From positions 149,367 through 213,366 of the forward strand of contig JAFSTN010000024.1 of assembly GCA_017450485.1 (NCBI GenBank): DNA of 64,000 bases. The letters are read 5' to 3'. A model generated the notes under the pieces. That model saw only the letters and a program-made list of their open reading frames with translations, did no database searches and was not told where the DNA came from. This document shows positions 1 to 64,000 of this stretch, one piece after another; positions within the stretch are counted from its first letter, which is position 1; each line of letters starts with the position of its first letter. Made by a program: the position numbers and the translations under genes. This stretch comes from Lachnospiraceae bacterium (GTDB lineage: Bacteria; Bacillota; Clostridia; Lachnospirales; Lachnospiraceae).

Positions 1-1
1 G

Positions 2-1174
2 GATGCCGTATATATAGGAGGAGAGGAATTCGGCCTGCGTGCCAAGGCGGATAATTTCTCCCGTGAGGAAATGGAGGCAGGGATTACATATGCACATGAG
101 CATGGTGTGAAGGTTCATGTGACGGTGAATATCCTCGCTCACAATTATGATCTGGAGGGTGTACGCGGCTACCTCGAAGAGCTGAGAGATATTGAGCCGG
201 ACGCACTGATCATTGCGGATCCGGGCATATTTACCTACGCACGTGAGATATGTCCCGACATAGATATACACATATCCACCCAGGCAAATAATACGAACTG
301 GGAAACCTATCTTTTCTGGTACCGGCTGGGAGCGAAGCGTGTAGTATCGGCCAGAGAACTGTCTCTGACAGAGATCAGGCAGATCAGGGAGCATATTCCG
401 GAGGATATGGAGATAGAGAGCTTCATACACGGAGCCATGTGTATCTCATATTCGGGGAGATGCCTGCTCAGTAATTATTTCACTGGACGCGATGCGAACC
501 ACGGGGCATGTACTCACCCCTGCAGATGGAAGTATGCCGTCGTGGAGGAGACCCGGCCCGGCGAGTACCTGCCCGTATACGAGAATGAGCGCGGTACGTA
601 TATATTTAACTCACGTGACCTGTGCATGATCGAGCATATTCCGGAGATGATAGAGGCGGGTATAGACAGCTTCAAGATCGAAGGCAGGATGAAGACTGCC
701 CTGTATGTGGCTACTGTGGCCAGAACATATAGGCGGGCGATAGACGATCTTCTCTGCGATCCCGGATCGTATCGGGAGCATATGGAATGGTACAGGGAAG
801 AGATAGGGAAATGTACACATAGGCATTTCACGACCGGTTTCTACTTCGGTAAGCCGACCTCCGAGACTCAAATCTATGACAGCAGTACATACGTGAGCGA
901 TCATATATATCTCGGGACTGTCCGGGAGGTGACACCGGACGGACGTGCTGTCTTTGAGCAGAAAAACAAATTCTCAACCGGCGATATGATCGAACTGATG
1001 AAGCGCAGCTGCGACGACCGTCAGGTCAGAGTCATGCGACTGCAGGATGAGAGCGGTGCCGATATGATGAGCTGTCCTCATTCGAGACAGATCATCTATG
1101 CGACGTTCTCCGAGATTCCCGAAGCCGGAGATATCATGAGGGTCAGGGCAGCGTCAGACGGCGGTACAGACTGA
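2..1174 (+). CDS. Peptidase U32 family protein, 5' end outside window
   Basis: The reading frame is open from base 2, and its first residues (DAVYIGGEEFGLRAKADNFS) already match the U32 core, so the gene starts upstream of the window. The family signature lies around bases 440-530: a CISYSGRC stretch, then GACTHPCRW, with the conserved cysteines present. U32 proteins include collagenase-like peptidases and the RlhA/TrhP hydroxylases that modify 23S rRNA or tRNA using prephenate. Which activity applies cannot be told here. The C-terminal part (after about base 850) looks like the beta-barrel domain of the longer members. A hairpin with a T-run follows the stop, so this is probably the last gene of its transcript. 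Confidence 0.93.
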   Translation, partial: DAVYIGGEEFGLRAKADNFSREEMEAGITYAHEHGVKVHVTVNILAHNYDLEGVRGYLEELRDIEPDALIIADPGIFTYAREICPDIDIHISTQANNTNWETYLFWYRLGAKRVVSARELSLTEIRQIREHIPEDMEIESFIHGAMCISYSGRCLLSNYFTGRDANHGACTHPCRWKYAVVEETRPGEYLPVYENERGTYIFNSRDLCMIEHIPEMIEAGIDSFKIEGRMKTALYVATVARTYRRAIDDLLCDPGSYREHMEWYREEIGKCTHRHFTTGFYFGKPTSETQIYDSSTYVSDHIYLGTVREVTPDGRAVFEQKNKFSTGDMIELMKRSCDDRQVRVMRLQDESGADMMSCPHSRQIIYATFSEIPEAGDIMRVRAASDGGTD

Positions 1175-1191
1175 AGCAAGCTGTATTATTG

Positions 1192-1236
1192 ACGACACAG
1201 ACGCGTTGATATACAATTTTTGCGGTCGTTTTTTTT
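1192..1236 (+). terminator. Rho-independent terminator after the U32 gene
   Basis: ACGAC (1192-1196) pairs with GTCGT (1225-1229), with an inner CGC/GCG pairing and a long loop, followed by a T-run to 1236. It lies 18 bases after the U32 stop and 28 bases before the glutamine synthetase start. It probably ends the U32 transcript. An attenuation role for the downstream gene is possible but not supported by other signals. Confidence 0.6.
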
Positions 1237-1263
1237 AGATTAGAAAGCAGAGGATATCCATAA

Positions 1264-3366
1264 ATGAGTGAAGTAACCGAATTATTTGGACAGAACGTCT
1301 TTACACGCGGCAAGATGAAAGAACGTCTGCCCAAAAATGTGTACAGAGAGTTGATCAGAGTATCCGAAAGAGGCGGAGAACTCTCGATGGAAGCGGCTAA
1401 TGTCATAGCCAAAGCCATGAAGGATTGGGCCGAGGAGAACGGAGCTACCCATTATACACACTGGTTCCAGCCTCTGACCGGTATTACGGCGGAGAAGCAT
1501 GATGCATTCGTATCACTTCCGGATGAGGACGGACGCATGATCACGGAGTTCTCCGGCAAAGAGCTGATCAAGGGTGAGCCTGATGCATCTTCATTCCCCT
1601 CGGGAGGATTGAGAGCAACATTTGAGGCCAGAGGTTATACCGCATGGGATATCACCTCTCCGGCTTTTCTTAAAGAATCATCCTGCGGCGTGATACTGTG
1701 TATACCCACCGCGTTCTGCTCATATACCGGTGAAGCGCTGGATAAGAAGACACCGCTCCTGCGTTCCATGGAAGCACTCAGCGAGCAGGCTCTCAGGATC
1801 GTCAGACTGTTCGGCAACACGGATGCTACCAAGGTCACTCCCTGTGTCGGCCCCGAGCAGGAATACTTCCTGGTGGATGCCGATCTGTATATGCAGCGTC
1901 TGGATCTGATGTTTGCCGGACGTACACTCTTCGGTGCTCCCGCGCCCAAGGGCCAGGAGATGGATGACCACTATTTCGGTGTCATCAGGGAGAGAGTCGG
2001 CGCATACATGAAGGATTTAAACGAGGAGCTCTGGAAGCTTGGCATCCTTGCGAAGACTCAGCATAATGAGGTTGCACCCGCACAGCATGAGCTGGCTCCG
2101 ATCTTCGATACGGTCAATATCGCCGTGGATCATAACCAGCTCGTCATGGAGACGATGAAGCGCGTGGCTACGCGTCATAACTTAAGATGCCTCCTGCATG
2201 AGAAGCCTTATGCCGGTGTGAACGGTTCCGGTAAGCACAATAACTGGTCCATCAATACGGATGACGGTGTGAACATGCTCGATCCCGGTGATACGCCAAA
2301 TGAGAATCTCCAGTTCCTTCTGGTGCTTGCATGCATCATGAAGGCAGTGGATGATCATGCCGATCTGCTCAGACAGTCGGCGGCTGACGTGGGTAACGAT
2401 CATCGTCTCGGAGCCAATGAGGCACCTCCGGCTATCATATCCATTTTCCTCGGAGAGCAGCTTGAGGATGTGGTGACCCAGCTCGTTGAGACAGGTGTGG
2501 CCAGCTCAGCGATACAGGGCGGAAAGCTTGAGACCGGAGTGTCCACACTTCCCGATTTTGAAAAGGATGCAACCGACCGCAACAGGACATCCCCGTTTGC
2601 TTTTACGGGAAATAAGTTTGAATTCAGAAGCGTCGGCAGTTCCGACTCCATAGCAAGCCCGAACACGATCCTCAATGCGATAGTTGCGGAAGCCTTCGAT
2701 GAGGCCGCCACTATCCTGGAGGGCGCCGATGATTTCGAGATGGCTGTACACGATCTGATCAAAAAGTATATGACAGAGCATCAGCGTATCATATTTAACG
2801 GTGACGGATACTCGGATGAATGGGTGGCTGAGGCTGCCAGACGGGGGCTGCCGAATATCAAGAGCATGATCGAGGCGGCTTGTGCGCTGACAACGGATAA
2901 GTCCGTTGCTCTGTTTGAGAGATTTAAGATATTCAACAGAACCGAGCTTGAGTCCCGCGAAGAGATCATATACGAGACCTATGCAAAGACTATCAATATC
3001 GAAGCGCTTACTATGATCGACATGGCCGGCAAGCAGATCATCCCCGCAGCAGTGAAGTATTCCGGCGAGCTGGCGCGTACCGTGAATGAGGTCAAGGCAG
3101 CAGGCGTAAATGCCGCAGCCGAAGATGAACTCCTTAAGAAGACTATCGGATATATCAATGATGCACAGACGGCATATAACAAACTCAAGGAAGTGAGTGC
3201 ACAGGCTGTTACCGTAAAAGACGGCAAGGAACGAGCTTTCTATTATAAGGATGTAGTAAAGATCGCCATGGATGAACTTCGCAGTCCCTGCGATGAGCTG
3301 GAGATGATAGTTGATAAGTCCATGTGGCCGATCCCGACATATGCGGAGCTGATGTTTGAGGTATGA
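1264..3366 (+). CDS. glnN: Glutamine synthetase type III
   Basis: This 700-residue protein has the usual length of GSIII, the large dodecameric ATP-dependent glutamate-ammonia ligase of many anaerobes. GSI and GSII are much shorter. Visible family segments are [10 protein letters not shown] near residue 195 (metal and substrate glutamates), [10 protein letters not shown] near residue 319, and [17 protein letters not shown] near residue 440, the arginine-rich substrate site. The chosen ATG at 1264 gives the normal GSIII N-terminus; the ribosome site upstream is weak (AGAGGA). It is preceded by a terminator and followed 39 bases later by a lipoprotein gene, so it is probably transcribed from its own promoter. 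Role: cytosolic ammonium assimilation. Confidence 0.97.
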
Positions 3367-3405
3367 TTCTGTAGCTGTATTTGTATGCTTGTGAGTAGGA
3401 GAATT

Positions 3406-4641
3406 ATGAAAAACAAAGTATTAAGCCTGTTAATTGCAACAGCACTAAGCACAGCCCTTCTGTCAGGGTGCGGAAATGCGTCGGGTACTGCTGAGGAACC
3501 TGCGGTGCAACAGGAATCAGAGCCGGCTGATACCGCCGGTGCGGAGGAGACACCGGCCGCGGAAACCGATGAGTCCGATGAATACGCTGCCGGTTTTGAT
3601 CCCTCGGATGTATACACACCCGAAGAACATCATATGAAAACTTACATCGAGGGGTGCGACACATTTACTCAGATCATTGATAAAGAAGAGAACCGGGGAA
3701 TGGCATATGCAAACGTCCACATAGGTGATACGGATGTATTGCTGGTGGCAAGCGGGACATATGAATATGAGCCGGACGGGTATGCGGCTATAGACTCGGA
3801 GATCTTCTATTACGGGGACAACGGTCCTGAGTATATGGATTATGTCCAGGCTGGAGGAACTGCGTATCCCTTGATGGTCATAAATGATACGCTCTATATC
3901 GGCGGCAATCATTTCATGATCAAGTACACCATCAGAGATAACGCTCTCGTTGTGTCCGAGGAAGCCTATGTTGAATACGATACGGATGGAAATGCCACCT
4001 ATTATTACAGAACAGAGGATACCTCCTTTGCCGATCATACCCCTGAGGAAGCAGAGGCAAAGTTTGGTGATCTGTTCGGAGAAATGGATGAAAACGGAAT
4101 AGTATGGTTCTCCAACATAGGCGGGGATGACAATGCTGAATCGGGATCCCTGCCCAGATATGAGTATCCGGACGATGATCCGTATTGCAATGCCATCACG
4201 GAGTATTTCCTGGATGAGATAGCTCCTCAATATGCCGAAGCGGATCTCAGCGTGCCCCAGATCGCAGAGATCGACGTGGACGAATCCGATCCTGAGGATG
4301 TGAAGGTGTGGGGCAACTTCCAGATCTGGAATTATGACCTGGAGGGGGATGTGCTTAAAACCGTATCCGGAGGTACACATTCCGGCCTTATACATCTTAA
4401 GAAAACAGACGAAAGGACAGCAGTTGTGACCTCCTTTGATGAAGTGGGTGACGGAAGTGATTTCGATGCAAGTGCCAGGAAGATATTTGGCGACAGATAT
4501 GATAGATTCATGGAGGTGTATTCCGACGAAGAAAGCCGTGAACTTTTCAGAAAGAATATCCTCATAGAATATGTGGAGAGCAACGGACTGAATATTACGG
4601 CATATCAGGACTACGGCTGGGACCCCGTTACACTTTTTTAA
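3406..4641 (+). CDS. Predicted lipoprotein of unknown function
   Basis: The start at 3406 is preferred over an ATG at 3385 because TAGGAG lies just upstream and because it gives a clean lipoprotein signal: basic MKNK, a hydrophobic stretch, then the lipobox LLSGC with the acylated cysteine near residue 25. The next 60 residues are rich in Ala, Glu, Asp and Thr and look like a disordered tether. The remaining domain of about 340 residues is strongly acidic and rich in Tyr, Asp and Gly; I do not recognise a family. It is probably anchored on the outer face of the membrane. No terminator is visible before the tRNA promoter about 30 bases downstream. Confidence 0.85.
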   Translation: MKNKVLSLLIATALSTALLSGCGNASGTAEEPAVQQESEPADTAGAEETPAAETDESDEYAAGFDPSDVYTPEEHHMKTYIEGCDTFTQIIDKEENRGMAYANVHIGDTDVLLVASGTYEYEPDGYAAIDSEIFYYGDNGPEYMDYVQAGGTAYPLMVINDTLYIGGNHFMIKYTIRDNALVVSEEAYVEYDTDGNATYYYRTEDTSFADHTPEEAEAKFGDLFGEMDENGIVWFSNIGGDDNAESGSLPRYEYPDDDPYCNAITEYFLDEIAPQYAEADLSVPQIAEIDVDESDPEDVKVWGNFQIWNYDLEGDVLKTVSGGTHSGLIHLKKTDERTAVVTSFDEVGDGSDFDASARKIFGDRYDRFMEVYSDEESRELFRKNILIEYVESNGLNITAYQDYGWDPVTLF

Positions 4642-4671
4642 TTGACAGAGCAGAAAAAAAAGAAATAAGCC

Positions 4672-4700
4672 TTGATTTATCCGCAGGCATCCGCTATAAT
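4672..4700 (+). promoter_or_regulatory. SigmaA-type promoter of the tRNA-Gln gene
   Basis: TTGATT (4672-4677) and a perfect TATAAT (4695-4700) are separated by 17 bases. The expected start of transcription near 4707 is about 18 bases before the mature tRNA 5' end. Confidence 0.85.
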
Positions 4701-4724
4701 CATTTTCTGTTGAAAGTAACATAT

Positions 4725-4796
4725 AGCGGTATCGCCAAATGGTAAGGCAACGGACTCTGACTCCGTCATTTCAAGGTTCGAATCCTTGTACCGCTG
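4725..4796 (+). tRNA. tRNA-Gln (anticodon CUG)
   Basis: A full cloverleaf folds. The acceptor stem AGCGGTA pairs with TACCGCT (4789-4795), the D stem is GCC/GGC, the anticodon stem ACGGA/TCCGT closes the loop CTCTGAC with anticodon CTG at 4757-4759, and the T stem CAAGG/CCTTG closes TTCGAAT. The discriminator base is G4796. The 3' CCA is not encoded. The gene stands alone between its own promoter and terminator and reads CAG codons. Confidence 0.96.
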
Positions 4797-4804
4797 CTTA
4801 TAGG

Positions 4805-4836
4805 ACTCCCGGTTCATACGAATCGGGAGTTTTGCT
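4805..4836 (+). terminator. Terminator of the tRNA-Gln gene
   Basis: An 11-pair stem (4805-4815 with 4820-4830, one G-T pair) closes the loop ATAC and is followed by TTTT. It begins 9 bases after the tRNA. Confidence 0.9.
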
Positions 4837-4880
4837 TTTGCCCGGGGATGATTTACCGGATGTAATATATACAGCAGTTT

Positions 4881-5759
4881 ATGATGTTGCTTAATGATTA
4901 CCTGAAGGCTACCTTCGGATGTAAAGTATATAAGATTGCATTGAACGGGGGATTCACCTGTCCGAACCGTGACGGTACCGTCGGCACCGGCGGGTGTATT
5001 TTCTGCTCAGAAGGAGGAAGCGGTGAGTTCGCAGGAGATCCGTCATTATCTGTGACGGAGCAGATCGAGCGGGGAAAGGCGTTAGTTGCGTCAAAAATGC
5101 GTTCGGGTAAGTATATTGCTTATTTTCAGGCATATACAGGTACATATGCTCCGGTGGAGAGACTGCGGGCAATCTATACGGAGGCTGTCAGTCATCCGGA
5201 TGTGGTCGCACTCTCCATAGCTACAAGACCGGATTGTCTGCCGGATGAAGTCATCAGTCTGCTGGACGAACTTAACCGGATCAAACCGGTATGGATCGAG
5301 CTGGGATTGCAGACGATCCACGACAGGAGTGCGAAATATATTCGCAGGGGCTATGAACTTGATGCGTACAGTCAGGCTGTAGAGTCACTTAGGAGCAGGG
5401 ATATAGAAGTCATCACGCACGTGATCCTGGGACTGCCGTTTGAGAGTCGCGAGGATATGCTCGCGACCGTGAGATATGTATGTGAGTCCGGTGCGACGGG
5501 CATCAAGTTGCAGTTGTTGCATGTATTACGCGGTACGGACCTGGAGAAGGATTATCTGGCGGGCCGGTTTGATGTACTTACGGAAGATGAGTACATCGAT
5601 ATCCTGCGCGATTGCATCAGCATAATACCGGACACCGTCGTGATCCACAGGCTGACCGGGGACGGAGACAAGCGTATTCTGGTCGCACCTGTGTGGAGCG
5701 GGAATAAGAAGCACGTACTCAACCGGATACGCTCGGAGGTGTTGGGGAGGGATACTTAG
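4881..5759 (+). CDS. Radical SAM protein, YhcC/TIGR01212 type
   Basis: The 292-residue protein has the family opening YKIALNGGFTCPNRDGT and the iron-sulfur cysteines C27, C39 and C42. This CX11CX2C spacing differs from the standard CX3CX2C and is typical of the YhcC group. Later segments (RPDCLPDEV, ELGLQTIHD, THVILGLPFE) fit the radical SAM TIM barrel. The substrate of the family is not established. The start is uncertain: ATG 4881 or 4884 are the only sensible choices after an in-frame stop at 4863, and no clear ribosome site precedes them. It stands alone between the tRNA and the alcohol dehydrogenase gene. Confidence 0.9.
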   Translation: MMLLNDYLKATFGCKVYKIALNGGFTCPNRDGTVGTGGCIFCSEGGSGEFAGDPSLSVTEQIERGKALVASKMRSGKYIAYFQAYTGTYAPVERLRAIYTEAVSHPDVVALSIATRPDCLPDEVISLLDELNRIKPVWIELGLQTIHDRSAKYIRRGYELDAYSQAVESLRSRDIEVITHVILGLPFESREDMLATVRYVCESGATGIKLQLLHVLRGTDLEKDYLAGRFDVLTEDEYIDILRDCISIIPDTVVIHRLTGDGDKRILVAPVWSGNKKHVLNRIRSEVLGRDT

Positions 5760-5806
5760 GTTTGATATAGAGACAGGTCATGCATATTCAGTTTGTGCAC
5801 AGGCAG

Positions 5807-5846
5807 CTGCCCGGATGGATTCGATATACAGGCAGTAGCCGGGCAG
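5807..5846 (+). other. Perfect 8-bp inverted repeat upstream of the alcohol dehydrogenase gene
   Basis: CTGCCCGG (5807-5814) and CCGGGCAG (5839-5846) can form a hairpin in the 189-base gap before the Fe-alcohol dehydrogenase gene. There is no T-run, so it is not a simple terminator. A leader structure or a regulator site are possible readings. Confidence 0.35.
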
Positions 5847-5948
5847 AGGTATGAATCGGAGAAGCAGGTAGGTGCACATTGATTATATGACCGGAACGGG
5901 GTATTATATTTATTACAAGTTAAACGCAAAACTTTCCGCCGAAAAATC

Positions 5949-7079
5949 ATGGATGGAGAGAATCAGGCAGGAACTATGGTTAAGCGCTTCGGGGGCAGCA
6001 AAGCTCTGATCCATTATGGTGGAGGAAGTGTGGTCCGCTCCGGTCTGCTGGACAGGGTTAAATCCTCTCTTAATGCTGAAGGTATTGCGTTTACCGAGCT
6101 CGGAGGAGTTAAGCCCAATCCTCGCAGCGGTCTGGTATATGAGGGCATCGAGCTTTGTAAAAAGGAGCAGGTTGACTTCATCCTGGCTGTTGGCGGAGGA
6201 AGTACGATAGACTCATCCAAGGCTATAGCAGCAGGCGTATTATATGATGGAGATTTCTGGGATTATTACTGCGGAAAAAGAATTGAAGAGGCCCTGCCTG
6301 TGGGAACTATCCTTACGATCGCGGCAGCAGGCAGCGAAGGCAGTCCCGATTCCGTTATAACCAGAGAGAGCGATATGATGAAGCGCGGAGCCAGCGGAGA
6401 TGCGATCAGACCCAAGTTCAGCATTCTCAATCCCGCACTCACGCAGACACTGCCTCCTTTCCAGTCGGCTGCCGGCATTACGGATATCATGGCACATCTG
6501 TATGAGCGATATCTGACCAACTCCACCGAGGTAGAGGTTACGGACAGAATGATAGAGGCACTGCTGCTCACCATGAAGCATGAAGGCCCCAGAGTAATAG
6601 CCGATCCGAATAATTATGAGGCAAGAGCAAACATCATGTGGGCCGGTATGATGGCACACAATAATTCATGCGGCGTGGGCAGATCCCAGGACTGGAACAG
6701 TCATAACATAGAGCATGAACTTTCGGCACTCTATGACTGTGCACACGGTGCGGGACTAGCTGTCACCATGCCCGCTGTGTTTAAATATGTTATGAAGCAT
6801 AATATCATGCGCTTTGCCCAGGTTGCCGTCAGGGTATGGGGATGCAGCATGGATTTCGAACATCCTGAAGTTACGGCACTGGAGGGGATCAATGCTTTCG
6901 CAGCCTTCCTGACCTCTCTCGGAATGCCTCGTAATTTTGAGGAACTGGGAGCAAAGGAGGAGGATATCCCTGTTCTTGTGGAGAACCTGTGCTGCGGAAA
7001 CGGACGTGACGGATCCATCTCAGGATTTGTTACACTCTGTAAGGAAGATTGCACGGAAATATATCGTATGATGGTATAG
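5949..7079 (+). CDS. Iron-containing alcohol dehydrogenase (YugJ/BDH type), short N-terminus
   Basis: This 376-residue group III (iron-dependent) dehydrogenase would reduce aldehydes or ketones with NAD(P)H in the cytosol. The dinucleotide site reads AVGGGSTIDSSKA near residue 80. Metal ligands are in DIMAHLYERY near residue 180 and in HNIEHELSALYDCAHGAG near residue 255, which contains the usual histidine pair. The protein begins at DGENQAG, about 10-15 residues later than relatives, which start with a strand of the form FxxxPTxIxFG. That strand is not seen in frame upstream, and there is no ribosome site before 5949. See the findings for a possible frameshift. It is followed 70 bases later by an aldo/keto reductase gene. 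Confidence 0.9.
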   Translation: MDGENQAGTMVKRFGGSKALIHYGGGSVVRSGLLDRVKSSLNAEGIAFTELGGVKPNPRSGLVYEGIELCKKEQVDFILAVGGGSTIDSSKAIAAGVLYDGDFWDYYCGKRIEEALPVGTILTIAAAGSEGSPDSVITRESDMMKRGASGDAIRPKFSILNPALTQTLPPFQSAAGITDIMAHLYERYLTNSTEVEVTDRMIEALLLTMKHEGPRVIADPNNYEARANIMWAGMMAHNNSCGVGRSQDWNSHNIEHELSALYDCAHGAGLAVTMPAVFKYVMKHNIMRFAQVAVRVWGCSMDFEHPEVTALEGINAFAAFLTSLGMPRNFEELGAKEEDIPVLVENLCCGNGRDGSISGFVTLCKEDCTEIYRMMV

Positions 7080-7149
7080 ACGGATTCCGGAACGTAAACG
7101 TGTCTGATCGGCAGACTTGAACCGATAAGCATACAGGAGGGCAGATGGC

Positions 7150-8298
7150 ATGAATTACAGAACACTTGGCAAGACCGGATTGAGAGTCAGCGAGATAGGC
7201 TTCGGTGGAGAATGGCTTGAAAGACATGAGACTGAAGAGTCCGTTGAGCTGCTTAAATATGCTCACAGCCACGGGATCAATATCGTTGATTGCTGGATGC
7301 CTGACCCCAAATCCAGAGACATAATAGGCAAAGCCATGGAAGGATGTCGTGAATCCTGGTATGTACAGGGGCATATAGGATCTACTTATCAGAACGGACA
7401 GTACGTCAGGACCAGAGACATGAAGTACGTACGTCCCGCATTTGAAGATCTGCTTAAGAGGCTTAAGACAGATTATATCGATCTGGGCATGATCCACTAT
7501 ATAGATTCGGTGGACGAATGGAACAGTGTGATGAACGGTGAGTTCATCGAGTATGTGCACGAACTCCGTGAAAAAGGCATCATCAAGCATATCGGACTGA
7601 GTACTCATAACCCTGTAATAGGCAAACTGGCAGTAGAGACCGGGTTTATTGAGATGATACTGTTCAGCATCAATCCCGCATTTGACATGAGACCGGCTAC
7701 AGAAGAACTTGAGTCCATGTTCGGCGGATATGATCAGGATCAGCTGTCGGGCATCGATCCCGAGAGAGCCAGGTTTTATCAGATGTGTGAGGAACAAAAT
7801 GTCGGGATCACGGTTATGAAGGGGTTCTTCGGTGGAGCACTCTTAAGTAAGGACAGGTCGCCCTTCGATGTTGCATTTACCCCGGTTCAGCTGATCCACT
7901 ATGCTCTGACCAGACCCGGAGTATCATCCATACTGTGTGGCTATGATACGAAGGAGCAGATAGACGAGGCCGTTTCATATGAGACCGCATCGGATGATGA
8001 GAAAGATTATGCATCGGTTATCGCCAATGCACCTCTCCACTCGTACAGCGGGCAGTGCACATACTGCGGTCACTGTAAGCCGTGTCCGATGAACATCGAT
8101 ATCGCCATGGTAAACAAGTTCTATGATCTGGCGACAGCCCAGCCGACGGTTCCCGAAAGTGTGATGGAGCACTATAAAGCACTGGATCACACCGCATCGG
8201 AATGCGTGGGATGCAAGAGCTGTGAAAGCAGGTGTCCTTTCGGAGTAGAGATCGCCGACAGGATGAAACGGACGGCAGAGTTGTTCGGAGGAAAATAA
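7150..8298 (+). CDS. Aldo/keto reductase with C-terminal 4Fe-4S ferredoxin domain
   Basis: The protein has 382 residues: an AKR TIM barrel at 1-290, then two cysteine clusters, CTYCGHCKPCP near residue 303 and CVGCKSCESRCP near residue 352. The clusters suggest electron exchange with ferredoxin or another Fe-S partner. AGGAGGG lies well placed before the ATG. The usual catalytic motif DTAxxYG is replaced by DCWMPDP near residue 49, and the strand that normally carries the catalytic lysine reads WYVQGHIG. The classical Tyr/Lys pair therefore appears to be absent. It lies upstream of four tightly spaced redox and sugar-related genes. Confidence 0.92.
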   Translation: MNYRTLGKTGLRVSEIGFGGEWLERHETEESVELLKYAHSHGINIVDCWMPDPKSRDIIGKAMEGCRESWYVQGHIGSTYQNGQYVRTRDMKYVRPAFEDLLKRLKTDYIDLGMIHYIDSVDEWNSVMNGEFIEYVHELREKGIIKHIGLSTHNPVIGKLAVETGFIEMILFSINPAFDMRPATEELESMFGGYDQDQLSGIDPERARFYQMCEEQNVGITVMKGFFGGALLSKDRSPFDVAFTPVQLIHYALTRPGVSSILCGYDTKEQIDEAVSYETASDDEKDYASVIANAPLHSYSGQCTYCGHCKPCPMNIDIAMVNKFYDLATAQPTVPESVMEHYKALDHTASECVGCKSCESRCPFGVEIADRMKRTAELFGGK

Positions 8299-8301
8299 GC
8301 T

Positions 8302-8526
8302 ATGAGCAGACAATCAGATATAGACGATGAACTCCTCAATGAAGTTATGAGACATTTGGACAACGAGGTGGAGTTTGGTGCCATGCGTATGAGCGTGGAG
8401 TATGATCCGGAGCAGATCGAAGAAAAGAATGTATCGCATAAGTGCTGCAAGGTTTACGGGATGGACGCAAACCAGATGATAGGCAAGCTGGACGGATACT
8501 CTGACAGCACCAACCTGAAGGATTAG
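8302..8526 (+). CDS. Small conserved-looking protein of unknown function (74 aa)
   Basis: It starts 4 bases after the aldo/keto reductase stop, and its ribosome site (GGAGG) lies inside the end of that gene, which supports real, coupled translation. The protein is acidic, with one adjacent cysteine pair (KCCK near residue 48) and no membrane segment. I do not recognise a family. Its position between an Fe-S aldo/keto reductase and an isomerase-like gene suggests a role in that redox pathway, but this is inference. Confidence 0.7.
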   Translation: MSRQSDIDDELLNEVMRHLDNEVEFGAMRMSVEYDPEQIEEKNVSHKCCKVYGMDANQMIGKLDGYSDSTNLKD

Positions 8527-8562
8527 CGTAGCCCTGGCAAGGACATTACAGGAGGAAGTTAG

Positions 8563-9396
8563 GTGAGATTAGGCACATCTTTCCCGTTGCAGCATACGAA
8601 TGCTGCAGAGTGGGCATCAAATCAGGTGAAACTCGGATGCAGAACCGTTGTTTTCCCTGTTCAGAGTAATGAACCTGAGGACAGGATCCTTGAATATAAG
8701 AAAGCAGCCGATGACGCGGGGCTGACCATAGCTGAGGTCGGGATATGGAGGAATGCACTGGCGAACGATCCCGATGAACGCAAGAAAAATATGGACTACT
8801 GCGTCGAGCAGCTTAGACTTGCCGACTTTGTCGGTGCGAGATGCTGTGTGAACGTGGCGGGAGCTTTCGGCCCGGTATGGGACGGAGGATACAAGGCCAA
8901 TTTCTCGGATGAAGCCCGTAAGGAGACTGTCCGTATGGTCAGGGAGATAATAGACCGTGCGGATGTGAAAAAAACATATTTTACACTCGAACCGATGCCA
9001 TGGATGATACCGACGGGGCCGGATGATTATCTTAGGCTGACAGAGGAAGTGGACAGAGAACGCTTTGCCGTGCACATGGATGTCATTAATATGATCAATT
9101 CCGTCGACAGATACTTTTTTGCGACAGAGTTTGTTGATGAATGTGCAGGGAAACTGGGAGGACTGATCAAAAGCTGTCATATCAAAGATGTACATCTGAA
9201 CAGTGCGTATACGGTGAGACTTGAGGAGTGTGCACCCGGATGCGGAGAATTCCCTCTCAGATACTATGCCGAAAAGATGAATGCGCTTGATCCGGACATG
9301 CCGTTGATCCTGGAGCATCTGAACACGGATGATGAGTATATCAAATATATGGGGTATTTAAAGGAGGAACTGAATGGATTATACAAGACTGTCTGA
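8563..9396 (+). CDS. Sugar phosphate isomerase/epimerase (xylose isomerase-like TIM barrel)
   Basis: The 277-residue protein starts at a GTG preceded by GGAGGA. It has the AP-endonuclease-2/xylose-isomerase-like barrel: LGTSFPLQHT at the N-terminus, TLEPMPWMIP near residue 145 with a metal-ligand glutamate, HMDVINMIN near residue 170, SCHIKDVHL near residue 208 and LILEHLN near the end. These strands carry the usual Glu/Asp/His/Glu metal ligands. The substrate is unknown. The 3' end overlaps the next gene by 23 bases, so the two are probably translated together. Confidence 0.9.
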   Translation: MRLGTSFPLQHTNAAEWASNQVKLGCRTVVFPVQSNEPEDRILEYKKAADDAGLTIAEVGIWRNALANDPDERKKNMDYCVEQLRLADFVGARCCVNVAGAFGPVWDGGYKANFSDEARKETVRMVREIIDRADVKKTYFTLEPMPWMIPTGPDDYLRLTEEVDRERFAVHMDVINMINSVDRYFFATEFVDECAGKLGGLIKSCHIKDVHLNSAYTVRLEECAPGCGEFPLRYYAEKMNALDPDMPLILEHLNTDDEYIKYMGYLKEELNGLYKTV

Positions 9397-10270
9397 CGCA
9401 AATATCATAACCGAACAGTATATGGATTCCCTTCTCATAGAAGAGAGGCTTATTGATTCGGTTGTAGCTGATCTTTCTATGACTTTTCTCGATGAGAAGT
9501 TCGATATGCCGGTCATGACGCCGGCTTTTTCGCATCTTCCGAACTATAACGGCAGAGAGCACAACGGACTCGAAGAGTATTCGCAGGCTGCGAAGGAGTG
9601 TAATATCCTGAACTTCTGCGGTATGATGGAGAATGACCAGTTTAAGCGTCTGGTTGATACCGGTGCCAGGACTGTCAGGATAGTGAAACCCTATGCGGAT
9701 CATGCGAAAGTCATAGACCAGATGCAGTATGCAGAGAGCGTGGGAGCTTTCGGCATAGGCATGGACATAGATCATATCTTCGGTGAAAACGGTGCGGACG
9801 TGGTCGTGGGTGAGGAAATGGCTGTACAGACCACGGATATGCTCAGATCATATGTGGAGATGACGAAGCTTCCGTTTGTGGTAAAAGGCGTTTTAAGTGT
9901 TGCGGATGCCGTGAAATGTGCGGATATAGGTGTTAAAGCCATCATAGTGAGCCACCATCACGGGAGACTGCCGTATGCCGTACCTCCGATGATGATCCTC
10001 CCGCAGATAAAAGATGCACTCAAAGGCCGCGGAGTCGAGATCATAGTCGATTGCGGAATCGCTACGGGAGCGGACGTGTTCAAGGCACTTGCTCTGGGAG
10101 CAGATGCCGCTGCAGTTGGCCGGTCAATGCTTCCGTCACTCGAAAAGGACGGTGCTGCAGGTGTGACCGGATATATCCGCAAGGTCGGCAGTGAACTTAG
10201 GTATATAATGAGTTTTACAGGGTTTGCACATGTAGAAGATATTGATGATTCGGTACTGCACCGAATGTGA
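9374..10270 (+). CDS. FMN-dependent alpha-hydroxy-acid dehydrogenase family protein
   Basis: At 298 residues this is a compact member of the lactate oxidase/glycolate oxidase/lactate monooxygenase barrel family. The phosphate-binding end reads DCGIATGADVFKALALGADA, followed by VGRSML. The catalytic histidine-arginine loop is VSHHHGRLPYAVPP, where family members usually have SNHGGR, so His and Arg are kept. The start lies inside the preceding gene after AAGGAGGAAC. It probably oxidises a 2-hydroxy acid made or used in this cluster; the electron acceptor is not evident, and oxygen is unlikely in an anaerobe. Confidence 0.88.
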   Translation: MDYTRLSDANIITEQYMDSLLIEERLIDSVVADLSMTFLDEKFDMPVMTPAFSHLPNYNGREHNGLEEYSQAAKECNILNFCGMMENDQFKRLVDTGARTVRIVKPYADHAKVIDQMQYAESVGAFGIGMDIDHIFGENGADVVVGEEMAVQTTDMLRSYVEMTKLPFVVKGVLSVADAVKCADIGVKAIIVSHHHGRLPYAVPPMMILPQIKDALKGRGVEIIVDCGIATGADVFKALALGADAAAVGRSMLPSLEKDGAAGVTGYIRKVGSELRYIMSFTGFAHVEDIDDSVLHRM

Positions 10271-10289
10271 GATACCGGAGGGGGATTAA

Positions 10290-10910
10290 ATGAAAGTACT
10301 GATCTTAAACGGAAGCCCGAAGATCAACGGGAATACAATGGTAGCCATCAATGAAATGCTTAAGATTTTCGAGGCCGAAGGGGTTGAAGCGGAAGTAGTG
10401 CAGATAGGCAAGCAGGCCATCCGCGGCTGTATATCATGCGGTTCCTGTTTCAAGACAGGTAAGTGCGTATTTGATGATGCAGTAAACGAGATAGCCGCTA
10501 AGTTTGAGGAGGCGGACGGGCTGGTAGTCGCATCACCGGTGTATTATGCATCCGCTAATGCGACACTGATAGCATGTCTGGACAGACTGTTTTACAGCAG
10601 CCACTTCGACAAGACCATGAAGGTGGGAGCAAGTGTTGTGGTAGCAAGACGCGGAGGCTGCTCGGCAACTTATGATGAATTGAATAAGTATTTTACCATC
10701 GCCGGCATGCCCGTTGCTCCGAGCCAGTACTGGAACAGCATACACGGTAATGCTCCCGGTCAGGCAGTCAAGGACTTAGAGGGTCTGCAGACAATGAGAG
10801 TCCTCGCCCGCAATATGATCTTTCTCATGAAGAGCATTGCTCTGGGCAGGGAAAAATACGGTCTTCCGGAGAAAGAAGAGCATGTCTGGACACATTTTAT
10901 CGATGACTGA
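10290..10910 (+). CDS. Iron-sulfur flavoprotein (NADPH-dependent FMN reductase fold)
   Basis: The 206-residue protein opens with LILNGSPKINGNT, the FMN phosphate loop of flavodoxin-fold reductases. A compact cysteine motif follows (C47, C50, C53, C59), as in clostridial and archaeal Fe-S flavoproteins that bind one 4Fe-4S cluster. SPVYYASANATLIACLDR near residue 90 is the second flavin loop. GGAGGGGG precedes the ATG. It could pass electrons between ferredoxin and the FMN-dependent dehydrogenase encoded directly upstream; that link is inferred from gene order only. Confidence 0.9.
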   Translation: MKVLILNGSPKINGNTMVAINEMLKIFEAEGVEAEVVQIGKQAIRGCISCGSCFKTGKCVFDDAVNEIAAKFEEADGLVVASPVYYASANATLIACLDRLFYSSHFDKTMKVGASVVVARRGGCSATYDELNKYFTIAGMPVAPSQYWNSIHGNAPGQAVKDLEGLQTMRVLARNMIFLMKSIALGREKYGLPEKEEHVWTHFIDD

Positions 10911-10952
10911 TGTCGGTATAACAGATGGCGCTGAAAGGATCGGGTAAGAATA

Positions 10953-11792
10953 ATGGCACTTATTCAGGTTAATTATCTATCCAGAGCCCTGTACAGAACA
11001 GTTCCGCTTAATGTGATCCTGCCTACTGATAAGATAGACTATGAACGGACAGAATATCTGTATGACGGCAGGAAGTTCAAGACGCTGTATCTGCTGCACG
11101 GTCTGCTGGGCAACTATACGGACTGGGTGAGCGGAACCCGCATACAGCGGTGGGCAGAGGAGCACAATCTGGCCGTGATCATGCCGTCAGGAGATAATTC
11201 ATATTATTTCTCAGGCAGGATGCCGATGAACGATTACGAGACATTCATCGGCGAGGAACTTCTTGAGATCACGAGAAATATGTTTCCGCTGTCGGATAAA
11301 AGAGAGGACACTTTTATCGCGGGGCTGTCCATGGGAGGCTACGGGGCACTCAGGAACGGGATAAAATACTCCGATAATTTCAGCCATGTAGCCGGTCTGT
11401 CATCCGCACTTCATCTGTTTGGATATGAACAGCGTCACGAATTCGAAAGCGGTCTGTTTGAAGATAAAGAAGCCGCCGGAAAGACTGACTTAAATCCCGT
11501 GGTGGCATTAGAGAATCTGCTGAGTGAAGGCCGTACTCTGCCACGGTTTTATTTATCGTGCGGGAGTCGGGATGATCTCATGAAGTGTAATAAGGATTTC
11601 AGGGATCTTCTGATGAAAAAGGGCGCCGAAGTGACCTGGGACGAAGAAGACAGAGGTCACGACTGGGATTTTTGGGACAGCCAGATCAAAAAAGTGATAG
11701 ACTGGCTGCCGCTTGGGGAAGCTCAAGGCGGACTTGGAAGTGGTCATGTTAACGTGAATGAAAAGCAGGAACGGGAGAAGATTACAAAATGA
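10953..11792 (+). CDS. Alpha/beta-hydrolase esterase (esterase D / tributyrin esterase type)
   Basis: The 279-residue protein has LYLLHGLLGNYTDW near residue 45 (oxyanion region), the nucleophile elbow GLSMGGYG with Ser126, GSRDD near residue 210 and RGHDWDFW near residue 240 for the Asp and His of the triad. There is no signal peptide, so it acts in the cytosol, probably on short acyl esters such as acetylated sugars. Its stop overlaps the start of the GH2 gene (ATGA), which fits joint action on an acylated glycan. Confidence 0.9.
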   Translation: MALIQVNYLSRALYRTVPLNVILPTDKIDYERTEYLYDGRKFKTLYLLHGLLGNYTDWVSGTRIQRWAEEHNLAVIMPSGDNSYYFSGRMPMNDYETFIGEELLEITRNMFPLSDKREDTFIAGLSMGGYGALRNGIKYSDNFSHVAGLSSALHLFGYEQRHEFESGLFEDKEAAGKTDLNPVVALENLLSEGRTLPRFYLSCGSRDDLMKCNKDFRDLLMKKGAEVTWDEEDRGHDWDFWDSQIKKVIDWLPLGEAQGGLGSGHVNVNEKQEREKITK

Positions 11793-14251
11793 TCGAGATC
11801 TCATTGGATGAAAAATGGACGTTTAGACGCAGTTTTCTGGATTCCGTAAGCATGTTGAAGGATGACCCGGGCGAAGAGGTAAATCTGCCGCATGACGGAA
11901 TGATAGGAACGCAGGTATGTAAGGACGCACCGGCGGGACCCGATTCCGGTTATTTCACCGGCGGCTTATCCAATTATACAAAGATGGTATTCATCCCTGA
12001 TGAATGGAAGAATGATTGTGTCGGACTTAAGTTTGACGGTGTCATGATGAATGCCACTGTCGACATAAACGGCAGCCGGGTCGCATTGCAGCATAACGGA
12101 TATATGCCTTTTTATGTGGATCTGACCAACTACGTGACATACGGTGCAGAGAACCGGATCACGATCAACGTCAATACCAGCATGCAGCCGAATTCCCGCT
12201 GGTATACGGGTTCCGGTCTGTATCGCGGTGTGAATCTTGTTCACGGTCCCCGTGTTCATGCCGTGCCTGACGGAGTGTTTGTCTATACAAAAGAGATCAC
12301 TGACGAATATGCGTTTCTGAACGCGGAAGTTGAGGTCCGTAATGCCACTGTGGAGAACCATCTGGCAGAGGTTACTCTGGAGCTCATCCCCGAGGGCGAT
12401 TCACAGCCCGTATCCGTGAATAAGCAGGTACTTCAGGTTGTATCTGCTGATATCGGGACTGCAAGGATCACTTTGCATGTGAAGAATCCGAAACTATGGG
12501 ATGCTGAACATCCTGAGCTTTACAGGGTCAGAGTATCAGTCAGGGATCTGGGCGTGTACCGAACTCACCTGATAGCGGATGAAGACGGAACAGTTGATCA
12601 GACGGAGACGTTGTTCGGCATTCGCACTGTCACTGCGGATTCCATTCGCGGTCTGCTCATTAACGGAAAGTGTGTGAAATTAAAAGGTGGCTGTCTGCAT
12701 CATGATAACGGTCTGTTGGGCTCCGTTACCACATATGAGACAGAGGCAAGAAAGGTCAGGAAGCTCAAGGACGTTGGGTTCAATGCGATCCGTACCGCGC
12801 ATAACCCGCCATCCAGGTACCTTGTCGAAGCCTGTGACAGGCTTGGGATGTATATATTTGATGAGGCATTTGACGCCTGGTTCATAGGCAAGCGCGGCGG
12901 TGACTATCATCAGTTCTTTGAGGCCGATTGGGAAAAGGATCTCACGGCATTTGTGAAGAGAGACCGCATACACCCTTCGGTCATCATGTGGTCCACGGGA
13001 AATGAGATCCCCGAGAGGGGCGGTATCGGAAACGGATATCTGCGTGCCGATCAGCTGGCCGGCAAGATACATTCACTGGATAGCACCAGACCTGTCAGCA
13101 ATGGGATATGCTCTCTCTGGGCCGGACTGGACGACGAACTGGCAGAGGGACAGAACCAGGCACAGAATTCCGGAGACGGTCTGGGCACAAACCTTTGGGA
13201 GACGGCTACGGAGCCGTTTACAAACGGACTGGACATTGTAGGATATAACTATATGGAGGAACTCTACGAGCGTGATCATAAGATGTTCCCCGAAAGGGTT
13301 ATCCTGGGATCCGAGAATTTCCCTCAGGAGATAGGCTACAGATGGCCTTTTGTCGAAAGCCATCCGTATGTGATAGGGGACTTTACCTGGACAGCCTGGG
13401 ATTATATAGGAGAAGCCGGTATCGGGAAGGCAGCATATATCGACGAGAATGATCCGAATGCCCCCAAAACCCCGTGGGATCTCATGCCGATGACAGCATC
13501 ACCGTATCCCTGGCGTACGGCAAATGACGCGGACTACGATATAACCGGAGGTCTTCTTCCTCAGGGTGCGTATCGCAGCGTAGTCTGGGGCAGTGACAGT
13601 ACATATCTGTACTCCATGGATCCGGCAACATACGGCAAAAAGGAACTCCTCAGCATGTGGGGTTTCCCTGCGGCTCAGAAGAACTGGAATTATGAAGGAT
13701 ACGAAGGAAAGCCGGTTGAACTGGTAATATACTCGGACGCCGATGAAGTGGAAGTCATCATAAACGGTGAAAGCATCGGAAAGAAGCCTGTCGGTCAGGA
13801 CAAACCTTTCCCTAAAAGCGTGAAGTTTGAGACTGTATATCACCCCGGACGTGTAGAAGCCGTAAGTTACAGCGGAGGTAAGGAAGTAAGCCGCGATGCG
13901 TTGGTCACGGCGGGTGCCTCTGCTCAGATCAGAGTCACGGCGGAGAAGCAGGAAATGCATGCTGACGGACATGACCTGATATATGCGGATATAGAGATCC
14001 TGGATTCACAGGGGATCATCAACCCGGTTGAGAATGTGAAGCTTACTGCCAAGCTCTCCGGCCCGGCGTATCTGGCCGGATTCGGATCGGGCAATCCTGT
14101 TACCGAAGAAAAGTACGGTGATGATACTACCGTTACCTATCGGGGCAGAGCCACGGCGATCATCCGATCCCTGTATGAAGGCGGAGATATCCGGTTGATC
14201 GTAAGTGCAGACGGTTTGGAACCCGTTGAAGTGAAGCTGCAGGCCATATAA
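11789..14251 (+). CDS. Glycoside hydrolase family 2 protein (beta-galactosidase-like)
   Basis: The 820-residue protein has the GH2 order: sugar-binding jelly roll (1-160), immunoglobulin-like domain (170-290), TIM barrel (290-600), and further beta domains, the last (from about 710) rich in invasin/Big-like features. The acid/base glutamate is E406 in STGNEIPERG and the nucleophile E509 in ILGSENFP. AFNAIRTAHNPPS near residue 330 is the classical GH2 signature region. No signal peptide is present, so it hydrolyses imported oligosaccharides. The exact sugar (galactose, glucuronate or other) is not settled by these motifs. It is translationally coupled to the esterase. Confidence 0.92.
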   Translation: MIEISLDEKWTFRRSFLDSVSMLKDDPGEEVNLPHDGMIGTQVCKDAPAGPDSGYFTGGLSNYTKMVFIPDEWKNDCVGLKFDGVMMNATVDINGSRVALQHNGYMPFYVDLTNYVTYGAENRITINVNTSMQPNSRWYTGSGLYRGVNLVHGPRVHAVPDGVFVYTKEITDEYAFLNAEVEVRNATVENHLAEVTLELIPEGDSQPVSVNKQVLQVVSADIGTARITLHVKNPKLWDAEHPELYRVRVSVRDLGVYRTHLIADEDGTVDQTETLFGIRTVTADSIRGLLINGKCVKLKGGCLHHDNGLLGSVTTYETEARKVRKLKDVGFNAIRTAHNPPSRYLVEACDRLGMYIFDEAFDAWFIGKRGGDYHQFFEADWEKDLTAFVKRDRIHPSVIMWSTGNEIPERGGIGNGYLRADQLAGKIHSLDSTRPVSNGICSLWAGLDDELAEGQNQAQNSGDGLGTNLWETATEPFTNGLDIVGYNYMEELYERDHKMFPERVILGSENFPQEIGYRWPFVESHPYVIGDFTWTAWDYIGEAGIGKAAYIDENDPNAPKTPWDLMPMTASPYPWRTANDADYDITGGLLPQGAYRSVVWGSDSTYLYSMDPATYGKKELLSMWGFPAAQKNWNYEGYEGKPVELVIYSDADEVEVIINGESIGKKPVGQDKPFPKSVKFETVYHPGRVEAVSYSGGKEVSRDALVTAGASAQIRVTAEKQEMHADGHDLIYADIEILDSQGIINPVENVKLTAKLSGPAYLAGFGSGNPVTEEKYGDDTTVTYRGRATAIIRSLYEGGDIRLIVSADGLEPVEVKLQAI

Positions 14252-14268
14252 CAGGACGGAGGACTCAG

Positions 14269-14334
14269 ATGAGAAAGTACACTATCGTAGGTACGGGAGG
14301 AACCGGCGATACAGAAAGATCGCGGCAGCTCTAA
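14269..14334 (+). pseudogene. 5' stub of a Gfo/Idh/MocA-type oxidoreductase gene (21 codons)
   Basis: A well-placed GGAGG (about 14258) and an ATG open a 21-codon frame beginning MRKYTIVGTGGTG. This is the typical first strand and dinucleotide loop of Gfo/Idh/MocA dehydrogenases, which normally run to about 350 residues. The frame stops at 14334, five bases before the next gene. The rest of the gene is missing, so this looks like a deletion remnant. It may still be translated as a short leader for the following gene. Confidence 0.55.
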
Positions 14335-14338
14335 GCAA

Positions 14339-15196
14339 GTGAAAATATACGAACTGAAGTATTCAAATACAAATACTTACCTTATTGCCGGAGACACAGG
14401 TATACTTCTGTTTGATACCGGGTGGGCAGGTAATTTTCCGGCCTTCTGCGGATGCATGGGTGAACTGGGGATTCCGGTACAGGATATCAGCTATATAGTG
14501 ATATCTCACTTTCATCCGGATCATATGGGGATAGCACAGGAGATAGCGGATCTTGGTGCACGCATAGTCGTTACGGACGTTCAACAGGCATATATCCATG
14601 CAGCTGACGGTGTTTTTGAGAAAGAGGACGGTCACGGATTTAAGCCGGTCAGGGATGAAGATGTTATCCTGCTCGGAGTCTCGGAAAGCAGAGCTTTTCT
14701 CGAGAAGCTTGGTTTAAACGGAGAGATCATCCACACTCCGGGGCATAGTGATGACAGTATCTCCCTGTGGCTGGACAGCGGAGAGCTGTTTGTGGGAGAC
14801 CTGAATCCGCTGTATGAGCTTGAACTTCATAAGGGGACGCAGACAGAGGAATCCTGGAACAGGCTGCTTGCGTTAGGTCCTGCTACCGTCTATTACGGCC
14901 ATGCAAAAAAAGCGGATCTGAATACTGATACTGTATCCACGGATGATGCCGGCACTGAGGCTGTATCAGAAGCTGATACCGGCGCTGAGGCTGTAGCCCG
15001 GAATGTGGCCGGTGACCGGTATGACCTGGTATCAAAGATCATGCGGCTGATCGATAAGGGAGTGAGTCAGGATCGTATACAGAAGAAGACCGGGGCAGAC
15101 AGGAACTTCATAGAGGACGTTACCAGAATGTATCTGACTCACCGTAATGTGGGAGTACAGGGCATTTTGGACAGAATAGAGATCAAGGGAAGATAA
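14339..15196 (+). CDS. Metallo-beta-lactamase-fold hydrolase with C-terminal extension
   Basis: The 285-residue protein starts at GTG 14339; no ribosome site is obvious, so translation may depend on the upstream stub. The metal motif is SHFHPDHMG (H57, H59, D61, H62). Further ligands are the histidine in TPGHSDDS near residue 137 and the aspartate in FVGDLNP near residue 152. YYGHAKKA near residue 187 supplies the last histidine. Residues 200-225 are an insert made of two near-copies of a 10-residue segment. The C-terminal 55 residues look like a small helical domain (winged-helix-like, RIQKKTGADRNFI). Substrate unknown. Confidence 0.88.
   Translation: MKIYELKYSNTNTYLIAGDTGILLFDTGWAGNFPAFCGCMGELGIPVQDISYIVISHFHPDHMGIAQEIADLGARIVVTDVQQAYIHAADGVFEKEDGHGFKPVRDEDVILLGVSESRAFLEKLGLNGEIIHTPGHSDDSISLWLDSGELFVGDLNPLYELELHKGTQTEESWNRLLALGPATVYYGHAKKADLNTDTVSTDDAGTEAVSEADTGAEAVARNVAGDRYDLVSKIMRLIDKGVSQDRIQKKTGADRNFIEDVTRMYLTHRNVGVQGILDRIEIKGR
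14945..15004 (+). repeat. Two tandem imperfect 30-base units inside the metallo-hydrolase gene
   Basis: Unit 1 (14945-14974) and unit 2 (14975-15004) differ at a limited number of positions and both encode a segment like D-A/T-G-T/A-EAV. The length keeps the frame. It falls in a loop between the catalytic core and the C-terminal helical domain. Confidence 0.7.
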
Positions 15197-15208
15197 AGGA
15201 GGATCACC

Positions 15209-15685
15209 ATGGCAGCAAAGAATCGCGGACAGTTGATCAAGGAGGCTCGCACCGCAGCCGGTTATTCGCAGGAACAGCTTGCTAAAAAAGTAAAGGGATT
15301 AACGGCTTCGGACATCAGCAAAGTGGAGAGGAACCAGCTGGACATCACCAATGAGCAGATCAAGGCGATAGCCAAGGCAACGGGAGTAACACAGAAGTCT
15401 CTGTTGGAGGCACCTGTTCCGAAGAAAGCATCCTCCAAACCTTCGTCCTCGAAGCCTTCATCGGGAAAGAAACCCGCTTCATCATCTTCGGGTACGACCA
15501 TAAAGGTGACGGCCGCAGAGAAGAAGCTCCTGCAATTATACCGTGCGGCAGATGAGGATTCTAAGAAAGCCGCTCTGGCGATCCTTAAGAAAGATAAAAA
15601 AGACGAAGTCGGCGGTATACTCGGATCGCTCATAAACAATCCGGATATCAAGGATGCGTTATCGGGATTGCAGTCACTTCTGTAG
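15209..15685 (+). CDS. XRE-family helix-turn-helix regulator with basic Ser/Lys-rich linker
   Basis: The 158-residue protein has an HTH at residues 7-60 (GQLIKEARTAAGYSQEQLA, SDISKVERNQLDIT). A low-complexity linker of Ser, Lys and Pro follows (about 70-95), then a C-terminal helical domain with AAEKKLLQLYRAADEDSKK and a hydrophobic tail. AGGAGGATCACC precedes the ATG. It lies 12 bases after the metallo-hydrolase gene and before the alpha-galactosidase gene, so it could regulate the glycan genes, but no operator was identified. No transmembrane segment is present. Confidence 0.88.
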   Translation: MAAKNRGQLIKEARTAAGYSQEQLAKKVKGLTASDISKVERNQLDITNEQIKAIAKATGVTQKSLLEAPVPKKASSKPSSSKPSSGKKPASSSSGTTIKVTAAEKKLLQLYRAADEDSKKAALAILKKDKKDEVGGILGSLINNPDIKDALSGLQSLL

Positions 15686-15851
15686 TATAAATACTTGATT
15701 CCGCAACATATTATGAATAAAATATAATTGTGTTTATGCTTACGCACATACGGAGGCTTCCCACCGCTCGTTGGATGGGGGGCTTCTGTACTTTACGGAC
15801 CCAGTTGAAGGCCGTGCCGTGGACAATAAATGAATCGTGGAGGATCAGGGG

Positions 15852-17708
15852 ATGCTGAGTAAAGCAGAAATCAAACTGACAAAAGATGAATATGCAGGGT
15901 TTTATTCCTGCGGACTGACCATGCAGGGAAGTTCTACCATGAACCGTTTCACACGGGTCGATGAGAGTGACGGAACGATATCCATGTCGACGGATGATGG
16001 TATAACCCTGACTTCTTTGACAACAAAAAGTCCTTATAGTGACGCATATGAAGTTCATACATCCATATCCAACGGATCTTCGGAACCGGTTACGATGGAG
16101 ATGATGACTTCCTTTCTTTTCCCTGATATCAAAGCGGATAAGTATCATCGTATACTGTCCTTCTGGAGTGCGGAGGGCAGATTGCTGACCACGGATCTGA
16201 CCGAGATCAATATGGAGCACTCATGGACCGGAATGGCTTACAGAGTAGAGAAATTCGGCAATGTCGGTTCAATGCCTGTTCGTAAATACTTCCCGTTTGT
16301 GGCATTGGAAGACAGCGCGAACCATACATTTTTTGCGGTACAGCTCTATTCACCGGCTTCATGGCAGATCGAACTGATAGTCAGGGCGGATGACCGGGTG
16401 ACACTTGCCGGTGGTATCGCCGACAGGGACTTCGGCCAGTGGACAAAGAGCCTGAAGCCCGGAGAAAGATTTGAAGCTCCGATGGCAGTGGCTGCTGTCG
16501 GAGACTCACTGGAGGATGTCTGCGATAAACTGGTGAAAGCACAGCATCCCGATATCAGTCCCACAGATGATCATATGGGTATCACATTCAATGAATACTG
16601 TACGACCTGGGGTAATCCCACGATCGACAACATGAAGAAGCTTGCGGATAAGATCGCGGATAAGGGAATACAGTATCTGGTCATGGATTCCGGATGGTAC
16701 TCAGGCTGCGGAGACTGGTGGGAGTACAGAGGTGACTGGAGCGTGAATAAAAAACGCTTCCCGGGAGGGTTAAAAGAACTGACCGATTATGTCAGAGCCC
16801 GTGGAATGATCCCCGGGATATGGTTTGAATTTGAGCTTGTATCACCTAAGTCAGGTCACTTTGACGATACGGATCATATGGTTAAAAAGGACGGTGCTCC
16901 GCTCACTGTCGGGGGAGCACGGTTCTGGGATATGGAGGATGATCATGTACATGCATATCTTAAGGAGAACGTGATCGACAGGCTTAAGAACGATGGATTC
17001 GGCTATATCAAGATCGATTATAACGATACGATGGGTATGGGCTGCGATGGTCCTGAAGGTCCCGGAGAGAATCTCCGTAAAAAGGTGATGGGTACTCAGG
17101 AGTTTTACAGAGAGCTTCGCCGTGAGATACCCGAGTTGGTTATAGAAAACTGTTCAAGCGGTGGTCACAGACTGGAGCCTTCGTTTATGAGTCTCGCCAG
17201 TCAGGCCAGTTTCTCGGATGCCCATGAGATAAAGGCACTGCCGATCATCGCAGCCAATCTGCACAGAGTGGTCAGGCCCGAGCAGAGTCAGATATGGGCG
17301 GTTCTTCGCGCCGACGATCCCGATTCACGGATCTGCTACTCCATGTGTGCTACTTTTCTCGGGAGAATGGGATTATCCGGAGATGTCTATGACTTAAATG
17401 AACATCAGTGGGAGCTGATTAGCGATGCGATCGCCTTTTACAATGAGGCTGCACCGATCATCAAAGACGGTAAGACGACGTATCTTGATAATGGAATTTA
17501 CAGATACAACGATCCGGAAGGTGAGCAGCTCGTGATACGGGAGCTGGGAGATAAGAAGCTGATTGTATTCCATCGTTATAGGGATTCGATGTCATTGAAT
17601 GATTATCTTGCAGAGAATAATCCGGATCTGGATGTGTATAAGACGGTAAGAGCATACGGTACTGCCTACTGCGATTTCTCCGCAGAGGCGAGGATCATAC
17701 AGCGGTAG
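15852..17708 (+). CDS. Alpha-galactosidase, glycoside hydrolase family 36
   Basis: The ATG at 15852 is preferred to a GTG at 15837 because GGAGG (15839-15843) sits 8 bases before it. The 618-residue protein hydrolyses terminal alpha-galactosides such as raffinose-type sugars in the cytosol (no signal peptide). The family residues are present: nucleophile D389 in IKIDYND, acid/base D456 in FSDAHE, and the substrate segment ENCSSGGHR near residue 432. The N-terminal beta-supersandwich (1-220) precedes the barrel. It is about 100 residues shorter than long bacterial GH36 enzymes. The 3' end overlaps the converging transporter gene by 14 bases. Confidence 0.95.
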   Translation: MLSKAEIKLTKDEYAGFYSCGLTMQGSSTMNRFTRVDESDGTISMSTDDGITLTSLTTKSPYSDAYEVHTSISNGSSEPVTMEMMTSFLFPDIKADKYHRILSFWSAEGRLLTTDLTEINMEHSWTGMAYRVEKFGNVGSMPVRKYFPFVALEDSANHTFFAVQLYSPASWQIELIVRADDRVTLAGGIADRDFGQWTKSLKPGERFEAPMAVAAVGDSLEDVCDKLVKAQHPDISPTDDHMGITFNEYCTTWGNPTIDNMKKLADKIADKGIQYLVMDSGWYSGCGDWWEYRGDWSVNKKRFPGGLKELTDYVRARGMIPGIWFEFELVSPKSGHFDDTDHMVKKDGAPLTVGGARFWDMEDDHVHAYLKENVIDRLKNDGFGYIKIDYNDTMGMGCDGPEGPGENLRKKVMGTQEFYRELRREIPELVIENCSSGGHRLEPSFMSLASQASFSDAHEIKALPIIAANLHRVVRPEQSQIWAVLRADDPDSRICYSMCATFLGRMGLSGDVYDLNEHQWELISDAIAFYNEAAPIIKDGKTTYLDNGIYRYNDPEGEQLVIRELGDKKLIVFHRYRDSMSLNDYLAENNPDLDVYKTVRAYGTAYCDFSAEARIIQR

Positions 17709-18570
17709 TATTCTCTGTGGAATTGACGGACTTGTACCATCTGATGACTGCGATGCCGATTATTATGACATATCCGATGATGCTCAGGGGGACCGGTATC
17801 TCGTGCAGAAACAGGAAGCCCCACAGCGCCGCGAAGATGACCTGTACATAATCGAAGACAGAGAGCTTTTTCGCAGGGGCATATCTGTAAGCGGTAGTGA
17901 TGGCGAACTGCCCCATTGCCGCAGACAGTCCGGCAAGTATCAGTATCATCCACTGTCTGCCTGTCATGGGGACATATCCCGCAATCATGAACGGCAACGT
18001 GAGAAGGCAGGAGAACAAAGAAAAGCATGTGACTATGATAGGTGTCTTAGCCCCTTTTCTGCCTGCACTTCTTACGAATACATATGCGGTACCTGCTCCG
18101 AAACCGCCATACAGGCCGATCAGCGCGGGTACCAGAGCCATATTGGTGCCGGTAGGCCGGATAATGAACAGCGCACCGATAAAAGCGATGATGGTAGCTC
18201 CGATGTCCGTTCTGGATGGTTTTTCCTTTAATACGGGGATGGATACCAGGATCGCAAAGAAAGGCGAGAGCTTGTTGAGCATGTTTGCATCTGCCAGATT
18301 CAGGCGGTCTATGGCATAGAAGTTCGCAATCAGTCCGGTAGTTCCGAAGAGACACCTGAAGAAGATGTCCGATCTGTATTCGCGGGGTATCGAGAACCGG
18401 TCGCCTTTGATGATCAGAGTAGCGACTGCAATGACCAGTGCAAAGGCATTCCGGAAGAATGCTTTCTGCATGGTCGGAAGATCGCCCGATATCCGTACAA
18501 AAAACGTCATGAGAGAGAAGCCCATGGCGGCGATGATTATGCAGATTATTCCTTTTGCCTGATCTTTCAT
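17695..18570 (-). CDS. EamA/DMT-family transporter
   Basis: The start at 18570 (MKDQAKG) is chosen: CAGGA lies upstream on the reverse strand and the protein then begins, as expected, right before the first membrane helix. A longer open frame to 18801 adds an unrelated N-terminus. The 291-residue protein has ten predicted helices in two EamA repeats (first repeat to about 140, second about 150-285), with the conserved FFRNAFAL and FAALWGFLFLHE segments. Such proteins export or import small metabolites; the substrate is unknown. It converges on the alpha-galactosidase gene. Confidence 0.88.
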   Translation of the reverse strand: MKDQAKGIICIIIAAMGFSLMTFFVRISGDLPTMQKAFFRNAFALVIAVATLIIKGDRFSIPREYRSDIFFRCLFGTTGLIANFYAIDRLNLADANMLNKLSPFFAILVSIPVLKEKPSRTDIGATIIAFIGALFIIRPTGTNMALVPALIGLYGGFGAGTAYVFVRSAGRKGAKTPIIVTCFSLFSCLLTLPFMIAGYVPMTGRQWMILILAGLSAAMGQFAITTAYRYAPAKKLSVFDYVQVIFAALWGFLFLHEIPVPLSIIGYVIIIGIAVIRWYKSVNSTENTTAV

Positions 18571-18651
18571 AGTTTTCCTGTAGTTGGTATCCGGGTCAGT
18601 GTTCTGATATATTAAGTGTACAATGTCAGAATTGTGAGGAGAATAGTGATT

Positions 18652-18711
18652 ATGAATGAAAATGAACGCGATGAAAAGCTTGGAAAGGCAAATTATATAG
18701 AAATATGGTGA
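18652..18711 (+). CDS. Possible 19-residue leader peptide
   Basis: An ATG preceded by GAGGAG opens a 19-codon frame (MNENERDEKLGKANYIEIW) that stops at 18711, four bases before the ATG of the next gene, which itself lacks a ribosome site. The layout suggests translational coupling. The peptide is charged and shows no signal sequence. It could also be the remnant of a longer N-terminus. Confidence 0.35.
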   Translation: MNENERDEKLGKANYIEIW

Positions 18712-18715
18712 CAAG

Positions 18716-19498
18716 ATGGCAGTAGAAGATGGTGTATGGATCATGCGCGGACTCGACTGGAACGATCCGTATCGTATCCGCACATGGCAGGAACTGGTCA
18801 ACTGGATAAATGAAGTCGGTTTTTTACCTTTGTTTTCTAACGGAGTAGAGGGGTTTTCCGTTGAGGAACACGTGTCACCGGATTACTGGTGGACCGGCGT
18901 AAAACAGGAGGATCCCTGGGAGTGGCGTGAGATAATCGCAGCGAGCCGTCAGGTTGCTTACGGCAAGTTTTTTGACCAGAAGGCTGGATTCATAAGCCTG
19001 GAGTGGCTTCCGTATTTTGCCAATTACAGGCGGAATGGATATGACTTCGACTCACGTTGGGAGGATGGTTTGGCCAGCCGCAGGGAAAAGATCATTATGG
19101 ATATGCTCACCGGACGCGATGATGACGGAGAGATGACTTTTCCCGATGATCAGATACTCTCCACGGAGCTTAAGAAAAAAGCAGGATTCGGTAAGGGACG
19201 CGGAACAACCGGCGAATCTCTTAAAAATTTCCCCGGGATCACGACCGGCCTGCAGATGCAGACATATCTGACCGTTGCGGATTTTCACAGACGCGTAAAC
19301 AAGCGTGGAGAGGAATATGGTATGGCCGTATCTGTTCTGCTGCCGCCTGAGGCCCTGTGGGGCTACGAAACAGTCACAGCCGCTTATACGGAATCACCGG
19401 CAGAAAGCTACGACCGGATCATAGGACGTATACGCGAGCATTTCCCCGGCGCCGGTGATGCTGCGATCTGCAAGCTTATAGGAAAGCAGCCGGGATAA
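18716..19498 (+). CDS. Conserved protein, probably AlkZ-related
   Basis: The 260-residue protein is rich in Trp and aromatic residues: LVNWINEVGFLPLF near residue 27, EEHVSPDYWW near residue 48, EWLPYFANYRR near residue 95. The sequence resembles a family found in many Clostridia that databases label AlkZ-related (AlkZ is a DNA glycosylase for crosslinks). I recall this association but cannot confirm it here. The QXQ active motif of true AlkZ is not evident, so the function is open. No membrane segment. Translation probably relies on coupling to the small frame just upstream; the stop overlaps TAATG. Confidence 0.75.
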   Translation: MAVEDGVWIMRGLDWNDPYRIRTWQELVNWINEVGFLPLFSNGVEGFSVEEHVSPDYWWTGVKQEDPWEWREIIAASRQVAYGKFFDQKAGFISLEWLPYFANYRRNGYDFDSRWEDGLASRREKIIMDMLTGRDDDGEMTFPDDQILSTELKKKAGFGKGRGTTGESLKNFPGITTGLQMQTYLTVADFHRRVNKRGEEYGMAVSVLLPPEALWGYETVTAAYTESPAESYDRIIGRIREHFPGAGDAAICKLIGKQPG

Positions 19499-19536
19499 TG
19501 GAATCAATACATATTTTTGAGTCAGGAGAAAGCTTA

Positions 19537-20409
19537 GTGAAGATCGGGCGAGTACTGGGAGGGATCGTAGCGTTGTCTATTATTGGGGCACTCTTTAGCG
19601 GATGCGGAATACTCGGAGGTACCGTTTCCGAAGAACTTGAGTCTCTTCAGGGACACTGGGTTGATGTCAACGGCGATACAACGCTGGATTTTAACGGAAA
19701 CAAAATGACTGTAACATCGCCCTGGAATAAGGAAACCTACAAAGTGAAGATTTCGGGTGCGGATGTAAAGTATATTGAGAACGGCGGTTCGAAAAACGGT
19801 TATGAAACCGGATTTGGCGCGATGAGTTCCGTCTCGATCGGATCAGACGGCATTCTGACGGCACAGGAGATGGTGCTGGATGCTGAAGGGCACCAGTTCC
19901 GTTTTGTGAGGGAGGAAGATCTGGATAAGGAACTTGAGATTCAGGTTAAGGATCGCGATCTGCCCAAAACGATCGAATCGGATGAGATCGTCAGCTTCAA
20001 CCTGGTTTTCAGCAATGAGGACACTGTATATGATATCCCGGCGGATGAGCCCTGGTATGGAGGATATTATTCTTTTGCGGTTGAGCAGACGGATGAAGGT
20101 GTCTATGAGATGTCGCTCCATGGATCGGGATCGAGTTACATTATCCTGGACTATGAAGGAACCGTTTCCGAGGAGTATGTAAAAGGTCTCGCTGAACTTG
20201 TAAAAGAGCAGAAACTTGCCGAATACAACGGATGGTGGCGGACAAACACCGAAGATTTTCACGGCTGGTCAGTGAATATCGAATACGCATCAGGAGAGAA
20301 GATCCTGATGGAAGCGTCCGGTCGTGCGGCTCTCGAATGTCCTTTCAGCATATATGCTTTTCTTAAATATGCCGACATTGAGGCCGGATACGTGGATGAA
20401 ATGCGGTGA
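19537..20409 (+). CDS. Predicted lipoprotein of unknown function
   Basis: GTG at 19537 is preferred to the ATG at 19498: AGGAG (19524-19528) lies 8 bases upstream and the product starts with a proper signal, MKIGRVLGGIVALSIIGALF, followed by the lipobox cysteine in FSGC near residue 23. The 290-residue mature protein is acidic with many short beta-type segments. A stretch like FTLEGHWVD/LDFNGNKMTV (around residues 37-60) recalls small lipocalin-like bacterial domains, but this is only suggestive. It overlaps the start of the following transporter gene. Confidence 0.78.
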   Translation: MKIGRVLGGIVALSIIGALFSGCGILGGTVSEELESLQGHWVDVNGDTTLDFNGNKMTVTSPWNKETYKVKISGADVKYIENGGSKNGYETGFGAMSSVSIGSDGILTAQEMVLDAEGHQFRFVREEDLDKELEIQVKDRDLPKTIESDEIVSFNLVFSNEDTVYDIPADEPWYGGYYSFAVEQTDEGVYEMSLHGSGSSYIILDYEGTVSEEYVKGLAELVKEQKLAEYNGWWRTNTEDFHGWSVNIEYASGEKILMEASGRAALECPFSIYAFLKYADIEAGYVDEMR

Positions 20410-21281
20410 TCGGTCCGATGAGCAAAACAAAAGCAACCGTACTGCTGATATTTGTGTTTATGGCAAGGGGAACGTCTTTTTTGTTTTCCAAGTCACTGCT
20501 GCAGAATCTGGCCCCCATGAGTATCCTTGCGGTCAGATTTATCATGGCCTTTATTGTCCTCGGCCTGATATTTCATAAGAAACTCCTGGCATCGGATATA
20601 AAATGCATACGACACGGAGTGATGCTCGGCGTACTGTATACCATTTGCATGGTGTTTGAGATGTATGGGCTGAGGTTTGTCGATACAGGAGTAAGCTCGC
20701 TGATAGAGAATATGGCAATAATCCTTGTGCCGCTGTTTGTTTCTGTTCTGACAAGAACATTACCGAAAGCCCGAACCATGGCGTGTGCTGCCCTGGCGGT
20801 TACAGGCGTGGGCTTACTCTCGGAAGATCAGCTGCAGAATGGGGGAAACGGCCAGGGGCTGGTCTTGATCATCCTGGCTGCGATTACATACGCTGTTTGC
20901 ATAATGTATACGGAACGGGTAAGTCATGATTCCGATCCGGTGACCATCGGGATAATACAACTTGGCACCATGGGACTTATCAGCCTGGTTGCGACATTTT
21001 TTACGGGTGGTCCGGAAATACCTCAAACCGGAAAGCAGTGGGGAATGATGCTTATACTTGTTCTTCTGTGCAGCTGCTTCGGTTTCGCATTCCAGCCTTT
21101 GGGACAAAAGTATCTCCAGGCGGAAAGTGCGGCGGTCCTTACGGTAGTGAATCCCCTTACAGCGAGTATCCTGGGGATCCTGGTCGCCGGTGAAAAGTTT
21201 ACGGTACTTAAATTTGCAGGTTATATGATCATATTGTCGGTTTTGGTATTTTATAATAGGAGACAGGTATCTGTAATATGA
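20406..21281 (+). CDS. EamA/DMT-family transporter
   Basis: The 291-residue protein has ten hydrophobic helices in two EamA repeats: first repeat from GTSFLFSKSLLQNLAP to about residue 135, second from LVLIILAAITYAVC on. GTG at 20406 overlaps the preceding stop; ATG 20418 (MSKTK) is an equally possible start and neither has a clear ribosome site. It is only moderately similar by eye to the other EamA protein of this window. Substrate unknown. Confidence 0.88.
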   Translation: MIGPMSKTKATVLLIFVFMARGTSFLFSKSLLQNLAPMSILAVRFIMAFIVLGLIFHKKLLASDIKCIRHGVMLGVLYTICMVFEMYGLRFVDTGVSSLIENMAIILVPLFVSVLTRTLPKARTMACAALAVTGVGLLSEDQLQNGGNGQGLVLIILAAITYAVCIMYTERVSHDSDPVTIGIIQLGTMGLISLVATFFTGGPEIPQTGKQWGMMLILVLLCSCFGFAFQPLGQKYLQAESAAVLTVVNPLTASILGILVAGEKFTVLKFAGYMIILSVLVFYNRRQVSVI

Positions 21282-21685
21282 AAGCGTGCGTAAATACAGG
21301 CTTTGAGAAAACCAGATATGTAATATCCGGTATCTGCATATGTCTGATGCTGTCATTATGCTCCTGTACGATAAGATCGGATCGTCCGATAAGCGATAAG
21401 GTGATAAACGAGCGTAAGGAAGCATACGAGAATTATCTGAAGGAAACATATCCGGATGAAAGCTTTACTGTTGAGATCTGGCAGGAATACGGCATGGATA
21501 TCGGTGGTGCCGGCCTGCCGGATTACGAGGGATATCTGATCAGACAGGTGATCACCGATTCCAGGGGAAACCGGTTTAAGATCCATGAATACTCCAAAGG
21601 AGAGTATTCCGATGACTATCAGAAGGTTCTGGACGGATGGATACGGTATGATGAAAAAGGTGAATTGATCCTTAACGCAGAGTGA
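21278..21685 (+). CDS. Small predicted lipoprotein
   Basis: It begins in an ATGA overlap with the transporter stop. The 135-residue product has a signal of MKACVNTGFEKTRY followed by a hydrophobic run ending in LSLCSC, so the acylated cysteine is near residue 30. The mature part (about 105 residues) is charged, with a segment like YLKETYPDESFTVE that occurs in several small clostridial lipoproteins of unknown role. It lies just upstream of the proton-channel pair. Confidence 0.72.
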   Translation: MKACVNTGFEKTRYVISGICICLMLSLCSCTIRSDRPISDKVINERKEAYENYLKETYPDESFTVEIWQEYGMDIGGAGLPDYEGYLIRQVITDSRGNRFKIHEYSKGEYSDDYQKVLDGWIRYDEKGELILNAE

Positions 21686-21728
21686 TAATATAGAATGGAA
21701 AAGCGGCGACAAAAATGGAGAGGTTAAC

Positions 21729-23156
21729 ATGAGAAAAAGAGGATATGAGGTTTTACTGTTAATAACATACATCGCCATGGCTGCGGTATTCGTATACCTG
21801 AACTTCTTTACGAAAACTCAGGCGGGGGATCTGACGAATATCATTGTGAATCTGGTGATGTTTGTCCTGGTCGCCATGATCCTTTTTTCCGCCTGTGTGA
21901 AAGGCCTGCTTCCCGCATCCCGGATGACGGCGGATCTGATCATGGTCACGATGAAGATCGAGAATGACGCGCGGAACTCTCACAGATTCCTCTGGGAAAA
22001 GTACAGAGAGGATAAGGAGGAACTTTTCACATCCAATATCCTCAGGAGGCAGTATCAGGACTACCGGTTCGAGCTGGAGCGCATAATCCACACCGACAAG
22101 ACCTATTACAAGTGTGATATCGAAGATTATATCGGAATGGATCTGGTGGACAGTGTGATACACAGAGAACGCCTGAATCAGGTAGCCGGAGTCATGACGG
22201 GTCTTGGTATACTGGGCACCTTTATAGGTCTGTCGCTGGGCCTTCAGAGCTTTAATACCGGAACCACAGCTGAGATAACTAACAGCATAGAGCCGTTGAT
22301 GGAAGGTATCAAGGTCGCCTTCCATACATCCATATACGGCATGGTCTTTTCCCTCATATTTAACTATGTGTATAAGAGAAGGCTGGATGATGCGGAAAAT
22401 GCGGTAAGGGATTTCCTGAGCGCATACAGAAAATATGTTATGCCCGACACCGCAACAGACGGCTTTAACCGCCTGATGGAACTGCAAAGACAGCAGACCG
22501 ATGCCATAGTCGGTATTTCCGACACTCTGGCGAATCAGCTTGCAAAGGGATTAAAGGACCTTTTAGAGCCGGAGTTTGATCGTTTCGACCGCACTATCGA
22601 GAGTTTTGCGACCATGGCTACGAGGAATCAGATGAAGCAGCTTGCCAGGGTGGTCGATGCTTTTCTTGAAGAGATGAACAGATCTCTCGGAGATACTTTT
22701 ACCAAACTCTCCGAAAAGGTTGATTCTACCATGGTGATGCAGGAAGCAAATGAGAGGCAGATGCAGGAATTCTATGAGAAGAGTATCGGTACCGCCGGAA
22801 ACATGAGCACTGTCACCGCACAGACGAAAGAAGTCGCGAACTCGATGAAACAGTATGCCGAGAACGTGGCAGCTCTCGAACGGGATATCCGCGATACCCT
22901 GGGAAAACTTCAGCAGCTCATTGAGGCCATCCCCGTTGAAGTCAATGATACTTTCAATATCATCAATGACAATCTGCAGATCGTGGAGACTCATTTTAAA
23001 AATACGATCGAGGATATCAACAATACCGTGGTACGTGTTCCCGAAGCCGTGGACTACTCATACCGCGGCATAGAGCAGGCGCTTGACAGTGTGACAGCAG
23101 CTCTGGAAGAACTGAAGAATACGATACGGAATGCGGAATCCGACGATAAATGGTGA
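21729..23156 (+). CDS. MotA/TolQ/ExbB-family proton channel protein, ZorA-like
   Basis: The 475-residue protein has four membrane helices (about 8-27, 38-58, 150-172, 190-214), with the family signature GVMTGLGILGTFIGLSLGL in helix 3 and FHTSIYGMVFSLIF in helix 4. The cytoplasmic tail of about 250 residues is predicted to be largely coiled coil and helical. That layout (channel core plus long tail) is that of ZorA, the five-copy stator-like ring of Zorya defence systems, and of related uncharacterised Gram-positive proteins. GAGAGG precedes the ATG. It overlaps the OmpA-domain gene by 7 bases, so a 5:2 complex is expected. No Zorya effector gene (zorC, zorD, zorE) is nearby. Confidence 0.9.
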   Translation: MRKRGYEVLLLITYIAMAAVFVYLNFFTKTQAGDLTNIIVNLVMFVLVAMILFSACVKGLLPASRMTADLIMVTMKIENDARNSHRFLWEKYREDKEELFTSNILRRQYQDYRFELERIIHTDKTYYKCDIEDYIGMDLVDSVIHRERLNQVAGVMTGLGILGTFIGLSLGLQSFNTGTTAEITNSIEPLMEGIKVAFHTSIYGMVFSLIFNYVYKRRLDDAENAVRDFLSAYRKYVMPDTATDGFNRLMELQRQQTDAIVGISDTLANQLAKGLKDLLEPEFDRFDRTIESFATMATRNQMKQLARVVDAFLEEMNRSLGDTFTKLSEKVDSTMVMQEANERQMQEFYEKSIGTAGNMSTVTAQTKEVANSMKQYAENVAALERDIRDTLGKLQQLIEAIPVEVNDTFNIINDNLQIVETHFKNTIEDINNTVVRVPEAVDYSYRGIEQALDSVTAALEELKNTIRNAESDDKW

Positions 23157-24082
23157 TGGGGAAAGAGATGAAACGCAGAAGACAGACCGATGGAGAAACT
23201 ACATACTGGCTGTCCTACTCCGATATGATGGCCGGACTTTTGCTGGTCTTTGTACTCATTATAGCTTTTACCATGCTTCACGCTAAGATGCAGTATGACG
23301 AGAAGCAGACAGAGCTTATCGGCAAGGAACAGGAACTTCTGGTACAGGCGGATGAGCTGGAAAAAGAGAGGGACATAGTCGCACAGCAAAAGACAACTCT
23401 CGATGAACAGGCCGAAATGCTGAATGCACAGGAGGAGGCTCTTGCAGAGCAGGGAGAAAAGATCGCGATACAAGAAAAGACCCTGAAGGAGCAGCATGAG
23501 CTGCTTAACAAGCTCGAGGCCATCATGAGCGAACAGCAGCAGAAACTTGATGACATCATAGGTGTAAGAGCGGAGCTGGTCGAGGAATTGAGCAGGGAGT
23601 TTGACGACTCCGATCTGAAGGTTTCCGTGGATGAGACCACGGGTGCGATCACCTTCGATGCCAGTATACTGTTTGATTACAACAAATCGGTTTTAAAGCC
23701 GTCCGGGAAGGCGTTTCTTGCAGAGTTCCTGCCCAGATATGTTGATGTACTCTTAAGTCCCAGGTACAAGGACAATATTTCCGAGATACTCATAGAGGGA
23801 CATACGGATACGGAAGGAAGCTATCTGACCAATCTGGGGCTTTCACAGAAGCGTGCACTGGCCGTAGCAGAGTATTGTCTGTCCGAAAAGAGCGGGATCC
23901 TTACGGAGAGCCAGCTGGAGGAAATGAGAATGCTCGTCTCTGCTTCAGGACGTTCCTACAGTGATCCCATATATGACAAAGACGGCGAGATAGACATGGC
24001 TGCCTCCCGCCGTGTGGAATTCCTTTTTCGTCTGAAGGATGAAGAAATGGTCCGCGAAATGATAGAGATCCTGAGCGAATGA
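23150..24082 (+). CDS. MotB/OmpA-domain protein, ZorB-like
   Basis: The 310-residue protein has a short basic N-terminus, one membrane helix (about 22-43) starting YWLSYSDMMAGLLLVF, a long coiled coil (about 45-145) and a C-terminal OmpA/MotB peptidoglycan-binding domain (about 155-305, ILIEGHTDTEGSY and SRRVEFLFR). Asp25 in the helix matches the proton-carrying aspartate of MotB and ZorB. The start is uncertain: ATG 23150 overlaps the channel gene; ATG 23168 would drop six residues. In monoderm cells the OmpA domain would bind the wall outside the membrane. The stop codon lies in the 30-base repeat. Confidence 0.9.
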   Translation: MVMGKEMKRRRQTDGETTYWLSYSDMMAGLLLVFVLIIAFTMLHAKMQYDEKQTELIGKEQELLVQADELEKERDIVAQQKTTLDEQAEMLNAQEEALAEQGEKIAIQEKTLKEQHELLNKLEAIMSEQQQKLDDIIGVRAELVEELSREFDDSDLKVSVDETTGAITFDASILFDYNKSVLKPSGKAFLAEFLPRYVDVLLSPRYKDNISEILIEGHTDTEGSYLTNLGLSQKRALAVAEYCLSEKSGILTESQLEEMRMLVSASGRSYSDPIYDKDGEIDMAASRRVEFLFRLKDEEMVREMIEILSE

Positions 24083-24109
24083 CACCCGGGGACGGAGTCA
24101 CAGTGTCAT
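24080..24109 (+). repeat. REP-like 30-base element, copy A
   Basis: The sequence opens TGACACCCGGGGACGGAGTC and ends in CACAGTGTCAT. Its ends TGACAC/GTGTCA are inverted repeats. TGA at 24080 is the stop of the OmpA-domain gene, and TCA at 24106-24108 is the stop of the converging membrane gene. Copies B and C lie at 31644 and 33418. Confidence 0.85.
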
Positions 24110-24756
24110 TTGGCATCTCTGAATACTCCGCGGAATGCTCTTTGTGATATGGGCTTTCTGATGATCAGTCTGCAGATCAGATACTGAAGCACCGTACCTA
24201 CTGCGATAAGTACATAACCAAGTATTATCGAGGTACTCAGAGTCAGTCCGCCGAACATATCCAGGTTGGTGATGAAAGTAAGTCCTGCAGTGATAAAACC
24301 GATCACCAGACAGAAAATGATAATGGATGCCAGGAAATACTTATATACCACTGCAGTATAGATAAACAGCTGGAAGATCAGTATATCTATCACAAACAGA
24401 GAGGTTGCTATCTCGTTTGCCTTCTCCGGATATCTGCCGGCCATGATGGATCTGAAGATGATCAGTACCGTGAAGAGCACGAATGACAGAGTGAAATTAA
24501 GTTTCACGGGTATGTCCAGTTGAATCCTGCGTCCGATCCCGGATGACTGTATCATATCCGACATCGACAGCGACATGATGAACTGGAACATGTACATGCT
24601 GCACAGAACCACATAGAACCCGCCCAGATACTGGGTTCCCTTACTTACTATCTCGGTTACCACACCTATGCCCAGAAAGATCAGCATGAAGGTGATGTTG
24701 GTCGAAAATTTAAAACTGTATTTGCAGAGTGCAAAAAAATCTTTCAATTCTTTCAT
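24106..24756 (-). CDS. ABC transporter membrane subunit (first of two)
   Basis: The 216-residue protein is hydrophobic with six likely helices (about 17-35, 42-62, 85-105, 120-150, 155-175, 182-203) and no enzymatic motif. With the next membrane gene and the ATPase gene it forms a reverse-strand operon led by a GntR regulator. This layout matches ABC-2-like exporters involved in cell-envelope stress or antibiotic export. The last codons lie in the 30-base repeat, copy A. Sequence identity to a named family is not evident. Confidence 0.8.
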   Translation of the reverse strand: MKELKDFFALCKYSFKFSTNITFMLIFLGIGVVTEIVSKGTQYLGGFYVVLCSMYMFQFIMSLSMSDMIQSSGIGRRIQLDIPVKLNFTLSFVLFTVLIIFRSIMAGRYPEKANEIATSLFVIDILIFQLFIYTAVVYKYFLASIIIFCLVIGFITAGLTFITNLDMFGGLTLSTSIILGYVLIAVGTVLQYLICRLIIRKPISQRAFRGVFRDAK

Positions 24757-24790
24757 TGTTTTTCTCCAGTCAGTTTAATTTATGTCTGAT

Positions 24791-25420
24791 CTATCTGAGA
24801 TCGAAATACGATGCTCTGATCTTTTTCTCAGCGAATTTCTGTGTGAATATGACTCCTCCCGCCAGCAATAATACCGTTACGGCCATAAGGGGATAAGCGG
24901 CGGACGGTGCCAGCATGCCTACTGCATCCAGTATGATCCCGATGAGCAGCTCAGGCATTGCGACCAGCAGCAGAAAACCGTACATGGACACGAATCGAGT
25001 GGAAGTCACCGACCAGACGGATACATTTGCCAGTACCAGGGCGTATAACAGCAGTGTTTTGGGATTTCCCATGCTTCCCGGTACAAAAATCGCAGGCAGA
25101 AAAGTGTATGCAAAAGTTCTCACGATCCTGATAAACGAATCCGTCAGCATGCTTTTTTTGACGAAATCCATCCCGTTTACCGATGTTTTCAGATATTCCA
25201 TGCCGAAATTGTTCTTCCTGTAGATCGGACCGTAGCCAAAATATTCGGTTGATATCTCTACGATCATCAACCATGCCTGAACGGACAGGAAGAAGTGCTC
25301 TTCTACATTACCGAAGATGAATCTGACGGCCGTACCGATCAGGATGAATGCAAGAGGTATGATGATCGTAGTTATGTTAAAATACCGGCTGCCCAGCATT
25401 TTCTTGTGACTCCTTAGCAT
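24791..25420 (-). CDS. ABC transporter membrane subunit (second)
   Basis: The 209-residue hydrophobic protein has about six helices, among them ITTIIIPLAFILIGTAV near residue 16 and LMAVTVLLLAGGVIF near the end. It starts directly after the ATPase stop (one base apart), so it is translated from the same transcript. The pair of similar-sized membrane proteins suggests a heterodimeric channel. No substrate can be read from the sequence. Confidence 0.8.
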   Translation of the reverse strand: MLRSHKKMLGSRYFNITTIIIPLAFILIGTAVRFIFGNVEEHFFLSVQAWLMIVEISTEYFGYGPIYRKNNFGMEYLKTSVNGMDFVKKSMLTDSFIRIVRTFAYTFLPAIFVPGSMGNPKTLLLYALVLANVSVWSVTSTRFVSMYGFLLLVAMPELLIGIILDAVGMLAPSAAYPLMAVTVLLLAGGVIFTQKFAEKKIRASYFDLR

Positions 25421-25421
25421 A

Positions 25422-26327
25422 TCAGATCACCATCCTTGTATTTTTCTTCATGACAGCAACGCTTATCTGATAAAGCGTAGGAGTCTCTTTGGTCAGGTTC
25501 ATGCCTGCGAGCCTGTCCAGATCCTGCGCGAGGCAGATCCCTTCAAAACCGTAGGGGTTGACATTTATTGAATACAGGATGCTTTTGGCTGCTTCCGTGT
25601 CGCCTGCATCGCCTTTTACCAGAACGTATTTTTCCTTGAGCTCATCCACAAAACCCTTTTCCACGATGTTTCCGTGTTCCATGATGATCGCATAATCGGT
25701 GATGCTCTCCATATCTGCCACATTGTGAGTGGAGAAAAATACGGTACGTGAACCCTCGCCGCTGCTGATATACTCGCTGATCTTTGAGTTTAAGACATCT
25801 CTCATGAGCGGATCCAAGGGTGAAGCGGGCTCGTCCAGGATGAGGAGATCGGTGTCTCTGGCCAGGACCGTCGCGAGCATCAGCTTCATTTTGGTTCCGT
25901 CGGAAAGATCCGAATTCTTTTTTCTGGGATCGAAGTCGCCGTCACCGAACAGTGCAAGTTCATTGCAAATCTGCCTGAATCTGTCTTTGTCGAAATTGCC
26001 GAATATCAGCTCACTGATGCCCTCTATGTCGCCTATTGACCATGTGGGCAGAAAGTATTTACCGGTTCCGGTATAGCCTATCCTGTTCTTTACTTCGGGA
26101 TCGCGTTCCTTTTCTTCATTGGAGTATTTCTCAAAAAACGTGAAATCTCCCTTAAAATCAAGTCTGATCCCGGCCATCATATTGAGAAGAGTAGTCTTGC
26201 CTGCACCGTTCTCGCCGATCAGAGCTGTTGCAAACCCCTGCGGGATCTCAAACTCCGGTATGTCCAGTCTGAAATTTTTGTACTCCTTAACCAGATTTGT
26301 TCCTTTGACTGCTGTTGTGTAATTCAT
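25422..26327 (-). CDS. ABC transporter ATP-binding protein with variant signature motif
   Basis: The 301-residue protein has Walker A GENGAGKTT (38-46), Walker B LLILDEPAS (161-169) with Asp165 and Glu166, and a switch histidine in STHNVAD near residue 205. The signature motif, normally LSGGQ, is LSDGT (141-145). The C-terminal 70 residues are an accessory domain. It overlaps the GntR gene by four bases (ATGA). Together with that regulator and two membrane proteins it resembles the Bacillus YtrABCDEF type of system. Confidence 0.9.
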   Translation of the reverse strand: MNYTTAVKGTNLVKEYKNFRLDIPEFEIPQGFATALIGENGAGKTTLLNMMAGIRLDFKGDFTFFEKYSNEEKERDPEVKNRIGYTGTGKYFLPTWSIGDIEGISELIFGNFDKDRFRQICNELALFGDGDFDPRKKNSDLSDGTKMKLMLATVLARDTDLLILDEPASPLDPLMRDVLNSKISEYISSGEGSRTVFFSTHNVADMESITDYAIIMEHGNIVEKGFVDELKEKYVLVKGDAGDTEAAKSILYSINVNPYGFEGICLAQDLDRLAGMNLTKETPTLYQISVAVMKKNTRMVI

Positions 26328-26704
26328 AATGTGCTCCTCTCGATCTCGTATAAAGCTTTCAGTGTTTCTATCAGTTCCGATTCACTCATCTGTGCTATCT
26401 TGGCTGCATTGATGGCATCTGTGAGTGCATCCTCGACTTTTCTCAAGTGCTGCTCTCTGAGCATCTCGCTGTTTTGTGCATTTACGTAGTAGCCTTTTCC
26501 CTGAGCCGCCGTGACCAGGCCCTCCGCTTCAAGCACTTCATATGCCTTCATGGTGGTGATGACGCTTATCCTGAGGTCCCTGGCCAGCCCTCTGATGGAT
26601 GGCAGGTACTCTCCCTGCTTATACTTCCCGGTGAGGATATCCGTTTTAAAACTGTCCGCTATCTGCTGATAGATAGGTTTGTCGGAATTTTGTGATAACT
26701 GCAT
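26324..26704 (-). CDS. GntR-family regulator, YtrA type
   Basis: The 126-residue protein has the winged helix-turn-helix at 10-75 (PIYQQIADSFKTDILTGKY, LPSIRGLARDLRISVITTMKAYEVLEAEGLV) and only a short C-terminal helical tail, the YtrA subfamily layout. YtrA-type regulators repress the ABC operon they lead. AAAGGA lies before the ATG on the reverse strand. A promoter with an overlapping inverted repeat is found upstream (26764-26808), which fits self-repression. Confidence 0.92.
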   Translation of the reverse strand: MQLSQNSDKPIYQQIADSFKTDILTGKYKQGEYLPSIRGLARDLRISVITTMKAYEVLEAEGLVTAAQGKGYYVNAQNSEMLREQHLRKVEDALTDAINAAKIAQMSESELIETLKALYEIERSTL

Positions 26705-26763
26705 TTCTTGTTTCCTTTGTGTGGGTGATGCGGTAACTGCAGTTGGCGCGGTGACACCCGGTC

Positions 26764-26799
26764 AACTGTTTATGTGTTATATATACAGCAATGACAGTT
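26764..26799 (-). promoter_or_regulatory. Candidate GntR operator
   Basis: AACTGT (26764-26769) and ACAGTT (26794-26799) form a perfect inverted repeat with a 24-base spacer that contains the -10 box of the operon promoter. Binding of the GntR protein there would block transcription. Binding itself is inferred. Confidence 0.5.
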
Positions 26800-26808
26800 T
26801 GCAGTCAA
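26780..26808 (-). promoter_or_regulatory. SigmaA-type promoter of the gntR-ABC operon
   Basis: On the reverse strand TTGACT (26808-26803) and TATATA (26785-26780) are 17 bases apart. The distance to the gntR start codon is about 75 bases. Confidence 0.75.
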
Positions 26809-26956
26809 TACTTTTTTTCGAAAAGGCACTATATTATACCGACGGCAATCATGATACCATAGTATTGAAGGCGTACCAGTGCGATGTTACCGGGCTGCGA
26901 TATCTGCGCTGAACCGACCGGGTTATGACAAATGAACGCTAAGGGAGGATGACAAA

Positions 26957-27721
26957 GTGATCAATAAAAGCGAATATCCTATCCTGGAATATGATGATGC
27001 CAAAACAGCAAAGCTGAATCCTCAGTCATTTGATCCCGGAAGATTTGATACCGATAAGATGGTCATCACCTTTTTTCCGGAAGTAATAAAGAGACTTCTC
27101 GAGGAAGACAAGCTCACCCCGGACAGGATCGTCCCCGGCGAGAACCCCGTTGAGATATATGCTTTCAAGGATGATCCGGATGTCCTTATCACATTGGGGC
27201 AGGTGGGGTGTCCCGCATGTGCCGGTAATCTCGATCTTTTTCATGAGATGGGAGTATGCAAGGTGATGTTCTGCGGCGGCGGAGGCGTCCTGGACCGCAA
27301 TATCGAGGTAGGTCAGCTTTTGCTGGTGGAAGGTGCAATTAGGGATGAAGGTTTTTCGTACCATTATCTTCCGCCGTCAAGAATCGTATGCACAGACGAA
27401 GTCACAACCGGCCGTATCGCGGATTATCTTGATGAGGAAAAAGTGCCTTACCTGCGCGGCTTGACATGGACCACCGATGCGATTTTTCGTGAAACGGATG
27501 ACAAGATAGAATTGCGGAAGGCCGAGGGAGGCAAGATCGTTGAAATGGAGCAGGCCGGGTGCATCGCGGTTGCCCGTTTCAGAGGCTTTGAATACGGCGC
27601 TCTCATTTACGGAGGCGATGACCTGTCCGGTGAGGAGTGGTCCGAGCGTGGATGGCGGAGCAGAGAGGGCATCAGATACGATCTGGTAAATCTCTGCAAA
27701 AAACTGGTTTATAAGATATAG
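26957..27721 (+). CDS. Nucleoside phosphorylase-family protein (uridine phosphorylase-like)
   Basis: The 254-residue protein has the PNP/UDP fold: LITLGQVGCPACAGNLDLFHEMG near residue 76 (phosphate and sugar site), MFCGGGGVLDRNIEVG near residue 107, and near residue 194 the IVEMEQAGCIAVARFRG segment where the family usually has xEMExAxx for ribose hydroxyl contact. It would split nucleosides with phosphate in the cytosol; base preference cannot be read. It starts at GTG after GGGAGGATG. It is followed by a truncated glyoxalase gene. Confidence 0.88.
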   Translation: MINKSEYPILEYDDAKTAKLNPQSFDPGRFDTDKMVITFFPEVIKRLLEEDKLTPDRIVPGENPVEIYAFKDDPDVLITLGQVGCPACAGNLDLFHEMGVCKVMFCGGGGVLDRNIEVGQLLLVEGAIRDEGFSYHYLPPSRIVCTDEVTTGRIADYLDEEKVPYLRGLTWTTDAIFRETDDKIELRKAEGGKIVEMEQAGCIAVARFRGFEYGALIYGGDDLSGEEWSERGWRSREGIRYDLVNLCKKLVYKI

Positions 27722-27729
27722 AGGCCGGC

Positions 27730-27876
27730 ATGAAGATTGATCACATCGCAATGTATGTAAATGACCCGGATGCTGCAAGGGACTTTTTCGTCAGGTATTT
27801 TGACGGAAAATCAAACGACGGCTATTACAATGAAAAGACAGGGTCAGTGGTTGATATATGCCTGCGAGTGTGCTAA
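27730..27876 (+). pseudogene. Truncated glyoxalase/VOC-family gene (48 codons)
   Basis: A frame starting MKIDHIAMYVNDPDAARDFF, eight bases after the phosphorylase stop, is the classical first module of a vicinal oxygen chelate (glyoxalase) protein, with the metal-ligand histidine in DHIA. Family members have about 120-130 residues. This one runs to about residue 39 in homologous sequence (GYYNEKTG), then SVVDICLRVC and stop. The 3' two-thirds are missing. The end of the frame carries the promoter of the ABC-F gene, so the truncation joined that promoter region to the phosphorylase operon. Confidence 0.7.
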
Positions 27877-27879
27877 TAT
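27851..27879 (+). promoter_or_regulatory. SigmaA-type promoter of the ABC-F gene
   Basis: TTGATA (27851-27856) and TAATAT (27874-27879) are spaced by 17 bases. The predicted transcript has a leader of about 240 bases before the ABC-F start codon. Confidence 0.75.
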
Positions 27880-27923
27880 ATCAAAACAAAAAGAAAGGCG
27901 CGCAACAGCGTGTGGGTGAAAGA

Positions 27924-27938
27924 ATGATTATTAGATGA
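27924..27938 (+). CDS. Possible 4-residue upstream frame in the ABC-F leader
   Basis: ATG ATT ATT AGA TGA lies about 40 bases after the promoter. It is very short and may be chance; it is listed because very short leader frames take part in control of this gene family. Confidence 0.15.
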   Translation: MIIR

Positions 27939-27986
27939 TACACTGGTGAACATAGACTTATTTTACGGCCTTAAAAAGGTCTGTTT

Positions 27987-28019
27987 ATGTATGCCGGATG
28001 GATCATCGTGATCATTTGA
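27987..28019 (+). CDS. Candidate leader peptide of the ABC-F gene (10 aa)
   Basis: The frame MYAGWIIVII stops at 28019. AAAGG lies about 8 bases upstream. Its first codons form the 5' arm (27989-27998) of a long-range hairpin with 28044-28053. Ribosome stalling on such a peptide is the usual trigger in attenuator-controlled antibiotic resistance ABC-F genes. The peptide itself is not a known family. Confidence 0.5.
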   Translation: MYAGWIIVII

Positions 28020-28053
28020 ACGAACCTCGCGGAATGTGTGTATTTCGGCATAC
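27989..28053 (+). promoter_or_regulatory. Long-range hairpin in the ABC-F leader
   Basis: GTATGCCGGA (27989-27998) pairs with TTCGGCATAC (28044-28053) over ten positions with one G-T pair. The 5' arm lies within the 10-residue leader frame, so a stalled ribosome would prevent this pairing. A second small inverted repeat, GATCA/TGATC, is inside the loop at 28001-28013. Confidence 0.6.
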
Positions 28054-28073
28054 GGTTTTCATTTGTGTGTATG

Positions 28074-28102
28074 ATCTGCTTCGGTATGGAGCAGATTTTT
28101 TT
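28074..28102 (+). terminator. Intrinsic terminator / attenuator upstream of the ABC-F gene
   Basis: ATCTGCT (28074-28080) pairs perfectly with AGCAGAT (28090-28096) around a 9-base loop, followed by six T. It lies in the leader, 28 bases before the start codon of the gene it precedes, the position of an attenuator rather than of a normal 3' end. Confidence 0.8.
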
Positions 28103-28129
28103 ATGCCGTTACAGACTGGAGGGATGGAT

Positions 28130-29662
28130 ATGGCACAGATACAGGTGACAGATCTGACATTTACATATGACGGAAGTGCGGACGACATATTTGACAAGGT
28201 TACATTCCGCATTGATACGGACTGGAAGCTCGGACTGATCGGCAGAAACGGAAAGGGCAAGACTACGCTCCTGAACCTTCTGTTGGGTAAATACGAGTAT
28301 AAGGGAAGCATATCTTCAAGCGTGATCTTTGATTATTTTCCATACGGGGTGACAGACGCAGACCTCACCCGGACGGCAGCCGAACTGATGGAAAAATGGA
28401 AGCCGGAAGCAGAACTCTGGCAGGTACTCATTCAGATGGATGAGCTCGGGATGGATCCGGAGTGCCTGTACAGGCCTTTTGGGACACTAAGCTTCGGGGA
28501 GCGGACCAGAGTGATGCTGGCTGTTCTTTTTGCAGCGGAAAATGAGTTCCTGCTGATCGATGAGCCGACGAACCACCTGGATGGCCGGGCCCGTGAGATC
28601 GTGAAGGAGTACCTGTCTGCAAAGAAGGGCTTCATACTGGTTTCACATGACAGGGATCTGCTGGACGGAGTGTGCGATCATGTTTTGGTCTTAAACAGAG
28701 AGAGCATAGAAGTTCAGGCCGGCAACTTTTCCTCATGGTGGGAGAACAAGGAAAAACAGGATGCATTCCGGCAGGCGGAAAACGAGAAGCACCTGCGCGA
28801 GATAGGCAAACTTAAAGTATCGGCCGACAGGAGCAGCAGGTGGGCAGACAAAAACGAGAACACAAAGATCGGGTTTGATCCCCGCAAAGAGCCTGACAGA
28901 AGTATCTCAACCAGATCTTATATAGGGGCCAAGACCAAGAAGATGCAAAAACGGGTGAAGGTATATGAGGCCCGGATCGACCGGGAGATAGCGGAAAAGG
29001 AGGGGCTCTTAAATGACATCGAGAAAGTGGTGGATCTTAAGCTGAAGCCGCTCGGGTTTCATAAGGAGATCCTGATAGATGCTTCCGAACTGTCTCTTAA
29101 ATATGAGAGTGCTGTAGCACCACTGACAGAAGGCTTCAAATTTCAGCTGAAAAGAGGAGATCGCATAGTACTGGCCGGTGAAAACGGATGCGGGAAGTCA
29201 AGTTTACTGCACGCTATACTTCATAAGATCGGATATCCGGGGTTTGAAGATCCTTCAGGTCTGACAGTATCGGGACGTCTGGATATTCCGGCGGGAATTA
29301 CGGTTTCATATATCAGTCAGGATACATCCTTTCTGGCGGGTTCCCTGCGCAGTTATGCGGAGTGCAGAGACCTTGACGAGAGTCTGTTTCTGGCTGTACT
29401 CAGACAGCTTGATCTGGAACGGGAGCAGTTCGTAAAGAATATGGAGGACTATTCCGAAGGGCAGAAAAAGAAAGTGCTCATAGCTGCGAGCCTGATCACC
29501 CCCGCACATCTGTATATCTGGGACGAGCCGCTCAACTTTATCGATGTTTTTTCCAGGATGCAGATCGAGAAGCTGATCCTGGAGTATGAACCTACGATGC
29601 TTCTGGTTGAACATGATGTCAGATTTCAGGAAAAAGTTGCTACAGGTATTATCAGGATGTAA
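28130..29662 (+). CDS. ABC-F ATPase, Lsa-like antibiotic resistance (ribosomal protection) type
   Basis: The start at 28130 is supported by TGGAGG seven bases upstream; the open frame extends further but the homology begins at MAQIQVTDLTF. The 510-residue soluble protein has two ATPase domains: Walker A GRNGKGKTT near residue 38 and GENGCGKSS near residue 355, signatures FGERT and YSEGQ, and Walker B LLIDEPTNHLD and YIWDEPLNFID. The linker between them (about 195-305) is long. The opening FTYDGSxDxIF and WKLGLIGRNGKGK are close to the Lsa/Vga group that dislodges lincosamides, pleuromutilins and streptogramin A. Resistance is inferred, not shown. A leader with promoter, short frame and terminator precedes it. 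Confidence 0.9.
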   Translation: MAQIQVTDLTFTYDGSADDIFDKVTFRIDTDWKLGLIGRNGKGKTTLLNLLLGKYEYKGSISSSVIFDYFPYGVTDADLTRTAAELMEKWKPEAELWQVLIQMDELGMDPECLYRPFGTLSFGERTRVMLAVLFAAENEFLLIDEPTNHLDGRAREIVKEYLSAKKGFILVSHDRDLLDGVCDHVLVLNRESIEVQAGNFSSWWENKEKQDAFRQAENEKHLREIGKLKVSADRSSRWADKNENTKIGFDPRKEPDRSISTRSYIGAKTKKMQKRVKVYEARIDREIAEKEGLLNDIEKVVDLKLKPLGFHKEILIDASELSLKYESAVAPLTEGFKFQLKRGDRIVLAGENGCGKSSLLHAILHKIGYPGFEDPSGLTVSGRLDIPAGITVSYISQDTSFLAGSLRSYAECRDLDESLFLAVLRQLDLEREQFVKNMEDYSEGQKKKVLIAASLITPAHLYIWDEPLNFIDVFSRMQIEKLILEYEPTMLLVEHDVRFQEKVATGIIRM

Positions 29663-29744
29663 GTCCGCAGCGGGATCATAAATGATATACTATTCTTTGG
29701 CGTGATCAATATACTTTAACGCAGTCACAAGGGAGGACAAAAAT

Positions 29745-31646
29745 ATGCCGGGTCCCGGTGGAAGAGGCGGTCTGGGCCCGAGAGGGTTTCTCACCGAAGA
29801 AGAAAAAGCAAATCTGCCGAAGGTGGATAAAACACTGTTAAAACGGATCCTTTCATACATGAAACCGTATTGGATCCAGTTCCTGTTCGTGTTTATAGCG
29901 ATCCTGATCAGCGCGGTCATAGGTCTTTTGCCGTCCATCATCACAGGTAAGATAGTGGATCAGGCTCTGATCAATAAGGACATGGCACTTCTGATCCGTC
30001 TGCTCTTCATGGCGTTCGCCACGCTCGCCGCATCCCAGATCGTCGGCGTTCTGGAGTCGTATATCAATGCCTGGATCTCCCAGCGTATCATTTTTGATAT
30101 GAAGAACCAGATGTATCATCATCTGCAGTATATGCCGCATTCCTTTTTTACCACTGAGAAACAGGGCGATATCATCACGCGCATGAACACCGATATCAGC
30201 GGTGTCAGCAGTGTTATATCGGGTACTCTTTCACACGTCGTTTCGAATGCGGCGACAGTCATTACGACTCTGGTCGCTCTGTTTACGATGAGCTGGCAGC
30301 TGGCGATCGTCGGAGTCATCATCATTCCGCTCCTGATACTGCCGACCAAGAGAGTGGGCAGGAATCAATGGCAGATCCGGTCGGATTCGCAGGCCAAGAA
30401 TGATGAGATGAACCAGCTTATCAATGAGTCCCTCAGTGTGAGCGGATCGGTGCTGGTCAAGCTTTTCACCAGAGAAGAAAGAGAATACGAGAGATTCGTC
30501 AAGGTAAATTCGGAGCTCACGAGCCTGAATCTGAAGGAACAGCGGAGCGGCAGCTGGTTCCGCGTGGTTATGGGAATGTTCACGCAGGTGGGGCCGCTTC
30601 TCATTTATTTTGCAGGCGGATACTTCATCATATCCCGGATGGACGAAAACCTGACCGTAGGTACGATCACAGCTATGGTAGCGCTCATCAATAGGTTGTA
30701 CAGACCGGTTCAGGATCTGCTTAATCTCCAGGTTGATTTCACCAGAAGTCTGGCACTTTTTTCCAGAATATTCGAATACTTCGATATGAAGAGCTCAATA
30801 GTGAGTCCGGAAAACGGCGCGATGCCGGATGTTACCTGCAGAGAGATAGTATACGACCATGTCGCGTTTTCATATGATCCGGAAGTTCCCATACTTACGG
30901 ATGTGAGTTTCACGGTCCCGGGCGGTCAGATGTATGCCATAGTCGGTCCCTCCGGCTCGGGTAAATCGACGATCGTCAACCTCATACCGAGGCTGTATGA
31001 CGTATGCGCAGGCTCTGTCAGGATAGGCGATACGGATGTCAGAGATTTTGATCTGTCGTATCTGAGGTCAACGATCGGTGTCGTGACGCAGGAGACGTAT
31101 CTTTTCAACGGAACCATCAGGGAAAATCTCCTCTATGCAAAAGAGGATGCTACCGAAGAGGAACTCATCAGCGCATGCAAGAATGCTAACATCCACGACT
31201 TCATTGTTAACCAGCCTGACGGATATGACACCGTCGTGGGGAACAGGGGACTGAAGCTCTCCGGCGGTGAGAAACAGCGTCTGTCCATAGCCAGAGTTAT
31301 ACTTAAAGATCCAAGGATACTGATCCTCGATGAAGCTACGAGTGCGCTGGATTCCATATCCGAGAATGCCATTCAGGAAGCGCTTGAACTGCTGATGCAG
31401 GGCCGGACAAGTATAGTCATCGCGCACAGGCTGTCTACAATCCTCAAAGCGGATGCGATCCTGGTAGTCAAGGACGGCGTTATCGCAGAGCGCGGAACCC
31501 ACGAATCACTGCTTGACTTAAACGGAATATATAAAGAACTGTATGAAACACAGTTCAGACAGGTGCTTGACATGGAAGGGACAGCAGATAAACTCGAGGG
31601 TACAGACTATTGGGGCAAAGTCGAAGAAGAAAACATGGGATTCTGA
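29745..31646 (+). CDS. ABC exporter, fused membrane and ATPase domains
   Basis: The 633-residue half-transporter has a Gly/Pro-rich N-terminus, six membrane helices (about 45-350) and a nucleotide-binding domain (about 375-610) with GPSGSGKST, LSGGEKQR, ILILDEATSALD and the switch histidine in IVIAHRLST. It would work as a homodimer or with an unseen partner; here no second exporter gene is adjacent, so a homodimer is more likely. AAGGGAGG precedes the ATG. Its stop codon is the first three bases of repeat copy B. Substrate unknown; location next to an ABC-F gene may suggest drug export. Confidence 0.93.
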   Translation: MPGPGGRGGLGPRGFLTEEEKANLPKVDKTLLKRILSYMKPYWIQFLFVFIAILISAVIGLLPSIITGKIVDQALINKDMALLIRLLFMAFATLAASQIVGVLESYINAWISQRIIFDMKNQMYHHLQYMPHSFFTTEKQGDIITRMNTDISGVSSVISGTLSHVVSNAATVITTLVALFTMSWQLAIVGVIIIPLLILPTKRVGRNQWQIRSDSQAKNDEMNQLINESLSVSGSVLVKLFTREEREYERFVKVNSELTSLNLKEQRSGSWFRVVMGMFTQVGPLLIYFAGGYFIISRMDENLTVGTITAMVALINRLYRPVQDLLNLQVDFTRSLALFSRIFEYFDMKSSIVSPENGAMPDVTCREIVYDHVAFSYDPEVPILTDVSFTVPGGQMYAIVGPSGSGKSTIVNLIPRLYDVCAGSVRIGDTDVRDFDLSYLRSTIGVVTQETYLFNGTIRENLLYAKEDATEEELISACKNANIHDFIVNQPDGYDTVVGNRGLKLSGGEKQRLSIARVILKDPRILILDEATSALDSISENAIQEALELLMQGRTSIVIAHRLSTILKADAILVVKDGVIAERGTHESLLDLNGIYKELYETQFRQVLDMEGTADKLEGTDYWGKVEEENMGF

Positions 31647-31673
31647 CACTCGGGGACGGAGTCACAGGGTCAT
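31644..31673 (+). repeat. REP-like 30-base element, copy B
   Basis: It differs from copy A at two positions (7 and 25). The first three bases are the TGA stop of the ABC exporter gene. It lies 15 bases before the start of the DUF4153-like gene, close to its ribosome site. Confidence 0.85.
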
Positions 31674-31687
31674 ATAGGATGAATACG

Positions 31688-33421
31688 ATGAAATTAATTG
31701 ACAGAGTAAAAAACACATTCAGATATACGCAGACGCTAAGCAAGACTCACCCGTTTACTTTTGCGGTTCTGGTAGCGGCTACGTTCTGCGGCTTTATGAT
31801 GGCGCTTTGCGACGGATTCCTAAGTGGCATAAGCTGGATAAGATCAAACGAAAATACTGTTAACGAGGTATGGATACATCTGATCGTATGGCTGATCATG
31901 GTGCTTTTTGCCACATTTCTGCTGGAAAACCTGGTTGAAAAAGAAAACATCGGGATCAAACTTGCCGTTACCGTTCCTGTAGCTATAGTTACGTTTATTT
32001 ATGCCGGCGCGCTGACAGAATCCTGTATTTTCAGAGTATTGTGCAGGAACATTAAATCCGCTGTGGGTGAATCTCATCTGATCATGTATGCGGCGGGATA
32101 CTTTATCATTCTTTTCCTTATATCCGTGTTCCTGTGTTTCAGGAAGCTGGAAGAAAAGTATTCGTTCGGAGAGTATATCATGGGACTGATATCCGGTGGC
32201 TTCCTTATCAGCGTTGTCTACAGTGTGGTCAACATAGGACTTATCGTTCTCACGTTTGTATTCACTGAGCTTCTGTTCGGAGATTTTGAAGATATATTTC
32301 CTCCGCTGGCCGTACTGGTGACCGGTCTCTATCTGGGCGGTGCGGCTATCGTTACCGTGACCGAAAGTCTTGAAGATATCCCTAAGTTCACCAATGTACT
32401 TTTCAGATATGTTCTGTACGGAATGTCACTGGCGGCCTATGTGATCGTGTATCTCTATATCATTAAGATACTGGTACTACAGGATTTTCCGTCAAACAGC
32501 GTGTTTGGTATACTGACTGCGCTGTTCTGTTTTTCCATACCTCTGGCGTATCTGAATATCGATAAGACAATCGGGGTTTTTGAGATAATATCCCGGATAC
32601 TGCCATATGTGTTCGCACCGCTGATAATACTGCAGATCTATACGGTTGTTGTCAGGATCAGACAGTACGGACTGACGGAATCCCGATATCTGGGCATGGT
32701 CTTTATCGCGTTTGAGATCGCATATATAGTCTGGTATGCACTTCGGAGGGACACCATTAAATACATTCCGCTCGTAATGGCAGCACTGGTATGCCTCCTT
32801 ACATTTATCCCCGGAAGCAATATGCTGTCGCTTCCGAAGATCACACAGACTCTTACACTGAACAGGTACCTGAAATACGACACCGGGGATCTGACGTCCA
32901 CTGCCAGGAGACGCATGTATTCGGCATACGATTATCTGCGGGGGATGGATAACGGAAACGCTTACCTGAAAAAGCATTATTCAGACAGTCAGCTCGAATT
33001 TATAAAAGAGAACACCTCGTCCGGCACCGGAAATGATGATTATTATGATTCGGTGGATTATCGCAGATTTTCATGCGAGATAATGGAACTGTCTGTCGAC
33101 GGATATGAAAGCATCACCGCGTTCGAGAACAGACGGTATGTTGATGAATCCGCTCCTATGAACAGTATTCCGATATACAGGAGATCGATCGGTTATTATG
33201 GCAATGAAGAACGTTCCTTTGATATATTTGATGCAGAAGAACTGATACGGATCATGACAGCGGATGATTATGAAAACACATATGACTCCGATGCTGCCGA
33301 ACCGCTTGTTTTTGATCAGGGAGGCAAACACTTTATCATCACGGAAGCAACCGTCTCGTATGATACGATCACAGGAGAGATCATAGGTGTTGATGTCACC
33401 GGACTGCTGTTGAGAAAATGA
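31688..33421 (+). CDS. Polytopic membrane protein, DUF4153-like
   Basis: ATG 31688 is preferred because AGGA lies about 8 bases upstream; ATG 31679 would add three residues. The 577-residue protein has about eleven to twelve hydrophobic helices in the first 390 residues, for example FTFAVLVAATFCGFMMALC near residue 25. A hydrophilic C-terminal region (about 400-577) rich in Tyr, Asp and Ser follows and is probably outside the membrane. The layout and the FPSNSVFGILTALFCFSIP-type segments recall DUF4153, a family without known function; I am moderately sure. The gene is bracketed by repeat copies B and C in opposite orientation. Confidence 0.82.
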   Translation: MKLIDRVKNTFRYTQTLSKTHPFTFAVLVAATFCGFMMALCDGFLSGISWIRSNENTVNEVWIHLIVWLIMVLFATFLLENLVEKENIGIKLAVTVPVAIVTFIYAGALTESCIFRVLCRNIKSAVGESHLIMYAAGYFIILFLISVFLCFRKLEEKYSFGEYIMGLISGGFLISVVYSVVNIGLIVLTFVFTELLFGDFEDIFPPLAVLVTGLYLGGAAIVTVTESLEDIPKFTNVLFRYVLYGMSLAAYVIVYLYIIKILVLQDFPSNSVFGILTALFCFSIPLAYLNIDKTIGVFEIISRILPYVFAPLIILQIYTVVVRIRQYGLTESRYLGMVFIAFEIAYIVWYALRRDTIKYIPLVMAALVCLLTFIPGSNMLSLPKITQTLTLNRYLKYDTGDLTSTARRRMYSAYDYLRGMDNGNAYLKKHYSDSQLEFIKENTSSGTGNDDYYDSVDYRRFSCEIMELSVDGYESITAFENRRYVDESAPMNSIPIYRRSIGYYGNEERSFDIFDAEELIRIMTADDYENTYDSDAAEPLVFDQGGKHFIITEATVSYDTITGEIIGVDVTGLLLRK

Positions 33422-33447
33422 ACCATTGACTCCGTCCCCGGGGGTCA
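33418..33447 (-). repeat. REP-like 30-base element, copy C (inverted)
   Basis: Read on the reverse strand it opens TGACCCCCGGGGACGGAGTC and continues AATGGTTCAT. The plus-strand TGA of the DUF4153-like gene (33419-33421) is inside one end. It shares the 16-base core CCCGGGGACGGAGTCA with copy A. Confidence 0.8.
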
Positions 33448-33460
33448 AAAAGGATAAGAT

Positions 33461-35650
33461 ATGGATATATGTAAGATAATCGCGGAAGAGATAAAGTGTG
33501 ATAAATGGCAGGTTGAGGCGGCCGTCAAGCTGATAGATGAGGGGAACACTATCCCTTTCATCTCCAGATACCGCAAGGAAGTGACCGGAAGCCTCGATGA
33601 TTCAAAACTCAGGGATTTAAATGAGCGGTTGGAATACCTGCGCAATCTGGAAGCCAGAAAAGAAGAAGTCATATCGCTCATCGAAGAGCAGGGCAAGCTG
33701 ACCGGTGAACTTAAAACGCAGATCTTGGCGGCAGAGAAGCTTGTCACTGTCGAAGATCTGTACAGACCGTATAAGCAGAAGCGCAAAACCCGCGCGGACA
33801 TAGCCAAGAAACGCGGGCTCGAGCCACTTGCCGACTTTATACTCGCACAGACCACCGATAAGCCCGTGGAGGATGAAGCTTCCAAATATGTTACCGGACC
33901 GGTAAACCCCGCATCGGATTCACCTGCTGATATAAAAGAAGCCTCGGAGAGGGAGGTACTTGATATACAGTCTGCGATAGCCGGTGCCGAAGACATCATA
34001 GCCGAGCGTATTTCGGATGAAGCTGCGGTCAGGGAACATATTCGTGCTGTTACCGCGAAGGAAGGCGTGATCGTAACCAAGGCAAAAGATCCGGAAGCAG
34101 AAAGCGTATACACCATGTATTACGATTTCTCCGAGCCGGTCAGGAAGATAGCCGGACACCGTATACTGGCCATAAACAGAGGTGAGAGTGAGGGCGTTCT
34201 TTCGGTATCGATCGAGGTCGAAGACACCCCGGTCATCTCTTATCTGGATAAAAAGTATGCTGCCCGGAACAATAAGTACACAACACCTGTCATTCATGCG
34301 GCATGTGCGGATGCCTATGCCAGACTGATCGGCCCCTCTATAGAGCGCGAGATCAGAGCCGGGCTTAAGGAAAAGGCCGAAGACAGTGCGATAAAAGTAT
34401 TTGAACAGAATCTGAACCAGCTCCTCATGCAGCCGCCGATCACCGGATGTACCGTGCTGGGATGGGATCCGGCGTTCAGAACGGGGTGCAAGACAGCAGT
34501 TGTGGATGATACGGGCAAAGTCCTGGATACGGTGGTCGTATATCCCACAGCACCTCACAATAAGATTGATGAGACTAAGAAGATCATTAAAGGCCTCATC
34601 AGTAAGTACGGTATCACACTCATATCCATAGGAAACGGAACCGCATCCAGAGAATCCGAGCAGATCGTGGCCGATATGCTGAAGGAGATCCCCGGTCAGA
34701 ACGTACAGTATGTGATCACAAACGAAGCAGGTGCCAGCGTATACTCGGCCAGTAAGCTGGCCGGTGAAGAATTTCCCACTTTCGATGTGGGACAGAGAAG
34801 CGCAGTATCCATCGCGAGACGCGTGCAGGATCCGCTTGCGGAACTGGTGAAGATCGATCCTAAATCCATCGGAGTCGGCCAGTACCAGCATGATATGAAC
34901 CAGAAGAAACTTGGGAAAGCTCTGGATGGCGTGGTTGAGGATGCTGTAAATAAAGTGGGTGTTGACTTAAACACGGCTTCGGCATCCCTGCTTTCTCATA
35001 TTTCCGGCATATCGGATACGATAGCCAAAAACATCGTGACTTACCGCGAAGAACACGGAAAGTTCAAGGATCGCAGGGAACTCATGAAGGTCGCCAAACT
35101 GGGCCCCAAGGCATATGAGCAATGTGCCGGCTTCTGCAGGATAAACGGCGGAAAAGAAATCCTGGATTCGACAAGCGTTCATCCCGAATCATATGCGGTA
35201 GCCCGTGAACTGCTCAACCGTATGGGATGCTCGATCAGAGATGATAAGGCGATTACGGCTTTTGAGAAAAACACGGACATTAAAAAGCTTGCAAGCGAAC
35301 TCGGCTGCGGGGAGATAACCCTTAAGGATATCCTTGAAGAACTCAGGAAACCCGCCAGAGATCCCAGAGCAGATATGCCCAAGCCTATTCTCAAATCGGA
35401 CATAATGGACTTAAAGGACCTTACACCCGGAATGAAACTGAAAGGAACTGTCCGGAACGTTATTGATTTCGGTGCTTTTGTGGATATAGGCGTTCACCAG
35501 GACGGGCTCGTACACATATCTCAGATGGCAGACAGATATATCAAACATCCTCTGGAGGTGGTATCGGTCGGAGATATTGTAGAGGTGACGGTCCTGGATG
35601 TTGATGAGAAAAAAGGCAGGATATCACTGTCCATGAAGGGCAATAACTGA
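33461..35650 (+). CDS. tex: Tex-family RNA-binding transcription accessory protein
   Basis: The 729-residue protein has the full Tex order: N-terminal helical domain (1-190), YqgF/RNase H-like domain near 325-450 (VLGWDPAFRTGCKTAVVD, YPTAPHNKIDETKK), helix-hairpin-helix region near 495-570 (TASASLLSHISGISDTIAKNIV), and a C-terminal S1 domain (650-725, GTVRNVIDFGAFVDIGVHQDGLVHIS). Tex binds nucleic acids and the transcription or translation machinery; its exact job is unsettled. AAAGGA precedes the ATG, just after repeat copy C. Confidence 0.96.
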   Translation: MDICKIIAEEIKCDKWQVEAAVKLIDEGNTIPFISRYRKEVTGSLDDSKLRDLNERLEYLRNLEARKEEVISLIEEQGKLTGELKTQILAAEKLVTVEDLYRPYKQKRKTRADIAKKRGLEPLADFILAQTTDKPVEDEASKYVTGPVNPASDSPADIKEASEREVLDIQSAIAGAEDIIAERISDEAAVREHIRAVTAKEGVIVTKAKDPEAESVYTMYYDFSEPVRKIAGHRILAINRGESEGVLSVSIEVEDTPVISYLDKKYAARNNKYTTPVIHAACADAYARLIGPSIEREIRAGLKEKAEDSAIKVFEQNLNQLLMQPPITGCTVLGWDPAFRTGCKTAVVDDTGKVLDTVVVYPTAPHNKIDETKKIIKGLISKYGITLISIGNGTASRESEQIVADMLKEIPGQNVQYVITNEAGASVYSASKLAGEEFPTFDVGQRSAVSIARRVQDPLAELVKIDPKSIGVGQYQHDMNQKKLGKALDGVVEDAVNKVGVDLNTASASLLSHISGISDTIAKNIVTYREEHGKFKDRRELMKVAKLGPKAYEQCAGFCRINGGKEILDSTSVHPESYAVARELLNRMGCSIRDDKAITAFEKNTDIKKLASELGCGEITLKDILEELRKPARDPRADMPKPILKSDIMDLKDLTPGMKLKGTVRNVIDFGAFVDIGVHQDGLVHISQMADRYIKHPLEVVSVGDIVEVTVLDVDEKKGRISLSMKGNN

Positions 35651-35681
35651 AGGCTGAAGGAGAACGGATTACTCATCATTA

Positions 35682-35780
35682 CTGGTTCCGGGGAAGCTTA
35701 TCGACATGGACCGCGCAGATGTTCATACCGGCGGAAGCGTAGCCAATACGGGACTGGCACTTAAGAAGCTGGGATGTGAC
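35682..35780 (+). pseudogene. Fragment of a PfkB-family carbohydrate kinase gene
   Basis: In one frame the DNA reads LVPGKLIDMDRADVHTGGS followed by VANTGLALKKLGCD. This is the N-terminal region of a ribokinase/PfkB kinase (the GGS-ANTGLAL substrate loop). No start codon or ribosome site fits, and homology ends at about 35780, where a different gene remnant begins. A kinase would need about 300 residues. Confidence 0.6.
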
Positions 35781-35976
35781 CGTGGAGGGCGAACTTGGTC
35801 ATGTGGGAGATAATGAAGGTCCCGGCAAGGTCCTTAAGCCTGAGGATTTCAGGCGGGCTGTCAGGGAAGCCATCAGTAATGGGGTCTCTGCTCTGAGCGG
35901 TATCATGTCTTATGAGATCGATGCCATGAAGGCGGTGGTTAAGGAAAAGATATCCTTGTTCAGAGGCGGATATTGA
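35776..35976 (+). pseudogene. Remnant of a class II fructose-bisphosphate aldolase-like gene
   Basis: A 66-residue open frame from a GTG reads VEGELGHVGDNEG, the strand with the metal-ligand glutamate of class II aldolases, then jumps to PEDFRRAVREAISNGVS and again to DAMKAVVKEKISLF, the C-terminal end of such enzymes. Parts of the barrel between these segments are missing, so at least two internal deletions have occurred. It overlaps the kinase fragment at GTGAC in another frame. It has no ribosome site. Confidence 0.6.
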
Positions 35977-35989
35977 AGGGGGTATGTAA

Positions 35990-36745
35990 ATGAACATAAG
36001 AACAGAAGATTTTTATATCGACAGTGACGGGATCCGCCTTCACGCGAAGCTGGACTTCCCGGAAGGTGTGGAAAAGGGACCGCTGTGCATACTGATACAC
36101 GGATTCACCGGGCATATGGAAGAGGAACATATCATAGCCGCACAGGAAGCCATAAACGAGGCCGGTGTGATAGTCCTGCGTGCGGAGATGTACGGCCATG
36201 GCGGGAGCGACGGAGAGTTCAAGAAGCATACGTTGTACAAATGGGTTACCAACGCTCTGTCGGTAGTAGAGTATGCCAGGAATCTGGACTATGTGACAGA
36301 CCTGTATCTGTGCGGACATTCACAGGGAGGATTGCTCACGATGCTCATCGGAGGTATGTGTCCCGATGATTTCAGGGCGATCATCCCCCTTTCTCCGGCA
36401 TGGATGATCCCGGATGATGCCAGAAAAGGAACTGTGCTGGGAACCTCATTTGATCCGTTGCATATCCCCGAAGTGATAGCGTCAACCGATGACTGGGAGC
36501 TCGGCGGTGATTATATACGTGTGGCACAGACCATACACGTGGAGGATGAGATAGCCAGATATAACGGGCCCGTCCTCATCATACACGGTGATGACGATGA
36601 AGCCGTACCTTATGAGATAGCTCCTAAAGCGGCAGAGTTATATAAGAATGCGGAACTGATAACCATAGCCGGAGACGACCATTGTTATACGAGGCATCTG
36701 GATCAGGTAACGAGGGCGTTGACCGCATTCTTTACGAAAAAATAA
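35990..36745 (+). CDS. Alpha/beta hydrolase (feruloyl/cinnamoyl esterase-like)
   Basis: The 251-residue cytosolic protein has LIHGFTGHMEE near residue 37 (oxyanion), nucleophile elbow GHSQGG near residue 106, HGDDDEAVP near residue 200 with the acidic residue, and DDHCYTR near residue 230 with the histidine. These are the usual features of esterases of the cinnamoyl esterase group that act on plant-wall ester bonds, but monoacylglycerol or other esters are possible. AAGGGGG precedes the ATG. Confidence 0.9.
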   Translation: MNIRTEDFYIDSDGIRLHAKLDFPEGVEKGPLCILIHGFTGHMEEEHIIAAQEAINEAGVIVLRAEMYGHGGSDGEFKKHTLYKWVTNALSVVEYARNLDYVTDLYLCGHSQGGLLTMLIGGMCPDDFRAIIPLSPAWMIPDDARKGTVLGTSFDPLHIPEVIASTDDWELGGDYIRVAQTIHVEDEIARYNGPVLIIHGDDDEAVPYEIAPKAAELYKNAELITIAGDDHCYTRHLDQVTRALTAFFTKK

Positions 36746-36765
36746 TTACCGGAGGCGATTAAAAA

Positions 36766-37311
36766 ATGGAACTGTATGACGGAAGACCGCAGGATATGAC
36801 CGGCAGACTGCCGAGGGAAGTACGCACATATGATTATCTGGATGATCTGGGGATCAAATATCAAAGGACGGATCATGAGGCGGCCGACAATATGGAGGCC
36901 TGTAATGAGATCGATGCGATACTCGGAGTCGTGATCTGCAAGAATCTTTTCCTGTGTAATCGTCAGAAGACCTGTTTTTATCTGCTGATGATGCCGGGTG
37001 ACAAGAAGTTCAAGACCAAGGAACTGTCTGCTCAGATAGGATCTTCAAGGCTGTCGTTTGCAGATCCTGAGGATATGCTTAAGTATCTGGACATAGAGCC
37101 CGGAGCGGTCAGCATCATGGGCCTGATGAATGATAAGGATCATCAGGTAAATCTGCTGATAGATGAGGATGTGCTTGAGGGAGATTATCTGGGATGCCAT
37201 CCCTGTGTATGTACATCCAGCTTGAAGATGAAGACATCCGATGTAGTGGAAAAGTTTCTGCCGTCGACCGGGCATACATTTCAGACTGTGCATCTGGTTG
37301 GAGAAGATTGA
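36766..37311 (+). CDS. Prolyl-tRNA deacylase, ProX (PrdX) type
   Basis: The 181-residue protein is a free-standing YbaK/ProX editing domain: YDYLDDLGIKYQRTDHEAA near residue 20, CKNLFLCNRQKTCFYLL near residue 59 with the catalytic lysine region, and DEDVLEGDYLGCHPC near residue 130. Such enzymes hydrolyse Ala- or Cys-charged tRNA-Pro. GGAGGCG precedes the ATG. It lies between a hydrolase gene and a small gene of unknown function, apparently in one transcript. Confidence 0.92.
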   Translation: MELYDGRPQDMTGRLPREVRTYDYLDDLGIKYQRTDHEAADNMEACNEIDAILGVVICKNLFLCNRQKTCFYLLMMPGDKKFKTKELSAQIGSSRLSFADPEDMLKYLDIEPGAVSIMGLMNDKDHQVNLLIDEDVLEGDYLGCHPCVCTSSLKMKTSDVVEKFLPSTGHTFQTVHLVGED

Positions 37312-37328
37312 GAACATCAGGTATAATT

Positions 37329-37649
37329 ATGAGTGAAGTTCAGCGCGAATGGGCGATGACAAAAGCCCGTCTCGTATCGGCCATAAAGCATCTGGGATTT
37401 CCCGAAGCACTGGGTGAACAGATCGCGATACATCTCGGCAGTCCAAAGGCAATGGAAAGAATGCTGGCATATTTAAACTATGTTAAACCACGAAGTGAAG
37501 AACTGATAGTGGATGAGATGCTGGCTATCCGCAGCGACATAGATGCGTGGCATGCAAAGAAAGAAGCCGAAGAAGCCAATGCCGGATACAATGAGATATT
37601 GTACTATGGACTTGGTAACGATGAAGAGGATGAAGGAGGATACTTATGA
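37329..37649 (+). CDS. Small protein of unknown function (106 aa)
   Basis: The ATG at 37329 is preferred; AGGT lies close upstream and the open frame further 5' overlaps the deacylase gene. The acidic, helical protein reads KARLVSAIKHLGFPEALGEQIAIHLGSPKAMERML, a pattern that looks like a small helical bundle domain, and ends in an Asp/Glu/Gly tail. Its last bases overlap the receiver gene (ATGA), so it may belong to that signalling unit. I do not recognise a family. Confidence 0.75.
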   Translation: MSEVQREWAMTKARLVSAIKHLGFPEALGEQIAIHLGSPKAMERMLAYLNYVKPRSEELIVDEMLAIRSDIDAWHAKKEAEEANAGYNEILYYGLGNDEEDEGGYL

Positions 37650-38023
37650 GCCTGATAATGCTGGTAGATGATGATGCGGATATGATCAGACTGACCGAAC
37701 GGTGGATAGTTAAGGTCGGTCATGAAACCATATGCACCACGTCCGGTCCGGAAGCACTGGATATGCTTAAAGCCGCAAAGCCCGATCTTATCCTACTTGA
37801 TTATGCGATGCCCGGAATGGACGGACCTGCGGTATTCCGCGCGCTTGCGTCCGATGATGCCACAAAAGATATCCCGGTCATATTCAGGACCGGAATAGAA
37901 GACAGTGAGTCGGAGACGATTCTTAAAGAACTGTCTCCTGCGGGTGTGATATCCAAGGCGGAAGGGAGGACCGGATTACTCCGTATCATCAATGACGTGA
38001 TGAAGCGACATCCTGAAAAGTGA
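37646..38023 (+). CDS. Single-domain response regulator
   Basis: The 125-residue protein is one receiver domain: acidic pair in LVDDDAD (8-10), phosphoacceptor D52 in LILLDYAMPGMDG, threonine in FRTG near residue 88 and lysine in ISKAEG near residue 107. It has no output domain, as in CheY-type or phosphorelay intermediates. GAAGGAGG precedes the ATG. Its 3' 48 bases overlap the converging REC-Hpt-REC gene, whose last receiver it resembles (KPDLILLDY and MDG). Confidence 0.92.
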   Translation: MSLIMLVDDDADMIRLTERWIVKVGHETICTTSGPEALDMLKAAKPDLILLDYAMPGMDGPAVFRALASDDATKDIPVIFRTGIEDSESETILKELSPAGVISKAEGRTGLLRIINDVMKRHPEK

Positions 38024-39703
38024 TTCCGCAAAAAACCTGTCTATCGAATCGAGAAGAGAATCTTTAGATAGGGTTTTTAAGAGATATCCGTCAGGCTTAT
38101 AGTGAAGAATGCTGTAGACATGATCCCTGTCATTTTTTCCTGTGAGGAATATGATGGGGATCATCCGTGTTTCGGGATCGTTCCGGAGTTTTCCCATCAG
38201 TTCGTATCCATCCATTTCCGGCATTTCGTAATCCAGAAGTATCAGGTCAGGTTTAACCATCGACAGCCCGCTCATCATCTCATTTGCACCGCTGAATCCG
38301 GACACACTGTAATGAGGTGCAAGCCATCTCTCGATCACCGATCTGTAATCCGGATCGTCGTCAACAACGAAGATCGTTTTTACACGATGGTAATCACTGA
38401 GGAGCTCGGAATAGTACTCCATATCATCCAGGAATCCGGCAGGTTCCACCGGCCTCGGGTATGTATGGGTGACTCTTCCGGCACCTTTTGATTCCATAGC
38501 CAGCTCTATATCATTTACATCGCCGGTCAGGCACAGAAGCTTGGAATCGTCCTGACAGAGCTCCCCCAGCAGATTCATCGTAATGCTGATGTGTGAATCA
38601 TCATATGTTTCGGGATAGTATACGATAATATCGGTATCAAATCTGTGTTTGATGATCGCGTCGGGACTGTCCGGGACCGAAACAACGTTAAATCCGCCGT
38701 CACTCAGGTTTTTCTCGATTCCTTTTGCGACTATTCCCTGGCTTGATTTGATGAAGAGTACGGACCGGCTGTGATCTGCGGCAACCGTCTCTTTCGGAGT
38801 CTCTTTGGCCTGATCAGCCGCATCAGTCATGATCTGCTGGATATCTTCATCCTCCATCAGCGGCTCAAGAAGCTTATTGAATCGTCTGTACTCTGCGAGC
38901 AGCTCGGGAGTCTTTTCATTGATCCGGTTGTAGTCCTTTTTATCGGCACATTTTTCCATCTCGGCTGCCATTTCGCTCAGATTTTTGGCACCGATCAGCA
39001 ATGACATACTCTTCAAAGAGTGAATTGCCAGCCTGTACATATTCCAATCGTTCTGTTCCTCATAATATGCGATATCGTCAGCCTTGTCGTTTATGGAAGA
39101 ACGGAAAACATAGAGCGCATCAACATAGTCCTCGGCACTGCCGCATCCTCTGATACCCGCATTCAAGTCGATATGAGGTACTATCTTCAGCCATAGAGGA
39201 AGCTTATCAAGTTCGTCCTTTACCGCGTTGTCGTCAAGATATACCGTTGAACCGCTGCCGGGATCCGAACCGGTATCCGCATCCGGACCGCCGTCTTCGC
39301 CGGACCCGGACGTATCATTCAGCTGTGGAAGATATGTAAGGATGAGCTCCGAGAGCTGTTCGGGAGTTACGGGTTTGATCAGTACATCCGCAAATCCCGC
39401 AGCTTTATAGAGATTGATATTATCGCGGCCTTCTTCCACGGTGTGGCAGATGACCGGTATACTCCTGCCCTGCTCCTTAAATATCTCTTTCATCCGGATG
39501 AGAGTGTCCACTCCATCCAGATCAGGCATACGGTGATCCAGCAGGATCAGGTCATAGTCGTTGCTGCGGACCATATCCAGACCGGCATATCCTCCATCGG
39601 CCTGATCCGACATTACACCTCTCGATGCAAGAAGCGACGAAAGTATCATCCTGTTGACCGGCAGGTCATCTATGATGAGCACCCGGGATGAGTTTTTTTC
39701 CAT
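37976..39703 (-). CDS. REC-Hpt-(degenerate REC)-REC phosphorelay protein without kinase domain
   Basis: The 575-residue cytosolic protein has a receiver at 5-128 with D56 in LILLDHRMPDLDG, an acidic linker, an Hpt domain near 185-280 with His228 in AIHSLKSMSLLIGA, then a receiver-like domain near 315-425 lacking the phosphoacceptor motif, and a C-terminal receiver near 445-565 with LILLDYEMPEMDG. There is no histidine kinase core, so phosphate must come from another kinase, possibly the hybrid kinase encoded at 40.9-43.6 kb. AAGGA precedes the start on the reverse strand. Confidence 0.9.
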   Translation of the reverse strand: MEKNSSRVLIIDDLPVNRMILSSLLASRGVMSDQADGGYAGLDMVRSNDYDLILLDHRMPDLDGVDTLIRMKEIFKEQGRSIPVICHTVEEGRDNINLYKAAGFADVLIKPVTPEQLSELILTYLPQLNDTSGSGEDGGPDADTGSDPGSGSTVYLDDNAVKDELDKLPLWLKIVPHIDLNAGIRGCGSAEDYVDALYVFRSSINDKADDIAYYEEQNDWNMYRLAIHSLKSMSLLIGAKNLSEMAAEMEKCADKKDYNRINEKTPELLAEYRRFNKLLEPLMEDEDIQQIMTDAADQAKETPKETVAADHSRSVLFIKSSQGIVAKGIEKNLSDGGFNVVSVPDSPDAIIKHRFDTDIIVYYPETYDDSHISITMNLLGELCQDDSKLLCLTGDVNDIELAMESKGAGRVTHTYPRPVEPAGFLDDMEYYSELLSDYHRVKTIFVVDDDPDYRSVIERWLAPHYSVSGFSGANEMMSGLSMVKPDLILLDYEMPEMDGYELMGKLRNDPETRMIPIIFLTGKNDRDHVYSILHYKPDGYLLKTLSKDSLLDSIDRFFAESLFRMSLHHVIDDTE

Positions 39704-39746
39704 ACTTGATCATTCCTTCTGTTTACATGGACTTTTCAACCAGTTC

Positions 39747-39776
39747 AGTATACCATTTCAACTCCCGAGGTGTCCA
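39747..39776 (-). promoter_or_regulatory. Candidate promoter of the REC-Hpt-REC gene
   Basis: On the reverse strand TGGACA (39776-39771) and TATACT (39752-39747) are 18 bases apart. The start codon follows 44 bases later. It is divergent to the promoter of the HD-GYP gene. Confidence 0.45.
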
Positions 39777-39807
39777 CTTTATAGAGGAGTCTTTGCTTAG
39801 AGAACAA

Positions 39808-39836
39808 TTGTTTTATTCACGCGTATTAAGTATAAT
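39808..39836 (+). promoter_or_regulatory. SigmaA-type promoter of the HD-GYP/hybrid kinase operon
   Basis: TTGTTT (39808-39813) and a perfect TATAAT (39831-39836) are 17 bases apart, 37 bases before the start codon. Confidence 0.75.
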
Positions 39837-39873
39837 TCATAGTGATATCCTTATGCGAAGGGAGATGACTTAT

Positions 39874-40884
39874 ATGAATTGGGTCGCTGTTGTTGACGAC
39901 GAGGCTTTTAACAGAAAAACAGTATCCCGTATTCTGAGAAAACGCGATTATATAGTAACCGAACTGAGTTCCGGACAGGAACTGCTGGATTTCCTGCTCG
40001 TAAAGGGCAATGTACCCGATCTGATCCTTTTGGACATCTACATGCAGCCGATGGATGGGTTCGAGACCATGAAGCGCCTACAGGCGGAACCCGGTATGGA
40101 GCGCAGGATCCCGATCGTTTTTCTGACGGGGGATACCGTTGATGAGACAGAGATGAAGGGGCTTCAGATGGGGGCTGAAGATTTCATCCGTAAACCCATC
40201 TACCCGGATGTGCTGCTGCATCGTGTGGAGCGTATCATCGAACTGGACCGTACACACAGATCCATGGCACAGGAGATCGAAGCTCGTTCCGCCGAGTGTG
40301 AGAGCCTGTCAAGACATGTTGTTCAGACGCTGGCAGCGGCTATAGATGCAAAGGATACATATACCAACGGACACTCCGACAGAGTGGCGACATATTCCAG
40401 GGAGATCGCCAAGAGATACGGATACAGTGAGAAGGAGCAGGACGACATCTATATGATGGGACTGCTCCATGATGTGGGTAAGATAGGTGTGCCGGATGAG
40501 ATAATCAATAAGACAGGCAGATTGACCGATGAGGAATATGCTGCGATCAAGGTTCACCCCGAGATCGGAGACAGGATCCTGAAGAAGGTGGAAGAAATGC
40601 CGAAGCTCTCAATAGGAGCAAGATGGCACCATGAGAGATATGACGGAAAAGGATATCCCGACGGACTTAAAGGCGACGAGATACTTGAGGAGGCCAGGAT
40701 CATTTCGGTAGCCGACGCTTATGATGCCATGACCAGCCACAGGAGTTACAGGGACATATTGCCGCAGGAGGTGGTCCGGGCAGAGATAGAGAAGGGCAAG
40801 GGTACTCAGTTCGACCCTGTATTTGCCGATATAATGCTCCGGATGATAGATGAAGATAAGGACTATGTGATGCATGAAGACTGA
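39874..40884 (+). CDS. Response regulator with HD-GYP phosphodiesterase domain
   Basis: ATG 39874 is chosen because AAGGGAG ends 9 bases upstream and the receiver begins at once (MNWVAVVDDE). The 336-residue protein has a receiver with D54 (residues 3-120) and an HD-GYP domain (145-325) with HD at 199-200 in LLHDVGKIGVPDEI, HPEIGDRIL near 228 and HHERYDGKGYPDG at 252-264. All signature residues are present, so cleavage of c-di-GMP is expected. It overlaps the hybrid kinase gene by 11 bases, which points to that kinase as its partner. Confidence 0.94.
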   Translation: MNWVAVVDDEAFNRKTVSRILRKRDYIVTELSSGQELLDFLLVKGNVPDLILLDIYMQPMDGFETMKRLQAEPGMERRIPIVFLTGDTVDETEMKGLQMGAEDFIRKPIYPDVLLHRVERIIELDRTHRSMAQEIEARSAECESLSRHVVQTLAAAIDAKDTYTNGHSDRVATYSREIAKRYGYSEKEQDDIYMMGLLHDVGKIGVPDEIINKTGRLTDEEYAAIKVHPEIGDRILKKVEEMPKLSIGARWHHERYDGKGYPDGLKGDEILEEARIISVADAYDAMTSHRSYRDILPQEVVRAEIEKGKGTQFDPVFADIMLRMIDEDKDYVMHED

Positions 40885-43591
40885 TAAAGAACACAGGATC
40901 AATCCGATATCGATCGCTGTACTGGGCGGCCTGGTCATCGCAGTCATACTGACGATCGGTACCATCGGCCTCGGCAGAGTTGCAAACAATGATACCAAGT
41001 CGGCAGTCAGGAACGTCAGTCTTCTGTACCTAAGCGAACTGGCCGGCCGCAGAGAGCAGGTGGTTTCATCCATACTTGAGGACTACATCAGGGACATGGA
41101 TGTCGTGGTAGGTATGTTGAATGAGAGCGATCTGAGCAGTGTGGAGAATCTCCGCAATTACCAGCTAAGGATAAAGCAGCTCTATGAGCTGGATAAATTC
41201 GCATTTATTGACACGAACGGGGTAATATATACATCCAGGGGAACGAGGTCTGATATCGACCAGTATTCCATAGATTATATGAATCTGACCGAGCCCGAGA
41301 TATCTGTCAAGAATCTTCACAGCAATGATAAAAAAGTCGTTATAGCGCTCCCGGTGGATAATCTCGATTTCGAAGGCAATACACTGGTCGTATCCTTTAT
41401 GGAGATCGATATGGATAATCTGCTCAGGAACGTATCCATTCAATCCAATAACAATACGACCTTCTGTAATATATACACATCGGATGGCGTTGCACTGACA
41501 AATATGGTCCTGGGGGGTCTTGCGAGCGAGGACAACCTTCTCGAGGCCATGAAGAATGCGGAATATGAAAAGGGATATTCTTTGGAGAAGCTTGTCCGGG
41601 ATTTTGATGAGGGCAGAAGCGGAGAAGTATCCTTTACTTATAACGGGATCGGTGAAACTCTCTATTATGTTCCCGTTCGCGGTACGAAATGGATGCTGAC
41701 ATATCTGATCCGGGAGAGCATAATCAGCGAACAGATCAGCTCGATATCCCGATCGATCATTGCCCGCAGTACCATTCAGTCCGTTCTGACAGCGCTGGTT
41801 TTGATCGGCATGTTCACCCTGTTGTTCATACAGCAGAGAAAGGCAGCCCAAAAAGCACTGGAACACGAGGTGTCTGAGACGGAGAACCGTGTCAGACAGC
41901 AGGAGCTGGAGGAACAGCTTGCCATGCAGGAAGAGCTGGCCTCGAAAAGCGAGGAACTCGAAGATGCCCTTCAGGCTGCGGAAGAAGCAAACCGCGCCAA
42001 ATCCGGATTCATATCCAACATGTCACACGAGATCAGAACCCCCATTTCGGCTATCCTGGGAATGAATGAAATGATCCGCAGGGAGAGTGTTGATGAGAAT
42101 ATTCTGTCATATGCGGATAATATCAGTAACGCCGGCGAGAGTCTGCTGGGCATCATCAGTGACATTCTGGATTTCTCCAAGATAGAGGCCGGCAAAATGG
42201 AGCTCCGTATAGAGAATTACTTCCCGACGGATATGATAGATGATCTGTATAATCTGGTGCGTTTCCGGGCGGAGGCCAAGGGATTGACACTGTCGTTTGA
42301 CATCGACCGTTCGATCCCGAAGGGGCTGATCGGAGATGAGCTGAGGGTTAAGCAGATCATCACCAATCTGCTGACCAATGCCGTGAAGTATACGGAAAAA
42401 GGAGAAGTGTCTCTGGAAGTCAAGCGTGTGGAAACTGACGATGAAGGCAGCAGAGCCAGACTCCGGATAACGGTTGCGGATACCGGAATAGGTATACTCG
42501 CGGAAGAAATGGATAAGCTGTTTGTTCCTTTTGACAGACTGGATGTATCCCGGACCAGAAACATAGAGGGGGCCGGACTGGGTCTCTCGATAACCAGACA
42601 GCTCCTGCATATGATGGATTCCGAACTTCAGGTCGAAAGTCTTTATGGGCAGGGCTCACGCTTTTATTTCAGTATCTGGCAGGGAATATGCGATCCTGAG
42701 AAGATAGGGGATTACAAGCCGTTGGGAAACACGGTCAGAAGAAACACGGGTGACGACGAACGGTTCTTTACCGCCCCCGGCAGACATATACTCGTAGTGG
42801 ATGATATGCCGATGAACCTTCAGGTGATGAAGGGTCTGCTCAAACGCAGCCGGATGATCATAGATACCGCTTCGAGTGGTGATGAGTGCATCCGTAAATG
42901 CGGTGAGAACGATTATGATCTGGTATTTCTGGATTACCGTATGCCGCTGATGGATGGCATAGAGACCCTTCACGCACTTCAGGCAAAGTATCCGGAAAAA
43001 ATGGCGCACACCCCCGTCATAGCTCTGACGGCCAGCGCTACTATGGGTGATCAGGAAAGACTTCTTAAAGAAGGCTTCACGGCATATCTGTCCAAACCTG
43101 TCGTTATCTCCGATATGGAGGAGACGATGAGCAGATTCCTGGGTGATATTCCGGAGGAAAGCATGCCTGCAGCGTCAGACATTTCCGAGGAGGTTCAGCC
43201 GGTTTCGCAGGACATCACTCCGGATGATACGGATGAGATACCGCAGGCTGTTCGTGACATGGAGGAACTGGATCCCGGGAAGGGCCTGGAATTCTGCGGT
43301 GATGTGGAGGATTATGTTTTTGCACTGCAGACCTATGCGGAATCCGTGGAGGAAAAAGCAGCTGCGCTTGAAGCAGCCCTGAAAGATGACCGTACGGATG
43401 ACTATGTTCTGATCGTTCATTCATTAAAAAGCATGTCCAAGTCCATCGGAGCTCTGCATCTCTATGAGATGGCGAGGGATCTGGAGGCGGCCGGAAGAGA
43501 AGGCAGGACCGATACGATAAAAACGGGCACGGAAGCTTTTGTCAGTGAATACAGAGCATTAGGCGAGAAGCTCAGTAAAGAACTCCTATGA
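40874..43591 (+). CDS. Hybrid sensor histidine kinase (Cache-like sensor, HisKA, HATPase, REC, Hpt)
   Basis: The 905-residue membrane kinase has a helix near 15-36, an extracytoplasmic sensor domain (about 40-290), a second helix near 297-318, a coiled coil, HisKA with His385 in MSHEIRTP, HATPase with NLLTNAVKY near 500, DTGIGI and GAGLGLSI, a receiver with D687 in FLDYRMPLMDG, and a C-terminal Hpt domain with His849 in VHSLKSMSKSIGA. The full relay His-Asp-His is in one chain and can feed the receivers encoded next to it. The sensor ligand is unknown. It overlaps the next gene (ATGA). Confidence 0.94.
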   Translation: MKTDKEHRINPISIAVLGGLVIAVILTIGTIGLGRVANNDTKSAVRNVSLLYLSELAGRREQVVSSILEDYIRDMDVVVGMLNESDLSSVENLRNYQLRIKQLYELDKFAFIDTNGVIYTSRGTRSDIDQYSIDYMNLTEPEISVKNLHSNDKKVVIALPVDNLDFEGNTLVVSFMEIDMDNLLRNVSIQSNNNTTFCNIYTSDGVALTNMVLGGLASEDNLLEAMKNAEYEKGYSLEKLVRDFDEGRSGEVSFTYNGIGETLYYVPVRGTKWMLTYLIRESIISEQISSISRSIIARSTIQSVLTALVLIGMFTLLFIQQRKAAQKALEHEVSETENRVRQQELEEQLAMQEELASKSEELEDALQAAEEANRAKSGFISNMSHEIRTPISAILGMNEMIRRESVDENILSYADNISNAGESLLGIISDILDFSKIEAGKMELRIENYFPTDMIDDLYNLVRFRAEAKGLTLSFDIDRSIPKGLIGDELRVKQIITNLLTNAVKYTEKGEVSLEVKRVETDDEGSRARLRITVADTGIGILAEEMDKLFVPFDRLDVSRTRNIEGAGLGLSITRQLLHMMDSELQVESLYGQGSRFYFSIWQGICDPEKIGDYKPLGNTVRRNTGDDERFFTAPGRHILVVDDMPMNLQVMKGLLKRSRMIIDTASSGDECIRKCGENDYDLVFLDYRMPLMDGIETLHALQAKYPEKMAHTPVIALTASATMGDQERLLKEGFTAYLSKPVVISDMEETMSRFLGDIPEESMPAASDISEEVQPVSQDITPDDTDEIPQAVRDMEELDPGKGLEFCGDVEDYVFALQTYAESVEEKAAALEAALKDDRTDDYVLIVHSLKSMSKSIGALHLYEMARDLEAAGREGRTDTIKTGTEAFVSEYRALGEKLSKELL

Positions 43592-44475
43592 AGGAAATCA
43601 CCTGCGAAGAATTAAATAAGCTTCCCGTTGTGCCGGGAGATAAACAGAAAAAAGCAGAGGAAAGCATCCAAAAGAAATACCACAGGCAGCTGTTTACTCC
43701 TTTTGCAAAAGCATGTAAGACATACAAGCTGATAGAAGAGGGCGACCGCATAGCCGTATGTATCTCGGGCGGCAAGGATTCGATGCTCATGGCCAAGCTT
43801 TTTCAGGAGATACAGAAGCACAGGCAGTGTAATTTCGAGCTTGAGTATCTGGTCATGGACCCCGGATATAATCCGGATAACAGAGCACTCATAGAGAGTA
43901 ATGCAAAGAGTCTGGGAATACCGGTCACTGTATTTGAGAGCGATATCTTTGATGCGGTAGATAACATAGAGAAGAATCCCTGCTATATATGTGCGAGGAT
44001 GCGCAGAGGATATCTGTACAGCAAGGCAAAAGAACTGGGGTGTAACAAGATCGCCCTGGGACATCATTATGATGATGTGATCGAGACGATCCTGATGGGC
44101 ATGCTGCAGGGAGCGCAGATACAGACCATGATGCCCAAGCTTCACAGCACGAATTTTGAGGGCATGGAGCTCATCCGCCCGATGTATCTGGTCAGGGAGA
44201 GCGATATCTGTGCCTGGAGAGACTATAATGATCTGCACTTTCTTCAATGTGCCTGTCATTTCACCGATACCTGCTCGACATGTCACGAGGACGGGACCAC
44301 ATCCTCCAAGCGTCTGGAGACCAAGAAGCTGATAGCCGCGCTTAAAAAGGACAATCCGTATATCGAATCAAATATATTCAAGAGTGTTGAAAACGTGAAT
44401 CTGGACACTGTGATCGCGTATAAAAAAGACGGTGTACGACATCATTTTCTTGATGAGTACACAACCGGGGTATAG
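43588..44475 (+). CDS. TtcA-type ATP-binding PP-loop protein (tRNA 2-thiolation family)
   Basis: The 295-residue protein has the PP-loop CISGGKDSMLMAK near residue 57, a CYICARMRRG motif near residue 131 and ALGHHYDDVIETILM near residue 152, the pattern of TtcA/TilS-related thiolases that make 2-thiocytidine in tRNA with an Fe-S cluster. A second cysteine set (CACHFTDTCSTC near residue 220) differs from enterobacterial TtcA. The first 40 residues are an extra helical stretch. It is coupled to the kinase gene by overlap only; a functional link is not obvious. Confidence 0.88.
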   Translation: MKEITCEELNKLPVVPGDKQKKAEESIQKKYHRQLFTPFAKACKTYKLIEEGDRIAVCISGGKDSMLMAKLFQEIQKHRQCNFELEYLVMDPGYNPDNRALIESNAKSLGIPVTVFESDIFDAVDNIEKNPCYICARMRRGYLYSKAKELGCNKIALGHHYDDVIETILMGMLQGAQIQTMMPKLHSTNFEGMELIRPMYLVRESDICAWRDYNDLHFLQCACHFTDTCSTCHEDGTTSSKRLETKKLIAALKKDNPYIESNIFKSVENVNLDTVIAYKKDGVRHHFLDEYTTGV

Positions 44476-44527
44476 ATAAACCTAAAGGAGTTGAGATCAA
44501 TAATCCGGTATTCGGAGTGGGATTTGG

Positions 44528-45079
44528 ATGCTGTATATTATCAGACACGGAATAACCGATTGGAATATAAAGCATAAGCTTCAGGGACAGACGGACGTAC
44601 CGCTCAATGATGAAGGACGTGCGATGGCCGAGGAGGCTCGATCGGAATACCGGGATATACGTTTCGATATCTGTTTCTGTTCACCGCTCATCCGGGCGAA
44701 GCAGACGGCTGAGATACTGCTCAGGGATCGGGACATTCCCGTATATTATGATGACCGTCTGAAGGAAATGTGCTTCGGCATATATGAGGGGGTTGAAAAC
44801 AGCTTCGGGATATCGGACTGTCCCGTCAATGTTTTCTTTAAGACTCCCGAGAAGTACACAGATCCGCCGGCGGGAGCAGAGAGCATCGCCGAACTGATGG
44901 CGAGGACCGCTGAGTTTCTCCGCGAAAGGGCCGAGCCGGAGCTTGAGTGCGGGCGCGATGTCCTGATAGTCGGGCATGGAGCGATGAATTCAGCCATAGT
45001 CTGCAATGTCAAACAGCGTCCGCTCTCCCGCTTCTGGGAGGAGGGCATAGATAACTGCCGGCTCATGAGACTGATATGA
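44528..45079 (+). CDS. Histidine phosphatase family protein (phosphoglycerate mutase-like)
   Basis: The 183-residue protein begins with the catalytic motif LYIIRHGITDWN (phosphorylated histidine at residue 6), has SPLIRAKQTAEILL near residue 54, KEMCFGIYEG near residue 80 and the second histidine in VGHGAMNSA near residue 150. These fit cofactor-dependent phosphatases such as alpha-ribazole phosphatase or broad sugar-phosphate phosphatases. The substrate cannot be decided. A promoter for the following chemoreceptor gene begins just after the stop. Confidence 0.9.
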   Translation: MLYIIRHGITDWNIKHKLQGQTDVPLNDEGRAMAEEARSEYRDIRFDICFCSPLIRAKQTAEILLRDRDIPVYYDDRLKEMCFGIYEGVENSFGISDCPVNVFFKTPEKYTDPPAGAESIAELMARTAEFLRERAEPELECGRDVLIVGHGAMNSAIVCNVKQRPLSRFWEEGIDNCRLMRLI

Positions 45080-45180
45080 GATAGTTGCGGATATGTGCAG
45101 TTTGTGTGTTTTTTTTTGCCCGGCAAATGTTATACTGTAATTTGTCATACAAATCTTTATAACAAGGAGAGATGGATACA

Positions 45181-47196
45181 ATGAAGACGCAAAAACGTAA
45201 ATCGCTGAAAAAATCACTTCTCACCAAAGTTATTATCTATGTTGCTGTCATGATAGTGATAATCACACAGATCAGCATCAAACTGGCATCGGATAATATC
45301 CAGTCGCTGACAAACAATATACTTGCCAGGGAATCTGCCACATATGCAAGTGAGATACATAGCTGGTGGAGCAGTATAGAAGAGAGAGTCGGACAGACCG
45401 CCGATATCATGAGGAATACTCCCGAGCTGTCCTATGATGATGCTCTTGCCATGCTGCTGAAGCTCACTGAGCTGGATCCCGATTCACAGGACATTTATCT
45501 CGCATACGGGGATACAGGCAAATTCCTTGACGGTTCCGGATGGATACCCGATGATACGTTTGTATTTACCGACAGACCCTGGTATCAGGGAGCTGTCGCC
45601 CAGAACGGAGCTATATATTCATCGGAGCCTTATGTTGATGCATCCACAGGCAAGACCTGTCTGGCGTGTGCCATCATGATCAGGGACGGAGTCGTTCGTT
45701 CGAGTGATATCAAATTCGACAAGGTAGCCGAGAAGATTGTTGCATTCAGGTCCATTTCGTCAGACGCAAAATACTACATTGTCAATAAAGATACCAAAGA
45801 CATCCTTATCAGCAATGTGGTGGAGACTGTGGGACAGAATCTGGCTGACACCACCGATCCCGTTGCGGCAGGCCTTGCAACTGTATTTGATACCCTTAAT
45901 ATGGACATAACCGCGGGCGGAGAGAAGGTGGTTACAGTCAAGACCGCTTCTGGTGCCAGGATGATCACTGCCACCGATATCGAGGGCACCTCATGGGCGA
46001 TCGTAAGTGCGGTTCCGTCGTCGCTGCTTAGTAACAGTATCCTGAAAGTTATGTATGTTACATTTGCAAGTGCGATCCTGTTGCTGATAGTACTTTCGGT
46101 TCTGCTGTACCTCATCCTGAACAAAGCACTCAATCCGGTTGCTACCATTACGGAAAGAATCACGGATATCACCAAGGGAGACTTCACGGTACAGATCACA
46201 CCCGAGGGCAATAATGAGATCACCACGCTTGCAGAGAGCCTGAATGAATTCATAGATAAGATGAGGACCACGCTTAACAGTCTGGCAAGCATATCAGGAG
46301 CCATGAACAGCCGTGCCGGAGAGTGTTTCGACATCTCACATATACTGTCGGATGCAAATAACACTCAGGGCGAATCCATTGAGATCCTCAACTCTACCCT
46401 CAGCGACATGAATACGTCCATCGAGGATATAGCACAGGCCGCTACGGAGCTGGCTGCCACATCCAGTGAGCTCGCAGAGAAGGCGGACAGCGTCAAGAGT
46501 CTTTGCGACCAGACTATGGACGCATCCTCAAAGGGACGCGAGGAGATGGAGAGCATGACGAGAAATGTCGGCACACTCAATACGACATTGAACGAACTCA
46601 CTTCGCTGATCATGGATACATCCAAATCCGTTGAGGAGATCACCGGTATCACAGATACGATCAATGCTATATCAAGCCAGACCAATCTGCTGTCACTCAA
46701 CGCATCCATAGAGGCTGCCAGAGCTGGTGAAATGGGTAAGGGCTTCGCAGTTGTCGCAACAGAGGTAGGTACTCTGGCAAATCAGTCATCACAGGCTACC
46801 GAGACGATCCGCAGGCTGGTAGAGGGCATCACCAAGAACATATCTGACATCAGCCACAAGGCCGAGATATGTGTCAGCGATATGGAAGCATGTATGAGCG
46901 CCGTATCCGGAGCAAACGAATCCTTCGAGACCATCTACGAGGAAGTAGCAAAGGCTACCGACGGTATAGGCGAGATCGCTTCCGGCATAGAGAAGATCAA
47001 CGATGTGGCATCCAATAACGCAGCCACTACTCAGGAGCAGGCATCCAGCATTACACAGGTACTCGACCTGAGTAATACGATCGTAACCGAGAGCGGCAAG
47101 CTTCGAACGGAGACCGAGAACATAACCAGCATCTCCGAGAACCTGAACCAGTATTCGGACGAGATCAATTCGGATCTGTCGCAGTATACGGTGTAA
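45181..47196 (+). CDS. Methyl-accepting chemotaxis protein
   Basis: ATG 45181 is preferred to 45172 because AAGGAGA would be too close to the latter. The 671-residue receptor has a helix near 16-36, an extracellular double Cache sensor (about 40-285, [20 protein letters not shown]), a second helix near 290-312, HAMP (about 315-368) and the signalling domain with the hairpin tip [20 protein letters not shown] near residue 502. A TATACT box lies at 45131-45136, without a good -35. No che genes are in the window, so it works with a remote chemotaxis system. Confidence 0.94.
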
Positions 47197-47202
47197 AGCG
47201 AA

Positions 47203-47958
47203 ATGTCTGACAGCATCTCGGATTATAAGTACAAATACGAAACCCATCTTCATACTTCAGAGGCAAGTGCCTGCGGGCGCTGTCCCGGCGAAGAGATGGC
47301 GAAAGCCTGTAAGGAAGCCGGATATGACGGGATATTTGTCACGGATCATGCCTGGGGCGGAAACACTGCCATAGACAGGTCACTTCCCTGGAGTGAGTGG
47401 GTAACCCGGTTTGCGCAGGGCTACGAGCACGCAAAAGCCTGGGGCGATAAGAACGGGCTCAAGGTATGGTTCGGATATGAAGCCGGATTCGATGCTACGG
47501 AGTTTCTGATATACGGTATCACTCCTCAGTGGATGATCGATCATCCGGAGCTTCATGATGCTACCATTCCCGAGCAGCTGGATATCATACATTCGGGCGG
47601 CGGGATGGTCATACAGGCGCATCCTTACCGGGAAGAGTTCTATATCAAAGAGGTTCGGCTTTTCCCTCAATATGCCGACGGGCTTGAGGGTGTAAATGCC
47701 ACACATACCAATCCCTTGAGCAAGGCACACCGGAGTGATGTGTGGGATCCTCAGGCGATAGAACTGGCACATGCAAACAACAAGCCCATCACAGCCGGAT
47801 CCGATGTACACAGCACGGTCATCTTTGGTGGAGGCGTGCTTTCAGACCATCCGCTTATGAATCCGCAGGATTATATTTCTCTGGTACTCGGCAGGGATAT
47901 GTATCTGCTTACTGACGGTGTTATGATTCGGGACCGGTATGGCAACATCATTCAATAG
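47203..47958 (+). CDS. PHP-domain phosphoesterase
   Basis: The 251-residue protein has the PHP metal motifs: YETHLHTSEASACGR near residue 9, FVTDHAWGG near residue 44, the histidine in QAHPYREEFY near residue 130 and AGSDVHS near residue 192. Such proteins are metal-dependent phosphatases or nucleases; some resemble histidinol phosphatase. The ribosome site (AAAGCGA) is weak and the gene starts six bases after the chemoreceptor stop, so it may be co-translated. Confidence 0.88.
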   Translation: MSDSISDYKYKYETHLHTSEASACGRCPGEEMAKACKEAGYDGIFVTDHAWGGNTAIDRSLPWSEWVTRFAQGYEHAKAWGDKNGLKVWFGYEAGFDATEFLIYGITPQWMIDHPELHDATIPEQLDIIHSGGGMVIQAHPYREEFYIKEVRLFPQYADGLEGVNATHTNPLSKAHRSDVWDPQAIELAHANNKPITAGSDVHSTVIFGGGVLSDHPLMNPQDYISLVLGRDMYLLTDGVMIRDRYGNIIQ

Positions 47959-47983
47959 ACTGTGTTCCGGGGAGGATTTTTTC

Positions 47984-48727
47984 ATGGAATCAAATCAATA
48001 CAACTATAACGATCAATATGTACAGAATAATACGGACTATGAGCAGCCTTACGGCCGGTTTGGTCAGGTGGGCGAGCTCCTTCAGCAGGAAGTGATCGCG
48101 AAATCATTCCTGTATATGGTAGCTGCACTTGCGGTCACCGCGATAGCCGCTTTTACCGCTCCCGATCTGATGGCGGGCTGGCTTGCCAGAGGCAGATATA
48201 ACATCCTGATCCTGTTTGGCGCGGAGCTTGCCATAGTGATAGCTTCGAATGTTGCTATGAGCAGGAACAATGTTGCTCTCAGCGCGATTCTTTTTACACT
48301 GTATTCGTATCTGACAGGCGCAACACTCGGTATCATCTTCTGGGCTTATGACCTGACCAGCGTGGGGGCCGTATTCCTGATGACTGCCGGAATGTTCGGA
48401 GTCATGGCGGTATACGGTCTGGTCACGAAGAAGGATCTGTCCTCGATCGGAAGCATCTGCATGATGGCCATAATCGGCATCATCATCGCATCACTGGTCA
48501 ATGTATTATTGCTTCACAGCACCGTGTTTGATCTCGTGATATCACTTGTGGGTGTTGCCATTTTCGTGGGCCTGACGGCTTATGATGTTCAGAAGATCAA
48601 GCAGAGAGTATATTACGCAAATGATGAAAACGTAAGTGTTCTGGCTTTGTCCGGGGCGTTTGGTCTGTATCTGGACTTCATCAATATATTCCTCAGACTG
48701 CTCCGCATTTTCGGCAAGCGCAGATAA
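47984..48727 (+). CDS. Bax inhibitor-1 family (YccA/YbhL-like) membrane protein
   Basis: The start at 47984 is supported by GGGGAGGA. The 247-residue protein has a polar N-terminus of about 45 residues rich in Asn, Tyr and Gln and then seven hydrophobic helices. The last helices carry LTAYDVQKIKQR, the conserved aspartate segment, and LYLDFINIFLRLLRIFG at the C-terminus. Members act as proton- or calcium-leak channels or protease-associated membrane factors; the role here is not known. Confidence 0.93.
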   Translation: MESNQYNYNDQYVQNNTDYEQPYGRFGQVGELLQQEVIAKSFLYMVAALAVTAIAAFTAPDLMAGWLARGRYNILILFGAELAIVIASNVAMSRNNVALSAILFTLYSYLTGATLGIIFWAYDLTSVGAVFLMTAGMFGVMAVYGLVTKKDLSSIGSICMMAIIGIIIASLVNVLLLHSTVFDLVISLVGVAIFVGLTAYDVQKIKQRVYYANDENVSVLALSGAFGLYLDFINIFLRLLRIFGKRR

Positions 48728-48736
48728 GACTGTCGT

Positions 48737-49681
48737 ATGCGGAACAGGAAATGGGATCTGATTTGCTCATACGGCAGCATCATCGCAGTCAGTCTGGCTT
48801 TTTGGATTTTACCTATGATCCCTTATCTGATCGTATGTATCATGTCGGGACGCGGGGATACCCTCAGGGTTATCCTTGACTATCCCGGCATGTTTCTGTA
48901 TTGGACACTTCCACTGGTTATACTGCAGACTGTATCGCTGGTGATCACGGATCTGTCACTGGTCATACATGAGGGTTTCCGGCTGAAAAGATTTCTGGGC
49001 GCGGCATTCGGGATCACCTGCATTTTGATGAATATACTGTGCAGAGCGACTCTTTTTACTTCGCTGCTCGCCTGTTATGCGGAGTGCACGATTTTTGCCA
49101 TATCGGTTATGTGCTCTGTTGCCGCCAGACATAAGCCCGGACTGGATAATGAGTTTGTCATCATTCTCGGATGTGCTATCGGTAAGGACGGACACCTGCT
49201 CCCCCTGCTCAGAGACAGGGTTAACCGGGCGATCAGGTTCGCATGGGAGCAGGAGATAGCTACGGGCAAACCGGTACGGTTCATTCCCAGCGGCGGACAG
49301 GGTGAGGACGAGATCATGAGTGAGGGGTCGGCCATGACCATGTACCTGATCTCGCACAGTGCCGAGGATTATGAGGTATTATCCGAAAGGAAATCTCGAA
49401 ATACTTATGAGAATTTCGTTTACTCCAAGGAGATCATAGATAAACAGGCCCCGGGAGCTGCGGTCACTTTTATCACGACGAATTTCCATGTCTTGAGGAG
49501 TGGCATGCTGGCCCGCAAGGCCGGGCTGAATGCGGAGGGACTCGCAAGCCGTGCGAAGTGGTACTTCTGGCCGAACGGGTTTGTTCGCGAGATCATCGCG
49601 ATTGTGGTATTGTATAAAAAGGCGCAGATCGCAGCTGTGGCTGTGTGCGCGTTGCTTACTATGGTTGCTTTTTCTGTGTGA
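48737..49681 (+). CDS. YdcF-family protein (DUF218)
   Basis: The 314-residue protein has four N-terminal membrane helices (about 12-125), then the DUF218 domain: FVIILGCAIGKDGHLLPLLRDRVNRA near residue 136, PSGGQGEDE near residue 178, SRNTYENFVYSKEI near residue 217 and ITTNFHVLRSGMLARKAGL near residue 240. A last helix closes the chain. Related proteins (SanA, ElyC) act in envelope integrity. The exact function is unknown. No ribosome site is clear; the start lies nine bases after the preceding stop. Confidence 0.9.
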   Translation: MRNRKWDLICSYGSIIAVSLAFWILPMIPYLIVCIMSGRGDTLRVILDYPGMFLYWTLPLVILQTVSLVITDLSLVIHEGFRLKRFLGAAFGITCILMNILCRATLFTSLLACYAECTIFAISVMCSVAARHKPGLDNEFVIILGCAIGKDGHLLPLLRDRVNRAIRFAWEQEIATGKPVRFIPSGGQGEDEIMSEGSAMTMYLISHSAEDYEVLSERKSRNTYENFVYSKEIIDKQAPGAAVTFITTNFHVLRSGMLARKAGLNAEGLASRAKWYFWPNGFVREIIAIVVLYKKAQIAAVAVCALLTMVAFSV

Positions 49682-49690
49682 GGTAGTGAA

Positions 49691-51676
49691 ATGACCGGTA
49701 AGAATGTGAAGGCCCTCAAGAAACTCAAGAAAAGCTATGCATGGTCCGGGATGCTGGTCACGCTGTTCCTGTCGATCGTGATGGTCGTGACACTGGCGAT
49801 TCTGACCAGTGCCGCGCTTCAATACGTTCTGGAATCGTGGATATCAGCCGAGTATGACCGTATATCTTATATGGCTCATATGTATGATAGCGGCATGACC
49901 GAAGAGCTCAAAAGGCTGGACAGAGAGGACCGCGCTTACGTGGTGATCGATGATGACCGGATGGTATATGCATACGGAAAGAATACCTGCTCCGGGATCG
50001 GACATCCGATCAAGGTCATCAGTGACGGAGGTTTTCTGGATATTGTGGTATATCACGATACGGAGTCTCAGCTGTTCAGCATAGATGAGGATACCCTTAC
50101 ACTGGATATGGGCTCGTTTATGCCGAATATCTTAAACCCGGATATGGTCATCGGGATCAATGCTCCCGATACGTTCAAGCTTCCTCTCTGGATAGGTGTG
50201 AAAACCGTGGACGGCAGTATTTTTGCCGGCCGATCCACTTTGGATATCGATAAGAATGATCTGATGTTTCTCGGTGTCGTAGCCGGAGTACTGGCCGGTG
50301 TGTTTATGCTGGTATTCATATTCATGTTGATCAGGCTGATCCTCGGTATCCGGAACCGCAGGAGACTGACGAAGCTCGTCTTTGGAGATGAGGCCACGGG
50401 CGGCAATAACTGGATATACTTCCGGATGAAGGGCGAGCAGATACTGCGCAGGAGAAGCAATGCGCGAAATCACTATGCCGTACTTGACATTGTCTTTTTC
50501 AAGTACAGGAATTATTGCGTATGCCATTCAGTGGCCGAGGGCGAGAAGCAGCTGGCCACCGTCCGCCAGGTCATTGAGATGTGGCTGGGACGCGGTGAAC
50601 TAAGCGCCCATTATGCTTCGGCGCATTTCGTTGCGCTTGTAAAAGCCGACAGCAATGAGAAATTGCAGAACAGATTAAATGATCTGCTGGGTCAGCTTAG
50701 TTGCGTAGATCCGGCACACAATATCAGTTTTCATATAGGCGTAGCGTATCTGGACGCATGCTCTGAGCATCATAATAATGCATCTCACGATTGTCCCATC
50801 GACCTTGAGCGCGATTATAACAACGCCTGCGCTGCACGTGCTACTCTTGATGAGACGGATGGATCTGCCATCGCATATTTCACTGATGAGATGGTAGAGG
50901 AGCAGATATGGGAGGACAGGGTAAGAGAAAGACAGATGACCGCCCTTCTCAATGAAGAATTCGTAGTTTACTATCAGCCCAAGTATAACCCTGCCGATGA
51001 TAAGCTTACCGGTGCGGAAGCTCTGATCAGATGGCAGTCTCCGGAGTTTGGTTTCGTGCCCCCGGGGCGTATCATTCCCATTTTTGAGAAAAACGGATTT
51101 ATCACGGAGATAGACCACTATATGATCCGTCATGTGGCCAGGGATCAGAAGAGATGGTATGACACAGGATATAAATGCGTACCCGTATCGGTAAATGTAT
51201 CCAGGGCGCATTTTGTCGAGGAAGACCTGGCCGAACAGATCCGTGATATAGTGGACTCCGAAGGCGCACCGCATGAACTGATCGAGCTGGAACTGACCGA
51301 GAGCGCATTCTTTGATGACAAGAAGGCTCTCGTATCCACCATCAACAAGCTCAAGTCATACGGATTTGCCGTATCAATGGATGACTTCGGATCGGGTTAT
51401 TCATCGCTTAACTCGCTCAAGGATCTGCCGCTGGATGTGCTTAAGCTGGATGCCGATTTCTTCCGCGGCGATTCCGATGTAGACCGCAGTGAGATAGTCA
51501 TATCCGAGACGATACGTCTGGCGCAGGCACTTCATATGCGTACGGTCGCCGAGGGAGTGGAGGTCAAGGAGCAGGTTGACTTCCTGGCACAGCAGGGCTG
51601 TGATATGATTCAGGGTTACTACTATGCGAAACCCATGCCCGGCAATGAATTTGAACAGAGAATGAATGCTGGATAA
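49691..51676 (+). CDS. Membrane EAL-domain c-di-GMP phosphodiesterase
   Basis: The 661-residue protein has helices near 20-42 and 196-218 that flank an extracellular domain, then a degenerate GGDEF-like region (about 255-400) without the GGDEF motif, and an EAL domain (410-655). Catalytic segments are present: GAEALIRW, SVNVSRAHF, ELTESAFF, MDDFGSGYSS, LKLDADFF, AEGVEVKEQ. It should cleave c-di-GMP. GAGGTAG precedes the ATG. In this window the recognisable c-di-GMP enzymes are both of degrading type. Confidence 0.93.
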   Translation: MTGKNVKALKKLKKSYAWSGMLVTLFLSIVMVVTLAILTSAALQYVLESWISAEYDRISYMAHMYDSGMTEELKRLDREDRAYVVIDDDRMVYAYGKNTCSGIGHPIKVISDGGFLDIVVYHDTESQLFSIDEDTLTLDMGSFMPNILNPDMVIGINAPDTFKLPLWIGVKTVDGSIFAGRSTLDIDKNDLMFLGVVAGVLAGVFMLVFIFMLIRLILGIRNRRRLTKLVFGDEATGGNNWIYFRMKGEQILRRRSNARNHYAVLDIVFFKYRNYCVCHSVAEGEKQLATVRQVIEMWLGRGELSAHYASAHFVALVKADSNEKLQNRLNDLLGQLSCVDPAHNISFHIGVAYLDACSEHHNNASHDCPIDLERDYNNACAARATLDETDGSAIAYFTDEMVEEQIWEDRVRERQMTALLNEEFVVYYQPKYNPADDKLTGAEALIRWQSPEFGFVPPGRIIPIFEKNGFITEIDHYMIRHVARDQKRWYDTGYKCVPVSVNVSRAHFVEEDLAEQIRDIVDSEGAPHELIELELTESAFFDDKKALVSTINKLKSYGFAVSMDDFGSGYSSLNSLKDLPLDVLKLDADFFRGDSDVDRSEIVISETIRLAQALHMRTVAEGVEVKEQVDFLAQQGCDMIQGYYYAKPMPGNEFEQRMNAG

Positions 51677-51704
51677 CGCATCATTTTAATTTAGGAGGTT
51701 TCAT

Positions 51705-53228
51705 ATGTTTACAGAGTCATTTTGGTCATTGCTTCCGGCTATCATTGCGATAGCATTGGCCCTCATCACCAAGGAAGTGTACTCGTCACTCTTCATCGGT
51801 ATCATCTGCGGAGGCCTGCTGTATTCCGGCTTCAGCTTCACGGGTACCATGGAGCATGTATTTGTGGATGGAATGATCGGCCAGCTGTCCGACGGATGGA
51901 ACGTGGGTATCCTGATCTTCCTGGTAGTCCTCGGCAGTATGGTCATGCTTATGAACCGCGCCGGCGGATCGGCTGCTTTCGGCCGCTGGGCCGTAGAGCA
52001 TGTGAAGACCAAGATCGGTGCTCAGGTGGCCACTATACTTCTGGGTGTTATGATCTTCATCGATGACTACTTCAACTGCCTGACAGTAGGATCGGTTATG
52101 ATGCCGTTGACGGACAAACATAAGATATCGCGTGAGAAACTGGCATACCTGATAGATGCCACTGCGGCTCCCGTATGTATCATAGCTCCGATATCCTCAT
52201 GGGCGGCGGCAGTTACCGGTTTCGTAGACGGTGCAAACGGGCTGACACTTTTTGTCAGGGCTATACCTTACAATTTCTACGCTTTTCTGACTATAGCCAT
52301 GATGCTGACACTGACATACGGCAAGTTTGATTTCGGTCCCATGAGACATGCCGAGCTGAACGATTACAAGGGCAACGGTGAGGACAGGAAGGTCGCTGCC
52401 GGTATGACCGGCGCCGAAGATCAGCCCAATCCGCCCGTATCTTCAAAGGGCAGGGTCATCCACCTGGTACTGCCTATAGTGACACTCATCGTGTGCTGTG
52501 TCATAGGTATGATCTATACCGGCGGTTTCTTTGAAGGCGAGAGCTTCATTGATGCCTTCTCCAATTCGGATGCTTCGGTGGGTCTGGTATACGGTTCGGT
52601 GGTTGCACTCGTTATCACGATCGTTTTCTTCCTGGCTACAAAGGTCCTTAGCTTCAGTGAATGCATGAATGCTGTTCCCGAAGGATTCAAGAGCATGGTT
52701 CCGGCCATCCTGATCCTGACCTTCGCATGGACACTGAAGGCTATGACGGATTCACTCGGAGCGGCGGAATATGTTGCGGGTCTGGTTGAAAACATCGCAG
52801 ATAACAGGGCGATCATGAGTTTCCTGCCGGCATTTGTATTCCTTGTTGGTGCGTTCCTCGCTTTTGCTACCGGTACTTCGTGGGGAACCTTCGGCATCCT
52901 GATCCCCATCGTGGTCAATGTATTCGGCGCGGACTTAAGCAATGAGCTGATGATCATAGCCATATCCGCATGTATGGCTGGAGCTGTCTGCGGTGATCAC
53001 TGCTCACCCATATCCGACACGACCATCATGGCCAGTGCGGGAGCACAGTGTAATCACATTCGCCACGTATCGACGCAGCTGCCTTATGCACTTACGGCAG
53101 CGGGCATATCGTTTGTAGCATACATTTTCTCCGGATTCATTCGTAACTGGCTGATATGCCTGCCGCTAGGCATCATCCTGATGGTTGCGTCTCTTCTGGT
53201 TATCAGGAAGGTGACGGTGAAGGCGTGA
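51705..53228 (+). CDS. nhaC: NhaC-family Na+/H+ antiporter
   Basis: The 507-residue protein has about twelve helices and the NhaC hallmark segments FIDDYFNCLTVGSVMMPLTDKH near residue 124 and GDHCSPISDTT near residue 432. It would exchange sodium for protons, or carry related substrates, across the membrane. TAGGAGG precedes the ATG. The stop overlaps the start of the thioesterase gene (TGATG). Confidence 0.92.
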   Translation: MFTESFWSLLPAIIAIALALITKEVYSSLFIGIICGGLLYSGFSFTGTMEHVFVDGMIGQLSDGWNVGILIFLVVLGSMVMLMNRAGGSAAFGRWAVEHVKTKIGAQVATILLGVMIFIDDYFNCLTVGSVMMPLTDKHKISREKLAYLIDATAAPVCIIAPISSWAAAVTGFVDGANGLTLFVRAIPYNFYAFLTIAMMLTLTYGKFDFGPMRHAELNDYKGNGEDRKVAAGMTGAEDQPNPPVSSKGRVIHLVLPIVTLIVCCVIGMIYTGGFFEGESFIDAFSNSDASVGLVYGSVVALVITIVFFLATKVLSFSECMNAVPEGFKSMVPAILILTFAWTLKAMTDSLGAAEYVAGLVENIADNRAIMSFLPAFVFLVGAFLAFATGTSWGTFGILIPIVVNVFGADLSNELMIIAISACMAGAVCGDHCSPISDTTIMASAGAQCNHIRHVSTQLPYALTAAGISFVAYIFSGFIRNWLICLPLGIILMVASLLVIRKVTVKA

Positions 53229-53950
53229 TGTTCTACCTTGATAAGACGGTATCGTTCAGTGAGACTGCGCCTGATCGCATGATCAGGATCACCGAGATGA
53301 TAGATTACTTTCAGGATGTATGCACGAGGCAGTCCGAGGAAGCCGGAGTGGGTCTGATGGCACTTCGCAGGCTCGGATACGGTTGGGTGGTCTCATCGTG
53401 GCAGATAGTGGTCAACCGTTATCCGCTGCTGGACGAGAAAGTCCGGGTAGGTACGGCGCCGTATCAGTTCAAGGGTGTTATGGGACTTCGTAACTTCCGT
53501 ATGGAGACTCCCGATGGAGAATTGCTGGCTTATGCAAACTCTACGTGGTCCTTTATAGATACAGAGAAGATGACTCTGGCCAGGATCATTCCGGAGGTGG
53601 CTAATGCATATGAGCTCGATGAGCGGATGGATATGGATTATGCACCCCGTAAGATACACATACCCGAATCTCTGGCTGTAAGTGACCCCATAGAAGTCAA
53701 GTATCATAATCTGGATTCCAACGGTCATGTCAACAACGGACAGTACGTATCAATGGCAGAGGATCTGCTCCCTGAGGGACGCAGGGCTGCACAGATACGT
53801 GTAGAGTACAGAGCCAGTGCGCATCTCGGTGATATCATCATGCCGTATCTCTCCGTGGAACCGTCGGAAAACCTGTATACGGTTGTCCTTTCCGATACGG
53901 ATATGAATCCATATGTGATCGTTGAATTCAGCGGCACCGGGCGAGGGTGA
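53228..53950 (+). CDS. Acyl-ACP thioesterase (FatA/FatB family)
   Basis: The 240-residue protein is a double hotdog: first domain 1-130 (MIDYFQDVCTRQSEEAGVG, WVVSSWQIVVNRYP), second 140-240 with KYHNLDSNGHVNNGQYV, the conserved catalytic stretch around residue 160 with Asp, Asn and His. It hydrolyses acyl-ACP to release fatty acid in the cytosol. The bacterial family is common in Clostridia. It starts in overlap with the antiporter stop. Confidence 0.93.
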   Translation: MFYLDKTVSFSETAPDRMIRITEMIDYFQDVCTRQSEEAGVGLMALRRLGYGWVVSSWQIVVNRYPLLDEKVRVGTAPYQFKGVMGLRNFRMETPDGELLAYANSTWSFIDTEKMTLARIIPEVANAYELDERMDMDYAPRKIHIPESLAVSDPIEVKYHNLDSNGHVNNGQYVSMAEDLLPEGRRAAQIRVEYRASAHLGDIIMPYLSVEPSENLYTVVLSDTDMNPYVIVEFSGTGRG

Positions 53951-53953
53951 TAT

Positions 53954-54805
53954 ATGGACAGGAAGCTGATTCCGGGAACTTCACATACGCTTAAGACAGT
54001 CAGGATTCTCGAACACGGAGCCTATCTTGCTTACGAGCAGGATGCCGGTGCAGGGGAGAGGGTCCTGTTGCCTGCCGCACAGATTCCGGATGGAGCGGCT
54101 GTCGGCGATGAAATAAAGGTTTTCCTGTATAAGGACTCTCAGGACAGACTCATAGCAACTACGCGCACACCGCTGCTGAAGCTCGGAGAAATTGCCAGAC
54201 TTGAGGTGGCTGAGGTCAGCAGGATCGGTGCTTTCCTGTCATGGGGACTTGAGAAGGATCTGCTTCTGCCATATGCCGAGCAGACTTATACGCTGCATGC
54301 CGGCGACCGGGTACTGGTAGCGTTGTATCTGGATAAGAGCGAGAGACTCTGTGCTACGATGAATGTGTATAAGTACCTGAAGACCGGAAGCCCTTACATC
54401 GTGGGGGATACGGTTCGTGGAATAGCGTATCAGGACAGTGAGCGCTTCGGTATCTTTGTGGCGGTCGATGATAAGTATCAGGGGCTTATACCACGCAGAG
54501 AGTGTTACGGCAATATTACACTCGGGGCAGATATATCTGCCCGAATCATACAGGTCCGGGAGGACGGTAAGCTGGATCTGAGCGTACGACGCAAAGCATA
54601 TGAACAGATGGATGATGATGCCGATGCGATCTACAGGCTCATAGAGTCATACGACGGAGTTCTGCCGTTTACGGACAAAGCCACTCCCGAGGTCATCAAG
54701 CTTCATACAGGCATGAGTAAAAACGAATTCAAGCGTGCGGTCGGACGCCTGATGAAGGAAGGGAAGGTCGTTAAAACCGAAACTGCCATCAGGATAAGCG
54801 GTTGA
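53954..54805 (+). CDS. S1 RNA-binding protein, CvfB-like
   Basis: The 283-residue protein has three S1-like beta barrels (about 5-65, 70-135, 145-215) and a C-terminal winged-helix domain (about 225-283, LPFTDKATPEVIKLHTGMSKNEFKRAVGRLMKEGKV). This order matches CvfB of Staphylococcus and relatives that bind RNA and influence virulence or gene expression. GAGGGTGAT precedes the ATG. It is the last gene before a new promoter. Confidence 0.9.
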   Translation: MDRKLIPGTSHTLKTVRILEHGAYLAYEQDAGAGERVLLPAAQIPDGAAVGDEIKVFLYKDSQDRLIATTRTPLLKLGEIARLEVAEVSRIGAFLSWGLEKDLLLPYAEQTYTLHAGDRVLVALYLDKSERLCATMNVYKYLKTGSPYIVGDTVRGIAYQDSERFGIFVAVDDKYQGLIPRRECYGNITLGADISARIIQVREDGKLDLSVRRKAYEQMDDDADAIYRLIESYDGVLPFTDKATPEVIKLHTGMSKNEFKRAVGRLMKEGKVVKTETAIRISG

Positions 54806-54861
54806 TCCGATATACAATAGAATAATTAGTAAAACCTATATATTCGTATGCCCCCTTTTTG

Positions 54862-54890
54862 TTGAAAGTGCATTGTAATTTTGTTATAAT
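54862..54890 (+). promoter_or_regulatory. SigmaA-type promoter of the TagA-like/pucR/ftsEX transcript
   Basis: TTGAAA (54862-54867) and a perfect TATAAT (54885-54890) are spaced by 17 bases. The first start codon is 27 bases downstream. Genes to 60.8 kb are co-oriented with small gaps or overlaps. Confidence 0.85.
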
Positions 54891-54916
54891 GTGAACATAT
54901 TGGGGGCATATTTATT

Positions 54917-55591
54917 ATGCAAAATGTCACAATGCTGGGGATCAAACTTCAGGATCGCAGCGTTGAGGAATCTCTCGGGTGTACGTCGAGGTTTCTGCGC
55001 AGCAGTGCACTGGATGTGATCACATATATAGATTATGAGATTATCAGGCGCGCCGTTACGGATGTCGGCATCAGGAACCTGCTCAGATCCTCTGCGGTTA
55101 CGGAGTGGTCGGATTCATATCTTCTGGAAACTGTAGGTACATGCGACCGGGAGAGAGCAACTCAGATAGATGAGCGTATTTTTTTGCGTGATGTGCTGAA
55201 CACCATGACTGACGGCGGCAGGACGATCGCCCTGGTCGGAGAGAGCGACGAGGCCATAGACAGGCTGGAAGCGCAGTTGTCGGATATAGCACCTGGCCTG
55301 AATATCGCTCACCGTCAGATCATCCTTTTCGGAGAAGGATCCGCCCCGGAGGATGAGATCAACAGCATCAACAGGATCGCTCCCGCCATGATCATCAGTC
55401 ATACGGACTATCATGATCTGTCAGAGTGGCTGGGAACAGCATCGAGTATGATAAATGTCGGAATATGGCTGGCTTTGCCGGACACTATGCCGATATCGGG
55501 TATCCGGGCTAAAGGGGTTATGACCGGGATATGTGACTTCGTCAGGAGCAGGGTCCTGAGGATCAGGCTGGACAGGTATAAGGAGGTATAG
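54917..55591 (+). CDS. Degenerate WecG/TagA/CpsF-like protein
   Basis: The 224-residue protein has the pattern of the TagA glycosyltransferase family: TMLGIKLQDRSVEESL at the start, VITYIDYEIIRRAV near residue 34, RERATQIDERIFLRDVLN near residue 76 and TIALVGESDEAIDRLEAQL near residue 102. The family motifs near the C-terminus (an APKQE-like loop and GGxFD) are missing; these positions read SHTDYHD and the chain ends basic. It may be a non-catalytic relative. GGGGGC precedes the ATG. It leads the cell-division operon. Confidence 0.7.
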   Translation: MQNVTMLGIKLQDRSVEESLGCTSRFLRSSALDVITYIDYEIIRRAVTDVGIRNLLRSSAVTEWSDSYLLETVGTCDRERATQIDERIFLRDVLNTMTDGGRTIALVGESDEAIDRLEAQLSDIAPGLNIAHRQIILFGEGSAPEDEINSINRIAPAMIISHTDYHDLSEWLGTASSMINVGIWLALPDTMPISGIRAKGVMTGICDFVRSRVLRIRLDRYKEV

Positions 55592-55592
55592 C

Positions 55593-56681
55593 ATGATCTC
55601 AAACCAGATTCTTCAAAATACTATAGACGGCTTGAAGAATATCGCCAGAGTGGATCTCTGTGTAATGGACTCGGAAGGCAATACCGCTGCGAGCACACTG
55701 GAATCTCTGGATAACTGCAGGGCGGCGGCGGCCGAATTCGCCGCGAGCGCCGCGGACTCACAGGAGATTCAGGGTTACCAGTACTTCAAGATACATGATG
55801 AGCAGCAGTTGGAGTATATACTCATCGCAGCCGGTTCCGGAGAGGATGTTTATCTGGCCGGCCGCATGGCGGCATTTCAGATACAGGGGCTGCTGGTAGC
55901 ATATAAGGAGCGTTTCGATAAGGACAACTTCATCAAGAACCTTCTGCTCGACAATCTGCTGCTGGTAGACATATACAGCCGGTCGAAGAAGCTGCACATC
56001 CAGACGGATGCGAAGCGAGTAGCCATCATAGTCGAGACTATGGCTGACAAGGACAGCAATACGCTGGAGCTTCTCAGACTCTACATGGGCAGCAACCACC
56101 TGGACTTCGTAACCGCCGTAGATGAGAATAACGTGATCATTGTCAAGGATATGTCCGATGGCGATGTCGATAAGGAACTGGATAAAGTAACCAAGGGTAT
56201 CGTTGCATATCTGAAGAAGGAAGGACAGAAAAACGTCCGCGTCGCATACGGTACCGTTATAGGTGAGATCAAGGAAGTAAGCCGCTCCTACAAGGAAGCC
56301 AAGATGGCCATGGATGTCGGCAAGATATTCTTTGACGACAGGGACATCATAGCGTATTCTGAATTGGGTATAGGCCGTCTGATCTATCAGCTTCCCATAC
56401 CACTGTGCAAGATGTTCATCAAGGAGATATTCGACGGGCTCAGCCCGGATGAACTGGACGAGGAAACGATCACCACCATCAACAAGTTCTTTGAGAACAG
56501 TCTGAACGTGTCGGAGACTTCCAGACAGCTGTTCATCCATCGTAACACGCTCGTGTACAGACTGGATAAGCTGCAGAAGTCTACCAAGCTGGATATCAGG
56601 GTTTTCGAGGACGCCATTACATTCAAGATCGCGCTTATGGTGGTCAAGTATATGAATTATATGGAGAGGTTTGAATTCTGA
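55593..56681 (+). CDS. PucR/CdaR-type regulator
   Basis: The 362-residue protein has an N-terminal sensor-like domain (about 1-130), a GGDEF-related central region (about 140-255) and a C-terminal PucR helix-turn-helix (about 305-355, LNVSETSRQLFIHRNTLVYRLDKLQ). CdaR-type proteins activate sugar-acid or purine genes, but here the gene is joined to ftsEX (TGATG overlap), so it may serve another role such as timing of wall metabolism. No membrane helix. AAGGAGG precedes the ATG. Confidence 0.88.
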   Translation: MISNQILQNTIDGLKNIARVDLCVMDSEGNTAASTLESLDNCRAAAAEFAASAADSQEIQGYQYFKIHDEQQLEYILIAAGSGEDVYLAGRMAAFQIQGLLVAYKERFDKDNFIKNLLLDNLLLVDIYSRSKKLHIQTDAKRVAIIVETMADKDSNTLELLRLYMGSNHLDFVTAVDENNVIIVKDMSDGDVDKELDKVTKGIVAYLKKEGQKNVRVAYGTVIGEIKEVSRSYKEAKMAMDVGKIFFDDRDIIAYSELGIGRLIYQLPIPLCKMFIKEIFDGLSPDELDEETITTINKFFENSLNVSETSRQLFIHRNTLVYRLDKLQKSTKLDIRVFEDAITFKIALMVVKYMNYMERFEF

Positions 56682-57424
56682 TGAAAAAGAAAAAAAGCAC
56701 CAAACCATCACCCTATATTATCGAACTGAACAATGTTACCAAGATCTACAAGGACAGTTCAACGGGTGCAAACAGTGCGCAGCATGCATTGCACGGAGTT
56801 AACCTGAAGGTTAAGCCGGGAGAGTTCGTATTCATTGTCGGAGAGAGCGGATCGGGTAAGTCAACGATGATCAAGCTTCTCTTAAGAGAACTGACCCCTA
56901 CCGAGGGTACCATCAATGTCATGGGATATGATCTGAATCATATCCGTCATCATAAGATACCCAAGTTCCGTCGTAATATAGGTATCGTATTCCAGAATTT
57001 CCGCTTATTGAATGACAGAAACGTATATGAGAACGTAGCTTTCGCTCAGCGTATCATTCAGAGATCCAACAAGGAGATACGCCGTAACGTACCTGCGGTT
57101 CTGGCGCGCGTGGGTCTGGCCGGCAAGTACAAGGCCAAGCCCAAACACCTGTCGGGCGGTGAGCAGCAGAGAGTCGCCATAGCACGAGCTCTGGTCAATA
57201 AGCCCTCGATACTGCTGTGTGATGAGCCTACCGGTAACCTGGATCCGAAGATCACATGGGATATCATGAAGCTGCTCGAGAATATTAACGAGCAGGGAAC
57301 GACCGTGCTGGTGGTTACGCACAATGCGGATATAGTCAATTCAATGCAGAAGAGAGTTATCACTCTCGAGAAAGGTGTTATCGTGAGCGATGAGGAGAAG
57401 GGAGGATACATAGATGAAGATTAA
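56681..57424 (+). CDS. ftsE: Cell-division ATPase FtsE
   Basis: The 247-residue protein has a short lysine-rich start and a full ATPase: Walker [10 protein letters not shown] near residue 52, LSGGEQQR near residue 160, [12 protein letters not shown] near residue 183 and VVTHNADIV near residue 215. With FtsX it forms the complex that controls a wall hydrolase at the division site. It overlaps ftsX by 11 bases and precedes a PcsB-like hydrolase gene, as in many firmicutes. Confidence 0.97.
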
Positions 57425-58313
57425 TTCATTTTTCTATACCCTCCAACAGGGCTTCAAAAACATTTTCCGTAACAAGCTGTTTACACTGGCTTCGCTTGCA
57501 ACCATCGGAGCATGCCTTTTCCTCTTCGGTATCATGTATTCGATACTGGCGAATTTCGAAAATATCATCAAGAATGCGGAAAACGGTGTCAGTGTCACAG
57601 TGTTTTTTGATGAGGGACTGGATGAAGCTTCGATCCAGAGCATAGGTGATCTGATCAACAATCAGACCGAGATCGTCGATCACGTGGAGTTCATCAGTGC
57701 AGAGGAAGCATGGGACAGCTTCAAGGAGGAGTACCTCGGCGAGTACGCTGACGGCTTCACCGAGAACCCGCTTGCCGATTCGGCGCATTACGAGATATAT
57801 CTGAAGGATGTGTCCAGGCAGCAGGAGCTGGTCGATATGCTGAACTCATTAAACGGTATCCGCCGTGTTAATCAATCCGAGATGACCGCGACTACCCTTA
57901 CGGGTATCAACAAGCTGGTAGCATATATATCCGTAGGTATCATCGCGATATTGCTTGCGGTATCCATTTTCCTGATCAGTAATACGATCACCATAGGTAT
58001 CTCTGTCAGAAGGGAAGAGATCGAGATCATGAAGTACATAGGAGCAACGGACTTCTTCGTCAGATCTCCATTCGTGGTTGAGGGTATGCTGATAGGTGTG
58101 ATCGGTACGATCATTCCCCTGGCACTCATTTACTTCCTGTATGATGTGGTGATCGGCTTCATCATAGAGAGATTTTCGGTTCTTTCACAGCTGCTGACAT
58201 TCCTGACCATACAGGAGATTTTCCACGTACTGGTTCCCGTCAGTCTGGCGATAGGTCTGGGCATCGGTTTCCTCGGAAGTATCATTACGGTCCGTAAGCA
58301 TTTGAGAGTGTAG
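57414..58313 (+). CDS. ftsX: Cell-division permease-like protein FtsX
   Basis: The 299-residue protein has a helix near 22-45, a large extracellular loop (about 46-170) that in relatives contacts the hydrolase, and three helices near 172-195, 220-245 and 272-295. The core matches FtsX ([41 protein letters not shown]). It couples ATP use by FtsE to activation of the extracellular murein hydrolase, most likely the next gene product. Confidence 0.96.
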
Positions 58314-58316
58314 AGA

Positions 58317-59531
58317 ATGTTTGACGGACGGAGGGCTCGATCTGGCATAAGCCTGATACTGATCACGGCCATGCTGGCAGGCATGGGCGGTGAAGTGCGT
58401 GCTGCCACGTATACCAATGAGAGCATCCAGGCCAAGCAGAGCGAACTGGCCGGAGCGAAAGAGCAGGTCAAGGACTTAAAAAGCGGCCTGACCGATATAC
58501 AGCGTGTCAAGGATGAGCTGGAGAGCACCAAGAGTAACTTAAATGCGTATATAACTCAACTGGATGCCCAGCTCACCGATATCACGATGAAGATAGACGA
58601 GTATAATCGTCTGATCGACAGCAAGCAGGCAGAGATAGAACAGGCTCGAGCGGATCTGGAGGAGGCGGAACGCGTCCAGCGTGATCAGTATGAGTCAATG
58701 AAGAAGCGTATCAAGTTTATGTACGAGTCGGGAAACGATATGTACCTTGATATGCTTTTCGGTGCCGGTAACTTTTCGGATATGATCAGTAAGGCCGACT
58801 ATATCGAGATGCTGTCGGCTTATGACAGGCGCAAGCTCAACGAGTATATAGAGACGACCGAGTATGTCACCGCATGCAAGGAACAGTATGAGGCCGAGAA
58901 AGAAGTTCTCGATGCCGCCAAAGAAGCGGTTGAGATCGAGCAGGCCAATGTCAACGAGCTGATGGATGCAAAAGAAAAAGAGGTTAACTCCGTATCGGCA
59001 GAGATCAGTGATAAAGAAGCCCAGATCAAAGAGTATGAGGCATACATCAATGAGATGAATGCCGAGATCAAGGCATTGGAGAAGGCCATTGCCGAAGAGA
59101 TAGCCGCTCTTGAGGAGGCCAACCGCAGGCAGTATAACGGCGGAATGTTCGCCTGGCCCTGCCCTGCATATACCCGTATCTCGGACGATTACGGCAACCG
59201 CATACATCCGATCCTCGGAGTGGAGAAATTCCATAACGGTATCGATCTGGCAGCGCCGTACGGTTCTTCAATCCTTGCCGCCTATGATGGTGATGTAGTC
59301 GCAGCCGATTATTCATCCAGCATGGGTAATTATGTAATGATCAGCCACGGTAGCGGCATCTATACCATATATATGCATGCTTCCGCGCTCTATGTGTCCA
59401 AGGGACAGTCCGTCAGCAAGGGGCAGACGATAGCCGCTGTGGGATCGACGGGGCGGTCGACCGGCAACCATTTGCATTTCTCCGTCAGGCAAAACGGTAA
59501 TTATGTGAGCCCGTGGGGGTATCTGAAATAA
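58317..59531 (+). CDS. Murein hydrolase activator-like protein with M23 domain (EnvC/PcsB type)
   Basis: The 404-residue protein has a signal sequence (about 1-32, ending near VRAATYT), two long coiled-coil segments (about 35-270) and a C-terminal LytM/M23 domain (285-404). Metal and catalytic residues His306 and Asp310 (in HNGID) and His385/His387 (HLH) are present, so it may be an active endopeptidase, unlike E. coli EnvC. The coiled coil is expected to bind FtsX. It starts four bases after ftsX and its stop overlaps the protease start. Confidence 0.94.
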   Translation: MFDGRRARSGISLILITAMLAGMGGEVRAATYTNESIQAKQSELAGAKEQVKDLKSGLTDIQRVKDELESTKSNLNAYITQLDAQLTDITMKIDEYNRLIDSKQAEIEQARADLEEAERVQRDQYESMKKRIKFMYESGNDMYLDMLFGAGNFSDMISKADYIEMLSAYDRRKLNEYIETTEYVTACKEQYEAEKEVLDAAKEAVEIEQANVNELMDAKEKEVNSVSAEISDKEAQIKEYEAYINEMNAEIKALEKAIAEEIAALEEANRRQYNGGMFAWPCPAYTRISDDYGNRIHPILGVEKFHNGIDLAAPYGSSILAAYDGDVVAADYSSSMGNYVMISHGSGIYTIYMHASALYVSKGQSVSKGQTIAAVGSTGRSTGNHLHFSVRQNGNYVSPWGYLK

Positions 59532-60790
59532 TGGAACCTGAAACTATACAACCTGAAATAACAGAACCTGTTACCAATGATAATAATAAGACGAATCCCT
59601 CATTCCGCGGCGGCCTTGTCCTGGGATTATGTATCGGACTTGCCGTAGCCGTAGCAGTGGGGGTGATAGGATTTATCAGAGTGAGATCCTATACCGGCTT
59701 GATAGGTGAGACGCTGGATGGCCCGACCATGAGTAAGATCAAGGCCATAGAATCGGTTATTGACACTCATTTCTATGATTATGAAGAGCGTAACCTGACT
59801 GTCGATGATATGAGAGAAGGCCTGTATGACGGCCTGGTCGGTTCTCTTGATGACAGATATGCGCAGTATTTCTCCAAGGAAGAGCTGGAAGCCGAGATCG
59901 CAGATAATCAGGGCGTCTATTATGGTATAGGTGCATATGTATCTCTGGCCGAGAACGGTTATCCGATGCTCAGCGGTATCATGGATGACACACCCGCACA
60001 GCGGGCCGATCTGCGTGCAGGAGATATCGTTGTGGAAGTGGACGGTGTGTCCACATACGACATGTCGTTGGACGAGGTGGTCAGCTATATCAAGGGCGAA
60101 GAGGGGACGGTGGTCACTCTCAAGATTTACCGTGAAGGAGAAGACGACTATCTGGATATAGACGTGACCAGAGGTGCCATCGAATCCAAGACGGTTACTC
60201 ATGAGATGATGGAGGACAAGGTCGGATACATCCGTATAGCACGCTTTGACTATGTTACGATTGAACAGTTCGACGAAGCATACTCCGATCTGCAGGCACA
60301 GGGAGCGAAAGGACTTGTCCTGGATCTGAGAGACAATCCGGGCGGTCTGGTGACGGCAGTCATGGGCGTAGCAGACCGGTTCCTGCCGGAAGGAGTCCTC
60401 TTCTCGGAGGAGACCAGCGACGGTAATCGTACCAACTATATGTGCGAAGGCCATGATCCGATAGACATTCCGCTTGTGGTACTGGTCAACGGATACTCTG
60501 CGAGTGCTGCGGAGATCCTGAGCGGAGCCGTCAGGGATTACGGAGTAGGTATACTGGTCGGAACCACTACATATGGCAAGGGGATCGTACAGGATACTTA
60601 CCGGCTTACCGACGGTTCGGCCGTAGAGCTCACCGTGGGAGCGTATTATCTTCCCAACGGTGACAATATACAGGGCAAGGGTATAGAGCCGGATGTTGAG
60701 ATTGAATTCGATGCTGAGAAATACTATGACAAGGGCATAGATGACCAGCTGAATAAAGGCATAGCTATCGTGAAGGATAAGATGCAATAA
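59531..60790 (+). CDS. S41 C-terminal processing protease (CtpA/CtpB type)
   Basis: The ATG overlaps the preceding stop (TAATG). The 419-residue protein has a Pro/Thr/Asn-rich start, one helix near 29-55 that anchors it outside the cell, a PDZ domain (about 130-215) and a protease domain with Ser325 in SASAAEIL and the catalytic lysine in TYGKGIVQ near residue 350. It cleaves substrates near the C-terminus. Gene order ftsE-ftsX-pcsB-ctp is common, so the hydrolase or its partners are likely substrates. Confidence 0.95.
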   Translation: MEPETIQPEITEPVTNDNNKTNPSFRGGLVLGLCIGLAVAVAVGVIGFIRVRSYTGLIGETLDGPTMSKIKAIESVIDTHFYDYEERNLTVDDMREGLYDGLVGSLDDRYAQYFSKEELEAEIADNQGVYYGIGAYVSLAENGYPMLSGIMDDTPAQRADLRAGDIVVEVDGVSTYDMSLDEVVSYIKGEEGTVVTLKIYREGEDDYLDIDVTRGAIESKTVTHEMMEDKVGYIRIARFDYVTIEQFDEAYSDLQAQGAKGLVLDLRDNPGGLVTAVMGVADRFLPEGVLFSEETSDGNRTNYMCEGHDPIDIPLVVLVNGYSASAAEILSGAVRDYGVGILVGTTTYGKGIVQDTYRLTDGSAVELTVGAYYLPNGDNIQGKGIEPDVEIEFDAEKYYDKGIDDQLNKGIAIVKDKMQ

Positions 60791-60819
60791 TAAATACACA
60801 TATGTAGGAGGATGAAAAC

Positions 60820-61596
60820 ATGGCAAAGAATTACTTTGATCTGACAGGAAACGTGGCGATCGTAACGGGCGCTTCAACAGGACTGGGAGTGCAGATGGCC
60901 AAGGCTCTGGCCAATCAGGGCGCAACAGTCGTATGTATGGCGCGCCGACAGAATCTGATAGATGAGGTCGCTGCCGAGCTTCATGAAACATATGGTGTGG
61001 AAGCCATAGGCATCAGGTGCGATATCACCGATACCGATAATGTAAATGCGGCTATAGATCAGGTGATGGAGAAGTACGGCCGTATCGATATACTGATCAA
61101 CAATGCAGGTACCGGTGCGGTAGCTCCGGCTGAGGATATCACCGACGAGCAGTTCGACAACGAATTCAGTATCGATCTTTTCGGCAGCTTCAAGATGTGC
61201 AGAGCCGTAGCGAAGAAGGCTATGATACCCGCCGGCTACGGACGTATCATCAACATCGCGTCGATGTACGGTCTGGTTGGAAATAAAGTTGCTCCCGCAT
61301 CTCCCTATCATGCAGCCAAGGGAGGCCTCGTGAATCTCACCAGAGCTCTTGCAGCAGAGTGGGGTGTGAAGGGTATCACCGTAAACTGTATATGCCCCGG
61401 CTACTTCTATTCACCACTGACCAGGGAAACTCTGGACAGCGAATTCTTCCAGGCTAATGCGAAGACCATGATACCCATGGAGAGATACGGTAACGAGGGC
61501 GAGCTTGACACAACGGCTATCTTCCTCTCGTCTCCGATGACTACCTACGTGACAGGAGCAGTCATTCCTGTTGACGGTGGTTATACGAGTATGTAA
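60820..61596 (+). CDS. SDR-family NAD(P)-dependent oxidoreductase (gluconate 5-dehydrogenase-like)
   Basis: The 258-residue protein has TGASTGLGVQMAKAL near residue 17 (nucleotide loop), NNAGTGAV near residue 92, catalytic Ser in NIASMYG near residue 145 and the YHAAKGG pair near residue 158, and a C-terminal VTGAVIPVDGGYTSM. The arrangement matches gluconate 5-dehydrogenase/3-oxoacyl reductase-type SDRs. The substrate is not certain. TAGGAGG precedes the ATG. It is followed by a terminator. Confidence 0.94.
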   Translation: MAKNYFDLTGNVAIVTGASTGLGVQMAKALANQGATVVCMARRQNLIDEVAAELHETYGVEAIGIRCDITDTDNVNAAIDQVMEKYGRIDILINNAGTGAVAPAEDITDEQFDNEFSIDLFGSFKMCRAVAKKAMIPAGYGRIINIASMYGLVGNKVAPASPYHAAKGGLVNLTRALAAEWGVKGITVNCICPGYFYSPLTRETLDSEFFQANAKTMIPMERYGNEGELDTTAIFLSSPMTTYVTGAVIPVDGGYTSM

Positions 61597-61632
61597 CACG
61601 ATCAATTGATCATTTAGTAAAACCTTAAAAAA

Positions 61633-61668
61633 CGACCACCGGAGCTTTCAGACTCAGGTGGTTGTTTT
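61633..61668 (+). terminator. Terminator after the SDR gene
   Basis: CGACCACC (61633-61640) pairs with GGTGGTTG (61657-61664), one G-T pair, followed by TTTT; an A-run precedes it, so it may work in both directions. Confidence 0.85.
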
Positions 61669-62050
61669 ATTATGGTCATAGAAAAAACCTTTCGCGTGTT
61701 ATAAATGGACATACTTGGGAATATTAGCATTATCATACGTGCGATTACCTGTATGAACATGATAGGCTGTAGGTACGGTGCAGTCATGGGACTTTGATAA
61801 TTTCATACTTTACATCGGGAATGAGATATGATAGCCTTTGTATACAATTTCATTCGGGCACAGTACAGAGTGTATGGCTCTTCATCGGATCATTCATCCG
61901 GTATTCCCATCATTTTTGATTGTATATTTTGACGTTGGCTGTTTATCTTATTGTTTTCGTGGAAGTACTCTTTTTTCTCCTGTGAACGGATGGAATAGGT
62001 GTAGTTTGTTGTATTGTTTCATTGTTTCATTCGTTTAGGAGGATTTGCTT
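61669..62050. other. Intergenic region of low GC without a recognised gene
   Basis: About 380 bases between the SDR terminator and the Rpn-type gene. I see no convincing gene. A 66-codon frame at 61838 has no ribosome site and no recognisable family. Several short AT-rich blocks are present but no promoter with a good -35/-10 pair could be named. The last bases (62037-62042) carry the AGGAGG of the next gene. Confidence 0.6.
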
Positions 62051-62572
62051 ATGACCAAAGAAGGAAGACCAAACAATCCGTTGTATTCTGCTTTCGCATA
62101 TGATGATGCGTTCAGGACTATGGAGACCGAGTGTGATGACATTCTGATACCGTTCTATATCTTCAACTATAAGATGGAGCTTGACGATATAGATGCTGAC
62201 GCTGACCGGATCGCAGCACTGGCAGATCTGTATAAGGGTATCATAAATCGCCTCGATGCTGAGCAGGAATCCGGCCGGTTGTCATCAAAATCGCATGGTG
62301 TTATCATAAGGCTGACACATAAGGTCATATATAAGATCATGGAAAAGTACAACAACGCTCGTGAGAAAGTAGGTGATGTTATGGGTGGTGAAGTATTGGA
62401 TCTTCCGGAGATCAGAGCTTATAATGAGGGTAAAGCCGAAGGAATGGCGAAAGGAAAAGCCGAAGGAATGGCGAAAGGAAAAGCCGAAGGTCAGGCTGAA
62501 CGGGATGCTCTCGAGGCTGAGAACGAACGTCTCAAACAAGAGATAGAACGCCTGAGAGCAGCTTCAGTGTGA
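62051..62572 (+). pseudogene. Internally deleted Rpn-family recombination-promoting nuclease/transposase gene
   Basis: AGGAGG at 62037 supports ATG 62051 (173 residues). Residues 1-35 (MTKEGRPNNPLYSAFAYDDA, then FRTMETECDDILIPF) match the N-terminus of Rpn/PD-(D/E)XK transposase-like proteins, and the rest (FYIFNYKMELDDIDAD, VGDVMGGEVLDLPEIRAYNEGKAEG) their C-terminus, in one open frame. The roughly 120 central residues with the nuclease core, expected between them, are absent. The junction falls on LIPF, which occurs in both flanks in full-length relatives. The product lacks the catalytic domain, though it can be translated. It ends in a short Lys/Glu repeat and coiled coil. Confidence 0.75.
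62435..62490 (+). repeat. Two tandem 24-base units plus a partial third in the Rpn gene
   Basis: Unit 1 (62435-62458) and unit 2 (62459-62482) are identical; the first eight bases of a third follow. Each unit encodes EGMAKGKA. Such Lys/Glu/Gly repeats are usual at the end of Rpn proteins and vary in number. Confidence 0.85.
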
Positions 62573-62593
62573 ATCGTATAGAAGTATTGATCA

Positions 62594-62644
62594 ACTCCCG
62601 ATGTAAAGTATGAGATTACATATATGCATCGGGAGTATTTTGGG
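62594..62644 (+). terminator. Terminator after the Rpn-type gene
   Basis: ACTCCCGATG (62594-62603) pairs perfectly with CATCGGGAGT (62627-62636), followed by ATTTTGGG. The loop is 23 bases. Confidence 0.75.
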
Positions 62645-62673
62645 TATTTTAGTTTAACTGTGGCTACGCACAA

Positions 62674-62713
62674 AAAGACACAGGACTCTGCGCAAACAAA
62701 GTTCTGTGTCTTT
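62674..62713. terminator. 14-pair hairpin, probable (bidirectional) terminator
   Basis: AAAGACACAGGACT (62674-62687) pairs with AGTTCTGTGTCTTT (62700-62713), one G-T pair, with a 12-base loop. A short A-run precedes and T-run follows. No gene adjoins it closely on the left, so it may be a remnant of a lost gene's 3' end. Confidence 0.6.
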
Positions 62714-62730
62714 CCTTACAGTCATTTTCC

Positions 62731-62955
62731 TTGCCAGTTTTAGTGTCTGGAACCTTGATCTATGCAGGAATGAAGTTGTGGGGCACAGATCCGGATGCAC
62801 CTGGCTTCGCTATTCTTTGCACCGTTTCACTTACTGCATTTCTATTAGAGCTTGGTGTATTTAAGTTGAAACATGCCTACGAAACAATACTGTATTTAAA
62901 ACCAGGAAAACAGGTAAAGCAGATATATAAAGGATGGTCGTACCAATATTTTTGA
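62731..62955 (+). pseudogene. Possible fragment of a membrane protein gene (74 codons)
   Basis: The frame from a TTG has two hydrophobic stretches (LVSGTLIYAGMKLW and FAILCTVSLTAFLLELGVF) and a polar C-terminus KPGKQVKQIYKGWSYQYF. No ribosome site precedes it and the frame stays open upstream into the hairpin, so it is more likely the end of a truncated gene than an intact small one. I do not recognise the family. Confidence 0.3.
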
Positions 62956-63164
62956 ACGCACAATAGCGATAGAGCGATTGACTCGTACTCCATAGAAATG
63001 GACTGAGTTTTTAAGGATTTAGAAGGCAATAGAAGTGTCTTTTTGGACCCTTTAATAATATAAGGCTCTCAAACCAAGAAAAAAGACGTTCGGTGAAATA
63101 TCTATATGTACGACAATAGACACGCTATTGCAGTAGCAGAGGACCAAACCGAGAGTGTCAATTT

Positions 63165-63713
63165 CTAGAAATAGTGATTTGACCTAAATCCCCCAAAGAG
63201 ACATCCAACCGGAAGGATTGCTACAATCAACCCGCTTATAACTATGATAGGGATTGCAAATACAAGCATACTGGCAAATTCGACAGTACTGATACAATTC
63301 ATTGTTTTATAAACCCAGTTTTCATAGAAGTGTAACCCAAGATTAATTGCAGGGATAAGTATTATAGCTGCTATTACATAAAATCTCTCCACGTTTAGCA
63401 GTTTCATTAAACTGTATAATCCAATGCAAATCGCCAGGAACAGTATAAACCGAATGATCACGAAGTAGAAACATCCGCGATAGAATGTGGGATTGTGGTC
63501 GATGTCCGTTGCCCAGAATAATTTATAGGCCGTTATGCAGGGAATAATAAAGACAGAGGCTATTAGCATTCCCGCTATAAGGATTATGGAGCCGGATTTA
63601 GCCAAACTCTTTATTAGCTCCATATTTGAAACGGTGTCGTAAGTGGTAGTATCTTCATACGCCCCTGCCGGAACAGGAGTGGGAGCCATATTCTCTAATT
63701 CTCTTTGTGTCAT
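63165..63713 (-). CDS. Small membrane protein of unknown function
   Basis: The 182-residue protein has a polar N-terminus with many Thr/Tyr/Pro (about 1-35) and four helices (about 41-62, 82-103, 110-128, 148-172). GAGG lies 8 bases before the ATG on the reverse strand. The order of a Pro-rich start plus four helices is common in small membrane proteins of accessory regions, but I do not recognise a family. It is read away from the IS110 transposase gene. Confidence 0.72.
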   Translation of the reverse strand: MTQRELENMAPTPVPAGAYEDTTTYDTVSNMELIKSLAKSGSIILIAGMLIASVFIIPCITAYKLFWATDIDHNPTFYRGCFYFVIIRFILFLAICIGLYSLMKLLNVERFYVIAAIILIPAINLGLHFYENWVYKTMNCISTVEFASMLVFAIPIIVISGLIVAILPVGCLFGGFRSNHYF

Positions 63714-63729
63714 ATCCTTACCTCGTATT

Positions 63730-63962
63730 ATATAGTCATACCCATTCTTTACCTTATCTACAGGTTAGGGTATGCTGTTGAAGATGCTGTGGATTGGTTA
63801 TTTCCACCTACCGCATAGACGGTTTAAGTGAGGCTCCAACCACAGCCTCTTTGTCACAATGTTAATCAGTTAGATACCGCATGACGGTTTATGTAGAACG
63901 AGGTTACATCGGCAGAGAGCCCTGTGGATCCTATACAGCGTCAAATACTTTTAAGGAGGATC
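63730..63962 (+). ncRNA. Structured leader of an IS110-family element; possible bridge-RNA region
   Basis: The stretch contains two copies of an ACCG-loop-CGGT stem (63810-63823 and 63876-63888) within near-identical 20-base repeats (63809-63829, 63875-63894), and a perfect GAGGCT/AGCCTC hairpin (63830-63835 with 63844-63849). IS110-subgroup elements encode a bridge RNA in the non-coding end upstream of the transposase. Position and structure fit, but the RNA limits are guesses. Confidence 0.45.
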
Positions 63963-64000
63963 ATGCGTATGATCTATGTTGGTATCGATGTTGCAAAGGA
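63963..64000 (+). CDS. IS110-family transposase, 3' part outside window
   Basis: AAGGAGGA (63953-63960) and ATG 63963 start a frame reading MRMIYVGIDVAK. This is the characteristic N-terminus of IS110-family recombinases, with the aspartate of the RuvC-like DEDD domain in GIDVAK. ATG 63969 is a second possible start. Only 12 codons are in the window. Confidence 0.85.
   Translation, partial: MRMIYVGIDVAK

Follow-up and report, generated by a model that had tools for sequence, protein, structure and literature searches.

The window, the whole analyzed stretch of 64,000 nucleotides from a Lachnospiraceae bacterium, harbors an ABC-F gene at 28130..29662 that encodes an Lsa-type ribosomal protection protein of 510 amino acids. 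The gene and all leader features described below lie on the + strand. The assignment is based on the NCBIfam models NF000355 and NF000167 and on comparisons with Lsa(A) and Lsa(E), which are the same kind of protein. The window protein reaches 423 bits with NF000355 (ribosomal protection-like ABC-F, cut-off 380) and 608 bits with NF000167 (Lsa family), the latter below the curated cut-off of 750. Its best solved relative is Lsa(A) (7nhk, E 2e-111), and it is 51.6% identical over the whole length to plasmid Lsa(E). Relatives at E<=1e-80 are present in 83 of the 200 genomes of the family sample. The window's genus is represented there by one further genome, which has none at this threshold. An ABC exporter-like gene (29745-31646, same strand) starts 82 bases 3′ of the ABC-F gene.

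The signals that the earlier note had read upstream of the gene are all present. The ribosome site GGAGGG is located at 28118 and is followed by the ATG at 28130. The promoter-like site TTGATA-17-TAATAT (27851..27879), with its 17-base spacer, matches in 9 of 12 positions and has an extended −10 with TG in front of it, but it does not by itself exceed chance, as four such sites were found in a 3.3 kb scan in which 4.3 are expected. Among relatives, a match of at least 9 of 12 occurs in the corresponding stretch of 21 of 34 leaders, and the mean best promoter score is 8.9, compared with 7.7 in single-base shuffles. The intrinsic terminator with its T run spans 28073..28102 (stem 28073-28097, seven T); the terminator scan gave five matches with 2.3 expected, of which this stem has the most pairs. 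The ribosome site of the gene lies outside the terminator, and in the local fold of the window five of the seven bases of GGAGGGA are predicted to be mostly unpaired and two paired. None of 200 shuffles folds as well as the window leader (z −5.6).

Upstream of the leader, a truncated VOC (glyoxalase-like) open reading frame of 48 codons occupies 27730-27876. Over 41 residues, this remnant matches an intact VOC gene close to the leader in L125/L015 (same genome) at 61%. The end of the VOC remnant contains the promoter of the leader, which suggests a junction near 27845 left by an insertion or a deletion.

Short reading frames in the leader

Comparison with related leaders supports the earlier proposal that a leader with a terminator and a short, translated frame precedes an Lsa-type ABC-F gene and is best explained by readthrough that ribosome-targeting drugs induce, and it changes the identity of that frame. 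The window leader contains a four-codon upstream open reading frame (uORF), MIIR-stop (ATGATTATTAGATGA, 27924..27938), that is preceded by the ribosome site GGGTGA (27914..27919). The predicted duplex of this site with the 16S 3′ end amounts to −7.8 kcal/mol in the window and ranges from −4.2 to −12.4 kcal/mol across 35 aligned leaders. A frame of three to four codons with its ribosome site and in-frame stop is kept in 35 of the 35, a rate that is biased because the uORF motif or element B served in part to select the leaders for the alignment. The four-codon peptides of the aligned leaders are MIIR, MKNR, MEIR, MINR, MKIR, MENR, MIVR, MNIR, MRNR, and MRIR; the others are MRY, MKY, MKN, and MHR. 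Frames of the M-x-x-R type are also present in leaders that were found by covariance model. Directly before the ribosome site of the uORF, a small 5′ hairpin (27898..27914) is paired in 75.7% of cells over the 35 leaders and shows changes on both sides in three of its six pairs; its register is uncertain, as a slide by two columns still pairs 72.4%.

A pattern that requires xGA or xGG at the fourth codon caught 99 distinct leaders, in which this codon is AGA in 77, CGA in 8, AGG in 2, TGA in 12, and GGA in none. Since the leader sequences are related, this only suggests that arginine or a stop at codon 4 is under selection, and it raises the question of whether drug sensing by such tiny uORFs depends on their sequence. 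Regular expressions missed or mis-assigned some uORFs (e.g., L137, L142, L148, L150, L170, L175, L185, and L188), so that the tally of uORF peptides over the oriented loci is rough; the codon-4 tally used a stricter pattern. The prevalence of arginine, found at codon 4 in 87 of the 99 leaders, would fit an arginine-starvation attenuator, in which slow decoding of the arginine codon in M-x-x-R senses low Arg-tRNA. This is improbable in our judgment, as the frame has a single arginine codon that is replaced by a stop in 12 of the 99, and the genes downstream code for ribosome-protection, acetyltransferase, or export proteins, with no arginine gene seen.

The earlier note had instead named a ten-residue frame, MYAGWIIVII, as the leader peptide. 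This frame exists at 27987-28019, where it overlies element B of the switch described below, and a ribosome site AAAGG is found 7 bases upstream (−4.0 kcal/mol). Its role as the peptide is a different matter. The codon at its start position is ATG in 3 aligned leaders, GTG in 25, and something else in 7; the frame varies from 3 to more than 40 codons; neither stop nor sequence is kept; and the reading frame of the window differs from that of most relatives by an indel. Because GTG can start translation and ribosome-site scores at this position range from −3.8 to −10.2 kcal/mol among the leaders, translation there is possible. Judged from the aligned sequences, the product is apparently conserved no further than the RNA constraint on element B gives, and in the window the AAGG is paired in the free fold. 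MYAGWIIVII was therefore rejected as the sensor peptide for its unconserved start codon, length, stop, and sequence, and on the sequence comparison MIIR-stop is likely the sensor frame.

Competing helices and the proposed switch

Four elements of the leader can take part in mutually exclusive pairings. Element A (27922..27957) is the uORF region and forms the 5′ side of an anti-antiterminator helix with element B (27983..28017), the anti-uORF or antiterminator strand. Element B can also pair with element D (28071..28085), which comprises the 5′ arm and the loop of the terminator and is thus a competing partner; in the window, 27993-27998 pairs with 28080-28085 and 28001-28006 with 28071-28076. 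Element C (28042..28053) pairs with 27989-27999 and is not kept in all relatives.

The helices were examined on an alignment of 35 related leaders by the share of paired cells, by changes on both sides of a pair, and by comparison with slid partners and 500 shuffles. (L064 was omitted from alignment A3, and L075 has no upstream DNA.) Helix A:B comprises 29 pairs with 90.1% of cells paired and 9 pairs changed on both sides. The conservation of this and the other helices is inflated, as the uORF or B motif was used in part to select the aligned leaders and each helix comes from their own consensus; A:B itself was taken from a consensus fold and then pair-counted on the sequences from which it was derived. 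Slid partners pair to 31-47%, 13 of 500 shuffles reach 9 two-sided pairs, and 44 of 500 reach its pair types. Helix B:D has 19 pairs, of which 9 vary on both sides, and 91.5% of its cells are paired, against 29-42% in slid controls; 1 of 500 shuffles reaches its two-sided count. The terminator (10 pairs, 97.0%, 5 two-sided pairs) has slid controls of 39-55%; none of 500 shuffles reaches its two-sided count and 264 of 500 reach its pair types. The shuffle controls are thus mixed. RNAalifold draws B:D on the whole 35-leader alignment and finds a helix of only seven pairs when given A to B alone. L053 and L064 seem to be without the 3′ arm of the terminator.

The ten-pair hairpin on which the earlier note had built its switch does exist (27989-27999 with 28042-28053). 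The same comparison gives it 12 pairs with 84.6% of cells paired, against slid controls of 30-61%, and 5 two-sided pairs (6 cells), which 18 and 21 of 500 shuffles reach, respectively. This covariation is weak, and element C as the antiterminator is the least supported of the competing helices. The covariance analysis of homologous leaders that had been proposed as a check returned compensatory changes in A:B, B:D, and the terminator and only weak ones in the proposed hairpin. A mechanism in which stalling on MYAGWIIVII opens the hairpin 27989-28053 has in its favor that frame and hairpin are both present and that a start codon with a ribosome site is available; given the unkept frame and the hairpin with the least covariation, it is very unlikely.

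A second group of 30 leaders (alignment A5), which stand mostly before other ABC-F genes, has a different terminator loop. For this group, RNAalifold on the whole alignment gives A:B plus the terminator, and a B:D helix appears when A is omitted. A5 holds 30 of the 36 leaders of sub-group 2; left out were L137, L168, L170, and L188, all with a wrong automatic start, as well as L124 and L167.

Comparison and folding thus show a conserved uORF with its ribosome site, covariation in A:B, B:D, and the terminator, and bases that are shared among these three. With high confidence, the leader can be read as a ribosome-controlled transcription attenuator in which MIIR-stop is the sensor, A:B and B:D are the two states of the switch, and drugs induce readthrough into the ABC-F gene. 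Transcription would start near 27886. During normal translation, ribosomes would finish the four-codon MIIR-stop at once and leave, upon which the free uORF region A could pair with B, the terminator would form, and the transcript would end near 28102. A drug that blocks the peptidyl-transferase center would hold the ribosome on the uORF and keep A covered. Element B would then be free to pair with D, which would prevent the terminator and allow the ABC-F gene to be transcribed. The expected drugs for Lsa-type proteins are a lincosamide, a pleuromutilin, or a streptogramin A; for the window gene, we infer the stalling, the readthrough, and this drug spectrum.

The predicted switch was followed by folding transcripts that end before the 3′ arm of the terminator. 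When the ribosome footprint on the uORF is barred from pairing, the median helix probability over the 35 leaders falls from 0.81 to 0.27 for A:B and rises from 0.00 to 0.59 for B:D. For the window leader, a footprint on the start codon leaves B:D at 0.07, and B:D becomes the best fold only once the cover reaches the stop codon of the uORF, so that the modeled switch is weaker here than in most relatives. In full-length transcripts, most leaders still favor the terminator even when the uORF is covered (median 0.71, B:D 0.03); hence the switch must be decided during transcription.

The strong conserved RNA structure would suit a ligand-binding riboswitch or a protein-bound antiterminator in which the uORF is incidental. 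We consider this remote, since the ribosome site and the in-frame stop are kept while the uORF varies between three and four codons, a related leader class seems to have a seven-codon uORF, and Rfam gave no leader-family match for the window leader and none at E<=1 for the leaders of 13 loci.

Distribution of the leader and its downstream genes

R1, a covariance model built from the A:B part, detects the leader at 21 places in 20 of 200 family genomes; 20 of these places precede an ABC-F gene, a piece of one, or its start; 5 of these 20 were in the model's own alignment. The remaining match, L129, was judged false, as it is a long inverted repeat without a ribosome site-bearing uORF and without an ABC-F gene; it nonetheless scores 34.9 bits with a second covariance model, R2. 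In the order sample the leader occurs in 34 of 392 genomes, all but one in the window's family, and in the phylum sample in 3 of 398, including the window's own and all in the window's family. The sequence searches thus suggest that the leader is found nearly only in Lachnospiraceae. R2, which was trained partly on genus g200 (taken as Butyrivibrio), detects it in 52 of 79 Butyrivibrio genomes at 68 places.

Peptide and fold had earlier been thought specific to the window gene, a reading that these searches do not support: the same leader family precedes three ABC-F lineages and some other genes. The first lineage is Lsa-type like the window protein. The second is closest to Vga models but below their cut-offs, with the scored proteins (L117, L119, L120, and L122) being pieces cut by the end of the locus. 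The third is Vga/Msr-like (L139, 452 bits for NF000355). Among 103 oriented loci, which overlap between searches and include the window, an ABC-F match lies downstream in 88 (46 Vga-like, 27 Lsa, and 15 of the third type, some of them pieces) and none in 15. L112-L116 repeat the leaders of L003, L005, L006, the window, and L008; L009/L079 and L012/L095 are duplicates, L126/L127 have identical leaders, and L143/L183 and L148/L185 are the same places.

L126 and L127 belong to two genera and share an identical leader with a Vga-like ABC-F gene. The protein upstream of this leader resembles a plasmid mobilization protein. Being identical in two genera and located behind this protein, the copy looks mobile.

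Among the 15 loci with no ABC-F match are four with the uORF MFIR-stop (L141, L187, L189, and L192), in which the gene next to the leader codes for a GNAT acetyltransferase and lies 91-107 bases from the model match. The GNAT is followed by a P-loop kinase-like protein with weak dNK/thymidylate-kinase matches below cut-off, and in two of the four loci a second GNAT lies between them. Relatives of the L141 GNAT were found at 22 places in 21 of 79 Butyrivibrio genomes and, among 150 family genomes, in 1, namely its own. Eleven of the 22 places are at most 5 kb downstream of a same-strand leader and eleven are not. About 4 bases separate the GNAT from a preceding ABC-F gene in G946, and about 20 bases separate it from a preceding ABC-F piece in G971. 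From these positions, the GNAT looks like an operon partner of ABC-F genes that follows the leader alone in four genomes.

Further leaders stand before two ABC-2 permease genes (L197), before a UDG-like gene that is followed by relatives of these permeases (L149 and L203), before another GNAT (L201), and, with the uORF MIF-stop, before a DJ-1/PfpI protein (L213). L205 and L206 keep the leader RNA in front of an ABC exporter and have lost the start codon of the uORF, which may indicate that the switch has decayed or been rewired. No gene lies close to the leader in L193, and L211 keeps MTIR-stop without a clear ribosome site. L132 lies at a contig edge and includes the beginning of a second Lsa-type gene. 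No NCBIfam model gives a drug function at cut-off for the non-ABC-F proteins tested, and any role of theirs in resistance is putative. With somewhat less than even confidence, we propose that the M-x-x-R leader is a portable sensor of blocked ribosomes in Lachnospiraceae that became joined to unrelated genes and that the Butyrivibrio GNAT/kinase-like and ABC-2 operons are unrecognized resistance determinants. If so, the leader could serve as bait for more genes of resistance to ribosome-targeting drugs. As it serves three ABC-F lineages and other operons, searching for the leader can lead to genes of unknown function that are drug-inducible.

Known systems and other leader classes

The proposed mechanism matches, by analogy, the published leaders of vmlR and cplR. 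In the vmlR leader of Bacillus subtilis, the uORF MIN lies in the anti-antiterminator hairpin, and loss of its start codon or ribosome site nearly abolishes expression (PMC9226507). The tiny uORF inside such a hairpin before an ABC-F gene and the mutually exclusive antiterminator and terminator are common to both leaders. The vmlR leader differs from that of the window in the sequence, in the uORF (MIN-stop instead of M-x-x-R-stop), and in a hairpin that hides the ribosome site of the gene, which is not clearly seen in the window (PMC9226507).

The cplR leader of Clostridioides difficile carries the uORF MRI (consensus MR[I/M]), hidden in a 5′ hairpin, and a terminator before the ABC-F gene, features that the window shares (PMC10201436). 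The cplR terminator is described there as also sequestering the ribosome site of the gene, whereas the site at 28118 is located outside the window terminator. The same report lists the uORF consensus MK[L/Q] for VmlR2 and MAGN for LsaA; the latter has four codons like MIIR but is not of the M-x-x-R type (PMC10201436). These published cases suggest that a uORF of such small size is well matched to drugs that prevent the first peptide bonds from forming.

The mechanism is of a known kind, and what appears to be new is the leader family, the M-x-x-R uORF, and the spread to non-ABC-F genes. A search of the open-access literature found no report of such Lachnospiraceae leaders, which is weak evidence with subscription papers and preprints outside its scope. 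With the sensor peptide corrected, there is a testable switch model of how ABC-F resistance would be induced in bacteria that are common in the gut and rumen.

Other leaders occur before related genes. Out of the upstream regions of 109 P0001-type genes, 35 are in alignment A2 and 12 more match R1 (E<=0.01; the scan covered the window, the loci outside A2, and L064). By pattern, 26 of the 109 belong to a second class with the uORF MR[RIK]-stop and the like, and 5 to a third class with a uORF like MRKISCR-stop. At least 78 of the 109 regions, with a few duplicates included, thus carry a leader of one of the three classes. In the second class (L011, L017, L019-L024, L026-L031, L076, L086, and others), MR[RIK]-stop forms part of the 5′ arm of a long hairpin that is followed by T. 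Several members have a second terminator-like hairpin nearer to the gene, perhaps making two stacked switches.

The one copy of plasmid lsa(E) that was examined, from Enterococcus faecalis (L235, 410-650), has a leader different from that of the window. Its layout is similar and comprises a ribosome site, the uORF MYNFSC-stop, an anti-uORF, and a terminator with a competing sequence, and resembles the class seen in L012, L082, L103, and L111. In the second-class locus L019, an azaaromatic riboswitch (RF01764, 55.4 bits) is located at 3141-3317, about 120 bases downstream of an Lsa-type gene.
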